Of a DNA stretch of 48,684 nucleotides, positions 1-48,684 are shown piece after piece. Numbering within the stretch: position 1 is the stretch's first letter; each line of letters starts with the position of its first letter. The stretch is from contig JACYME010000074.1 of NCBI GenBank assembly GCA_015272155.1, forward strand, positions 1 to 48,684. Reading direction: 5' to 3'. A program made the position numbers and the translations under genes. The notes under the pieces are model-generated. The model made no database searches. It was not told the origin of the DNA and saw only the letters and a list, made by a program, of their open reading frames with translations. This DNA comes from Leptolyngbyaceae cyanobacterium T60_A2020_046 (GTDB lineage Bacteria; Cyanobacteriota; Cyanobacteriia; Phormidesmidales; Phormidesmidaceae).

Positions 1-51
1 GGACAACCTCAGTAACGTTACAGACATAGGAAACCAGGAAGTGCGTATATC

Positions 52-79
52 CACGGTCTTGCGACACCGCAAGACCGTG
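52..79. promoter_or_regulatory. Perfect 12-bp hairpin upstream of the PEP-CTERM gene
   Basis: CACGGTCTTGCG (52-63) and CGCAAGACCGTG (68-79) are perfect inverted repeats around a 4-base loop. The hairpin ends 42 bases before the ATG at 122. No T-run follows on either side, so it is not a standard intrinsic terminator. It could be a 5' leader structure of the PEP-CTERM gene or a processing or stability element at the end of an upstream gene outside the window. The structure is seen directly; the role is inferred. Confidence 0.55.
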
Positions 80-121
80 ACGAATACCGTCATCTCACTG
101 ATACCGTAGAGGTTTTGTACG

Positions 122-754
122 ATGAAATACTTTATTGCTGCGTTTATCGCCAGTGCTGGTATTGCCACGATTGGCAACGTCGCGGAAGCGGCTAGCTTCA
201 CCCTCGACAGCTACAGTGTCGATTTGAACGATACGGATCCTGGACTGGTTGTGAATTGGGCTCCGATCTTGGGTTCTCCGACAGCCTTTGACCTAGCAGT
301 TGGTGAGTCGTTCTATACCGGGCTATTCAGCATTTGGACGGATGAAACAACCGTCAACGCGGGCGAAGACCAAGCACCCAAGCCCATCAGCGTCAACTTC
401 AACTTCAGTCTGCCAGACGCCTTTGGCGGCAGCGTCACGGGCAACACCGGTGGCTATCGGGTTTTTGGGGGGTTGTTTCAGGGCGGTGCGGTCGAGTGGG
501 ACGGCCCCTCGGTGTTCAGCTTTGGCAATGGCGGGCAATTGGCCGTTTCGCTATTTGATGCAACCTTCAATCAAGGATTCTTGGGCGTGAAAGAAGGCGA
601 AAAATACGGCGCAACGGTGAAGGCGAAATTCACCCTGATCAGCGATTCGATTCCTGAGCCGGAGGATGTGCCGGAGCCGATGGCGCTGTTGGGCTTGGGT
701 TTGGTGGGCACGAGCCTGATGGCGCGCAAGCGCAGCCGCCAAAGCGCAGCCTAA
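122..754 (+). CDS. PEP-CTERM sorting domain protein
   Basis: A 210-residue exported protein of unknown function. It starts with a signal peptide (residues 1-23, MKYF followed by a hydrophobic stretch ending near AEAA). It ends with a PEP-CTERM tail: a VPEP motif, a short hydrophobic helix (ALLGLGLVGTSLM) and a basic end (ARKRSR). In known PEP-CTERM systems such tails direct exosortase-dependent processing and surface or exopolysaccharide association; no exosortase gene is in this window. The middle is Gly/Phe/Asp-rich and beta-like, with no recognised enzyme motif. GAGG lies about 9 bases before the ATG. It converges on the recombinase-like gene with 14 bases between the stops, and I see no terminator there. 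Confidence 0.85.
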   Translation: MKYFIAAFIASAGIATIGNVAEAASFTLDSYSVDLNDTDPGLVVNWAPILGSPTAFDLAVGESFYTGLFSIWTDETTVNAGEDQAPKPISVNFNFSLPDAFGGSVTGNTGGYRVFGGLFQGGAVEWDGPSVFSFGNGGQLAVSLFDATFNQGFLGVKEGEKYGATVKAKFTLISDSIPEPEDVPEPMALLGLGLVGTSLMARKRSRQSAA

Positions 755-768
755 TCCCCAAATCTTGA

Positions 769-2097
769 TCACTCGCCCTTCTGGCCCTTAAGCATGATTG
801 ACGCGGGGTCAAACACAAACTGGAGTTGCAGATCCCAAGTTCTGCTATCGGGGCGGAGGATTTGAATCTCTCGGATAAACTCCCGCAGATAAACCCGTCG
901 TTCTGATTCAGACAAATCTCGCCAAAACTGCGGGATTGATAGGGTCTTTGCGATTTCCGGCAAATTGTCGGGGGGCAGTTGGGCGAGTTTTTGGTTTAAG
1001 GCGGCGATGTCGCTGCGCAGGGTGTAGGCCCGGAGATCTGCGGTGGTGGTGTCGAGCACCCCGGCGGCGAGCAGGTCAGGCAATTGCTTTAAAACGGCTT
1101 GCTTCTGAGCGATTTGTCCCGCGATCGCACCTTTAATCGCGTCCGTCGGCGGTCGTTGCAGGGTTGCGATCGCGGCGGGCAAATCCTGACAAACCCGCTC
1201 GATGGTGCGGTCTAGCACCTCCTCGTAGGGCAGAGCTTTGCAGCGCGGTGTGCGATCGCAAGCACTCGGACGCAGGTACAAATACTCCTGGCTTTGTCGC
1301 GGGCGCGATACCCGCGACACCCGCAGGCGACTCTGACACACCGCACACTGCACCAAACCCGCCAGCGATCGCGGCGCGCTGGTCGTCCGGGGCGGCAGGC
1401 GACGGTTGCGGCGCAGCAGGCGATCGATTTGGGCCGCCTCTTCCCGCGACATCAGCGGCACATGGGTTTCTGCGATCACCCGCCCATCCTGATAAGCCAG
1501 ACCCCCACGATAGACCGGATTGGTCAACCAGCGCCGCCCCGTGGATACTGAAATCCGCTTGCCGTAGGTGGTTTCGAGGTAGCGCACCGCACCGCGCACC
1601 GACCCAAACAAGAGAAACCGTTCAAAAAACGCCTTCACCACAGGGGCAGTGGCGCGATCAAGCAGGTAGCGATCTTGCCCGCGACGGTAGCCATAGGGGG
1701 CGCGCCCCGGCGGCGGCAAGGCTTTGAGGCGATTGCGGGCGTGCCCCGCCTGGATGCGGCGGCTTTGTTGCACGGCCTGTACCTCTGCGGCAATCCTGAG
1801 CGGCACGGCAGAATGGGGGGTGCAATTGTTGTGGGCGATCGCCATCACCACACTGCCCCGGCCCTCCAGCCGCTGCACCACCTCCGCCACCGCCTCAACG
1901 GTGTCCCCCAGTTCCGCCAGTTGCCGCACCAGCACGTACTGCGGGGCGGGCGAATCGTGCAACAGGCGTTGCAAATTTGGGCGATCGTCCCCGGTTCCCA
2001 CATCGCAGTAGACTTGATCCACCTCCCAGCCCCAGAGCGTCGCATCGGGCGTAGGCTCCAGCAGCGGATTTGAAAACAGATAGGCAACCACACGCAT
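769..2097 (-). CDS. XisF-like serine recombinase family protein, probably divergent at the active site
   Basis: A 442-residue protein of the large serine recombinase superfamily, resembling the cyanobacterial fdxN-element excision factor XisF. The N-terminal part (1-115) looks like a resolvase fold. The middle (120-230; GRAPYGY, then TGRRWLTNPVYRGGLAY) is the 'recombinase' domain. A zinc ribbon follows (CAVC with two later cysteines, about 253-286), then a coiled-coil-like C-terminus. The motif that usually carries two catalytic arginines (LDRLxR) reads QLAELGDTV here, and the arginine normally before the nucleophile Ser is missing (AYLFSNP). It may therefore be an inactive or regulatory paralogue. 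No attachment sites or interrupted gene are seen nearby. It is divergent from ndbB. Confidence 0.8.
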   Translation of the reverse strand: MRVVAYLFSNPLLEPTPDATLWGWEVDQVYCDVGTGDDRPNLQRLLHDSPAPQYVLVRQLAELGDTVEAVAEVVQRLEGRGSVVMAIAHNNCTPHSAVPLRIAAEVQAVQQSRRIQAGHARNRLKALPPPGRAPYGYRRGQDRYLLDRATAPVVKAFFERFLLFGSVRGAVRYLETTYGKRISVSTGRRWLTNPVYRGGLAYQDGRVIAETHVPLMSREEAAQIDRLLRRNRRLPPRTTSAPRSLAGLVQCAVCQSRLRVSRVSRPRQSQEYLYLRPSACDRTPRCKALPYEEVLDRTIERVCQDLPAAIATLQRPPTDAIKGAIAGQIAQKQAVLKQLPDLLAAGVLDTTTADLRAYTLRSDIAALNQKLAQLPPDNLPEIAKTLSIPQFWRDLSESERRVYLREFIREIQILRPDSRTWDLQLQFVFDPASIMLKGQKGE

Positions 2098-2362
2098 CGG
2101 GGCGATTTATCCTGCGATCTGATGTCACATCGCGCAGTTTAGTCCTGTTACCTGGGGCACAGGGTTCGAGATGAAGGTCATTCGCCCTCCGAGCCGAGGG
2201 CAGCGTTCGGCTCTTTTCCAGTGTTCAGGCTCAGCGGCTCAGACTGCGTCAAGCTGCCTCCATCATGCCAGAGGAAATCGCGGGAGACTGGGCCATCAGC
2301 CGCCATCCAGCAAAAAACGTCGGTATCTTAAAGAAGAACAGCGACGCCATTGGCCTCATACG

Positions 2363-3556
2363 ATGACTGAGTCAGCGAAACGAATTTGCATTCTTGGCGG
2401 CGGGTTTGGCGGCCTCTATACCGCTTTGCGCCTCCACAGCTTACCCTGGCAAAAGCCCAACATCCCCGAAATTGTGTTGATCGACCAGCGCGATCGCTTT
2501 CTCTTTGCTCCCCTGCTCTACGAATTGGTCACAGGCGAGCTGGAAACCTGGGAAGTTGCGCCCCCCTACGAAGAGTTGCTGGCCGAGACGCGCATCCGTT
2601 TCATTCAAGCTGGGGTGTCAGACATTCACCTCAGCGATCGCCAGGTGACTCTCACCACCGGCGAAACCCTTGCCTACGATCGCCTCGTTTTGGCCCTGGG
2701 TGGCGAAACCCCCATGTCCCTAGTACCCGGTGCCGAGGCCCACGCCATTCCCTTTCGCAGTGTAGAAGACGCCCATCGCCTGCAAGAAAAACTTCGCCTG
2801 CTCGAAGCCTCAGATGCCGACAAGATTCGCGTTGCGGTCGTCGGTGGGGGCTACAGCGGCGTTGAACTGGCCTGCAAACTAGCTGATCGCTTGGGCGATC
2901 GCGGACGCATTCGCCTGATCGAGCGCGCCACCGACATTTTGCTCACCTCCACCGACTTCAATCGCCAAGCCGCCCAGCAGGCCCTCTCCGATCGCGGCAT
3001 TTGGCTTGATCTCGAGACCACCGTAGAAACCATCACCGCCGACAGCATCCACCTCCGCTACCGCGACCAAGTGGATGAAATTCCCGTTGATGTGGTGTTG
3101 TGGACAGTGGGCACCCGCGTCTCACCCGGGGTTGAAGCCTTGGCCGTACCCAAAAGCGATCGCGGCCAAATTTGCGTCAGCCCGACCCTGCAAGTGGTCG
3201 ATCACCCCGAGATTTATGCCCTGGGTGACCTCGCCGACTGCCGCGACGCCGAGGGACAGCGCGTTCCTACCACCGCCCAATCTGCCCTGCAACAGGCCGA
3301 CTATGCTGGATGGAACCTGTGGGCCTCCTTCACCGATCGCCCACTCCTGCCCTTCCGCTACCAGCACCTTGGCGAAATGATGGCCCTCGGCACCAACAAC
3401 GCCACCCTCACCGGGCTCGGACTGCGGCTCGATGGCCCCCTAGCCTACGTCGCGCGGCGGCTCACCTATCTCTATCGCATGCCCACCCTGAGCCACCAAA
3501 TTCGGGTCGGCCTCAACTGGATTGAAAAACCCCTGCGGGATCTGCTGTCTGTCTAG
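2363..3556 (+). CDS. ndbB: Demethylphylloquinone reductase, type II NAD(P)H dehydrogenase
   Basis: A 397-residue FAD/NAD(P)H-binding quinone reductase of the NDH-2 family. It closely follows the pattern I know from Synechocystis NdbB (Slr1743), which reduces demethylphylloquinone before the last methylation in phylloquinone (vitamin K1) synthesis. An N-terminal dinucleotide fold (ICILGGGFGGLYTA, residues 8-21) binds FAD. A second GxGxxG site (VVGGGYSGVELA, about 160) binds NAD(P)H. A late ALGDLAD motif contacts FAD. The frame is open 64 codons further upstream, but that part is low-complexity and the family starts near MTESAKRICILGG, so I chose the ATG at 2363. A HAD hydrolase gene follows after 8 bases and is probably cotranscribed. 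Confidence 0.92.
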   Translation: MTESAKRICILGGGFGGLYTALRLHSLPWQKPNIPEIVLIDQRDRFLFAPLLYELVTGELETWEVAPPYEELLAETRIRFIQAGVSDIHLSDRQVTLTTGETLAYDRLVLALGGETPMSLVPGAEAHAIPFRSVEDAHRLQEKLRLLEASDADKIRVAVVGGGYSGVELACKLADRLGDRGRIRLIERATDILLTSTDFNRQAAQQALSDRGIWLDLETTVETITADSIHLRYRDQVDEIPVDVVLWTVGTRVSPGVEALAVPKSDRGQICVSPTLQVVDHPEIYALGDLADCRDAEGQRVPTTAQSALQQADYAGWNLWASFTDRPLLPFRYQHLGEMMALGTNNATLTGLGLRLDGPLAYVARRLTYLYRMPTLSHQIRVGLNWIEKPLRDLLSV

Positions 3557-3564
3557 CGATCGCC

Positions 3565-4224
3565 ATGCTGAAACCCAAAGTCATCTTCCTCGACGCCGTC
3601 GGCACCCTCTTTGGCGTCACCGAAAGCGTTGGGCACGCCTACGCCGAAGTTGCCCAGCGCTTTGATGTACAGGCCGACCCCGCAGCGCTGAACAAAGCCT
3701 TCTTCAAGCATTTCAAGGCTGCTGAGCCGATAGCCTTCCCCGACGTTGAGCCCACCCGCGTCCCCGCCTGCGAATATGCCTGGTGGCGCGCGATCGCAGT
3801 GGGCACCTTTCAAACCGTTGGCCTTTACAAGCAGTTTGAGGACTTTGATGCCTTTTTTGCCGACCTCTATCACCATTTTGCCGGGGCTGATCCGTGGTTC
3901 GTCTACCCCGACGTGTACCCCTCCCTCGAACGCTGGCGCGGCATGAATATCTCCCTCGGCATCATTTCTAATTTTGACTCGCGCCTCTACACCGTTCTTG
4001 AAGCCCTGGCCCTCAACGACTTTTTTGATTCGGTCACCCTCTGCACCGAAGTCGGAGCAGCGAAGCCCGATGCTCAAATTTTCGCCACGGCCCTAGACAA
4101 ACATGGCTGCACCGCCGCCGAAGCCTGGCACGTGGGTGATAGCTATGGGGACGATTACGAAGGCGCGATCGCAGCGGGGCTACGGGGAATTTGGCTGCGT
4201 CGTCCCCAAGATCTCAGTCGGTAG
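3565..4224 (+). CDS. HAD-IA family hydrolase
   Basis: A 219-residue haloacid-dehalogenase-superfamily hydrolase, probably a small-molecule phosphatase. Motif I is FLDAVGTLFG: the nucleophile Asp is present, but the usual second Asp (DxD) is Val, as in the HDHD3-like branch. Motif II is SNFDSR, motif III is the Lys in AAKPDAQIF, and motif IV is HVGDSYGDDYEGA. The helical cap lies between motifs I and II (about 20-110). The start is 8 bases after the ndbB stop, so the two probably form an operon. The substrate is unknown. Confidence 0.88.
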   Translation: MLKPKVIFLDAVGTLFGVTESVGHAYAEVAQRFDVQADPAALNKAFFKHFKAAEPIAFPDVEPTRVPACEYAWWRAIAVGTFQTVGLYKQFEDFDAFFADLYHHFAGADPWFVYPDVYPSLERWRGMNISLGIISNFDSRLYTVLEALALNDFFDSVTLCTEVGAAKPDAQIFATALDKHGCTAAEAWHVGDSYGDDYEGAIAAGLRGIWLRRPQDLSR

Positions 4225-4303
4225 TCCTGCGGAGTGAAGAATTATATCAATCTCAATAATCGCCGTGGATTTCCCATTATTTCTAGAAAGGAGCTTCAGC
4301 AAA

Positions 4304-4432
4304 ATGGCATTAAATTTAAATGTCGCATTCTCCGAGAGGCAAAGAGAAATGGACTCATTCCTGTTAGGTTTCGTTTCAATCGTGATCGTTTTTGTTTCGC
4401 TAATGCTTTACAACCGGATTGTGACAGGCTGA
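4304..4432 (+). CDS. Small single-helix membrane protein (42 residues)
   Basis: An ATG at 4304 opens 42 codons ending in TGA at 4430-4432. A strong Shine-Dalgarno AAGGAG sits at 4288-4293, 10 bases before the start. The N-terminus (MALNLNVAFSERQREMD) is polar; residues 19-36 are a continuous hydrophobic helix (FLLGFVSIVIVFVSLMLY); the end is short and polar (NRIVTG). The layout is that of the small one-helix subunits common in cyanobacterial thylakoid complexes, but I do not recognise it as any known Psb, Psa, Pet or Ndh subunit. The sequence is more AT-rich than its neighbours. A weak hairpin (4438-4451) follows the stop. Confidence 0.6.
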   Translation: MALNLNVAFSERQREMDSFLLGFVSIVIVFVSLMLYNRIVTG

Positions 4433-4437
4433 TTTTC

Positions 4438-4458
4438 TCAGTTATCACTGATTTCTTG
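4438..4458 (+). terminator. Weak hairpin after the 42-residue membrane protein gene
   Basis: TCAGT (4438-4442) and ACTGA (4447-4451) pair around a TATC loop, followed by TTTCTTG. The stem is only 5 bp, so it is a weak terminator candidate. Its position 5 bases after the small gene's stop supports it. Confidence 0.3.
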
Positions 4459-4675
4459 TAACGCTTTAGCGGCTTATTCTTAATCGTTCGTAGATCCAAT
4501 TTAACGGATTTTTAAGCACTCTCATAAACCACAAGGGACGCGCCCTTTCCCTTCATGCCAGTCGCCCATTCCCAGGCATTTCAGCACATTTGACTGCGAT
4601 CGCACCTGAGAAGCCCTTCACAAAGTCTCAACATTCTGTCATTAGGCTGCGATCGCAGTCCCCCAAACACCACAA

Positions 4676-4711
4676 AAGGCGCGATCGCCGGCGATCGCGC
4701 CTTCGTTTTTT
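4676..4711. terminator. Bidirectional terminator between the small ORF region and pnp
   Basis: AAGGCGCGATCGCC (4676-4689) is followed at once by its exact reverse complement (4690-4703), a 28-bp perfect palindrome containing two HIP1-type octamers. On the plus strand a TTTTTT run follows (4706-4711). On the minus strand TTTT is followed by GTGGTGTTT. It lies about 30 bases past the pnp stop, so it can end pnp transcription as well as plus-strand transcripts. The rest of 4459-4737 shows no gene. Confidence 0.75.
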
Positions 4712-4737
4712 ATCGGCTCAGAGTTCGTCCAGCCAGA

Positions 4738-6891
4738 TTAGGAAGGCAAACCTGCCGCCGCCCGGGCCGCCGCCGCCTCATCGGGATGGATGTTCAGGCG
4801 CGTCAGGTTGACCCGACCCCGCCCATCAATTTCCCGCACCTTGACGATCACATCGTCCCCTACGGAAACCTCATCCTCCACCTTCGCAACCCGGTAGTCC
4901 GCCAATTGCGAAATGTGAATCATTCCCTCTTGGCCAGGCATAAACTCCACAAACGCCCCGATGGGGATCACCCGCGTCACCTTCCCGGCATAGACATTGC
5001 CAGCCTCCGGCTTGTGGACGATCGCCTCAATCAGCGCCTTCGCCTGCTCACCCTTCGCCCCATCCAGCGACGAAATAGTAATGGTGCCATCATCCTCAAT
5101 ATCGACCTTGGCTCCGGTTTGCTCCGTAATGCCTTTGATCTTCTTGCCCCCAGGCCCAATCACCATGCCGATCATGTCAGGATCAATCTTGAAGCTGATC
5201 AGCCGTGGCGCAAAGGGCGACAGCGTTGGACGCGGCGCATTAATCGCCTTCAGCATGGCATCTAGAATGTGGAGCCGGGCGGGCAGCGCCTGATGAATGG
5301 CGTCAGCAATCACGCGGATCGGCAGTCCTGTAATTTTCATGTCCATCTGCAAGGCGGTGATTCCGGTATCGGTTCCCGCCACCTTGAAGTCCATGTCACC
5401 CAAGAAGTCTTCGATGCCTTGGATATCTGTCAGGATGCGCACTTCGTCGCCTTCCTTAATCAGACCCATCGCCGCGCCGCTAACCGGCTTTTTCAGCGGC
5501 ACCCCTGCATCCATTAGCGACAGCGTCGATCCACACACCGACCCCATCGACGTGGAGCCATTGGAGGACAGCACCTCCGACACCACCCGAATCACGTAGG
5601 GAAAGTCTTCCTTTTCAGGCAGGACTGGGACGATCGCGCGCTCAGCCAAAGCTCCGTGACCGATTTCGCGACGACCAGGCGATCTCATCGGGCGCGTCTC
5701 ACCCACCGAATAGGGTGGGAAATTGTAGTGATGCAGGTATCGCTTTTCCTCATCAGGATGGAGATCATCCATCATTTGCGCATCGCCAGCGGTGCCCAGC
5801 GTCACCACCGACAAAACCTGCGTCAACCCCCGTTGAAAGAGCCCGCTGCCATGCACCCGTTGGGGTAACACACCGACCTTACAAAACAGCGGGCGCACTT
5901 CATCGAGTTTGCGGCCATCAACCCGCACATTTTCTTCGATGATTTGCTTCCGCATCAGCTTTTTCGTAATGGCCTTGTAGGCATTCCCAAAAGCCTTGGG
6001 ATTCTCCTCCACCGCCTTGCGCACCGGGCTATCTTCATCCAGCGCTGCAATCTGAGCCGCAATATCATCCTTAATCGCGTCGAGCTTTTCGTCCCGCTCG
6101 GGCTTCGTCAGTTGAAACTGCTTGAGCACCTCCTTCACCGAAGCCGTAGCCTGCTCTTCGATGTAGGTTTCCAGCGTGGAGTCCACGACAGGCTCTGGCT
6201 CCACAACGCGCTCGATCCCTAGTTCAGCGATGAGTTCGTTTTGCGCCTTGATGAGATCCTGCACGACCTCATACCCGAAGTCGATCGCTTCGATCATGTC
6301 TTGCTCGGGCAGCGCATTGGCCCCTGCTTCAACCATGATGACGCCATCGGGAGAACCTGCGACCACCAAGTCGAGATCACCTTTCTCAATCTCGTCATAG
6401 GTTGGGTTGATGATGAAGTCGTCCCCAATTAGGCCCACACGCACGGCGGCCATTGGTCCATTGAATGGAATTTTTGCCAGCAATACCGCAACGGAAGCGC
6501 CAGTAGCCGCGAGCACGTCTGGCGGCACCTGCTCATCCATCGACAGGGTCGTTGCCACAATCTGAATGTCGTCGCGCAACCATTGGGGAAACAGAGGCCG
6601 CATGGGGCGGTCGATCAAGCGGCTGATCAACGTGGCACGCTCTGGGGGTCGCCCTTCCCGACGCAAAAAGCCGCCGGGGATACGCCCCGCCGCATAGAGG
6701 CGCTCCTCATAATCCACAAGGAGCGGTAAAAAATCGATGCCTTCACGACCTGAGGTGCGGGTCGCCGTGACAAGCACTGCCGTATCACCGGACTCAATCA
6801 ACAGGGCTCCACCCGCTTGGGGGGCAAACATCCCGACTCGAAGTCGAATATCCCGTCCATCAAAGGATATTGACTTGATAATTTCCTGCAT
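4738..6891 (-). CDS. pnp: Polyribonucleotide nucleotidyltransferase (PNPase)
   Basis: A 717-residue PNPase, a full-length family member. It degrades RNA 3' to 5' by phosphorolysis and in cyanobacteria also makes heteropolymeric tails. Two RNase PH domains are visible: the first contains RRRGRPPE-type sequence near residue 80; the second starts near 330 ([15 protein letters not shown]) and contains [18 protein letters not shown]. An all-helical linker separates them. A KH domain follows ([16 protein letters not shown], about 565), then an S1 domain ([20 protein letters not shown], about 635-700). AGG lies 5 bases before the ATG. No rpsO is adjacent. Its strand is codirectional with replication from the proposed origin. 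Confidence 0.97.
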
Positions 6892-7546
6892 GTGACCTGT
6901 CGTCCTTTTCGCTTTCTTTTCTCTTTTGTGTCGAGTTTATGGTAACACTGTTGTTGCAAGGCAGATTTCAAGCCTGCTAAGATTACAAGCCTGTTTCCGA
7001 ATTGGGCAAGTTCATTAATTCTGCCTGCAATGACGGCGATCGCATCTGCGTTTCTCACGCGGATTATCGCCCTCATGAAGGGTGAATCCTAACGGATGTC
7101 AGCCTGTGACCGCACTGTCCTTGGAGTGATCAACCGTTGCATTGCTATCGCGCTTCCAGCACCGTAACGATAGCTCCTTCAAGCCTCCGTTGCAGCTGCA
7201 CAAATCGCGTTCAAAATACGCCATCCCCGGGGGGCTGAAGTTTGGCAAATCTCGGTCACAAGTCTGGGTTTCACAGCGTGAATTCTTCTACCTTAAACCG
7301 CCCCACCGCTGCTTTTCCTCGTCACTGGGGCCATCGCTAGACCTGGCCAGCGCCCCATGCGGTATATGTAGATTCCTTGAGCCGTCTCCCCCGTCACTGA
7401 CGCGCCAGATGGGCGCGCTGTAGATTGGAATCACACTTGGGGCGATGGCTGAAGCATCGGTCTCCCGACTGGGCAAGATGACGTGTTTTCGTACCATTGC
7501 CAGCCTTAAATTTGGAGCACAAGGCGTTAGCGTAGCGTAGAACTCT
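6892..7546. other. 655-bp intergenic region, no gene recognised
   Basis: This region separates pnp (minus) from the epimerase gene (plus), so it should hold both promoters. I see a HIP1 octamer near 7039 and a short inverted repeat GCTATCG/CGATAGC around 7144-7173. No tRNA-like fold and no convincing coding frame is apparent. The open frames present have no family signature and no Shine-Dalgarno. Confidence 0.5.
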
Positions 7547-8536
7547 ATGAGTATTTTAGTGACTGGTGCAGCGGGCTTTGTCGGCTTTTTCTTGAGTCAG
7601 CGATTATTGAATGAAGGGCATCATGTCTACGGCATTGATAATCTCAATGACTATTACGACGTCAGCCTCAAACGCGATCGCCTAGCCCAGCTTGACCCTT
7701 TACCCGGTTTCACCTTTGAAAAGCTTGACCTCGCCGATCGCAATGGGATGCAGGCGCTTTTTCAGCAAAAGACCTTTGATTGCGTTGTCCACCTTGCCGC
7801 CCAGGCTGGCGTGCGCTACTCGCTGCAAAATCCCTACGCCTATTCCGACAGCAACCTCTCCGGGTTTCTGAACATCCTGGAGGGATGCCGTCACCGCCAC
7901 GTGCCTCATTTGGTCTACGCCTCTTCCAGTTCTGTCTATGGCGCAAACCGCAAGGTTCCCTTCTCAACCCACGACAATGTTGACCATCCGGTTTCGCTAT
8001 ATGCCGCCACCAAAAAGGCCAACGAGCTGATGGCCCATGCCTACAGCCACCTCTACGGCATTCCCATGACGGGGCTGCGATTTTTCACCGTTTATGGGCC
8101 ATGGGGGCGTCCTGATATGGCCTACTTCAAGTTTGTGGATGCGATCGCCCGCGATCGCCCCATTGAGGTTTTCAACCACGGCCAAATGCAGCGCGACTTC
8201 ACCTACATCGACGACATTGTCGAAGGCATCGTGCGCGTCATGAAAACCCCTCCCCAGACCCAAACCGCCACCGACGACCATCCCTCCACCGCACCCTACA
8301 AGGTTTACAACATCGGCAACAACAACCCTGTTTCCCTGATGCGCTTTATCGAAGTGATTGAGGCCGCCATGGGCAAAACCGCTGAAAAGATCATGAAACC
8401 TATGCAGCCCGGCGACGTACCCGCCACCTACGCCGACGTGGATGACCTGATGCGCGATGTCGGATTCCGCCCAGATACCCCCCTAGAGGTGGGTATCGAC
8501 AAGTTCGTCCACTGGTATCGCAGCTATTACCAGTGA
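7547..8536 (+). CDS. NAD-dependent epimerase, UDP-glucuronate 4-epimerase-like
   Basis: A 329-residue extended short-chain dehydrogenase/reductase. It has the NAD-binding GxxGxxG site at the N-terminus (VTGAAGFVGFFL), the acidic end of beta-2 (GIDNLNDYYD), the SSSSVYG segment and the catalytic YxxxK (YAATKKANE). NLNDYYDVSLKRDRL and GPWGRPDMAYFKF are typical of UDP-glucuronate 4-epimerases, which make UDP-galacturonate for polysaccharides. It stands alone with no sugar cluster around it. No clear Shine-Dalgarno precedes the ATG. Confidence 0.88.
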   Translation: MSILVTGAAGFVGFFLSQRLLNEGHHVYGIDNLNDYYDVSLKRDRLAQLDPLPGFTFEKLDLADRNGMQALFQQKTFDCVVHLAAQAGVRYSLQNPYAYSDSNLSGFLNILEGCRHRHVPHLVYASSSSVYGANRKVPFSTHDNVDHPVSLYAATKKANELMAHAYSHLYGIPMTGLRFFTVYGPWGRPDMAYFKFVDAIARDRPIEVFNHGQMQRDFTYIDDIVEGIVRVMKTPPQTQTATDDHPSTAPYKVYNIGNNNPVSLMRFIEVIEAAMGKTAEKIMKPMQPGDVPATYADVDDLMRDVGFRPDTPLEVGIDKFVHWYRSYYQ

Positions 8537-8587
8537 TCGCGATCGCCGGTTTTTCAGGGATCCACCCTCCCTCCCACAATGCGGTGC

Positions 8588-8653
8588 AGAAACCCGATTT
8601 CTTCATCAATTCGCGCCGAATTCAACCTTTTTCAATCTCGAAACCGGGTTTCT
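8588..8653. repeat. Imperfect inverted repeat AGAAACCCGATTTCT
   Basis: AGAAACCCGATTTCT (8588-8602) and CGAAACCGGGTTTCT (8639-8653) are inverted copies agreeing at 13 of 15 positions, 36 bases apart. They lie between the convergent epimerase and DUF4349 genes. AGAAACCSGGTTTCT-type elements are dispersed in several cyanobacterial genomes, which is my basis for calling it a repeat. A terminator role is possible, but the loop is long. Confidence 0.4.
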
Positions 8654-8672
8654 AGTCCGCGGCATTGAACGG

Positions 8673-9605
8673 TTAGGCCGATGGAGAGGCGTCCCCCGGC
8701 TCCGCATCCCCAGCTTGAGCCACACAGCTCACTGCGGAGTGGCCCCAGCGGCGATAGGCAAGCCCCGCCAGGATCGCGATCGCGCCCCAATAGGGGCTAA
8801 AGGCCAACAGCCACAACGCCCCGCGCAGCAGACCAACATTCACTGCCCCCACCGACCGGATAGCACGCTGCCACGTTTGCCCCAGGGGCGTCGCCTGGCC
8901 GAGGGGCGGCAACGCGGTACTTTCCATCGTGAGCGTGATGGTTGAAAACGATACCTGCCCCTGCAAGGCCTGAAGCTGGGCCTCTGCTCGCTCGATCGCC
9001 TCACGCACAGCACTTAGCTCACGCGACACCTCCAATACATCAGCAATCGATCCCGATCGCTCCATAATGTCCAGCAGTGCCTCCTCAGACTTACGGAGAT
9101 TTCGTACCCGCGCTCGCAGATCCACCAACTGTGTCGAGACATCCTCTGCCGTGAGGGATTGCGATCGCACCACCCCCAAGGACTTCAAATCCGCTAACGT
9201 GGCATCCAGGGTTTCCTGAGGCACCCGCAGTTCCAGAAACGCCACACGAGCCCCCCCTTGACCTTCATCGCCCTGCAACGATAGCGAAACCAAGTCACCC
9301 CGCTGCCGCTGTACAACCGCCTGAACCGCCTCAATTCCCACTTCTACATCCTCAACCCCCAGCGTCATCGCAGCCCGTTTGATGAGTTGGGGCGCAACTT
9401 GTGGGTTAGGAAACGCACCGGAGCGATCGAACGTTTCATCGCCCTCGGTTGCCTGCCCTGGCTCGGCGACCGGAGCCGACTCACTCACGGCCCCATCCAA
9501 TTGCTGAATCGACTCAGGAATCGCAGCGCAACCCACCATCAAGCCCAAACCAAGAACGCAGCTCCAGCGGGCGGCCTGCATCGGCGTAAGACATAAAAAA
9601 CGCAT
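8673..9605 (-). CDS. DUF4349 domain lipoprotein
   Basis: A 310-residue predicted lipoprotein. A hydrophobic leader ends at a lipobox-like LMVGC (Cys about 26), followed by an acidic, low-complexity linker. Residues 70-225 match the DUF4349 pattern: a beta part (LIKRAAMTLGVEDVE) and a coiled coil (VDLRARVRNLRKSEEALLDIM and VLEVSRELSAVREAIERAEAQL). A C-terminal membrane helix (about 260-285) follows, then a short basic tail. AAAGGTGAG lies 5 bases before the ATG. The molecular function of DUF4349 proteins is not known. Confidence 0.85.
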   Translation of the reverse strand: MRFLCLTPMQAARWSCVLGLGLMVGCAAIPESIQQLDGAVSESAPVAEPGQATEGDETFDRSGAFPNPQVAPQLIKRAAMTLGVEDVEVGIEAVQAVVQRQRGDLVSLSLQGDEGQGGARVAFLELRVPQETLDATLADLKSLGVVRSQSLTAEDVSTQLVDLRARVRNLRKSEEALLDIMERSGSIADVLEVSRELSAVREAIERAEAQLQALQGQVSFSTITLTMESTALPPLGQATPLGQTWQRAIRSVGAVNVGLLRGALWLLAFSPYWGAIAILAGLAYRRWGHSAVSCVAQAGDAEPGDASPSA

Positions 9606-9750
9606 CGCTGCTCACCTTTCATGAGGGGATACCCCCAGTATGAAAAGCCAACAGCGATGAACCCGCAAGGTTTCAAATCTTGCAACGGAGCTTATTGATG
9701 CTTTTTCCAAAGCCTATTCATTCACTGAACAGGAAAAGTTCCCTAAACCC

Positions 9751-9951
9751 TTAGTAGGCTAGAGTTTCCAGCGTTTCGCGCAGATATCGACGAACCTGAT
9801 GATCAACATTTTGAGGAACGCCCTGTCCCCCATCTTGTTCGTGCTGCCAGCGCTGGAACCCTGAACTGGATGCGATCGCATCCCTCAGACTCGCCCAGAT
9901 TTCGGCATCTTCAGAGCCGTTACGCATCGTTACTGCCGAGAATGTCGCCAT
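9751..9951 (-). CDS. Small conserved cyanobacterial protein (66 residues)
   Basis: I read this from the internal ATG at 9951, giving MATFSAVTMRNGSEDAEIW to VRRYLRETLETLAY. The frame is open 56 codons further upstream, but that stretch looks non-coding. The C-terminal part (SSGFQRW and DHQVRRYLRETLETLAY) is a helical, charged sequence that I associate with a conserved hypothetical family in cyanobacteria. GAGG occurs about 11 bases upstream of the chosen start. No function can be inferred. Upstream, 9952-10272 holds no recognisable gene. Confidence 0.6.
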   Translation of the reverse strand: MATFSAVTMRNGSEDAEIWASLRDAIASSSGFQRWQHEQDGGQGVPQNVDHQVRRYLRETLETLAY

Positions 9952-10272
9952 AGGTGGTTTTACCTCGCGAGAATAGTGCACGACTAGCTGAACTGTGCGA
10001 CCTGGTGCCCAGAATGCGTTTCCAGACTGAATCGCGAGAAAAGTGGGTTCACTTGATTTGGGAGTGGAATCACACTGGCCCCTGGACAAGACCCAAATTC
10101 CACACTCGACCCAAGGCATTTTGGGTTGCTTGTGATTGCATCATTAACAGGCACCGCAGAACAAGGTTCTGCATTCGGGTGAATTGACGTGTCCGTTCAG
10201 CTTCTCTTTAGGATAACGCAGGGATTTTGGTGCCATTGTGCGCGCAGCCACACTTTGAACCGAAATCAACCC

Positions 10273-11505
10273 TCAATCCTGCGTATCGGGATCATTGGGT
10301 TTCTCAGGCATCTCGTCTCCCGATTGACTCGCATCCCCAGATTGATCCCCGTCAACCCCGAAATGCCCAGACACGTCCTGCTGTACCAAACGCGTGGACG
10401 ACTCATCTGAGCCAGGTTCTCCCATATTCTCACCCTCCTCAACAGCGGGCAGGTCGGCCTCGGCGCGGGCGATCGTCGCGTCAGCAATATTGCCCTTAGA
10501 CGTCAGATCCGCATCGATCCCGTCCACATCTTCCACATCTGCCCAAGTTGCCGGAGCAAAATTTTCCCCCAATATCTCCGGTGCGATCGCGGGTGCTTCA
10601 GGTGCCGCTACCAACGCCTCTTCATCCCTCGAGACGGCGATGACGCCTTCATCATCAGGTTCGGCACTCTCTCCTTCAGCGGATTCATGATCCCCATCAC
10701 TCACCACAGCATCTTCCAACGAAGCGGCTTCTTCATCGGTTGAGGTCAAGGTCAACATCCCCCCTTCAGCAACCACTTCTCCATCGACACCCAAGGAAGC
10801 AGGCTGCTCAACCGCTGCGTCGTCTCTGATTTCAGATCCTGCCTCGGACTGCTTTTCCGTATGCCAACCCTCTGTCTGAGCCGAGTCTAGCGACTCAGAT
10901 CCGAGTTTTGCTTCGGGCTCTGGTTCTGGCAAAATCTTGCCCACCCGTAGCCCCAGCACCGTAAAGGCAGACAACACATGAGCAGGGTCTAGGGGAGTTG
11001 CCTTAGCCACAGCTCTAGGGCGCGCTAACAGGAGCCGCCCAGCACTCACAGGCACCTGTAGAAAAAGGTTGGCCAGCAAAAAGAATAAGCCACAGGAAAG
11101 CCAACCCACGGCCCGAGGCAAGCCCCGCAGAGGAGTCACCTCACTGGCGACAGGGGCCAGACGGTATAGCCACAACAAGAGCGCGATCGCGAAAATCGCC
11201 GCGATCGCGCTCAAGAGACGACTTGGCCAAGTGCGCTGGATAGCGAGCAACTGACGGCGTTCTGTGGTCAGCGTATCGGGGCGCAGGGCCAACACCAACA
11301 CGCTAAAGAGGTAGAACGGGCGCGTCCACTGCATCACCAACACCGGCAACAGCCCAATCAAGCTGAGAAGCGCAACTTCAAGCCCAACGGGTAGCACCGG
11401 GTCACCCACCGCCAGCCCTGCTAAACACCCATCAATCCAAAGTGGCAGGGCTGCTAGACCGGCCACATGAACCCACAGGTAAGGATCTCGGCGATAGGCA
11501 GTCAT
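10273..11505 (-). CDS. Low-complexity tail membrane protein
   Basis: A 410-residue conserved cyanobacterial membrane protein. The N-terminal 180 residues have the family's start (YRRDPYLWVHVAGLAALPLW) and about four or five membrane segments. The C-terminal 210 residues are acidic and disordered, rich in Glu, Asp, Ala and Ser, hence the family name. It begins 4 bases after the infB stop on the same strand, so it is probably the last gene of the nusA-infB operon. Function is unknown. The acidic tail may bind basic partners on the cytoplasmic side; that is a guess. Confidence 0.82.
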   Translation of the reverse strand: MTAYRRDPYLWVHVAGLAALPLWIDGCLAGLAVGDPVLPVGLEVALLSLIGLLPVLVMQWTRPFYLFSVLVLALRPDTLTTERRQLLAIQRTWPSRLLSAIAAIFAIALLLWLYRLAPVASEVTPLRGLPRAVGWLSCGLFFLLANLFLQVPVSAGRLLLARPRAVAKATPLDPAHVLSAFTVLGLRVGKILPEPEPEAKLGSESLDSAQTEGWHTEKQSEAGSEIRDDAAVEQPASLGVDGEVVAEGGMLTLTSTDEEAASLEDAVVSDGDHESAEGESAEPDDEGVIAVSRDEEALVAAPEAPAIAPEILGENFAPATWADVEDVDGIDADLTSKGNIADATIARAEADLPAVEEGENMGEPGSDESSTRLVQQDVSGHFGVDGDQSGDASQSGDEMPEKPNDPDTQD

Positions 11506-11509
11506 GACG

Positions 11510-14488
11510 CTAGGCCGGAGTTAGGGTACGGCGCTGCGTAACCAGCTTGAAGGCATTGATAATGTCGCCCTCTTTCCAATCGTTGAAGTTATCGATCGCG
11601 ATTCCACACTCAAAACCAGCGGCCACTTCCTTTACATCGTCCTTCATTCGCTTGAGGGAGTCGAGGTTGCCCTCGTATACGACGGAGCCCCCCCGCATCA
11701 CCCGCACGCGGCAGTTGCGCGTCACCTTGCCCGACTGGATGTAACAGCCCGCCACGGTGCCCTTCCGCATGGAGAAGACAGCACGCACTTCCACTTGGCC
11801 GAGCGGCTCTTCCACCAGTTCGGGTTCGAGCAGACCTTCCATCGCCCCTTGGATATCATCCAGTAGATTATAGATGATGTCGTAGTCGCGAACGTCAACG
11901 CCTTGGCGATCAGCGGCTTGCCGGGCTCCCGAGGCAAGGGTCGTATTAAAGCCGATGAGCACGGCACCGCTGGCGGCGGCCAAGTCTACATCGGTTTCGC
12001 TAATCTCACCCGGTGCAGCGAGGAGCACCCGAATCTGCACTTCGTTTTGCGGAAGTTGCTGGAGGGCAGCCAAAATTGCTTCGACGGAACCCTGCACATC
12101 GGCCTTGAGGATGATGTTGAGCTCCTTGAGGTCACCTTCTTGGGCTTGGGCAGAGAGGCTGCTCAGGGTGACACGGCGAGAAGCCATGGCCTGCTGAAGG
12201 CGTGATTGACGCTGCTGATCCGATCTCGAATCAGCGATTGCCCGGGCTTCTTTTTCGTCGGCATAGACCTCAAACTCATCCCCCGCCGAGGGGACATCGC
12301 CCAGACCCAGAACCTCTACCGCAAAGGAGGGCGAAGCAGTCTCGACGCGATTGCCGCGATCGTCAATCATTGCCCGCACCTTACCAAACACAGAGCCAGC
12401 GACGACGGAGTCGCCCACACGTAGGGTTCCATTTTGAACCAGCAGGGTGGCCACCGGGCCACGGGCCTTGTCCAAATTCGCCTCAATCACCGTGCCCTTC
12501 GACAGGCGATCGGGGTTCGCATTCAGATCCTCAACCTCGGCCACGAGCAACAACATTTCTAGCAAGGTGTCCAGGTTGTCGCCATTGATGGCGCTCACTG
12601 GCACCATGATTGTGTCGCCGCCCCACTCCTCTGGAACCAAGGCGTATTCCATCAGCTCTTGCTTCACCCGATCGGGCTGGGCTGTCTCCTTATCGATCTT
12701 GTTGATGGCAACCACAATGGGTACCCCGGCTGCTTTCGCGTGGCTAATCGCCTCAACAGTTTGGGGGCGTACACCGTCATCTGCCGCCACCACCAAAACG
12801 GCAATGTCGGTTACCCGTGCGCCACGGGCACGCATCGCTGTAAAGGCTTCGTGACCTGGCGTATCCAGGAAAACAATCTGTTGGGACACTCCATCGTGCT
12901 CGACATCAACGTGATACGCACCGATGTGCTGGGTGATCCCACCGGCCTCGCCCTGGGCCACCTTCGTCTTACGGATGGAGTCCAGCAGGGTTGTCTTACC
13001 GTGGTCAACGTGACCCATGATGGTGACAACGGGCGGGCGACGGACGAGATTTTCGAGGTCAGCGACATCGAGCATCTCGGTGACCTTTCTGGCCTCCGAC
13101 TCTGCTTCGGCGATTTCAACCAAGACCTCAAACTCTTCGGCCACCATCTTGGCGGTTTCGACATCGAGCGTTTGGTTGATGTTGGTCGCAATGCCCTTAA
13201 AGAACAGCGACTTGATGATGTCGGTTTCTGGAACTTCGAGGAGTCCTGCCAGCTCGTGAACCGAAAGGCCGCCCGTCAGCGTAATCACTTCAGGCCGCTC
13301 TTGCTTTTGCTGCTGGTCGCGCCGTGTGCGTTGCTGGCTACGGCTATCCCGATGGGTTGGGGGCTTATGCGATCGCGGCGTTGCTGTGGGTTTAGGCGAC
13401 GTTTTGGACTTCGGCTTCGGAGGCCGCGCCAAGGAAATGCTCAGATGAGACGGGGATTCATCTTCATCGGACTGTCCATCTTCATCTAACTCAATGAGGA
13501 CATCTTCCTCTTCTTCCAATACTCCGTGACCACGACGCTTGCTCTTGGTTGCTTTGGCGGGTTTCCGGAGCTCTTCTTGCTCATCGTCGCGATCGCGAAC
13601 CTTTTTGCGCTGCCGGGGCGGTGTCGGTCGCTTCAGCAGCGTCAGATCCCGATCTTCGCTGGTTGGCGCTGCCTCCGTTGCATCCTCATCAGTGTCGGTA
13701 TCTGGGGCCGTGTCAGGCCGGGTTGGTCGAGGCCGACGTAATTCTGGCTTGGGTTTCAAACGGGGCGACGCTTCTTCGTCCACCTCGCGAATGGGGATCG
13801 TCGGCGATGCTGGACGACCTTCCGTGGAGTCGCTTTCAGAGCGATCGCGTTTTAAGACCGGCTTAATCGGGCGAGAGGCTTTCACCGGGCGGCTCGGCGG
13901 CTTCACCAATTCAATCCGCGTCGTTTCCTCGGGCAGCTCATCCGTTGCGCGACTGGTCGGCCTCCCCTCAAAGTGCGGCTCAGCAGGCCGTGCCGGAGGA
14001 GCCACGTCAAGTTTTTCATCGAGTTGTTCAGCATCTCGGGCCGCAGGCCGTACTGGCGGCTGTGGCTTTGCCACACTCGGCTTAACGGGCTTCGCAGGAC
14101 GGCTTGGCGGCTGAACCAACCCCTTCACCGCCTGAGCAGCCTCGACAGGCTGCTCAGGACGAGCAGCGGGAGCCGTCGGCTTCACCGGAGGTTTAGGGCG
14201 GTGGCGTCGAATTTCTAGGATTTGTTGCTTTCGCACTGGGCGGGCACCATTCTTAACGGGCGATTCAGCACTCGGGGCGCGAGGGGGAGAGGGTTTTGCA
14301 AGAGGCGCAACTGGACGGTTTGCGACCTTGGGCACCTCTGCACGAATTTGAGCAGCCTCTTCGTCGGTAATCGTGCTGCTATGACTTTTCACCGCAATAT
14401 TTAACCGTTCACAAATCGCCAGAATATCCCGATTTTCCAAGCTTAATTCCCGTGATAACTCGTATATTCTGACCTTGCCGTTGTTCAT
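11510..14488 (-). CDS. infB: Translation initiation factor IF-2
   Basis: A 992-residue IF-2, the GTPase that brings initiator fMet-tRNA to the 30S subunit. The first 50 residues form the small N-terminal IF2 domain ([26 protein letters not shown]). A long Pro/Lys/Arg- and acid-rich linker extends to about residue 400, typical of cyanobacteria. A second IF2_N domain follows near 405 ([16 protein letters not shown]). The G domain starts near 490 with [10 protein letters not shown], then DTPGHEAF and NKID. Domains II-IV complete the protein. It is the fourth gene of the rimP-nusA-ylxR-infB series. A 219-base gap separates it from ylxR, with no ylxQ/rpl7Ae-like gene in it. Confidence 0.97.
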
Positions 14489-14707
14489 CCAAATCTCCCT
14501 CGTTAGTACCGTTATGCCATAAAAACAGACCCGCTTTGCTAGACGAAACTTACATCAACCCAGCTAAAGAAACGTATTGCATGGAAGCCGAAGCTGTCAA
14601 AACGTACTTTACCCAAATGAATTGGGAACATCTGTTCTGCTTTGTTGTCGTCCCACATCAGTGGGGAGCGATCGCTGACTTCGCGCTCTCTTTCAGAGTT
14701 TAGTCAG

Positions 14708-15037
14708 TCAACCCAAGCCCTGCACAGGGGGGGACGCCTGAGAACTTGGAAAGGTTGCGTCAGGATCGGGGGTGCGTGGCGATGCAGAGTCCTCTGCGAG
14801 GCGCTGCCACAACACTTGATAAAGGGTTTCGGGCACTGTGACCCGGAGTGCCCGAGCGAGCCGATTTTTCTTTTGCGCAGCCTGAAGGCAAGCTGCTGTC
14901 GGACAGAGATAGGCCGATCGCCCCATACCGTGATCTAATTGTACTGTCCGGGTTGAGTAAACCCTGACAATCCGCCAAAAGTCTTCCTTATCGGCGATTT
15001 TGCGGCAACTGACACAGCATCTCAGGTTTGGTTTCAC
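14708..15037 (-). CDS. ylxR: YlxR family RNA-binding protein (RnpM-like)
   Basis: A 109-residue DUF448/YlxR protein. The N-terminus has the family motif LRCCVSCRKIADKEDFWRIV, and further on RSAYLCPTAACLQAA with the typical GRSAYLC box. It ends in a Pro/Ser-rich tail. It starts 3 bases after the nusA stop, so translation is probably coupled. Family members are small RNA-binding proteins found in nusA operons; the Bacillus homologue modulates RNase P. Confidence 0.92.
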   Translation of the reverse strand: MKPNLRCCVSCRKIADKEDFWRIVRVYSTRTVQLDHGMGRSAYLCPTAACLQAAQKKNRLARALRVTVPETLYQVLWQRLAEDSASPRTPDPDATFPSSQASPPVQGLG

Positions 15038-15040
15038 AGC

Positions 15041-16516
15041 TTATTCAGGAAGATCTTCATCCTCGGGCTCAGCATCCTCGACCGCGGCGGGCGCTTCGTC
15101 GCTGTCACCACCGTCATCGCTGTCATCATCGGAGATTTCCGCGATCGCAACCGAGCTCGTCTCATCCTCCGCCCCTACACCGAGCGCCGCATCCGCCACC
15201 GCAACTTCTGCGTCCTCATCTAACTCCGGATCAAAATCTGCATCATCAAAGTCCGCTGCCTCCTCAGCCGCTGCTTCCTCCGCTCGGCGTGCTTCCGCCG
15301 CCGCTAAACGAGCCTCCTCCACGGCAAGCCGAGCCGCCTGCTGCTCCGCCGCCTTGCGATCCTCTTCCTCATAGTCGTACTTTGCCGTGTCCTTGATGTC
15401 GATTTTCCAGCCCGTCAGCTTTGCCGCAAGGCGGACATTTTGCCCTTCCTTCCCGATCGCTAAGCTCAGTTGATCCTCCGGCACCAGCACATGGGCCTGC
15501 CGCTCATCCGGGTTCACTAAGCGCACCTCATCCACCCGCGCCGGACTCAGCGCATTGGCAATGTAGGTCGCGGGATCAAGGGAATAGCGAATGACATCAA
15601 TTTTTTCACCGCGCAACTCATTCACCACCACCTGAATCCGCGATCCCCGCGCACCGATGCACGCCCCTACCGGGTCTACGTCGCGCTCCACCGTATCCAC
15701 CGCAATCTTCGTGCGCGGCCCCACCGATCGCGACGGCGGATTCGCCTCCCGCGCCACTGCCACAATGCGCACAATGTTGTCCTCAATTTCAGGCACCTCA
15801 TTGGAGAACAACTCCACCACCAGCGCTGCATCAGCCCGAGATACCAAGAGCTGCGGCCCCCGATGGGTGCCTTCCGACACACGCTTGAGCACGACCCGCA
15901 GCTTTGAATTGGGGCGATAGTTATCATTGGGCAGTTGATCCCGCTTGAGCAACTCTGCCTCAACCTCAGGCTGACCTTGACCGCTGTTGACCGTCACAAT
16001 CACCGACTGTCGCTCAAACCGCTGCACCGTCGCCAGCAGAATCGTCCCCTCTAGATCTTGGAACTCTTCTTGCACCAGCCGGCGCTGCTGATCCCGCAGT
16101 TTTTGTGCCAACACCTGCTTGGTCTGAATAGCCGCCATGCGACCAAAATCCTTTTGGTCGGGGGTGACATCTAACACCACCGTATCGCCGACCTGAGCTT
16201 CTGGGGCAACTTCCAGCACCTCAGCCAGCGCGATCTGGTGATCGGGGCTCGTCACCTCTTCAACAATAGTTTTAGTCGCCAATATCCGAAAACCCTGATC
16301 ATCTTCGTACTCGGTATCCAGCTCCACATCAAAGTTGTCGAAGTAGTCTTCCTCAAAATGGGTGCCGTCGGCCATGCGCTGCGTCCGGCGGAAGCGCTCA
16401 TATCCTTTGAGTAGCGCCTCCCGCAGCGCATTTTCCACCGCGTGGCGCGGCAGGTTCTTCTCCACACTGATGCTTTCAATTAATTCTTTGAGATTAGGGA
16501 GGCTAACAAGAGACAT
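15041..16516 (-). CDS. nusA: Transcription termination/antitermination factor NusA
   Basis: A 491-residue NusA. The frame is open 66 codons further upstream and even overlaps rimP, but homologous sequence starts at MSLVSLPNLKELIESISVEK, with GGAG about 11 bases ahead, so I chose the ATG at 16516. The order is: N-terminal RNA-polymerase-binding domain (1-125), S1 domain (about 130-200), and two KH domains (about 230-350; GACIGARGSRIQVVVNELRGEKID and AIGKEGQNVRLAAKLTGW). A Glu/Ala coiled stretch and a very acidic tail (about 420-491) replace the C-terminal AR repeats of proteobacteria. It affects pausing, termination and antitermination. Confidence 0.96.
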   Translation of the reverse strand: MSLVSLPNLKELIESISVEKNLPRHAVENALREALLKGYERFRRTQRMADGTHFEEDYFDNFDVELDTEYEDDQGFRILATKTIVEEVTSPDHQIALAEVLEVAPEAQVGDTVVLDVTPDQKDFGRMAAIQTKQVLAQKLRDQQRRLVQEEFQDLEGTILLATVQRFERQSVIVTVNSGQGQPEVEAELLKRDQLPNDNYRPNSKLRVVLKRVSEGTHRGPQLLVSRADAALVVELFSNEVPEIEDNIVRIVAVAREANPPSRSVGPRTKIAVDTVERDVDPVGACIGARGSRIQVVVNELRGEKIDVIRYSLDPATYIANALSPARVDEVRLVNPDERQAHVLVPEDQLSLAIGKEGQNVRLAAKLTGWKIDIKDTAKYDYEEEDRKAAEQQAARLAVEEARLAAAEARRAEEAAAEEAADFDDADFDPELDEDAEVAVADAALGVGAEDETSSVAIAEISDDDSDDGGDSDEAPAAVEDAEPEDEDLPE

Positions 16517-16697
16517 CGGCAAAACTACTCCTTCAAGGCGTGGAAATGAGGCGGCTAGTGGCAGGCCTAGCGGCCTTTCAAATAATGGAATACGGCTACG
16601 ATTAACATCAGCCGTAAAAGATGGGCGCAGTGGGGGATGGGGAAGTCGGGCGCGGGGTTTGTCAATCCTTTTAGAGGGTGGGTGAACGCGCAGCGGT

Positions 16698-17168
16698 CTA
16701 GTCTGGAGCGACATCGCTGAGCGTCACTTGGGCGATAGTGGCTCGGGGGAGTTTGATGGGTTTGCCCTTGCGATTGAGGTAAAGGGTATCTTCATCTCGG
16801 CGAACCAGTTGCCCAACCCAGGCGGTTTGATCGCGGTGGGGTTCTGTGAGCTGAACTTCGACCATGAAGCCTTTGAATACCGTGAAGTCGCGATCGCTCG
16901 ATAAGATTGGCGAAATCCCAGGACTCGACACCTCCAACACATAGGCATCGGAGATCACATCCGCCTCATCTAGCACCGCTTCTAGGGCTTGGCTCATGCG
17001 TTCACAGTCCTCTAAGCCAGTATCTTCCTTATGCTGATTGCGGACATCGACTCGCAAAACCGGCGGCGCATGATTCGTCTGAAACACAATGTGAACCACT
17101 TCGAGTCCGAGTTGCTCAGCGACGGGGGCCGCCAAATCAAAAATACGGGGAACCAGGGGGTGCGCCAT
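16698..17168 (-). CDS. rimP: Ribosome maturation factor RimP
   Basis: A 156-residue RimP needed for 30S maturation. N-terminal domain: LAAPVAEQLGLEVVHIVFQ and VLRVDVRN. The typical YVLEVSSPGISPIL signature is followed by the C-terminal SH3-like domain ending near ATIAQVTLSD. I start at the ATG at 17168. A GTG at 17204 is in frame but lies inside a terminator-like hairpin and adds an untypical hydrophobic stretch. There is no strong Shine-Dalgarno. It is the first gene of the nusA-infB series; 181 bases separate its stop from the nusA start. Confidence 0.93.
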   Translation of the reverse strand: MAHPLVPRIFDLAAPVAEQLGLEVVHIVFQTNHAPPVLRVDVRNQHKEDTGLEDCERMSQALEAVLDEADVISDAYVLEVSSPGISPILSSDRDFTVFKGFMVEVQLTEPHRDQTAWVGQLVRRDEDTLYLNRKGKPIKLPRATIAQVTLSDVAPD

Positions 17169-17181
17169 GCCGAATACCCAT

Positions 17182-17206
17182 AAAAAAAGTGGGTGCAACC
17201 CCACTT
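17182..17206 (-). terminator. Terminator-like hairpin in the leader of rimP-nusA-infB
   Basis: On the minus strand AAGTGGG (17206-17200) and CCCACTT (17193-17187) pair around GTTGCA and run into seven T in all (17188-17182). This is a textbook intrinsic terminator shape. It lies 96 bases past the stop of the membrane protein gene at 17303 and only 13 bases before the rimP ATG. It could end that upstream gene, with the rimP transcript starting elsewhere, or act as an attenuator that controls the operon. The structure is seen; which role it has is inference. Confidence 0.65.
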
Positions 17207-17258
17207 CCCTAGAGTCATCTTTACGAATCAGGGAGGACAGAACGTCATCGTCCCATCC

Positions 17259-17274
17259 GCTAAACCAGTTTAGC
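17259..17274. promoter_or_regulatory. Palindrome GCTAAAC-CA-GTTTAGC ahead of rimP
   Basis: Seven-base perfect arms separated by 2 bases, located 90-106 bases upstream of the rimP ATG and within the gap after the membrane protein gene. The size and symmetry fit an operator for a dimeric repressor. No factor can be named. Confidence 0.35.
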
Positions 17275-17302
17275 GCATGTTCTCCAAAACGCTTATCACG
17301 AA

Positions 17303-18727
17303 TTAACGCTCCTGAGTAATGTTGTAAATCCGGTAATTTTCTTCCATCAAACGTTCCACATCCTCCGCTGCCAGTCGCCGGACATAGTTCACCTTGACCT
17401 CCTCTAGCAAGGCGACCAGCAGCGCCTGCAACTCCTCAATTGTGGCGTCTTTCTGAACTTCCTCACGCACCGCAGTGCCCAGGCGTTCCACAAGCTGTTG
17501 CATGAGTTCCGCGCCTTTTTCGTCTTCTAGCGCTCCGGTCAATGCCCCATACACGTTTTGCGACACCTGCTCGACCACCTGCTGAGCGAGCTGATCAGGC
17601 AGGCTACCGATACCCGGGATCTGGCGGAATCCCTGATAGCCAGGGGCTTGCTGAAATGCGCCCGTAACGCTGTGGTGCAGGAGGGCATCAATTTCGGGCT
17701 TGAGCTTGGGGAGGACTTGATAGACCAAGAGTGTTGTCACCCGGTTCGTAATCCCCTGAAGTTCGTTGACGCCGTTGAGATCGATGTAGCGCCTTCCAGA
17801 CCCTGCATCGAGCACCCAGCGCGCCACGTCCCCTTCCCGGATAAGGTTTTGGGCCTGATCGACGATGCGCAGAATGACGACTTCCGTGAGTTCGACTGCA
17901 AAGTTGGTGATGAAAACCCGATTGATGCGATTGCGCAGGGGCACTAAGTTCACCGTGTGGGACTGGTTGAGGCGAATCATGGTGGGGATCACCCGTAGCC
18001 AGCGCCAGAAGGGGATGAGCAGAAAAAGGTCGTACCAGCGCAGCAGAATGGCATCGAGCAGATTGGTATTTTTGTAGCGGCGGCTGATGTAGATGCTGCG
18101 CAGGAGCAATTCTGCGCCAAAGATCATGACGAACCAGCCATCCAGCAGCCCAAAGAGGTTGATGGGGCCGCCATCTTCACCGATGCCCCGGAAATAGTTG
18201 GTGCGCATGAGGGGTGCGATTTCGTCGTTGAAGAAACGACTTTCGCGCGACCACCCTGCGGTGGTGAGGTAATCGACGCTCCAGAAGGTTTCAAAGGCAG
18301 CTTTGGCAGAATCTTTGCCGACGCGATCGCGCATCATATTCTTGATGCGTTCCAGGGTGCCAGTTTTATTCGCAATCTGAAACGGGTTTTCATCAATCAA
18401 GGCGCGGCTTTGCTCTTGCAGTTGCCCTAGCAAAGTTTCGGCTTGGATGGACTGGAGTCCCGTCTGGGCTACCTGCTCCTCCAGGTTAGAGACGGTTTCG
18501 AGGTAGGTTTCGGTGGCGCGCTCGGGCTCAATGCCTTTGAAAACTTCGCCATACCACCAGGTAAATTCTGGGAAAAACCGCAGGTACAGGTCGCGAAAGC
18601 GGATGTAGCTGAGATCAAAGCAGACGATCAGAAGGTTGGCGAGGGCAATGAGCGCCATGATGCGCTCGAACCAGACGACACTGAGCTTGGTTTTACGCCG
18701 GATGCGGGGGCGGGCAAGAGCAGCCAT
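17303..18727 (-). CDS. Conserved cyanobacterial membrane protein of unknown function
   Basis: A 474-residue protein. A first membrane helix lies at about 22-45 (IMALIALANLLIVCFDLSYI). A soluble helical stretch (60-185) precedes a second membrane block (about 190-260; LDGWFVMIFGAELLLRSIYI and ILLRWYDLFLLIPFWRWLRV). The rest (265-474) is helical, with amphipathic stretches and an acidic end. The second block loosely resembles the S2-S4 part of voltage-sensor domains (LIPFWRWLRVIPTMIR), but no pore helix or filter is present, so I do not call it a channel. It is upstream of rimP on the same strand. Confidence 0.7.
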   Translation of the reverse strand: MAALARPRIRRKTKLSVVWFERIMALIALANLLIVCFDLSYIRFRDLYLRFFPEFTWWYGEVFKGIEPERATETYLETVSNLEEQVAQTGLQSIQAETLLGQLQEQSRALIDENPFQIANKTGTLERIKNMMRDRVGKDSAKAAFETFWSVDYLTTAGWSRESRFFNDEIAPLMRTNYFRGIGEDGGPINLFGLLDGWFVMIFGAELLLRSIYISRRYKNTNLLDAILLRWYDLFLLIPFWRWLRVIPTMIRLNQSHTVNLVPLRNRINRVFITNFAVELTEVVILRIVDQAQNLIREGDVARWVLDAGSGRRYIDLNGVNELQGITNRVTTLLVYQVLPKLKPEIDALLHHSVTGAFQQAPGYQGFRQIPGIGSLPDQLAQQVVEQVSQNVYGALTGALEDEKGAELMQQLVERLGTAVREEVQKDATIEELQALLVALLEEVKVNYVRRLAAEDVERLMEENYRIYNITQER

Positions 18728-18825
18728 AGGAATCAGGGAAGAGGATTTGCACCACTAGAACCATGCCGTGTTCTGGCGCGATTGTCACTCCGCTTTTGGG
18801 GTAATCTTCACGGCTGTGTCACGCA

Positions 18826-18843
18826 CCATCGCGATCGCGATGG
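18826..18843. repeat. 18-bp palindrome containing HIP1
   Basis: CCATCGCGATCGCGATGG is a perfect palindrome centred on a HIP1 octamer, in the divergent gap between the membrane protein and the alpha/beta hydrolase. On the plus strand CGTTTTG follows. It is probably a HIP1 site with symmetric flanks; a regulatory role is possible but unsupported. Confidence 0.35.
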
Positions 18844-18970
18844 CGTTTTGCTGTCACCAAGACACAGCACCTGATGACGGGTCGCACGACAAGGGGCGCG
18901 ATCGCGCTTCGCGTCAGCCTTCGCTAAGATATCTTTAAGTTTCTTTACATACTTCAGCGCTGAACCCACC

Positions 18971-19885
18971 ATGACCACCGCCGCGATCGCCAGTTCCCTC
19001 CATGCCGTCCCCAGTGTGCCGGGTCAAACCTGGACGTGGCAGGGCCATTCCATCTATTACGTGAAAGCCGGGGAAGCCCATCGCGATCGCCCGCCGCTGC
19101 TACTGGTGCATGGGTTTGGCGCATCGACCGACCATTGGCGTAAGAATATCGATGGGTTGAAGTCTGAGTTTGAGGTGTGGGCGATTGACCTGCTGGGGTT
19201 TGGGCGATCGGGCAAGCCGGATATCCCCTACAGTGGAACGCTGTGGCGCGATCAGCTTCAGGCCTTTATCCAGGCGGTGATTGGGCGGCCTGTGGTGCTG
19301 GCGGGGAATTCTTTGGGCGGCTATGCCAGTTTGTGTGTGGCTGCTGATCATCCGGAGTTGGTGACGGGGGTGGTGCTGTTGAATAGCGCTGGTCCCTTCA
19401 CGGAAGCGGAGCCAACGCGTCCGGTCAATCCGGTTCAGCAGGCGATCGCGCGCACGATTCAGCGCGTCATGCTGCAACCACTGCCGAGTTGGCTGCTGTT
19501 TCAATACGTGCGGCAGCGATCGACCATTCGCAAAACCCTTGAAAAGGTTTACCTCGACCATTCCGCCATCACCGAGCAATTAATTGATGACATCCGTCGT
19601 CCGGCGGATGATCCAGGGGCGGCGCGGGTGTTTGCTTCAGTATTTAAGTCGCCTCGGGGCGATCGCGTGGATGAGTTACTCGGGCGCATGAGTGCGCCGC
19701 TGCTACTGATTTGGGGCGAGGGCGATCCTTGGATGAATGCCCGCGATCGCAGCACCAAATTTCGCCAACACTACACCAACCTGTCAGAAAAGTTCTTGCA
19801 AGCAGGCCACTGCCCCCACGACGAAGTTCCACAGCAAGTCAATCCCCTCATCCGCGACTGGGTGTTGACCCTCCAAACCGAGTAA
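18971..19885 (+). CDS. Alpha/beta fold hydrolase
   Basis: A 304-residue alpha/beta hydrolase. The oxyanion-hole segment is LLLVHGFGASTDHWRKNI, the nucleophile elbow is GNSLGG (Ser about 115), the acid is in LLIWGEGDPWM, and the catalytic His is in AGHCPHDE. IDLLGFGRSGKP and the cap sequence resemble the cyanobacterial and plastid branch that includes pheophytinase-like enzymes, but the substrate cannot be read from the sequence. TAAGAT at about 18925 may be part of the promoter. Confidence 0.85.
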   Translation: MTTAAIASSLHAVPSVPGQTWTWQGHSIYYVKAGEAHRDRPPLLLVHGFGASTDHWRKNIDGLKSEFEVWAIDLLGFGRSGKPDIPYSGTLWRDQLQAFIQAVIGRPVVLAGNSLGGYASLCVAADHPELVTGVVLLNSAGPFTEAEPTRPVNPVQQAIARTIQRVMLQPLPSWLLFQYVRQRSTIRKTLEKVYLDHSAITEQLIDDIRRPADDPGAARVFASVFKSPRGDRVDELLGRMSAPLLLIWGEGDPWMNARDRSTKFRQHYTNLSEKFLQAGHCPHDEVPQQVNPLIRDWVLTLQTE

Positions 19886-19903
19886 AAAACCCCATGCTCA
19901 AAG

Positions 19904-19972
19904 GCACAGTTTCTACTCAAGTTCTGTAACAAATACAAGAACCTGAGCCTTTCAGCACCTGCGAAACTGTGC
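19904..19972. repeat. Nested inverted repeat between the hydrolase and yhcG
   Basis: GCACAGTTTC (19904-19913) and GAAACTGTGC (19963-19972) are perfect 10-base inverted repeats. Inside them CTCAAGTTCTGTA (19917-19929) and the TACAAGAACCTGAG region (19934-19947) form a second, imperfect hairpin. Together they make a long structured element just after the hydrolase stop, facing the convergent yhcG-like gene. It may be a bidirectional terminator without a T-run, or a small dispersed repeat. Confidence 0.4.
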
Positions 19973-20007
19973 TGGGATCTTGCGCATAAAACTCTCTAAA
20001 CTGAGGA

Positions 20008-21060
20008 TTACTCAGCAGGATTAATTACTTCGGCTGAAACCGTATCGAGTTCTTTTTCTAAAACCTCAATGGAGGGGAGTTGCTGCTTCAGGGGATCAGG
20101 AAGATCGCGGGCAACTCGATGGGTAGAAATGCCGATCGGCTTATTCACATCGCGCAGGGCATATTCGGCCACAGCCTTGTTTTTTGACTTGCACAGAATG
20201 ATGCCAATCGTGGGCTGATCGCTGGGATGCCGCAGTAAATCATCCACCGCAGAAACATAGAAATTCATTTTGCCAGAATACTCGGGCTGAAAGTCACCCA
20301 TTTTTAGATCAATGACGACATAGCAGCGGAGTTGCAGGTGATAGAAGAGCAGATCCAGAAAAAAATCGTCGCCCCCGATCTCCAGGCGATAGTGACTGCC
20401 CACAAAGGCAAAGCCGACACCGAGCTCTAGCAAAAAGTCGCGGATGCGATCGACCAATGCTTTTTCGAGATCTCGTTCTTTCAGATCCACACTCAGGGAG
20501 AGAAAGTCAAAACTATAAGGATCTTTGATCAGGTTTTGCGCAAGGTCTGACTGGGCCGGGGGCAGGGTGCGCTCAAAGTTCGTAACGGCGCTGGTTTGAT
20601 GGGTGTAGAGTTGATTTTCGATGTGGACGAGGAGCATGTTGCGGCTCCAGCCGTGGGCGATCGCCTGTTGGGCATACCAGAGCCGTTCTTTTTGGCTATC
20701 CAGGGCATCGAGCAGGCGCACGTTATGGCCCCAGGGCAAATTTGCAACCACCTGTTGCACGATCGCCTCATCGGGATAAGCATCGGCAAAGGCACGCATG
20801 TAGTGCAGGTTACGCGGCGAAAACCCCTTCATATCTGGGAATTCGCGCCGAAGGTCTGCGGCCAGGCGCTCAATCACCTTGCTGCCCCACCCTTGGGTCG
20901 TTTGTCGGTGCAGAATTTCGCGCCCGATTTGCCAGTAGAGCAGCACCAGCTCGCGGTTGACGGCGATCGCCGCCTGCACCCGCGCCGTCTGAATCTGGGT
21001 TTTGAGCGACTGCAAGAACTGCTCGTACTCTGCGGTGGGAATCGAAAGCGCATTCGTCAT
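20008..21060 (-). CDS. YhcG-type PD-(D/E)XK nuclease domain protein (DUF1016)
   Basis: A 350-residue protein of the YhcG/DUF1016 family. The N-terminal domain (10-155) has the family hallmarks ELVLLYWQIGREIL, GWGSKVIERLAADLRREFP and GFSPRNLHYMRAF. The C-terminal nuclease domain (about 170-330) carries LDLLFYHLQLRCYVVIDLK, where the Asp and the later DLK fit a PD-(D/E)XK core, followed by KMNFYVSAVDD and IGIILCKSKN. Such genes are patchily distributed, often near restriction or mobile loci, and the biological role is unsettled. Two related palindromes lie within 110 bases upstream. Confidence 0.88.
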   Translation of the reverse strand: MTNALSIPTAEYEQFLQSLKTQIQTARVQAAIAVNRELVLLYWQIGREILHRQTTQGWGSKVIERLAADLRREFPDMKGFSPRNLHYMRAFADAYPDEAIVQQVVANLPWGHNVRLLDALDSQKERLWYAQQAIAHGWSRNMLLVHIENQLYTHQTSAVTNFERTLPPAQSDLAQNLIKDPYSFDFLSLSVDLKERDLEKALVDRIRDFLLELGVGFAFVGSHYRLEIGGDDFFLDLLFYHLQLRCYVVIDLKMGDFQPEYSGKMNFYVSAVDDLLRHPSDQPTIGIILCKSKNKAVAEYALRDVNKPIGISTHRVARDLPDPLKQQLPSIEVLEKELDTVSAEVINPAE

Positions 21061-21100
21061 GGGGCCAGACCACGGTAACTGCCGTTATTGTGGCAAGGGT

Positions 21101-21169
21101 TGCAACAAGCTGTTGCAGAATTTTGGAGATCGCCCCGCACAGCATTTCTGCAACAGGCCGTTGCAGAAA
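21101..21169. promoter_or_regulatory. Two related palindromes upstream of the YhcG-type gene
   Basis: Site A is TGCAACA-AGC-TGTTGCA (21101-21117). Site B is TTTCTGCAAC-AGGCC-GTTGCAGAAA (21145-21169), with perfect 10-base arms. They share the core TGCAAC-N-GTTGCAGAA and start 41 and 85 bases upstream of the ATG at 21060. Both lie in the gap between the methyltransferase stop (21221) and the YhcG-type start. Paired sites of this kind look like operators for autoregulation, or recognition sites for the encoded protein. No experimental motif is known to me. Confidence 0.5.
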
Positions 21170-21220
21170 CATTCTGGCCTCTTCCGGAAGGGTAGCGGCG
21201 CGGCGCGATTGTCCGTCGCT

Positions 21221-22075
21221 CTAAGGCTTTTGTGCTGCGAGTACCCCATAGCGAATCAGCCCCCGCTGAAAGCCCCAGCGCATCAGCCCGATCGCAAGGG
21301 CTCCCTGCACCGTCGGCCAGCCCGCCTGCAACACCCCCGCGATCGCTTCCCAGTGCAGCGCCGCACCCAGCACCGCATCCCAAAAGGGTGCCACCGCCTC
21401 TGACCAGTCGGCAGTTTGCAGCCCCGCAAACCCTGCGTCTTCGGCAAGGCGACCGTAGGCCGGGAGCGACAGCACATAGGGGAGGTGATACATCTGATAG
21501 AGCGCGTCAAGGTGGTGTTGCTCGCTCCAGGTGAGATCCCCCGCTAGGGAAGTCGTCGGGCGATGGCACCAAGTCGCCATCAGTAGGCACCCACCGGGCT
21601 TCAGGAGGCGATAGCTTTCCTCAAAAAAGGCCTGTTTGTCGGGATAATGCTCTCCACTTTCCATCGACCAGATCAGGTCAAAACGCTGATCGTCAAAGGG
21701 GGTATGCAACACATCAGCAACCTGGAATTGGGCGCGATCGCTCAACCCTGCCGCGATCGCCCGCTCCGTCGCTCGATTTGCCTGGGCTGGGCTCAGCGTC
21801 ACACCAACCACCGCAGCGCCAAAGCGATCGGCCAGGTACAACGCACTGCCGCCAATGCCACAGCCCGCATCCAAAATCGCGCTTGCCTGCGCCACACCTC
21901 CCCAAGCCAGCAGTTCGTCAATTAAATCAACCTGAGCACGGGCTTGATCCTTGCAGTGGGTGCCGTTGGGGCCGTAGTAGCCGTGGTGCATATGCTCGCC
22001 CCACTGGGTTTCCCACAGGGTGGAGGAGCGATCGTAGAAGGTCTGAATACGGTGGTAAAGATTGGAATGAGTCAT
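21221..22075 (-). CDS. Gamma-tocopherol methyltransferase-like SAM methyltransferase
   Basis: A 284-residue class I SAM-dependent methyltransferase. The N-terminus (IQTFYDRSSTLWETQWGEHMHHGYYG) is the family signature of the tocopherol methyltransferase/MPBQ-like group and parallels Synechocystis Slr0089. Motif I is ILDAGCGIGGSALYLA (about 67-82), followed by VGVTLSPAQ, then SMESGEHYPDK and LLKPGGCLLMATWCHRP. The end (WGFQRGLIRYGVLAAQKP) also fits. It would methylate gamma- to alpha-tocopherol at a membrane. It stands alone, so the exact substrate rests on similarity only. Confidence 0.83.
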   Translation of the reverse strand: MTHSNLYHRIQTFYDRSSTLWETQWGEHMHHGYYGPNGTHCKDQARAQVDLIDELLAWGGVAQASAILDAGCGIGGSALYLADRFGAAVVGVTLSPAQANRATERAIAAGLSDRAQFQVADVLHTPFDDQRFDLIWSMESGEHYPDKQAFFEESYRLLKPGGCLLMATWCHRPTTSLAGDLTWSEQHHLDALYQMYHLPYVLSLPAYGRLAEDAGFAGLQTADWSEAVAPFWDAVLGAALHWEAIAGVLQAGWPTVQGALAIGLMRWGFQRGLIRYGVLAAQKP

Positions 22076-22313
22076 GGGGACGGGATAGGCTCCTTGGGCA
22101 GTGTAGTCGCCAGGGTCAACTCGTGGAAAGATGAGGAAAATCTGTGGGGAGCATCGCGCGATCGACCATCACCAACACCGCTCAACTCCCACAACTCGGC
22201 CCCTATCCAGCACGTTTCCACGAAACATGCTGAACAGACACAGGGCGACCCTGAGAATCCAGTCAACTCGTCTGACTTGCCCGACCTGATGCCGTGAATC
22301 CCCTGACAAAGCG

Positions 22314-23663
22314 ATGCCAAAGATTGAAATGACCGTGCCTCGAACGATTTGTGCAGGCTTTCTCGCCTTGATCACCGTCGGGACGGCGCTGTTGCTGTTG
22401 CCGATCGCCACCGCAGACGGTCACTGGACTGATCCCATTGTGGCGCTGTTTACCGCGACCTCCGCCGTGTGCGTCACCGGGCTGATTGTGGTGGATACGG
22501 GCAGCTACTTTTCAGGGGTTGGGCAGGCCATCATCCTGCTCCTGATTCAGGTTGGTGGGCTGGGCTATATGACCGCGACCACCTTTCTCCTATTGTTGCT
22601 GGGGCGACGACTAGGATTGCGCGATCGCCTCGCCATTCAGCAATCGCTGGATACAACGGAATTATCTGGAGCAAAATCACTGATCCTCTCCATCATCAGC
22701 ATGACCCTAGTCTTTGAGCTGACGGGTGCTTTTTTGCTGATGCCCACCTTTATGGGGGATTTTGGCCCCCGTGCAGGGATTTGGCTTTCCCTATTCCATA
22801 GCATCAGCGCCTTTAACAATGCCGGATTCAGCCCCTTTGCCAATAGCCTAGTGCAATATGCCACATCACCATTGGTCAATGGCGTGATCACTGCGCTGGT
22901 GATTCTGGGGGGCATTGGCTATCAGGTGATTATGGAGGTCTTTATGTGGCTGCGCGATCGCGCCCGGGGCCGTAAAATCCGCACCCGCTTTAGCCTGCAC
23001 TTCAAAATCGTGACCAGCACCACGCTCATGCTGCTGCTCGTCGGGACGATCGCCATTCTTTTGATTGAGTACGACAACCCAGAAACCTTAGGCAGCTTGG
23101 CCCTTGGGAATAAAGTGACCGCCGCTTGGTTCCAGTCTGTAATTGCCCGCACCGCTGGCTTCAACTCTGTGGAGATTGGAGAACTCAAGGATGCCTGTCT
23201 CTTTTTTATTGCCGCACTGATGTTCATTGGGGCAAGCCCCGGCAGCACCGGCGGCGGCATGAAAACCACCACGGCCTACATTTTGCTGGTCTGCACGCGC
23301 ACCGTCTTACAAGGCAAAGGCGAGGTGCTCGCCTACCATCGCGAGATTCCGCCCGCCCGCATTCTGAAGGCGATTGGGGTTGTGGTCGGCTCAGGAGCGC
23401 TGGTGCTCGGCATCACGATTTTGCTGGCCTTGTTCAACCCAGGATTCAACTTCCTGCAAATCTTGTTTGAGGCAGTGTCGGCCTTTGCCACGGTGGGTCT
23501 GTCCACAGGCATCACGCCAGAGCTCTCGACCTGGGCGCAGGTGACCCTTGTTGGCACCATGTTTGTGGGTCGGGTTGGCGTGTTGCTGTTTATGGCGGCG
23601 TTGGTGGGCGATCCTAGCCCCAGCTTGGTTCACTATCCTGAGGAAGATCTCTTGATTGGCTAA
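22314..23663 (+). CDS. ktrB: Ktr-type potassium uptake channel subunit (TrkH/KtrB family)
   Basis: A 449-residue membrane protein with the four M1-P-M2 repeats of the TrkH/KtrB family. Filter segments can be seen at TSAVCVTGLIVV, ISAFNNAGFSPF, IARTAGFNSVEI and SAFATVGLSTGI, each with the conserved Gly. GASPGSTGGGMKTTT marks the gating-loop region of the third repeat. The length fits KtrB (about 450) rather than the longer TrkH. It imports K+, probably with Na+ dependence as in Synechocystis. No ktrA or ktrE gene is adjacent, so the regulatory subunit must be elsewhere. Confidence 0.9.
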   Translation: MPKIEMTVPRTICAGFLALITVGTALLLLPIATADGHWTDPIVALFTATSAVCVTGLIVVDTGSYFSGVGQAIILLLIQVGGLGYMTATTFLLLLLGRRLGLRDRLAIQQSLDTTELSGAKSLILSIISMTLVFELTGAFLLMPTFMGDFGPRAGIWLSLFHSISAFNNAGFSPFANSLVQYATSPLVNGVITALVILGGIGYQVIMEVFMWLRDRARGRKIRTRFSLHFKIVTSTTLMLLLVGTIAILLIEYDNPETLGSLALGNKVTAAWFQSVIARTAGFNSVEIGELKDACLFFIAALMFIGASPGSTGGGMKTTTAYILLVCTRTVLQGKGEVLAYHREIPPARILKAIGVVVGSGALVLGITILLALFNPGFNFLQILFEAVSAFATVGLSTGITPELSTWAQVTLVGTMFVGRVGVLLFMAALVGDPSPSLVHYPEEDLLIG

Positions 23664-24316
23664 ATCGTACAGCGGCAATTGGAGCCCGATTCAGACGAGG
23701 TTTGGGTTTAGGGTGCGAGGGTTAGGGCCATGATGACGCCAGGGAAAGTCCCATTGCGGCGATCGCTGCGGGTAGATGCGCGATCGCAGGATTGCCAGGA
23801 TCCCATTGACCGTTTTCCAGCATCCGTCCTGGGCTTGGATGTTTCTTGCAATCAACATTCACAAAACAGATCTGAGCAAAAATCCGAGCAAAAATACGGA
23901 CATCTCCAAGATCAGAATCTCTGCTTCCCGTACTTTTCCAGGACATCTTGTCCTGAATTTTTACCGTCATTGATCTCAGCATTCATCCCATCAGAACCGG
24001 ACACATCAGCCCTGAAACTATTGCCCAGCAAAGGCTTTTATGAGAATTTCGACATCAAGCTGACAAGACTGTAAAGAAGTAAAATTTTGTTTTCACACCC
24101 CCATTCATTGCCCCGTTCTGCAATGGCGGATCACGACTTCCCTCACAAATGTTGACGGTGATTGAAGAATTAGAATCGCGATCGCATCCTTCAGCGTGGG
24201 CAGACTAAACCTGTACCACCCAAGAGTGGTGTTGAGCACGTCTGGCGATCGCGACAGCGATACCTCCTCAACTCCGCTTCTTTCCCTTTCAACGTATAGA
24301 TTTAGAGGTTAAGCAC
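23664..24316. other. 653-bp intergenic region upstream of gvpA
   Basis: This gap separates ktrB from gvpA and must carry the gvpA promoter. I see HIP1 octamers, a close direct repeat GAGCAAAAAT (23874-23883 and 23886-23895) and AT-rich stretches toward the 3' end. A plus-strand open frame (23730-24074) has no family features and no Shine-Dalgarno, so I do not call it a gene. I cannot fix the promoter. Confidence 0.5.
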
Positions 24317-24535
24317 ATGGCTGTTGAAAAAGTAAACTCCTCCTCCAGCTTGGCAGAAGTGGTCGATCGCATTCTCGACAAAGGAATTGTGGTTGACGCT
24401 TGGGTTCGGGTTTCCCTCGTTGGGATCGAACTGCTCGCCATTGAAGCGCGCGTCGTCATTGCTTCCGTGGAAACCTACCTGAAGTATGCCGAAGCCGTGG
24501 GGCTGACTGCTCAGGCCGCCGTGCCCGCTGCCTAG
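24317..24535 (+). CDS. gvpA: Gas vesicle structural protein GvpA
   Basis: A 72-residue major shell protein of gas vesicles. It has the near-invariant family sequence: [20 protein letters not shown], then [20 protein letters not shown], then [12 protein letters not shown]. GvpA monomers stack in ribs that form the hollow, gas-permeable cylinder giving buoyancy. GAGG lies 8 bases before the ATG. It is the first gene of the gvpA-gvpC-gvpN-gvpJ series. A stem-loop 28 bases after the stop probably limits read-through, which would fit the need for far more GvpA than accessory proteins. Confidence 0.98.
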
Positions 24536-24562
24536 CCTCCAGAACTCCCCATGAGCGGGGAC

Positions 24563-24594
24563 GCAGGCGAGACAGCGAGCCGCCCCTCGCCTGC
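24563..24594 (+). terminator. Stem-loop after gvpA
   Basis: GCAGGCGAG (24563-24571) and CTCGCCTGC (24586-24594) pair perfectly over 9 GC-rich bases with a 14-base loop. No T-run follows, so it may be a partial terminator or a 3' stabiliser of the abundant gvpA message. It lies in the 280-base gap before the gvpC-like gene; the rest of that gap shows no gene. Confidence 0.55.
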
Positions 24595-24815
24595 CCACTT
24601 CCATCGATTCCACACAATTCAACTCAACGGTAACGACGCCACCCAGCCCTGAGGCGTTACCCCCCAAAGGCTCCGCATCAGGATTTGGGGGCGTCGGGCT
24701 CCAGCTTCAGCATCAACCGCGATCGCATCGCATTTCGCCCACGGGCGTCCGGTTCCTCGCCTCTGCTGGGCACTTTCACACTTCACCTTCTGTTTATGAC
24801 AAGGAGATAACGGCT

Positions 24816-25742
24816 GTGACGGCACTCCGAGATCAATGGCAGGCCCAGCGTCAACATCGGCAGGCCGAGGTTGTCCAGCGACGGCAGGCCGTATTTGCCA
24901 AGCTCAACGACTTTCAGCAGGCCCGCACCCAATCGGCAACCCAACTGCGCCAAGACCTTCAGCAGTTTTATGCCGCCCTCCAGGCCGAAACTGAGCTATA
25001 CCTTGCTCAGATTCATCAACAGCATCAGGCTCGCGCCCGTCAAACCCGCACTGATCTGGGTGAGTTTCATGCCGAGCTACAGGACACCGTGGCCGACTTG
25101 CGCCAGCGGATGCAAGACCAGCTCGCCACCCTCGCAGCAGAAACCCAGCAAACGTTGGCGGGCTATGGCCACGATCGCGCCGTGGCCCGCATTTATGATC
25201 AGCAGCAACGGGCCGCTGAGGTGGCTGATCGCCGCGCCGTTATCGCGGATCAACTGGCCCACCTCCAGACCGCCCGCCAGCAGGCCGCCGTCGTGGCTCG
25301 CCAACAGCGCCAGCGCGATCGCGCCGCCCTGACCGATGAAGTCCAAGCCCTGTGCGATGATTTCGCCATCTTTCGGCAGCAGATGCAGCAATTTCGCGCC
25401 AATTTACGTGCCTCCGTCTGGGGCGACGCCAGCCCAGCCCCCGTCGCACCGCCAGAAGCGCCCCGCCGCGTACGCCCCAAGGCTACCCCGCCCGAGGCAA
25501 CGGCCCCCGCATCACTCCCCGCCGCACCCACAGCCCCACCCGCTGCCGCCGACGTGCCCATTGAAGAAGCCGTCTTTGACTATCTGCATACCCACAGCAC
25601 AGGCGCACGCCTGACGGAAATTGAAGCCCAGCTTGGGATCAATCGATTTCAGGCCGTCGATGCCCTGCGATCGCTCATCCAAAAAGAACTGATCGTGCAG
25701 AAGGACAGAACCTACCACATTCAAGAGGAAGCAGTACTGTGA
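24816..25742 (+). CDS. gvpC: GvpC-like gas vesicle protein with C-terminal winged-helix-like domain
   Basis: A 308-residue protein. Residues 1-200 are Gln/Arg/Ala-rich helix with degenerate repeats of roughly 33 residues ([20 protein letters not shown], then [18 protein letters not shown], then [15 protein letters not shown]). This is the pattern of GvpC, which binds the outside of the vesicle and stiffens it. A Pro/Ala linker (about 205-245) leads to a compact domain (247-308; [20 protein letters not shown] then RSLI) resembling a winged helix. The same domain closes GvpN. The start is GTG at 24816 with AAGGAG 10 bases ahead. The stop overlaps the gvpN start by 4 bases. The GvpC call is by composition and position. 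Confidence 0.75.
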
Positions 25743-26926
25743 ACACGGTTCTTCAAGCCCGCCCCCGCAACTTTGTCAGCACCCCCGCGATCGAGCGCGT
25801 CGCACGCCGTGCCCTGCGCTACCTCCACTCCGGTTATTCCGTACATTTGCGAGGCGCAGCAGGCACGGGCAAAACCACCCTGGCCCTGCACTTAGCCGAC
25901 CTGCTGAGTCGTCCAATCATGCTGCTCTTTGGCGACGACGAATTCAAAACCTCGGATCTGATCGGCAACCAAACGGGCTATACCCGTAAAAAAGTTGTCG
26001 ATAACTATATCCACAGCGTCGTCAAAGTTGAAGACGAACTGCGCCAAAACTGGGTTGACTCACGCCTGACCTTGGCCTGCCGAGAGGGTTTCACCCTGGT
26101 CTATGACGAATTCAATAGATCGCGGCCTGAGGTCAACAATGTGTTGCTGTCGGCCCTTGAAGAAAAGCTTCTGGTGCTACCCCCCAGCAGCCACCGCCCC
26201 GAGTATTTGCGCGTCAATCCCCATTTTCGGGCAATTTTCACCTCCAACCCAGAGGAATATGCGGGCGTTCACGGCACCCAAGATGCCCTGCTCGATCGCT
26301 TGGTCACCATCCACATGCCTGAGCCCGACGAACTGACCCAGCAGCAAATTCTGGTGCAAAAGGTCGGCCTTGACCCCGCTGCCGCGCTGCTGATTGTGCG
26401 GCTGGTGCGCGCCTTCCAAACTCAAACGGAGGCCAACGGTACCACTAGCCTGCGCCCCTGCCTCATGATTGCAACTGTATGCCACGAACACGGCATCCCT
26501 GTCATGGTGGAAGATGCAGACTTTCGGGACGTGTGTAGCGACATTTTGCTGTCGCGGGTGTCGCGCGGGCTGGCGGGCGCGACCCATACCCTGTGGGATT
26601 TGTTTAACGAGTGTGTGGCGTCAGAGCCCGCCGCTGTGAGCGCCCAGGATTTTGCCACCGCTGACGCCGTGGAGCCCGTGGCGGATGAGCACGATGCCCG
26701 TCCAAAATCTGCCGCGATCGCAGACACCGTCGATCTTGAGATTGCCGACCAAATCTATCAATACTTGGTAGCCCACGGCGAGTCCCGACTGTCTGCCATC
26801 GAGTCTGCCCTGACGCTGACCCGGTTTAAGGTCGTGGATGCGCTGCGATCGCTCATCGACGCCAACCGCATTGAAAAACACGCCAAAGCTGGCAGCGCAG
26901 CGGTTTATCGCATTTGCCCAGAGTAG
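25739..26926 (+). CDS. gvpN: Gas vesicle protein GvpN (AAA+ ATPase) with C-terminal winged-helix-like domain
   Basis: A 395-residue MoxR-type AAA+ ATPase. Walker A is GAAGTGKTT (39-47), Walker B is [11 protein letters not shown] (Asp123-Glu124), sensor 1 is [13 protein letters not shown] (Asn170), and the arginine-finger region is [10 protein letters not shown]. GvpN is needed for vesicle enlargement. Beyond the usual family length, residues 328-395 form an added domain ([20 protein letters not shown] then RSLI) clearly related to the end of the GvpC-like protein. The start is GTG at 25739, within the GTGA overlap with the preceding stop, with AGAGGAA upstream, so translation is coupled. Confidence 0.94.
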
Positions 26927-26988
26927 CGTTATCCTGAGCAAGGCAACCGCAACGCTGGTCAGCACACGGACTGAGGACTGAGGTCACT

Positions 26989-27354
26989 GTGACCGGACAA
27001 TCACTTTCCCGTTCATCTAACCGCCCAATGGCGACCGCCACCCAGGGTTCAACCCTGGTCGATGTGCTAGAGCGAGTGCTGGATAAAGGCATCGTCATTG
27101 CTGGCGACATCTCGGTTTCCGTGGGCTCCACAGAGCTGCTGAGCATCCGCATCCGCCTCCTCATCGCTTCTGTGGACAAGGCCAAGGAGATGGGCATCAA
27201 CTGGTGGGAGAGTAACCCTCATCTCAGTAGCCAGTCCCAATCGCTGCTGGAAGCGAACCAAGCCCTCCAGGCCCGCATCGAAAGCTTAGAGACGGAACTC
27301 AAAGCCTTGCGATCGGCGGATTCTGTCTCCACCCCTGAAGACAACCCAACCTGA
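26989..27354 (+). CDS. gvpJ: Gas vesicle protein GvpJ
   Basis: A 121-residue minor gas vesicle protein related to GvpA. Its GvpA-like core (LVDVLERVLDKGIVIAGDIS then VSVGSTELLSIRIRLLIASV) spans about 23-68. NWWESNPHLS and a coiled coil (SLLEANQALQARIESLETEL) follow. This arrangement is characteristic of cyanobacterial GvpJ, thought to act in nucleation or at the vesicle tips. The start is GTG at 26989 with GAGG 8 bases ahead; an ATG at 27028 is an alternative. A 16-bp tandem duplication spans the stop codon. Confidence 0.92.
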   Translation: MTGQSLSRSSNRPMATATQGSTLVDVLERVLDKGIVIAGDISVSVGSTELLSIRIRLLIASVDKAKEMGINWWESNPHLSSQSQSLLEANQALQARIESLETELKALRSADSVSTPEDNPT

Positions 27355-27366
27355 AGACAACCCAAC
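27335..27366. repeat. Perfect 16-bp tandem duplication across the gvpJ stop
   Basis: CTGAAGACAACCCAAC occurs twice without a spacer (27335-27350 and 27351-27366). The stop TGA of gvpJ (27352-27354) lies in the second copy. If one copy is removed, the frame would read on to a TAA at the same codon position, so the protein is unchanged. It looks like a recent slippage duplication. Confidence 0.85.
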
Positions 27367-27411
27367 CTAAAGATTGCGGCAAGCCTGAGGCAAGATTGCG
27401 GCGAACTCAGA

Positions 27412-28077
27412 TCACGTCGCGAAGTGGTAAGGCGGCAAAGGCAGGCTGCACTCACTGTGCCAAGCGGGCGCGATCGCCTGACAAGCTTGCTGTAAATCGA
27501 CATCAGAATCGCGATCGCCCAACACATGAAACCGCAGTTGTCCCTCGTGGGCTGGGCTTTCCACCACACCGACACCCGACGCTTGCCAATGGGCCACCAA
27601 GGCCTCGAGCTGGCGTTGACGCTGCTCTACCCAAGCCGACTGACGCTGAAGCCGCTCCTTTTTCGCGAGAAAATAGTCGCGCCCGCGCAAATCTCCAGAC
27701 AGCGGTTCATCCACCCATGGCATTGGCGTCAGCTTGAGCAAGTATTCCGCTTTGTCGTGCAGCGCTTCGAGGCGCTGGCGATAGGTCTGTTGATGCTGGC
27801 GCAAATGGGCACGAAGACTGGCCTCATCGGTAAATTGTGTGCCAAATCGTAGGGGGAGCAGCGTCGCCTCCGCAAAGGCATCACACAGAACGCGATCGTG
27901 GCTTAGCACGGCAGCCATCAGTAACTGATCATCATCCTTGAGCGGCGTCACATCGAGGCCAGGTTCCACGATCGCAGCCATCGCAGATTCCACAATCCAC
28001 ATCGTCATGGCGGCAATGCCCTGGGGCGGGGTGCGGCGGGGTGGCGGGGCGAGACAAAAGGCGTAGACGTAAATCAA
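27412..28077 (-). CDS. gvpF: Gas vesicle protein GvpF/GvpL family
   Basis: A 221-residue GvpF/L protein: IYVYAFCLAP at the start, ALHDKAEYLLKL in the middle, and RFHVLGDRDSDVDL followed by a PPYHF end, as in the family. The domain order is an N-terminal beta domain, a helical middle with a coiled segment, and a C-terminal domain. GvpF is thought to act in assembly or nucleation together with GvpA. The start appears to be TTG at 28077, overlapping the upstream gene's TGA (TTGA), with GAGG about 10 bases upstream, which implies coupling to the large unknown gene. It converges on gvpJ with 57 bases between. Confidence 0.9.
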   Translation of the reverse strand: MIYVYAFCLAPPPRRTPPQGIAAMTMWIVESAMAAIVEPGLDVTPLKDDDQLLMAAVLSHDRVLCDAFAEATLLPLRFGTQFTDEASLRAHLRQHQQTYRQRLEALHDKAEYLLKLTPMPWVDEPLSGDLRGRDYFLAKKERLQRQSAWVEQRQRQLEALVAHWQASGVGVVESPAHEGQLRFHVLGDRDSDVDLQQACQAIAPAWHSECSLPLPPYHFAT

Positions 28078-29768
28078 CGGGGCAACCTCGCGAGCGCGGC
28101 AGCGCGGGGCTGAGGTTGAAACCGCAACCCCAACGTGAGGCGCAGTTGCACCGTGGGGTATTTCCCCAGGGGACTCGGATCCAGGCTGGAGAGTTCAGCC
28201 ACGGTGCCCTGGAGCCAGAGGCGCACCAAGGGCGACACCTGGCTCAGCGATCGCGTCAACCCTTGGGTCAGGGCCGCCACGCGCCAAGTTTGCCCCGCCC
28301 ACAGCCCCGCTTTGGGAAACTGTAAAATCCCCGTTTCGGGCAAACGTTCAGCAGTTGCGCCCCATTCACCAGTGGCAAGATCCACATCGCCCTGTTCCTC
28401 CCCCCGTTGAATATGGAGGCTGGCGGTAAGCCCCAACTGGCCCCACTGCCACCCTCCCTCCGGCACAAGGCATCGACTTTCTACGCCCCCCATCAGCGTC
28501 ATCACCACGGGATGGGTGTGCAGCACCACCCAGCGCAGGTGAGGGATCAAGTCACTCAACAACAAACTGTGTTGATAGCCGCCGAGGGCGATATCGACCC
28601 CAGCCTGGTGCCGCTGTCGGAGCCCATCGGCACGCCGCACCAGTTCGTGGGCCGCAGCGGCACGATCGCCCTGGGGCAGCAGTCGATTGGGCGGCAGTAG
28701 TGCATCCAGCGCGATCGCCGAGCCCCAATCCGCCAGCCACGCCTCATCGATCAAGGACAGCCACGCAGTCGCCTCAGGCAAGGTCACATCTGCCGCAGCG
28801 GGTAACGCCACCTCGGGCAGCGGCACCGACTGATCCGCCGCATCCTGGGCCGCAGACCACAACGCCTCAGCCCGGCGTTCGAGGTTGCGCAGGCCATCGC
28901 TCGACTCTGGCACAGACGGCACGGGGCGGGCAGCGGGTGGGCGATCGCGCTGCACTCCCATCACCTGCAATTCAAGGTGAAGTCGCCCCGTTCTCCAAGG
29001 GCCTTCGGGCACTAAATAATCCACCGTCCACCCCTGGGCCAAAGACACCACCTCTGGGCAATGGCGGGCTAAGTCATCCCAGAGGCGCGCCAGCCATCCC
29101 TGCACGGGTTGCGGCTCCGCCGGAGACTCACCCGATTCAACCTGAAGATCGGCACTGAGCGGCAGCAGCGCCGCGCCATCCACGGGAGTCTGGGTGACCA
29201 GATCGAGGGCGACGCGATCGCGATCGGTCTGCAAGACCAGCACCGGCACGAGCCGCACGCCAAAACTGGGCTCTGCTACGCCGTTAATCGTGGCTTGCAC
29301 CCCTTCCACCCAGCGCATCGCCGTTTCAGTGCTAGCCACCGTCGCCCAGAGCAGCACATCCATTAATTCAGCAAAGGGCCGATCGCGATCGGCCTCCACC
29401 TGCAATGCCGATAATTCCGCTGGCACAACCAACGCCGAAGCTTCCGCCACCGTTTCCCGCTGGAGCACCTCAATTAAATCATCCGTCTCTTCGCTGACAT
29501 AGGGCAACAGCGTTTCCGGGGTTTGCGGCAGGTGCGACGGCCAGCCCCCCTCCGGGCTACACAGCTCTGCCACCAGCGTCACCAACCGCTGGGCCGCAGC
29601 CTGCACCGGCTGATTCCCCACCCGCGCCCGACCATCCCACACACCCCCCGCCGGAGCCGACACCACGCGATAAACGCCATCGGCCAAACTCCCGAAGGAC
29701 AGTGCGGTGGAGGCAGAACCACGCGATCGCCCAAGTTGGGCATGGGGCCAGACGAGGGGCTCAGACAT
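28074..29768 (-). CDS. Unknown protein (564 residues) coupled to gvpF
   Basis: I do not recognise this protein. From the ATG at 29768 it reads 564 residues (MSEPLVWPHAQLG onward). Earlier starts at 29798 and 29924 are open but lie in poor-looking sequence. It has no signal peptide and no membrane helices. It is mixed alpha/beta with many short beta-type stretches (VRLVPVLVLQTDRDRVALDL, GRLHLELQVMGVQRDRP, LRWVVLHTHPVVMTLMGG), Trp-rich, with a Pro/Glu linker about 315-370. Its 4-base overlap with gvpF suggests joint production. It may be a gas vesicle factor or an unrelated gene sharing a transcript. Confidence 0.75.
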   Translation of the reverse strand: MSEPLVWPHAQLGRSRGSASTALSFGSLADGVYRVVSAPAGGVWDGRARVGNQPVQAAAQRLVTLVAELCSPEGGWPSHLPQTPETLLPYVSEETDDLIEVLQRETVAEASALVVPAELSALQVEADRDRPFAELMDVLLWATVASTETAMRWVEGVQATINGVAEPSFGVRLVPVLVLQTDRDRVALDLVTQTPVDGAALLPLSADLQVESGESPAEPQPVQGWLARLWDDLARHCPEVVSLAQGWTVDYLVPEGPWRTGRLHLELQVMGVQRDRPPAARPVPSVPESSDGLRNLERRAEALWSAAQDAADQSVPLPEVALPAAADVTLPEATAWLSLIDEAWLADWGSAIALDALLPPNRLLPQGDRAAAAHELVRRADGLRQRHQAGVDIALGGYQHSLLLSDLIPHLRWVVLHTHPVVMTLMGGVESRCLVPEGGWQWGQLGLTASLHIQRGEEQGDVDLATGEWGATAERLPETGILQFPKAGLWAGQTWRVAALTQGLTRSLSQVSPLVRLWLQGTVAELSSLDPSPLGKYPTVQLRLTLGLRFQPQPRAAALARLPR

Positions 29769-29933
29769 CACAGCGGTGCGAGGAAAGGTCGCCTTCATTG
29801 TAAAAGCGATAGTTTCGTGCGCACGAAGGGAGCAACAGGGCTTTGCAAAGCGATCGCGCGGGCGGCTGCCAGCGCCGACCGACCTCATCAACACAAGCAA
29901 CCCGGCTCCAACAAAAGGACACAAAAAAAGGAC

Positions 29934-29961
29934 AAAAAAAAAGGCGCGAGTTTCGCGCCTT
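29934..29961 (-). terminator. Intrinsic terminator of the small lipoprotein gene
   Basis: On the minus strand AAGGCGCGA and TCGCGCCTT (29961-29953 and 29949-29941) pair over 9 bases with a 3-base loop, followed by a run of T (29942-29934 read in reverse). It lies 86 bases past the stop of the gene at 30048. Confidence 0.8.
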
Positions 29962-30047
29962 GGGCTGACAGTTCATATACAACGCTTGGCACTCAACTGC
30001 ACCAAGACCCAAAACCGTCAGAACACGAACGAGACCGGCGAAGCAGG

Positions 30048-30302
30048 CTACTCAGCCCCTTCTGCAGCGGGCTCTTCAGTAGCGGCCTCGTCCTCAGCCG
30101 CGGGCTCTTCAGGTGTCGCCTCGTCCTCAGCCGCGGATTCCTCAGCCTCAGTTTCCATGGGCTCCTCAGCAGCGGGATCAACCTGCTCCTCTGCGCCGGT
30201 ATCGCCCGCATCAACGTCAGCGTCGGGGGTGGTGCCGCAAGCAACCAGGCCAAAAGTCAACGCAAACACAACGGCGATCGCGCTCAAAAACTTCGCTTTC
30301 AT
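30048..30302 (-). CDS. Small acidic lipoprotein (84 residues)
   Basis: An 84-residue protein with a clear lipoprotein signal: MKAKFLSAIAVVFALTFG followed by LVAC (lipobox, Cys22). The mature part is almost only Glu, Ala, Asp, Pro and Thr, with an 11-residue repeat (AAEDEATPEEP, AAEDEAATEEP). At DNA level a 19-bp direct repeat recurs at 33-base spacing (30085-30103 and 30118-30136). It has its own Shine-Dalgarno (GAGAGG) and terminator, so it is very probably expressed. It is perhaps an envelope spacer or cation-binding polypeptide; function is unknown. Confidence 0.78.
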   Translation of the reverse strand: MKAKFLSAIAVVFALTFGLVACGTTPDADVDAGDTGAEEQVDPAAEEPMETEAEESAAEDEATPEEPAAEDEAATEEPAAEGAE

Positions 30303-30995
30303 AGAATGATTTTCCTCTCGGTTTCAACAAAACATGAACGACCAAGTACGCCAATCCCTTCTTCCAAAAGGCGTCGGGGACGAGCCATGATGTGTCACTA
30401 AATCGCTCCGGGCTAAAAATTCCTGAGAGCGGCCTAGGACTCCGCAACACTTGTTTGCGAATAGAGCGATACTGTAACACCAGTTGTCACCCCAAGAGAA
30501 TACGCCGCAGGGCGGATGGATCTGCCCGCAGGAGTTTCAAGATCGCGGCCTCAAACCCCGAAATTGCCTATCCCGTGAGCATTTCTAGGATCTCGGCAGC
30601 GGCGATCGCGCCTGCGGCAACGACTTAAAAATTTCTTAACTCACGCTTTACGAATTCATCATGTCGGGCAACAGAGAATCCCGCACAAATCCTGATTTCG
30701 CCAGAATGGTGGCGGCCTGAAGCCAGAGCTGATAACGTTACTTAACAATTCATTGCAGGGACGGCACGGTTGCCCAGAACTTGCTAACGTCTAGGCAAGA
30801 TTTTGGGGGCTCAGGCCCGCTATCGCTTCACATTCGGGCGATGTTGGCGAGTTTTCCCATCCACTATTGCCCGTCGCGGGCGATCGCAGATCACTTTTAA
30901 TCTGCTTATCTTTCGCGAAGCCACACCCGTGGTTGTTGTGAATTTTTGCCGTAAATCTTTGCTGTGAAGATGCTGGTTGACCGTAGAGAACGCCC
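30303..30995. other. 693-bp intergenic region with a possible gene remnant
   Basis: This divergent gap lies between the small lipoprotein gene and the gene at 30996. The only coding-like signal is a minus-strand Ala/Leu-rich stretch at 30490-30628, entered separately. The AT-rich 30640-30770 part may hold promoters. No tRNA or clear terminator is seen. Confidence 0.45.
30490..30628 (-). pseudogene. Possible gene remnant interrupted by TAG
   Basis: The minus strand reads VVAAGAIAAAEILEMLTG, then an in-frame TAG, then AISGFEAAILKLLRADPSAL and RRILLG before TGA. Both halves look like one continuous helical C-terminus, and a CAG would restore the frame. A TAA directly precedes the first half. 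No start codon or Shine-Dalgarno is evident. I cannot name the parent family, and the call rests on amino-acid character alone. Confidence 0.25.
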
Positions 30996-31997
30996 ATGAC
31001 TGACGCCAAGAGTTCCACCCTTGATCCCGCGATCGCAGCCAGTGGAGACCCCAACCAAGTGGCGGAAATGTACGCAAACCGCCTAATGGACGAATTATTT
31101 GACGGCGTTGAGCGAGCATTAGAAGGCGACGCCGATGCGCTCAAACTCCCATTTGGCACCGCCAAGGCCACCGGAGACGCCGCCGCCATGCCCGATGTGG
31201 CCTTTGGCGACGGTGGGCTACCCGCCGTGTTGCTGTCCAATGCTGCCCCGCTACAATCCAGTGCTGACCCATTGCAGGCGTTTTACGCCCCGGCGGCCCC
31301 CATCGAAGCTCCTGCTACGGCGATCGCCCAACGCCCTTGGTGGCAACAGTGGACGCTGAATCGCCTGTTGATAGGGGCGGCGGGGCTGTCGCTTCTGGCC
31401 TTGGCCGCTCTGTGGTGGCTCAACCAGCAACGCCAAGCCGCCCCCGCTGTCAGCCCCGCGCCTGCAACTGCGCCTAGTGAAGTGGCAGCCAGTCCTGACG
31501 CGGAATTTCTCGAATATTTGCGGCGATCGCTCGAAGTCATTAGCAGCCAAGCCCCACCGCCCAGCGGCGCAACGTCCCTGCCAGAGGTACCCCTTGCCTT
31601 CAGCAATGGAGCCCTGGGGCTACCGCCCATCGGCAACCCCCTGCCACCGGGCAGCGTGGCGATGGATCCTAGCGGCCCCGCCCAGATCAACGTCATTGAG
31701 CGAGTCTATATTCCCTACCAAGCCGGGCCAGCACAGCCTGCGGGCGTCCCCTCCCTGGGGACACCGGGAGTCACCGCTGCGCCCCCTGCCCCTGCGAGCG
31801 TTCAGGTCTTGATTGGGGTATTGGAACTGGGCGATCGCTCCGCCGCACTATTTGAGATCAACGGCGTGCCCCAGCGGGTCTACATTGGAGAAAGAATCGG
31901 CGAGAGCGGCTGGTCATTAGTGTCCGTCTCCAACGAGCAGGCCATGATTCGTCGCAATGGCGAAGTGCGCTCGATCTTCATTGGGCAGCGCTTCTAG
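30996..31997 (+). CDS. Conserved cyanobacterial single-pass membrane protein
   Basis: A 333-residue protein. The cytoplasmic N-terminal part (1-115) includes an acidic helical start (NQVAEMYANRLMDELFDGVE). One membrane helix lies at about 127-147 (LLIGAAGLSLLALAALWWLN). A Pro/Ala-rich periplasmic linker leads to a compact C-terminal domain (about 268-333; VLIGVLELGDRSAALFEING, RVYIGERIGESGWSLV, then RSIFIGQRF). This end resembles the small beta domain of pilus/type II secretion assembly proteins (PilP/GspC-like), which is suggestive only. The start ATG is 74 bases before the first HIP1-like site. Confidence 0.7.
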   Translation: MTDAKSSTLDPAIAASGDPNQVAEMYANRLMDELFDGVERALEGDADALKLPFGTAKATGDAAAMPDVAFGDGGLPAVLLSNAAPLQSSADPLQAFYAPAAPIEAPATAIAQRPWWQQWTLNRLLIGAAGLSLLALAALWWLNQQRQAAPAVSPAPATAPSEVAASPDAEFLEYLRRSLEVISSQAPPPSGATSLPEVPLAFSNGALGLPPIGNPLPPGSVAMDPSGPAQINVIERVYIPYQAGPAQPAGVPSLGTPGVTAAPPAPASVQVLIGVLELGDRSAALFEINGVPQRVYIGERIGESGWSLVSVSNEQAMIRRNGEVRSIFIGQRF

Positions 31998-32071
31998 GGC
32001 CAGTGCGGAACGCGCGATCGCCCGTGGCCTCGCCGACCATGCACACTGGAGTTATCACTGGAGTTGTAGAC

Positions 32072-32677
32072 ATGGGCGTATTTGAAGATCTCAGCCGCTT
32101 TTTAGAAAGTCGGCTCGATGAGTTTCTGCGAGCCAATCCCCAGCTCGAACTCATGGCCCTCGAAGAACAACTCCGGGGACAAGAAGAGGACGCCATCAAC
32201 TTATTGGGCACCCTCAAACGCCGCGAACAGCAGCTAGAGGCCAGCATTCTCGAAACCGCCCAAGAAGTGCAGCGTTGGCACATTCGTGTCACCAAAGCCC
32301 AGGCAGCGGGGCGACCAGACCTCGTCACCCCCGCCCAAGCGCGCGAGGCCGCCCTATTGCGCCAGGGCAACCACCTCTGGGGCCAGATGACCGGGGTCAA
32401 AACCCAGATTGAACAGACTCGCGAGCTACAGCGTCAGATCCACGACAAACGCCGAGAACTAAAGACCAAAATCGCCGCAGCGGAGGCAGCCCGCGCCACC
32501 GCCAAAGCCAACCCAACCGCCACGGCCACGGATTCTGCCCAGACCTGGGGCACCAGCGGCTGGAATGCAGCCCCCTATCAAGCCTTTAGTGAACCCCTTG
32601 ATCCCCTGGAAGAAACCTTCCAACGGTGGGAAACTGAGGCGGAGCTAGAGGATCTGAAACGCCAAATGGGTAAATAA
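32072..32677 (+). CDS. TIGR04376 family protein
   Basis: A 201-residue cyanobacterial protein. I start at the ATG at 32072 (MGVFEDLSRFLESRLDEFLR), where GGAG lies 9 bases upstream; the frame is open 23 codons further. The start and the next segment (NPQLELMALEEQLRGQEED) fit TIGR04376. Residues 35-160 are a long coiled coil (REQQLEASILETAQEVQRWH, then QIEQTRELQRQIHDKRREL). The end is Thr/Ala-rich, then acidic (EETFQRWETEAELEDLKRQM). Function is unknown. It follows the preceding gene by 74 bases on the same strand. Confidence 0.82.
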   Translation: MGVFEDLSRFLESRLDEFLRANPQLELMALEEQLRGQEEDAINLLGTLKRREQQLEASILETAQEVQRWHIRVTKAQAAGRPDLVTPAQAREAALLRQGNHLWGQMTGVKTQIEQTRELQRQIHDKRRELKTKIAAAEAARATAKANPTATATDSAQTWGTSGWNAAPYQAFSEPLDPLEETFQRWETEAELEDLKRQMGK

Positions 32678-32835
32678 ACTCGGGAGTTTCAGGGGCCAAC
32701 TGGGTACCATGGGAGCGAAGCCCGTGCAGCCCTCCCGGCTCGGAATCTCTAGGCGATGACGACAGTCTCGTGTTTTGACGGGCGATCGCAGCGGGTGAGG
32801 CCTATTCCCCGCAGCCTCCTCCCCGCCTTACTCCC

Positions 32836-33810
32836 GTGTTTAATCGCGATCGCAGGAACTCCACGTCCTCTTCTCTGTATTGCCTGAAGCCCGTGTCTGC
32901 GTCTAACGTTCAACAGTCTCAAATTTGGCATGGTCAGGCCAGTGCCCTCTATAGCCTAGGGCGCTATGCCGCTGCATTGGACAAATTCGATCGCCTTCTA
33001 GACGCCGATAACCGCGATGTTGCCGCCTGGATCTACCGGGGCTATGCCCTCTGTGAATTGAAGCAGTACGACGACGCCCTCGGGAGCTTTGACGCAGCGG
33101 TGCGGTTGGCCCCTAAGGAAGCCCTAGCCTGGCACGGACGAGGCATTGTCTACGCCAAACAGCACCGCTATGACGAAGCGGTTAGCAACCTCGATCGCGC
33201 CGTTCAACTCAACCCCGACGATGTAAAAGCCTGGTACAACCGGGGGAATGCGCTAATTCGCCTCAACCGTCACCAAGAAGCCCTCGACAATTTTGACACC
33301 CTGCTCGACAAGCAGCCCGAGAGCTATCGCGCCTGGTATAATCGCGCGAGCGCCCTCGCGGCCCTGCGCCGCTATGCCGATGCCCTGAGCAGCCTTGACA
33401 CCGCCGTTTCCATCAAACGCGACTGTTACTATGCCTGGACCTATCGCGGGCTAATGCTCAACAAACTACGGCGGTTTTCCGAAGCTCTGGATAGCTTTGA
33501 GCGATCGCTCCGTTATCGCACCCCCAACCCCAACGCCTGGTATGGCAAAGCCGCCACCCTAGCCCTCCAGGGCGAGGCCGAAGCCGCCGCCGAAGTGCTC
33601 AGCCAAGCGATCGCCACCCACCCCGAAGTGTGGGTCATGGCCCAAACCGACCCCAGCTTTAGCACCGTCATCACCACCCCCGCCTTCCGCAGCCTCGCCA
33701 CCGCCGCCACCTCAACCTTGTCAGACCCCACCGGGTTGGTCGAGAACTCCCTAGAATGGCAGGAGCGCTCTGCCCTAGAAGATGGCCCGAACTCCGCGTC
33801 TGACTTTTGA
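32836..33810 (+). CDS. Tetratricopeptide repeat protein
   Basis: A 324-residue protein made of about seven 34-residue TPR units (such as AWIYRGYALCELKQYDDALG, AWHGRGIVYAKQHRYDEAVS, AWYNRGNALIRLNRHQEALD), which form a protein-binding superhelix. No enzymatic domain is present. The C-terminal 50 residues are less ordered and Ser/Thr/Ala-rich. The start is uncertain: GTG at 32836 gives this length, and GTG at 32893 would give 305 residues and begin nearer the first repeat; neither has a clear Shine-Dalgarno. Its 3' end overlaps the helicase start by 29 bases, so the two are probably translated from one message. Confidence 0.8.
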   Translation: MFNRDRRNSTSSSLYCLKPVSASNVQQSQIWHGQASALYSLGRYAAALDKFDRLLDADNRDVAAWIYRGYALCELKQYDDALGSFDAAVRLAPKEALAWHGRGIVYAKQHRYDEAVSNLDRAVQLNPDDVKAWYNRGNALIRLNRHQEALDNFDTLLDKQPESYRAWYNRASALAALRRYADALSSLDTAVSIKRDCYYAWTYRGLMLNKLRRFSEALDSFERSLRYRTPNPNAWYGKAATLALQGEAEAAAEVLSQAIATHPEVWVMAQTDPSFSTVITTPAFRSLATAATSTLSDPTGLVENSLEWQERSALEDGPNSASDF

Positions 33811-35275
33811 TCGGGGAACCCTGATTTTGCACCCCCCGCCCCGGGGTAAACGTTGGATTGACTTTGCCACCTGGGACGATCGCATCGAGCGCTTTCGGAT
33901 TCCGGCCTATCACTATCGTGCGCTGATTGAGGCGCTACGCGACAGCCAAACCCCAATTGAAGATTGCGTCCCAGACTTTGAAACGCTGACCCTCAAATCC
34001 CAGCGATCGATCACTCCCTACGCCCATCAACAGGCCGCCCTCAACGCTTGGCAAGCCCAGGGCTGGCGCGGCGTGGTGGTGCTGCCCACCGCCGCCGGCA
34101 AAACCTACATCGCTCAACTCGCGATGGAAGCCACCCCCCGCAGCACGCTGATCACCGTGCCAACCCTCGATCTCATGCACCAGTGGTACCAGCAGCTCAC
34201 CACGGCCTTTCCCAATGTGGAAGTGGGTTTGTTGGGCGGCGGCTCCCGCGATCGCACCCCTATCCTCGTCGCCACCTACGATAGTGCCGCCATCCACGCC
34301 GAAACCCTCGGCAACCGCTACGGCTTGCTGATCTGCGACGAATGCCACCACTTGCCCAGCGACTTTAACCGCGTCATTGCCGAATACGCGATCGCCCCCT
34401 ACCGCCTAGGGCTCACCGCCACCCCCGATCGCGCCGACGGTCGCCACGCCGACCTCACCCCGCTGCTGGGGCCAATTGTGTATCACCAACGGCCTGAAGA
34501 CTTGGCGGGCAAAACCCTCGCCCCCTACGAGGTGGTGCAGATCAAAGTGCCGCTGTCAGCCGACGAGCGATCGCGCTACGACCACCTGATCCAACAGCGC
34601 AACGCATTTCTGCAACGGGCCAATATTTGGCTGGGCAGCCTCGACGGCTGGCAGCGCTTCGTCCAAGCCAGCGCCCAGTCCGCTGCCGGGCGGCGGGCCA
34701 TGCTTGCCCATCGCGAATCCAAAGCGATCGCCCTTGGCACCGAGGGCAAGCTACGCATCCTGACCGACCTGCTGGCCCAACATCATCCCGAGCGCACCCT
34801 CATCTTCACCAACGACAACGCCACCGTCTATCGCATTTCCCAAGACTTCCTGATCCCCGCCATCACCCACCAAACCCCCGTCAAAGAACGCCACGCCGTA
34901 CTTGAACGCTTTCGCCAGGGCGACTATCCCACCCTCGTGGTGTCCCACGTCCTCAACGAAGGGGTAGACGTGCCCGACGCCCGCATCGCCATTTTGCTGT
35001 CGGGCACGGGCTCAACCCGTGAGTACATCCAGCGTTTAGGGCGCATCCTGCGCAAGGGCTCCGGGCAAAAGCAGGCCATTCTCTACGAAGTCATTGCCGA
35101 AGAAACCAGCGAAGAAGGCGTGTCCCGTCGTCGCCGCCCCAGCCCCCAGCGCCCGCAACGCGGGCAGCTCAGCCTCTTGGGCTACGATACTGAGCCCGCC
35201 GCCCCGCCCCGAGCCGCAGAAGCTGCCCCCCCTTGGCCCATCGACTCCAGCCCCGACCCCCATGACGCCGGGTGA
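33782..35275 (+). CDS. XPB/Rad25-like superfamily 2 DNA helicase
   Basis: A 497-residue SF2 helicase. The N-terminal damage-recognition-like part (1-75) is followed by motif I LPTAAGKTYIA (about 107-117), motif II DECHH, motif III LGLTATPDR, then motif V VVSHVLNEGVDVPDA and motif VI QRLGRILRKGSG. The combination and the short length fit the bacterial/archaeal XPB group rather than RecG or UvrB. These helicases are usually encoded beside a Bax1/DUF790 nuclease, which is absent here. The C-terminus (about 445-497) is a Pro-rich extension. It overlaps the TPR gene by 29 bases. Confidence 0.88.
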   Translation: MARTPRLTFDRGTLILHPPPRGKRWIDFATWDDRIERFRIPAYHYRALIEALRDSQTPIEDCVPDFETLTLKSQRSITPYAHQQAALNAWQAQGWRGVVVLPTAAGKTYIAQLAMEATPRSTLITVPTLDLMHQWYQQLTTAFPNVEVGLLGGGSRDRTPILVATYDSAAIHAETLGNRYGLLICDECHHLPSDFNRVIAEYAIAPYRLGLTATPDRADGRHADLTPLLGPIVYHQRPEDLAGKTLAPYEVVQIKVPLSADERSRYDHLIQQRNAFLQRANIWLGSLDGWQRFVQASAQSAAGRRAMLAHRESKAIALGTEGKLRILTDLLAQHHPERTLIFTNDNATVYRISQDFLIPAITHQTPVKERHAVLERFRQGDYPTLVVSHVLNEGVDVPDARIAILLSGTGSTREYIQRLGRILRKGSGQKQAILYEVIAEETSEEGVSRRRRPSPQRPQRGQLSLLGYDTEPAAPPRAAEAAPPWPIDSSPDPHDAG

Positions 35276-35301
35276 GGGGCAAGTTCCTGCCCTTAGGGCG
35301 T

Positions 35302-35333
35302 AAAAAAAACCCTAGGGGAATCCCCCCCTAGGG
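35302..35333 (-). terminator. Intrinsic terminator of the DUF6464 gene
   Basis: On the minus strand CCCTAGGGG (35333-35325) pairs with CCCCTAGGG (35318-35310) around a 6-base loop, and eight T follow (35309-35302). It lies about 80 bases past the stop at 35411. Read on the plus strand it has no T-run, so it serves the minus-strand gene. Confidence 0.82.
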
Positions 35334-35410
35334 CCACTACTCATTCAAGCAAGCAAACCTGGGAATGTCCCCAAGACGCGTCAGGCAGAGCTAGGGCAGA
35401 GCAACCCAGC

Positions 35411-35830
35411 TTAATAGGCAGAACTGGAACACGCCGTTGCGAGGGGAAACTCAGGCAGCGGGCAAGAGGTGGGAAACACCGGCAAGGGGCAGGAGGTTGG
35501 CGTTTCGGGAATATGGGTGACGACTTCCTTGAACACCTTGGGCTCATAAAGCTGGCATCCCTTGCATGGGCCACAGGGATTCACGGCACAGCGCAAATAG
35601 GGCGATCGCGCATTCATCTGGCAGGTAAAGTCGCCCACGATGTAGCCCAAACCCTCGACGTAATTGAGGTCGCGATCGCGGGTGAGTACCGCCCGCAAAC
35701 CACGATGGGAAGCCGCTTCGACCGCGAGGCTAAAGTCTTCTTGAAAACGCTTGCGAGCCCGAATGCTGAGCCAAGCAGACACCACCGCTGGCAGCAAACT
35801 CAGACCAAAAATGAGAAGAACAATCGCCAT
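35411..35830 (-). CDS. DUF6464 family membrane protein
   Basis: A 139-residue protein with one N-terminal membrane helix (IVLLIFGLSLLPAVVSAWLS), then a basic stretch (RARKRFQ). The family core is YIVGDFTCQMNARSPYLRCA followed by VNPCGPCKGCQLYE. Five cysteines in this core suggest a metal site or disulfides. The C-terminal tail repeats TSCPLPVFP and TSCPLPEFP, an unusual proline-rich addition. Function is unknown. It is flanked by its own terminator and by aspS upstream on the same strand. Confidence 0.8.
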   Translation of the reverse strand: MAIVLLIFGLSLLPAVVSAWLSIRARKRFQEDFSLAVEAASHRGLRAVLTRDRDLNYVEGLGYIVGDFTCQMNARSPYLRCAVNPCGPCKGCQLYEPKVFKEVVTHIPETPTSCPLPVFPTSCPLPEFPLATACSSSAY

Positions 35831-36012
35831 AGTGCTAAAAAAATACCGTACCGATCCACGATTAGAATCCTACCGTGAGGATGAGAGTACCTGGTCGCAC
35901 CACCATGTATTTGTAGTAAAGCGTATGGATTTCTGTGACGTTCTGCAACGATGACCAACGAAAAACCCGTCGATTTTTTGCTTAACAATCGTCATAGCCA
36001 AGTCATCCCAAG

Positions 36013-37815
36013 CTATTCCTCCGTTTCCTTCGATTTGGGTTGATAGGTCGAAGCCACATGAAGTTCCTTTAACTGTTTGAGATCCACCCCAGAGGGTGCT
36101 GCCGTCAACAGGCAACGAGCCTGCTGGGTTTTTGGAAATGCGATCGTGTCTCGAATCGATTCTTCCCCCGAAAGCAGCATCGCCAGACGATCTACCCCGT
36201 AGGCAATGCCGCCATGGGGCGGCGTTCCATATTCAAAGGCTTCGAGCAAAAAGCCAAATTTATCCTGCGATTCTTCTTCGGAGAGCCCGATCGCGCTAAA
36301 GACCTGTTGTTGCACATCGGGCTGATAAATTCGCAAGCTCCCACCCCCCACTTCATACCCATTCAGCACGAGATCATAGGCTTGGGCGCGGGCAGTTTTG
36401 AGGTCGTCTAAATCCTCAGGATGGGGGGCCGTAAAGGGATGGTGGAGCGCTTCGAGGCGTTGCTCATCGGCATTCCACTCAAACATGGGAAAGTCTGTCA
36501 CCCAGAGCAAATTAAACTGCCCCTCGGGAATGAGGTCGAGTTCTTTAGCGATCGCCTGACGAACGCGATCGAGGGTGGCATTCACCACATCCGCTGGCCC
36601 AGCTCCAAACAGCAACAGGTGTCCAGGCTGGGCTCCGGTGCGATCAAGAATGGCCTGCTTTTGCTCCTCCGTGAGGTTGTCTTTGATGGCCCCAATAGTG
36701 TCCAGGGTGCCGCCCTCGCGCACGCGGATATAGGCCAACCCCTTAGCCCCGGCATCGGTGGCGATCTTAAACAGGTCGCCGCCGGGCTTGATGCGCACGT
36801 TGGAAATGGCGTCATTGCCATTGGGAATGGGCAGAATTTTCACCAACCCGCCGGACTTCACCGCCCCGGAAAAGACCTTGAAGCCAGAATCGACTACCAA
36901 GTCCGAGACGTTGACCAGTTCCAGCCCATAGCGGGTGTCGGGCTTGTCGCTGCCGTAGCGATCCAGTGCTTCCGCGTAGGTCAGGCGTGGGAAGGGACGC
37001 GGCAGGTCAACCCCCTTCACGGTTTTGAAGAGGTGACACACCAGCCGCTCGTTGAGATCCAAAATTTCCTCTTGGCTAAGGAAACTCATTTCCATATCCA
37101 GTTGAGTAAACTCGGGCTGGCGATCGGCCCGCAAATCCTCATCGCGGAAGCAGCGGGCAATTTGGTAATAGCGATCGACGCCCGACACCATGAGCAGTTG
37201 TTTGAACAACTGCGGCGACTGGGGCAGCGCAAACCATTCGCCGGGGTTGACCCGCGAGGGCACGAGGTAGTCGCGCGCGCCCTCTGGGGTGGCGCGGGTC
37301 AGGATGGGGGTTTCGACCTCCATGAAGTGCTCCTCATCTTCCAGGAAGCGACGGATGGCTTTGATCAGGCTGTGGCGGAGGGTCAAGTTTTGGGCCATGC
37401 GATCGCGCCGCAGATCCAGATAGCGATAGCGCAGGCGCAGTTCTTCTTTGACGGTTTCGGCTTCGGCAGTCGAAACCTGGAAGGGCAACTGCTTGCGCAC
37501 GGCATTGAGCAGCTCAATCTGATCGGCGTAGATTTCGACCCGGCCCGTGGGCAGCTTGGGGTTGAGGGATGCCTCGGGACGCTCGGTGACGGTGCCCGTG
37601 ATGCGCACCACATACTCATTGCGGAGGCGATCAGCGGTGCCAAAGGAGGCGGGGGTACGCTCAGGGTCGCTCACAATTTGCACGATGCCTGTGCGATCGC
37701 GCAAATCGACAAAGATGACGCCCCCGTGATCGCGGCGACGATCGACCCAGCCAAAGAGGGTCACCGTTGAGCCGATATCTTCTGCCCGCACCTGGCCGCA
37801 GTAATGGGTTCGCAT
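36013..37815 (-). CDS. aspS: Aspartyl-tRNA synthetase
   Basis: A 600-residue bacterial-type class II synthetase. Order: OB-fold anticodon-binding domain (1-110; [20 protein letters not shown]), class II core with motif 1 near 150-175, motif 2 ([20 protein letters not shown], about 218), an inserted GAD domain (about 300-420), and motif 3 ([13 protein letters not shown], about 540). The DHGG segment in the OB fold carries His where discriminating enzymes have Leu, which in Pseudomonas marks a non-discriminating AspRS that also charges tRNA-Asn. That is an inference here. Its strand is codirectional with replication from the proposed origin. Confidence 0.97.
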
Positions 37816-37971
37816 AGGTCTTGAGCGTAAACGTCCTGAACGCTGAGGGTTTCCAAAAACCTTTCCATTATCTCGGATCGTGTCTCGAAGATCACAGCTT
37901 CTTGGCGGCTTCTTGGCGAAGCGTTAGACCGCGATCGCGGCCATTTCACACTGTCTGGGGAGGCGCGGGGG

Positions 37972-38499
37972 TCACTCGCTCACGGCCACGAGGTTGAGGG
38001 CGGCGGCGTGTTGCTCCAGGGAAATCAGCTGCCGGAGGGAAAACGCTCGGGCGATCGCATCACAGCGTTCATTGCCTTCATTGCCCGCATGACCCCGCAC
38101 ATAGGTCCACTTCACAGGCTTGCCCGTTTGGGCGGCGGCGGCCTGGTTCAACTGGTCAAGGCGCTGCCACAGGTCTTGGTTGAGCACGGGCTTTTTGGCG
38201 GCGGTTTGCCAGCCGCGCCGCTTCCAGCCTGCGATCCATTCCGTGATGCCCTTTTTCACGTATTCGCTGTCGGTAAACAGTTCGAGGGGCGTTTTTTGCT
38301 GACTCGCGAGAAAGAATTCTAACCCCGCGATCGCGGCCTGCATCTCCATGCGATTGTTGGTCGTGGCGGGGGCATAGCCGCCCATTTCGTGGCGGGAGCC
38401 ATCACTCAAGTAGACCACGGTACCCCAGCCGCCAGGACCAGGATTACCAGAACAGGCTCCATCGGTGTAAATCGCGTGGATGGGGGGAAGGGTCGTCAT
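37972..38499 (-). CDS. rnhA: Ribonuclease HI
   Basis: A 175-residue RNase HI that degrades the RNA of RNA-DNA hybrids. The catalytic carboxylates are visible: Asp in AIYTDGACSGNPGPGGWG, Glu in NRMEMQAAI, Asp in LFTDSEYVKKGI, and Asp in NERCDAIAR. The catalytic His is in VRGHAGNEGNE. The basic handle lies in WIAGWKRRGWQT. The C-terminus extends about 20 residues beyond the E. coli enzyme. It is divergent from dnaX across a 148-base gap that must hold both promoters. Confidence 0.96.
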   Translation of the reverse strand: MTTLPPIHAIYTDGACSGNPGPGGWGTVVYLSDGSRHEMGGYAPATTNNRMEMQAAIAGLEFFLASQQKTPLELFTDSEYVKKGITEWIAGWKRRGWQTAAKKPVLNQDLWQRLDQLNQAAAAQTGKPVKWTYVRGHAGNEGNERCDAIARAFSLRQLISLEQHAAALNLVAVSE

Positions 38500-38647
38500 C
38501 GGGGTTAGGTTCCAGAGGGCAAACGGGCGATTGCGGCGTGCCGTCCACCCTTTAGTAAAAGGCGCAGCGGCAAAACCGGGCTTTTAGTCTACGGTATTCG
38601 TCGCAGAATGTCGCGCCGGGGTTAACTTCGGTCAGTATGGTAGAGCT

Positions 38648-40546
38648 ATGGGCTATGAACCACTACACCACAAGTATCGACCCCAGACCTTTGCGCAGTT
38701 GGTGGGGCAGGATGCGATCGCCACAACGCTGAAGCACGCCCTCGAACAACAGCGCATCGCCCCGGCCTACCTGTTTTGTGGCCCCCGAGGCACGGGCAAA
38801 ACCTCCAGCGCCCGCATCCTTGCCAAATCCCTCAACTGCCTGAGCAGCGCCGTCCCCACCGCCACCCCCTGCGGCACCTGCGAAGTTTGCCGGGGGATTA
38901 CCGTCGGATCCATTTTGGACATTGTAGAAATCGACGCCGCCAGCAACACCGGGGTCGATAACATTCGCGAGCTGATCGAACGCGCCCAGTTTGCCCCCGT
39001 CCAGTGTCGCTACAAGGTCTACGTCATTGACGAGTGCCACATGCTCAGCACCGCCGCCTTTAATGCGCTGCTGAAAACCCTGGAAGAACCCCCAGAGCAC
39101 GTCATTTTTGTGCTGGCGACGACGGATCCGCAGCGGGTGTTACCGACGATTATTTCGCGCTGTCAGCGGTTTGACTTTCGTCGCATCCCCCTCGAAGCGA
39201 TGGTGAACCACTTGAGCGCGATCGCCCAGCAAGAATCGATCACCATTACCAAAGATGCCGTGCGCCTCGTTGCCCAGATTGCCCAGGGCGGGCTGCGCGA
39301 CGCCGAAAGCCTGCTGGATCAGCTCAGCCTATTGGAACCCCCCGTCACCGCTGAAAAGGTATGGGATTTGGTGGGGGCCGTGCCCGAGCGCGATTTGGTG
39401 GAACTGGTGCGGGCGATCGCCCAGGATGATGGCGCGATCGTCCTCGAAACCGCGCGCCGCCTGATGGATCGAGGCCGCGAGCCGATTATCGTGCTGCAAA
39501 GCCTCGCCGGGTTTTACCGCGACCTGCTGATCGCCAAAACCGCCGCCCAACGCAATGACCTCGTGGCTGTCACCCCCCCGACCTGGGAGGCCATGCAGCA
39601 GTTGAGCGCGGAGGTGGCACTGCCCGTACTGTTGGCGGGTCAACAAACCCTGCGCGCCGCCGAAACCCAGCTCAAAAATACGACCCAACCGCGCCTCTGG
39701 CTGGAGGTGACGCTGATGGGGCTGCTGCCCGCCGCGATCGCCCCGGCCCCAGTCGCCACGGTTGCAGCTCCGGGCGGAAACCGCGCGATCGCCCCGGCCC
39801 CGCCGCACCCCACACCCACCACCCCAGCCCCGCGCCCGGCTGCGCCAGCCACCTCAGCCCCTGCAACTGCGACAACACCCGCCCCAGCATCTTCCCCAGC
39901 ACCAGCGCCTGCCCCCCGCCCCACAGAAGCCGCACCACCCGCCGCCCTCCCCAGCCCCGCACCCTTACCCCAGACCGACTTGACCCAGGTGTGGGAACAC
40001 ATGACCGCCGTGCTCCATCCCTTTGGCACCCGCGCGCTGCTGAAGCAGCAGGGAATTTTGCTCGGCTTTGATGGCAACACCGCACAGATTGGCATCAAGT
40101 CGAGACAACTGCTGAAAATGGCCCAGGGCCGCGTCTCCAATATTGAAGAAGCCTTTGCCCAGGTGTTTCAGCGTCCGGTCAAGGTCACCCTGGAGGTGGC
40201 CGAGGAAGCTAGTGCCGCCGCACCGCCGCCCGCCCCGGCTCCATCGCCCAACCAGCCAGCCCCGATCGCATATCCTTCAGCTCCTGCGGTCAGCAACCCA
40301 CCACCGCCCGCCGACCAGAGCGCCGCACCGCCGATCGCGCCGCCGCCGCCCATCCTAGGAGAAGCCGGGGCTCCCCTCGCCTGGAGCCCGCAAAGTGATT
40401 TTGATCGCGCGGTGAAAAGCTTCAGCGACTTTTTCAACGGCCAAATTGTCTCCGTGGATGACGAAGACGATGCGGCCCCGCCCAAAGACGACCGTGGCAA
40501 CAACGGCAACGGGAACCCTGACCGCGATCGCGACGTGCCGTTTTAG
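38648..40546 (+). CDS. dnaX: DNA polymerase III subunit gamma/tau
   Basis: A 632-residue clamp-loader subunit. AAA+ domain: Walker A LFCGPRGTGKTSSA (about 41-54), a zinc-binding Cys cluster (CGTCEVCRG region), Walker B VYVIDECHM, sensor 1 VLATTDPQRV and sensor 2 GGLRDAESLLDQL. Domain III follows to about 370. A long Pro/Ala linker (370-430) leads to a C-terminal part with DLTQVWEHMTAVLHPFGTRA, typical of cyanobacterial tau-like tails. No intein interrupts it, unlike some cyanobacterial dnaX genes, and I see no obvious A-rich slippery frameshift site. Confidence 0.96.
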   Translation: MGYEPLHHKYRPQTFAQLVGQDAIATTLKHALEQQRIAPAYLFCGPRGTGKTSSARILAKSLNCLSSAVPTATPCGTCEVCRGITVGSILDIVEIDAASNTGVDNIRELIERAQFAPVQCRYKVYVIDECHMLSTAAFNALLKTLEEPPEHVIFVLATTDPQRVLPTIISRCQRFDFRRIPLEAMVNHLSAIAQQESITITKDAVRLVAQIAQGGLRDAESLLDQLSLLEPPVTAEKVWDLVGAVPERDLVELVRAIAQDDGAIVLETARRLMDRGREPIIVLQSLAGFYRDLLIAKTAAQRNDLVAVTPPTWEAMQQLSAEVALPVLLAGQQTLRAAETQLKNTTQPRLWLEVTLMGLLPAAIAPAPVATVAAPGGNRAIAPAPPHPTPTTPAPRPAAPATSAPATATTPAPASSPAPAPAPRPTEAAPPAALPSPAPLPQTDLTQVWEHMTAVLHPFGTRALLKQQGILLGFDGNTAQIGIKSRQLLKMAQGRVSNIEEAFAQVFQRPVKVTLEVAEEASAAAPPPAPAPSPNQPAPIAYPSAPAVSNPPPPADQSAAPPIAPPPPILGEAGAPLAWSPQSDFDRAVKSFSDFFNGQIVSVDDEDDAAPPKDDRGNNGNGNPDRDRDVPF

Positions 40547-40636
40547 ACCCCCTTCGCCCTCGTGCCAGCGCTACCGTCGGGTTACCTCTACACTGGGATG
40601 GACATTCCCCCGGGGCAGCAGAGGAAGAACATAGCG

Positions 40637-43072
40637 GTGACAACAACATGGGTTGAAGTCTTGGTCGATTGCCCGGGCGCACAGGGACTCTACACCTACC
40701 AGGTGCCGCCGGAGCTGACCGTGGCCGCCGGAGACATTTTGAGCGTGCCCTTTGGCAAGCAACAGGTGGGCGCAATCGCGGTGCGCCCCATCACCACCCT
40801 GCCCAGCACCCTCACCCTTGATCAAGTGCGCCCCGTCGCCGCAGTGGTCAACTCCGGCCTGTTTTCCAGCACCTATTGGCACCTGCTCGAACAGGTCGCG
40901 GACTATTACCAAACGCCCCTCATGCAGGTAATTCGCACCGCCCTGCCGCCGGGGCTGCTGGCGCGATCGCAGCGCCGCATTCGCCTCATCCCCGACGCCA
41001 TGCCCCCCGAGGCGCTACAGTTTTTGTCTCCCAGTGCCGCCTGCGTCCTCACCGCCTTGCAACAGTCCGCCGAGGGCGACTACACCTGGCAACATCTGCA
41101 AAGGCAGTGCCGGGGCGCATCGCGGGGCATCCACGACCTGATCCAGCGCGGCTGGGCCGAGAGCTACATCGCCCTGCCCACACCACCCCGTCCCAAACAG
41201 CGCCAAGCCGTAACCCTTGTGGCCGAGCCAAGCCGAGAGGACGACACCCTCACGCCTCGCCAGCTGGAAGTGCTGCACTTGTTGCAGCGCCAGGGCGGCG
41301 ATCTCTGGCTCCAAGATGCGCTACAACTGTGCCGCACCACCAGCGCTACCCTGCGATCGCTTGCCGCCAAGGGCTACCTCATGCTCGAAGCCCGGGAAGT
41401 GCTGCGCCAACCCCAGCAGCCCACCCTCACCGCCGATCGCCCCAAGGCCGTCACCCCCCACCAAGCCACCGCGATCGCAGCGATCGCCGCCCTCACCGAC
41501 AGTCGCACCGTCCTGCTCCACGGGGTGACGGGCTCCGGCAAAACCGAAGTGTATCTTCAGGCGATCGCGCCCCTGTTGGGGCAAGGCAAATCAGCCCTTG
41601 TGCTCGTGCCCGAAATTGGCCTCACCCCGCAACTCACCGATCGTTTTCGTCGTCGGTTTGGCGATCGCGTCTGCGTGTATCACAGCGGCCTTTCCGAGGG
41701 AGAACGCTACGACGCCTGGCGACAGATGCTCACCGGCAAACCCCAGGTCGCGATCGGCACCCGATCCGCCGTCTTCGCGCCCCTCAGCAGCCTGGGTCTG
41801 ATCATTCTCGACGAGGAGCACGACAGCAGCTTCAAACAAGACCAGCCCGCCCCCTGCTACCATGCCCGCACCGTCGCCCAGTGGCGCGCCACCCTCGAAG
41901 GCTGCCCCCTAATTTTGGGCTCCGCCACCCCCTCCCTCGAAACCTGGGCCGCCATTCACGGCACTGCACCCCAATCAGCATCGCCCGGCCTCTACCTGTC
42001 CCTGCCAGAGCGCATCCACGCCCAGCCGCCGCCGCCTATCCAGATCATCGACATGCGCGAAGAACTGCGGCGCGGCAACCGCTCCATCCTGAGCACCGCC
42101 CTGCAAACCGCCCTCAGCACCCTCAAGACCGACGGCGGCCAAGCAATTCTGTTTATCCATCGGCGGGGCCACAGCAGCTTTGTGTCCTGTCGCGCCTGCG
42201 GCCACGTCATGATGTGCCCCCACTGCGACGTTTCGCTTTCCCATCACCTGCCCCACGCCAGCGCCCGCCCCACCCTGCGCTGCCACTACTGCGGCTATGG
42301 CCAAGCCCAGCCCGACACCTGCCCCGCCTGCCAATCGCCCTACCTCAAGCACTTTGGCAGCGGCACCCAGCGCGTCATCCAGACCCTTGAGGAACAGTTT
42401 CCTGACCTACGCAGCCTGCGGTTTGACAGCGACACCACCCGCACCAAAGGAGCCCATCGCGCCCTGCTCACCCGCTTTGCCCAAGGAGAAGCAGACGTGC
42501 TCGTCGGCACCCAAATGTTGACCAAGGGCCTCGACCTGCCCCAGGTTACCCTAGTGGGCGTCATCGCCGCCGATGGTCTGCTCTATATGGCCGACTATCG
42601 CGCCAGCGAGCGCGCCTTCCAAGTGTTGACCCAGGTGGCGGGCCGGGCCGGACGCGGCCACCAGCCCGGCCAGGTGATTTTGCAAACCTACACGCCAGAG
42701 CATCCGGTAATTACGGCGGTCAAGGCCCAGAGCGTCACTGACTTTATTGATCTCGAACTCAGCCAGCGTGAGGCGTTGCGCTATCCCCCCAGTGGGCGGC
42801 TGGTGTTGGTGCGCGTCACCAGCCCCGACCCCAATGCTGTGGAACAGGCCGCCACTGACCTGGCGGAAACCCTCGCTCCTCGCCTCTCGGAGCAGTGGGA
42901 GCTGCTGGGGCCTGCGCCTGCACCGATTTTGCGGGTCGCCCGTCGCTATCGCTGGCACATTCTTCTAAAAGGGGACTGCGCTGCACCGCTGCCGCCGTTG
43001 CTGGGCTTGGGCGATCGCTATCCCAACCATGTCAGCGTCACGGTGGATATTGACCCCCTGCACTTAACCTAG
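40637..43072 (+). CDS. priA: Primosomal replication protein N' (PriA helicase)
   Basis: An 811-residue 3'-to-5' helicase that restarts stalled forks. The N-terminal 3'-DNA-binding domain starts WVEVLVDCPGAQGLYTYQVP. The winged helix is near 205-260. Walker A is GVTGSGKTEVYL (about 294), followed by DEEHDSSFKQD. Zinc-binding Cys pairs span about 515-570 (CRACGHVMMCPHC, CHYCGYGQAQPDTCPAC). Motif VI is VAGRAGRG. I chose the GTG at 40637, which has GAGGAAG about 10 bases ahead; the frame is open 25 codons upstream. The gene ends 70 bases before the origin region. Confidence 0.95.
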   Translation: MTTTWVEVLVDCPGAQGLYTYQVPPELTVAAGDILSVPFGKQQVGAIAVRPITTLPSTLTLDQVRPVAAVVNSGLFSSTYWHLLEQVADYYQTPLMQVIRTALPPGLLARSQRRIRLIPDAMPPEALQFLSPSAACVLTALQQSAEGDYTWQHLQRQCRGASRGIHDLIQRGWAESYIALPTPPRPKQRQAVTLVAEPSREDDTLTPRQLEVLHLLQRQGGDLWLQDALQLCRTTSATLRSLAAKGYLMLEAREVLRQPQQPTLTADRPKAVTPHQATAIAAIAALTDSRTVLLHGVTGSGKTEVYLQAIAPLLGQGKSALVLVPEIGLTPQLTDRFRRRFGDRVCVYHSGLSEGERYDAWRQMLTGKPQVAIGTRSAVFAPLSSLGLIILDEEHDSSFKQDQPAPCYHARTVAQWRATLEGCPLILGSATPSLETWAAIHGTAPQSASPGLYLSLPERIHAQPPPPIQIIDMREELRRGNRSILSTALQTALSTLKTDGGQAILFIHRRGHSSFVSCRACGHVMMCPHCDVSLSHHLPHASARPTLRCHYCGYGQAQPDTCPACQSPYLKHFGSGTQRVIQTLEEQFPDLRSLRFDSDTTRTKGAHRALLTRFAQGEADVLVGTQMLTKGLDLPQVTLVGVIAADGLLYMADYRASERAFQVLTQVAGRAGRGHQPGQVILQTYTPEHPVITAVKAQSVTDFIDLELSQREALRYPPSGRLVLVRVTSPDPNAVEQAATDLAETLAPRLSEQWELLGPAPAPILRVARRYRWHILLKGDCAAPLPPLLGLGDRYPNHVSVTVDIDPLHLT

Positions 43073-43142
43073 CGATTGCGCCCAAACCCGCCATTTCACA
43101 AGCCTTACAGGGAAGGGCAGCAATGGCGATCGCGGGCAAATC

Positions 43143-43410
43143 CTAAAATTTTATTAAGAAACCATGATGACCGCTGTGGAAAACTCAGGCTTGTTTGTGG
43201 AAAAGACGAAGTTTCATGGGGGAAAGATCGGCACCAAATGTGGAAAAAAACCTGTCCCAATCAGGCTTGTGGAGAACATGGATACTTTCCACAGTTTTTC
43301 CACATCCCTTGAGGAGACGAAACTCGCCTTACATCAGCCGATCTCGTCGTTTTCCACAATTTCCTCAAGACTTACTACTACTACGATAGGAAAATTTTAT
43401 TTAAAGACAG
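43143..43410. other. Candidate chromosomal replication origin (oriC)
   Basis: The 490-bp gap between priA and dnaN contains DnaA boxes of the TTTTCCACA type. Perfect boxes are at 43175-43183, 43196-43204 and 43239-43247 (reverse orientation, TGTGGAAAA) and at 43296-43304 and 43350-43358 (forward). One-mismatch boxes are at 43268-43276 (TGTGGAGAA) and 43285-43293 (CTTTCCACA). Thirteen bases after the last box comes a run of CTA-type triplets (43372-43386), then an AT-rich stretch (43388-43405). A second AT-rich stretch (43146-43157) borders the left side. Adjacent dnaN is the usual cyanobacterial neighbour. Confidence 0.87.
43372..43405. promoter_or_regulatory. DnaA-trio-like element and AT-rich unwinding site
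   Basis: TTA-CTA-CTA-CTA-CGA (43372-43386) puts AAT, GAT, GAT, GAT and GCT (3' to 5') on the complementary strand. In Bacillus such 3'-[G/A]AT trios guide DnaA filament formation on single-stranded DNA. The AT-rich run ending GGAAAATTTTATTTAAAG follows directly. The order box, short spacer, trios, AT-rich DNA matches the basal unwinding arrangement described for bacterial origins. Confidence 0.55.
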
Positions 43411-43562
43411 CAGACCTGCCTCCCAACTTGATGGGGAAAAGCACTGGGGTGATAGGATTGACTCCCAGTTAAACCTAGGCGGCAAATTCATCTAGCCTGA
43501 GTGATAAAGTGTCTTCGCGATCGGTTCCGTCGTTCAATATCCTTATTGGTTGAGCCGTTTCT

Positions 43563-44714
43563 ATGAAATTCGTTTGTCCGCAAAGCGAACTCAATGCCCA
43601 TCTTTCACTAGCGAGCCGGGTTGTACCCTCTCGTCCGAGCAAGCCGGTGTTAAGTAACGTCCTTCTCAAGGCTGATGCGAGTACCGGAATGGTGACGCTA
43701 ATCGGCTTTGACGAAACCCTGGGGATCGAAACGTCCTTTCAAGCGGCAGTGGATGCCGATGGTGAATTGACGCTGCCCGCCAAGCTACTGGAAAACATCG
43801 TGTCGCGGCTGCCCTCCGAAGACATTGCCATTGAAGAAATGGAAACCGATGCCGCGATTACACTCACTTCCTCCTCAGGGGAATATCAAGTGCGTGGCTT
43901 GAGTGCCGAAGATTACCCCAGCCTGCCTTTGGTTGAAGATGGACAAGCAGCCAAAATTTCCGCAGAAGCACTGCTTGAAGGGTTGCGCGGTGTCTTGTTT
44001 GCCACCAGCCCCGATGAAGCGAAACAGGTGCTCACGGGGGTTCATCTGCTCTCTGAGGCTGATGTGCTAGAGTTTGCGGCAACGGATGGGCATCGGCTGG
44101 CGGTGGTGAAAACCAGTGATGAGTCGGCTCAGGAGGAGGGCGCGATCGCCGATCAGCCCCTTGTCATTGATGTGACCGTGCCGGCCAAGGCCATGCGTGA
44201 ACTCGAAAAAATGCTCCAGGGCTATGCCTCAAGCGATCCGATTTCTCTCCGCCTTGATCGCACCCAAGTTATTTTCGAGATTGGCCATCAAAAACTCACC
44301 ACACGGCTGCTAGAAGGCCAATATCCCAACTATCCCCAACTGATTCCGCAGCAGTTTGAGCGCCAGGTGACCGTCGATCGCAAGCAGTTTACCAGTGCCC
44401 TCGAACGCATTGCCGTCCTTGCCGATCAAAGGAACAATCTGGTCAAAATCTCCCTGGATGACACGCAGCAATCCCTAGCGCTCTCCGTTGAGGCGCAGGA
44501 AGTGGGTCGCGGTCGCGAGGTGCTGCCCGCACAAATCACGGGCGAAGCGTTAGATATCGCGTTCAACGTCCGCTACTTGCTGGATGGTCTCAAAGCCCTC
44601 GGCACAAATGAGGTGCAAATGCAGTGCAATAGTGCGACGAGCCCGTCGGTGCTAATTCCCCTCGGTGAGCTGCAAATGATATACCTCGTTATGCCTGTGC
44701 AAATTCGGGCGTGA
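43563..44714 (+). CDS. dnaN: DNA polymerase III beta subunit (sliding clamp)
   Basis: A 383-residue clamp, full length for the family. Three topologically similar domains (about 1-125, 126-255, 256-383) are evident. Family motifs include MKFVCPQSELNAHLSLASRV, PVLSNVLLKAD, EFAATDGHRLAV, LLEGQYPNYPQLIP and a final YLVMPVQIRA. The homodimer encircles DNA and holds polymerase III. It lies directly right of the proposed oriC and reads away from it. I see no strong Shine-Dalgarno before the ATG. Confidence 0.97.
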   Translation: MKFVCPQSELNAHLSLASRVVPSRPSKPVLSNVLLKADASTGMVTLIGFDETLGIETSFQAAVDADGELTLPAKLLENIVSRLPSEDIAIEEMETDAAITLTSSSGEYQVRGLSAEDYPSLPLVEDGQAAKISAEALLEGLRGVLFATSPDEAKQVLTGVHLLSEADVLEFAATDGHRLAVVKTSDESAQEEGAIADQPLVIDVTVPAKAMRELEKMLQGYASSDPISLRLDRTQVIFEIGHQKLTTRLLEGQYPNYPQLIPQQFERQVTVDRKQFTSALERIAVLADQRNNLVKISLDDTQQSLALSVEAQEVGRGREVLPAQITGEALDIAFNVRYLLDGLKALGTNEVQMQCNSATSPSVLIPLGELQMIYLVMPVQIRA

Positions 44715-44781
44715 GGCATCCCGACGGAACGCCGTTTGCTGCTCTAGCGAAACATGGCAGAGCCGCCTTGAGCCCGTGAGC

Positions 44782-46629
44782 CTACGGCGCGATCTCTGCG
44801 GGGCGTTGAAATGAGGTGGCATAGGGGCCTAGTGCCTGCGCGAGGGGCGCTAAAAATGCTTCATAGCGTCGCCATTTTCCAACCGAAGAGGTATAAATTG
44901 GCTCGCGGACTTGCTCAACACTAGCTGTTTTGACCTTGCGCTGATTTTGATGGAAGTTCAAACAGTCCTCATGCCACTCTAGCCCGACGAACTCGATGAT
45001 TTTTCGACTCATCGCTTCAGGATCTTGCACGGTTTCTTCATACTGAACATCCAAGATTGGCATGGGTAAAACCTTGTGCCAATGGGCCATGAGTTCTTCG
45101 TAATGTCGATAATAGTGACCCAAATCTTCTAGCTTTCGAGTGTAGCTAATCACCTGGGTAAAGCGTTGAGTATAGCAAGATAGGCAGCTATCCATTGGGT
45201 CGCGCCGACAGTGAATCAATTTTGCTTTGGGCATGAGCAACGCCACAAGCCCGAGGGACAAAAAGTTGCCCGGCATTTTATCGGTAATTCTGAGCAGGGA
45301 TTGATTTTCCCTTGGGGTGTAGTCACGCTCTGCAAGGGTACGAATTTCCTCAAGATATCGCTCACCTAACAGGCAAGACTGCACTGGGTCAAGGTAGGTC
45401 AGGCATGCAGGATATCCGCCATGCTGTTGGAGTGTTTGTGCGGTGACTTGTAAAGTTTGTGCCAGAAACTTCAGTTCCCCAGCGCCAAAAACCTGTGGAT
45501 GGCTGGATAGGATTTGCTCAACTAGGGTTGTGCCAGATCGAGGCATCCCAAAGATGAAAACGGGGAGATCGGACTCACAGCCCATGTGGGGACGTGAGGC
45601 GAAGAAATCCTGAGTAAAAAAGGACTGGAAAACCTCAACTAACTTTTCTTGATTGTCTGGGTTGTAGGGTGCGACACGATGGTCAATGTCATTCCCTGTT
45701 TGATAATGATGGAATGCTTTTTCGTAGTTTTTCTGGCATTCGTAATATTTGGCTAAGGTGAAGTGCAGGGAAATGCGATCGCCCTCGCGCAGGTTTGGAT
45801 CTTCAAAAAGCGCTTCAAGTTCTCGAGCAGTTTCGGGGCTGATGTCCTTTGCCAGACTTTTGGCCGAGCGATTGAAATAGGCCGATACGTGACGCGGATC
45901 GTGTTTTGCCGCTTCCCGCAGGTGGGCCTCGGCATCTTCAATGAACCCAAGGCTCCGCATCAAGTTTGCGTAGTTGTTATGAACTGCCGCATCTTCAGGC
46001 TTTTCGCGGAGGAGTTCCTGGTAAATTTGGCAGGCTTCCTGGGTTTGACCAACTTGTTCGAGTGCATTGGCAAGACTAAACCGAGCCTCGTAGTAGCCGG
46101 GTTGTAGCGCGATCGCTTTTCGCAGGAGAGGAATGGCTTCCTTGGCTTGTTCGACTGCGGTCAACATTACCCCAAGATAGTGATAGGCCGGGGCAAAATT
46201 AGGATGCAGCTTGATCAAAAACTGAAATCGATTTCTCGCTAGGGTATGGCGTTCTTGCTCGGCCAAGATATTTGCGAGGCCGAGGTGCGCCTTGGGAAAA
46301 TAGGGATCCAGGAGCAGCGCATTTTGAAAGGCTTGAATCGCGGCCTCAAGGTCTCCTTTACGCCGCAAGGCTTCTCCCAAATTCCCGTAAAGATTTGGAT
46401 TGTCGCTCAGGGTTTTGCTGGCGGCCTGAAAACGCGCGATCGCCTGATCATAGCGACGACGCATGTAATCGATGAGCCCCTGAGCATGGAGCAAAACTGG
46501 ATCATCGGCGCTGTCTTTTTCAAGTTGCGTGCAAATTTCCTCAGCCTCATCAAGTCGCTCTGCGGCAATGAGTCGAGTCACATGATGTAGGCGAGGATCT
46601 AGGTTTAATGGAGGCTGAGGCGTTGACAT
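44782..46629 (-). CDS. TPR-sulfotransferase fusion protein
   Basis: A 615-residue protein. Residues 1-290 form about seven TPR units (NLYGNLGEALRRKGDLEAAI, KAHLGLANILAEQERHTLAR, AYHYLGVMLTAVEQAKEAIP). The C-terminal half is a PAPS-dependent sulfotransferase: the 5'-phosphosulfate loop is FGMPRSGTTLVEQIL (about 350-364), the 3'-phosphate motif is CRRDPMDSCLSCY, and there is a late SSVGKWRRYE segment. This architecture is shared with bacterial proteins related to tyrosylprotein or glycan sulfotransferases; the acceptor is unknown. The neighbouring RTX-like protein, 211 bases upstream on the same strand, is a possible substrate. Confidence 0.87.
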   Translation of the reverse strand: MSTPQPPLNLDPRLHHVTRLIAAERLDEAEEICTQLEKDSADDPVLLHAQGLIDYMRRRYDQAIARFQAASKTLSDNPNLYGNLGEALRRKGDLEAAIQAFQNALLLDPYFPKAHLGLANILAEQERHTLARNRFQFLIKLHPNFAPAYHYLGVMLTAVEQAKEAIPLLRKAIALQPGYYEARFSLANALEQVGQTQEACQIYQELLREKPEDAAVHNNYANLMRSLGFIEDAEAHLREAAKHDPRHVSAYFNRSAKSLAKDISPETARELEALFEDPNLREGDRISLHFTLAKYYECQKNYEKAFHHYQTGNDIDHRVAPYNPDNQEKLVEVFQSFFTQDFFASRPHMGCESDLPVFIFGMPRSGTTLVEQILSSHPQVFGAGELKFLAQTLQVTAQTLQQHGGYPACLTYLDPVQSCLLGERYLEEIRTLAERDYTPRENQSLLRITDKMPGNFLSLGLVALLMPKAKLIHCRRDPMDSCLSCYTQRFTQVISYTRKLEDLGHYYRHYEELMAHWHKVLPMPILDVQYEETVQDPEAMSRKIIEFVGLEWHEDCLNFHQNQRKVKTASVEQVREPIYTSSVGKWRRYEAFLAPLAQALGPYATSFQRPAEIAP

Positions 46630-46731
46630 GGGGCGAAAAAGCTTGGGATAAGGTCGTGAACTCGAAACGGGTTAACCTTTTTAGGGATTAGCGTAAAAGT
46701 CAGGACGTGATCGAGATGACTTTCTGCTAAA

Positions 46732-46776
46732 AATCTTCAGGCTTACGTGACAGAGGTTTACGCAAGCCTGAAGATT
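46732..46776. repeat. 13-bp perfect inverted repeat
   Basis: AATCTTCAGGCTT (46732-46744) and AAGCCTGAAGATT (46764-46776) pair perfectly around a 19-base loop. The hairpin lies between the RTX-like gene stop and the TPR-sulfotransferase start. Read on the minus strand it is followed by TTTAGC, a weak T-run, so it may terminate the RTX-like transcript. Confidence 0.55.
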
Positions 46777-46783
46777 GGCTTGG

Positions 46784-46818
46784 GCATCAAGTCTCATCTC
46801 CATCATGGGACTTGATGC
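46784..46818. terminator. 10-bp inverted repeat after the RTX-like gene
   Basis: GCATCAAGTC (46784-46793) and GACTTGATGC (46809-46818) pair perfectly with a 15-base loop, 22 bases past the RTX-like stop on the minus strand. No T-run follows. Together with the hairpin at 46732-46776 it makes a double-hairpin end for that gene. Confidence 0.45.
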
Positions 46819-46840
46819 TAACTATCTTTGTACTTTGTGG

Positions 46841-48007
46841 CTAAGTAAAGGAAATATTTTCGGCAGTGAGCCCTGGTGCGCCAACCAGTGTCGCAACTAA
46901 GGAACGTCCGCCTTTCCGACTGCCATTGGCATCATAGAAAAGCTTGCCACTGGAATCGTCATAGATCCAGAAATCATCTCGATCAAGTGCCTTGCTGCCG
47001 ATGACAAAACTTGCAGTATCCAAGGCTCCACTAAGTGTTTCACCTTTGAACGTGCTCGCATCAAACTGGATATTAAACCCTGGCAGCATATCATTTGTGA
47101 CGCCGCGAATGGTGTCTCCAAATTCTGATTTGCTGTTGTAAAGCAAATTGATTTCGTTGGCGCTGGTGCCAGTGAAAACCCCCTGAACATCTAATTCAAT
47201 GGTGTCTCTGCCTGCGCCGCCGCGAATGTTGAGCGTGTTATTGGTGACGTTGCTTGTGCTTGTTCCACGCATTGTCACACTAATCAGATCATTGCCACCA
47301 CCACCCGTGATGTTTAGGACGTTATCGTAAACATCACTGCCTTCTGCGGCCAATAGGCTCAGGACGATGGTGTCGCTGCCAGCGCCACCGTCAATGCTGA
47401 CGGTGTTGCTCCCTACGCTCTCAGTGCTACTAATTAATTGCACGATGATTGTGTCATTCCCTAGCCCGCCAAGAACGTCTATGGTGTTGCTGGTGACACC
47501 ATCTTCTCCGCTCAGATCAATGCTGATGAAATCATTTCCATCTCCTCCATCGACGGAGACAGTATTAGAAGACACTTGGCTGTAGGGTGATGCGAGTTTG
47601 ACGAATACAATATCGTTGCCTGACCCTCCGGCAATGCTAATGTTATTGCTGTTAACGTACGATTCTGACGCGAAGAGAATCGAAATTGTATCGTTTCCGC
47701 TGCCTCCGTCTACGATAATGGTGTTTGTGGAGATTGAGCTTGAGCTCGCTAATGAAATGTCAATGATGTCATTTCCCCCACCTCCGAGGACATCAAAAGA
47801 ATTATTCTCAATTCCATCCTCTACACGGAGTGCTAGGGAAATGACATCACTCCCGCCGCCTGCATTAACCGAGATATTGTTACTACTGATGGTGCTATTT
47901 GAAACGAGCTCAAGAATGAGGGTATCGGCTCCTCTGCTGCTACTGAAGCTAAAGTTTTCATTGCTAATGCTGGAATTTTCGACACGTGTTTGCTTCTCAA
48001 AAACCAT
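46841..48007 (-). CDS. RTX-like calcium-binding repeat protein with 26-28-residue repeats
   Basis: A 388-residue protein built of about ten repeats of 26-28 residues with the pattern SNTIxVxGGxGNDxIxIxL followed by a Ser/Glu-rich turn (residues 17-285). Each unit has one GGxGxD half-site of the RTX (calcium-binding) kind, not the usual tandem nonapeptides. The C-terminal part (about 330-388; DRDDFWIYDDSSGKLFYDAN, then RSLVATLVGAPGL) resembles the closing domain of secreted RTX and serralysin-type proteins. There is no signal peptide, as usual for type I secretion, and no transporter gene is in view. AGGAGAA lies 8 bases before the ATG. The gene is relatively AT-rich and I noticed no HIP1 octamer in it. 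Confidence 0.8.
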   Translation of the reverse strand: MVFEKQTRVENSSISNENFSFSSSRGADTLILELVSNSTISSNNISVNAGGGSDVISLALRVEDGIENNSFDVLGGGGNDIIDISLASSSSISTNTIIVDGGSGNDTISILFASESYVNSNNISIAGGSGNDIVFVKLASPYSQVSSNTVSVDGGDGNDFISIDLSGEDGVTSNTIDVLGGLGNDTIIVQLISSTESVGSNTVSIDGGAGSDTIVLSLLAAEGSDVYDNVLNITGGGGNDLISVTMRGTSTSNVTNNTLNIRGGAGRDTIELDVQGVFTGTSANEINLLYNSKSEFGDTIRGVTNDMLPGFNIQFDASTFKGETLSGALDTASFVIGSKALDRDDFWIYDDSSGKLFYDANGSRKGGRSLVATLVGAPGLTAENISFT

Positions 48008-48630
48008 GAGGTTCTCCTAGGTTGAGTTGAGTTACTCGGTGTTCCTAGCGCAGCATTTTTTCTCACGTCAATGGCGATAGGGTGACGTGGGCAAGCGGCG
48101 AATCTCTTCGATGCCTGAAAAGTCAAGGGAGATCGGTAGGAATGCCGAGTGGTGTGAATACGCAGCGATCGCTGATGTGGCGAAAGATACTGCGCTAGTT
48201 GATATTACTCAGATCTCGCTTGAAATCCGCAACTTTGGATGGGAATTAAACATTAACTTTTGCGATGATCTCGGTAGCCTTCTGAAGATTTTTGTGAGCT
48301 AAATTTTACTTTCTTCCGAAGAAAACTGATCTTTTTAGAGGTGGCATACAGGCTGCAAAAATGAGGTTCAATAACTTAAAAAATATTTTTGTTAAGTTGT
48401 GTTGCGTTTCTGGTTTTCTTCTGGAGTTTATGCATGATTGCTGAGCTGGGTTGGCGTGGGGAGCGATCGCGGCGTCCCAATAAAGTCGATCATGGATTCC
48501 GAAGAAATACAGGGAACTGAGGCGCGCTATCGGGGCATCCTAGCCCGCATAACGCTGTATTTTTGGGCGTGATCTTGTTGCAGTTCGCATCATTTGCAGC
48601 ATGATGCCCCACGATTAGGAGGAATGGGTT
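48008..48630. other. 623-bp intergenic region, no firm gene
   Basis: This gap divides the RTX-like gene (minus) from the gene starting at 48631 (plus). A plus-strand frame at 48087-48302 (63-71 codons, ending NFGWELNINFCDDLGSLLKI then FVS) and a 27-codon hydrophobic frame at 48361-48444 exist, but neither has a Shine-Dalgarno or a recognised family. The 48300-48420 part is AT-rich and may hold a promoter. Confidence 0.4.
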
Positions 48631-48684
48631 ATGGCTCAGTTTTCTGCCCAGGGATTTTTGCCGGAGTTGAAGGTGTGGCAACGT
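48631..48684 (+). CDS. 5' end of a gene cut by the window edge
   Basis: The ATG at 48631 follows a perfect AGGAGG (48617-48622) with an 8-base spacer and opens 18 codons, MAQFSAQGFLPELKVWQR, to the end of the window. The strong ribosome site makes the start convincing. The fragment is too short to assign a family. Confidence 0.65.
   Translation, partial: MAQFSAQGFLPELKVWQR

Follow-up and report, generated by a model that had tools for sequence, protein, structure and literature searches.

What is the function of a large open reading frame (ORF) that lies at the end of a gas-vesicle gene cluster, and which Gvp protein could it work with? The question is raised by a stretch of 48,684 nucleotides from Leptolyngbyaceae cyanobacterium T60_A2020_046 (contig JACYME010000074.1, hereafter the window). 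The cluster has the order gvpA-C-N-J, all on the plus strand, and consists of gvpA (24317..24535, 72 aa, PF00741 at 24347-24463), a coiled-coil gene in the gvpC position (24816..25742), gvpN (25739..26926, AAA+ ATPase) and a gvpJ-like gene (26989..27354, PF00741). Its gvpJ end is bordered by two genes on the minus strand, a GvpF/GvpL-family gene (27412..28077), which is convergent with the gvpJ-like gene, and the candidate ORF (28074..29768). The gvpC-position gene and gvpN overlap by 4 nt, and both products carry C-terminal winged-helix-like domains that are related to each other (45 % identity over 44 residues). This common domain could couple the GvpC-like and GvpN proteins.

The candidate ORF and its downstream neighbour

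The ORF has 564 codons when read from the ATG at 29768, as described in the initial annotation, and the frame is real, as homologues with about 28-37 % identity conserve it in many genomes. The position of the start codon is uncertain, with an in-frame ATG at 29798 (574 aa) and an upstream TTG at 29924 (616 codons) as alternatives. The predicted product is soluble and acidic (pI 4.9), contains 3.5 % Trp and has no transmembrane-like stretch. The TGA stop (28076..28074) does share the letters TTGA with the start codon of the downstream gene, a TTG at 28077; this is the overlap on which the initial annotation was built. A GAGG is found 8 nt upstream of this TTG, and the start is supported by the homologue of the downstream gene in G008 (locus L003/L068), which also has a TTG before IYVYAF.

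A terminator-like hairpin with a T-run (29941..29961, minus strand) divides the ORF from a lipoprotein-like gene further upstream, so that the ORF and the downstream gene look like a transcription unit of their own; the hairpin comes from a consensus scan only, and such calls occur at chance rate overall. A consensus scan of 27200-30500 recovered no sigma-70-like promoter, a weak negative result as the chance expectation is only 0.6. The lipoprotein-like gene (30048-30302, minus strand) is small and has a Glu/Ala/Pro-rich repetitive tail, and the hairpin that follows it (29961..29941) was called strong.

The downstream gene was initially taken for gvpF, and this identification had to be revised. 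Its 221-aa product matches PF06386 at 112.6 bits, and against the cyanobacterial GvpF equivalog it reaches 14.9 bits, below the cut-off of 350 bits. The other GvpF/L copy of the same genome, on contig C12, passes the equivalog with 368.9 bits, and the two copies share just 29 % identity across 121 residues. The GvpV-like gene of the genome is also located near this main gvpF. We had considered the ORF as a partner of the main gvpF and dropped the idea, since that gene sits on contig C12.

Two GvpF/L paralogues per genome, one with a strong and one with a weak family match, are present in most gas-vesicle genomes. In family f32 (G126, G135, G154, G207, G256 and G299) the weak paralogue follows gvpF in the same orientation, about 1-1.3 kb 3′ of it (e.g. 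G135, G154 and G207). Locus L111 contains, in this order, gvpF, gvpG (PF05120), a GvpV-like gene that is encoded on the other strand, and the weak paralogue. The published arrangement is gvpF-gvpG-gvpV-gvpW (PMC7204071), and GvpW was described as a 228-aa protein distantly related to GvpL/F (PMC2963123). Because the order in f32 and at L111 fits this arrangement, and GvpW is known as a GvpL/F relative, the weak paralogue, including the gene of the window, is best read as gvpW.

In several families (f32, f1 and f25; loci L111, L109, L116, L049 and L094) gvpW is adjoined by a gene for an ArsA/GET3-type ATPase, an assignment confirmed by HMM for the L111 copy alone. No such gene adjoins gvpW in the window. 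The association of ArsA-type ATPases with gas vesicles was noted earlier (PMC2963123, PMC5464585). Weak, GvpW-like genes are also found in genomes without any gvpA/J (PF00741), namely G047, G066, G079, G102, G141, G089, G124, G142, G271 and G005, hinting at relics or at a use of GvpW independent of gas vesicles.

Distribution and gene order across Cyanobacteriia

A search with the single sequence recovered full-length homologues among the relatives of the window's genome. In genomes without gas vesicles it returned solely a 50-residue match to genuine MazG, except for the incomplete G024 (73 % complete), in which the gene is present and gvp genes were not detected. For the survey of 291 Cyanobacteriia genomes we counted as family members, by hand from the hit table, only those hits of a 20-sequence profile that extend beyond the MazG-like stretch, and by this measure the family is present in 73 genomes. 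GvpF/L genes were found in 72 of these 73, versus 160 of the 291 overall (Fisher P about 1e-21), and with the main gvpF as a proxy (E below 1e-45) the counts are 68/73 versus 147/291 (P about 6e-19), both P values ignoring shared ancestry. The pattern within f1, the family of the window's own genome, helps against this problem, since the gene occurs in all 19 gas-vesicle genomes and in none of the 15 others. Genera g2, g8, g11 and g12 each include a genome without both the gene and gas-vesicle genes, which in g8 is G017 (87 % complete). The co-occurrence that the initial annotation had suggested checking was thus found, and a link of the family to gas vesicles is well supported by the genomic data. 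A family that is common in genomes without gas vesicles and has no gvp neighbourhood, named at the outset as the mark of an unrelated gene, is not what the survey showed.

The proposal of a gas vesicle factor stands in that the homologues are nearly confined to gas-vesicle genomes and often lie beside a GvpF/L gene, and it has to be narrowed in two respects. Firstly, about half of the gas-vesicle genomes lack the gene, including all sampled members of f5, f23, f31 and f32. The absence from whole families indicates that the ORF product is a lineage-specific factor with no general requirement for it. Secondly, a few genomes carry the gene without gvpA, as described below.

Of the 73 genomes, 32 have the gene directly 5′ of gvpW and co-oriented with it, and these genomes belong to seven families (f1, f6, f7, f15, f18, f25 and f28). 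The same holds for 15/15 named loci, which come from Nodosilinea, Leptolyngbya, Phormidium and their relatives; these loci were located by an alignment-based scan, while a single-protein scan of the same contig collection gave no relatives. What is conserved is the co-orientation and the short gap; the TTGA overlap is not general among the homologues. The HMM matches of the gene and gvpW are 3-6 bp apart in five f15 genomes, and three f15 genomes carry the genes in opposite orientations with about 2 kb between them. A distance of about 9-13 kb separates the pair from the main GvpF gene in G049 and in three genomes of f25. In many genomes, mostly from f24, the gene is far from gvpW, unlinked and with no conserved neighbour, and in G014 the gene and the main gvpF are present and gvpW was not found. 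Upstream of gvpW in G052 (L061 5803-8038), the family gene is broken into two adjacent ORFs (378 and 128 codons), which a frameshift might explain.

Five family-positive genomes have no PF00741 gene. Four of them (G168, G221, G238 and G265) retain GvpW as their only GvpF/L gene, and the fifth is G258. In G258, an assembly of 700 contigs that is 95 % complete, neither PF00741 nor GvpF/L was found. These genomes may hold leftovers, or the ORF may have a role outside gas vesicles. A broader form of the latter idea is that the ORF and GvpW are a two-gene module with its own function, e.g. a protein-assembly or membrane task, whose link to gas vesicles is indirect. It would be in line with the GvpW genes without gvpA in G047, G066, G079, G089, G102, G124, G141, G142 and G271, and with the four more such genomes that keep the ORF, which is full-length in G168 and likewise in G258. 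However, the gvpA-less cases are a small minority, the presence of the gene in f1 tracks gas-vesicle genes exactly, and a gvp cluster lost only recently would leave remnants of identical appearance. We consider such an independent module unlikely.

Protein architecture and comparison with known families

Sequence searches of Pfam, NCBIfam, PHROGs and PDB yielded partial MazG-like or KGK-like matches and PDB hits at chance level only, and a plasmid collection contained no match to the ORF. The initial statement that the protein has no recognised domain is nearly right, apart from a similarity to MazG that stays below the thresholds. About 50 residues of a helical N-terminal segment (approximately residues 53-107; 29448..29612, minus strand) match the first helices of MazG. 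The family profile hits E. coli MazG (3crc) with E 1.1e-10, and the ORF scores 17.3 bits with PF03819 (cut-off 22) and 22 bits with the NCBIfam model (cut-off 208). The alignment covers only the first 40-50 MazG positions, the second half of the MazG domain is missing, and MazG has no counterpart of the region that follows in the ORF product. In this degenerate segment the EExxE-like motif is partly retained, and ExxD is absent in all aligned homologues except the window sequence, where it is possibly a chance match. Both features make it unlikely that the segment is catalytically active as in MazG.

The MazG-like segment could still sense a nucleotide, and the protein might then be a regulatory pseudo-enzyme that tunes gas-vesicle production and takes no part in assembly. 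This is what the similarity to 3crc and the partly retained EExxE-like motif would suggest, but the similarity is limited to the initial 40-50 MazG positions, ExxD is absent in the homologues inspected, and the repeat region makes up most of the protein. Such a regulatory role seems rather improbable to us.

The remainder of the protein is not of the beta type initially proposed; the fold is predicted to be alpha/beta, with four alpha-alpha-beta-beta repeats behind the MazG-like N-terminus. Comparison of the family profile with itself revealed that the profile is internally duplicated (E 1.5e-24) and contains an additional shift of roughly 90 columns; together these imply four modules. On the minus strand these are module 1 (residues 132-180; 29229..29375), module 2 (222-272; 28953..29105), module 3 (404-455; 28404..28559) and module 4 (497-552; 28113..28280). 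The AlphaFold2 model of the whole protein (mean pLDDT 61.7) has four corresponding helix-helix-strand-strand units and long low-confidence linkers. A model restricted to modules 1 and 2, for which the alignment contained both halves, reached pLDDT 91.3 and pTM 0.84. Foldseek gave no match at E<=0.001 for the full and two-module models against PDB, or for the two-module model against viral models. The best VIA-align Z was 6.3 for the full model, on a helix of low confidence, and 2.8 for the two-module model, with no clear match, although an absent structural match is no proof of a new fold.

Some homologues score against the cyanobacterial KGK domain (PF08872) with the stretch corresponding to module 2, and one does so with module 3. 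With 38.5 and 25.8 bits, two homologues exceed the gathering score of 25.6, others are just below it, and the window protein has no such match. The literature found on the KGK domain concerns other proteins. Longer family members from other families, L043 (1078 aa), L046 (888 aa), L044 (766 aa) and L045 (764 aa), may carry extra repeat modules.

Repeats of this kind would suit repeated binding to a regular lattice, and together with the way the gene tracks gas-vesicle genes they could point to a minor vesicle protein, bound to the shell or placed at the tip, instead of a soluble assembly factor. Nevertheless, the linkers are long and of low confidence, and in most genomes the gene is paired with a GvpF/L-type gene and not with gvpC or gvpA. 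We find such a role in the vesicle similarly improbable.

The known proteins that resemble the ORF product most in their context are those of the GvpF/GvpL family (PF06386, including GvpW), which are likewise linked to gas vesicles, soluble and encoded in the shared putative operon, and which probably act at the same assembly step. They differ from it in size and predicted architecture. PF06386 has no match in the ORF product, and a relationship to GvpF/L was rejected on the profile-profile (hhalign) probability of 0.3 %. The genes for GvpV, GvpX, GvpK and GvpG are also accessory genes close to gvpF or gvpW, but they encode small proteins. The literature searched contained no description of the ORF family as a Gvp, although an earlier report elsewhere is possible, and no interaction, phenotype or proteomic results. 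A study of co-evolving cyanobacterial genes recovered a gas-vesicle module with ATPases (PMC5862535), and a co-occurrence study recovered one with ArsA and two uncharacterised proteins (PMC5464585); neither module could be linked to the ORF family. No curated model covers the family, which would be a new component of the gas-vesicle system.

A possible assembly factor acting with GvpW

Work on other organisms shows that GvpF binds GvpA, for which it was proposed as a chaperone, and that GvpL, the proposed assembly platform, contacts most of the other Gvp proteins; GvpF/L proteins bind shell subunits of the GvpA/J type (PMC9501494; PMC11445434). On this basis and that of the distribution and gene order, and with a probability that we put at roughly 60 %, the ORF product would be a lineage-specific accessory protein of gas-vesicle assembly that acts with GvpW, most likely as a scaffold or co-chaperone. 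The ORF and gvpW would form a small putative operon, translationally coupled in the window, so that both proteins would probably be made together and form a complex. A stoichiometric partner is the simplest reading of genes that share a putative operon and often have closely spaced starts. GvpW would handle shell-type subunits by analogy with the GvpF/L proteins of other organisms. The ORF product would contribute a MazG-derived helical N-terminus, probably no longer catalytic, joined to the four modules, which would present binding surfaces for GvpW and/or shell subunits.

A stricter version of this proposal would make the ORF product and GvpW an obligate scaffold subcomplex, with tandem modules behind a dead MazG cap, that is used in several lineages and acts also without a GvpA shell. 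We put this version forward only tentatively and hold it to be doubtful.

Gas vesicles serve as acoustic reporters. If the proposed assembly role is true, the ORF product would be an extra part for the kits used in heterologous gas-vesicle expression, and it could help to account for the irregular vesicles obtained from some heterologously expressed clusters. It would also give GvpW a large and testable partner in many filamentous cyanobacteria, one that the clusters published for Anabaena and Microcystis do not contain.
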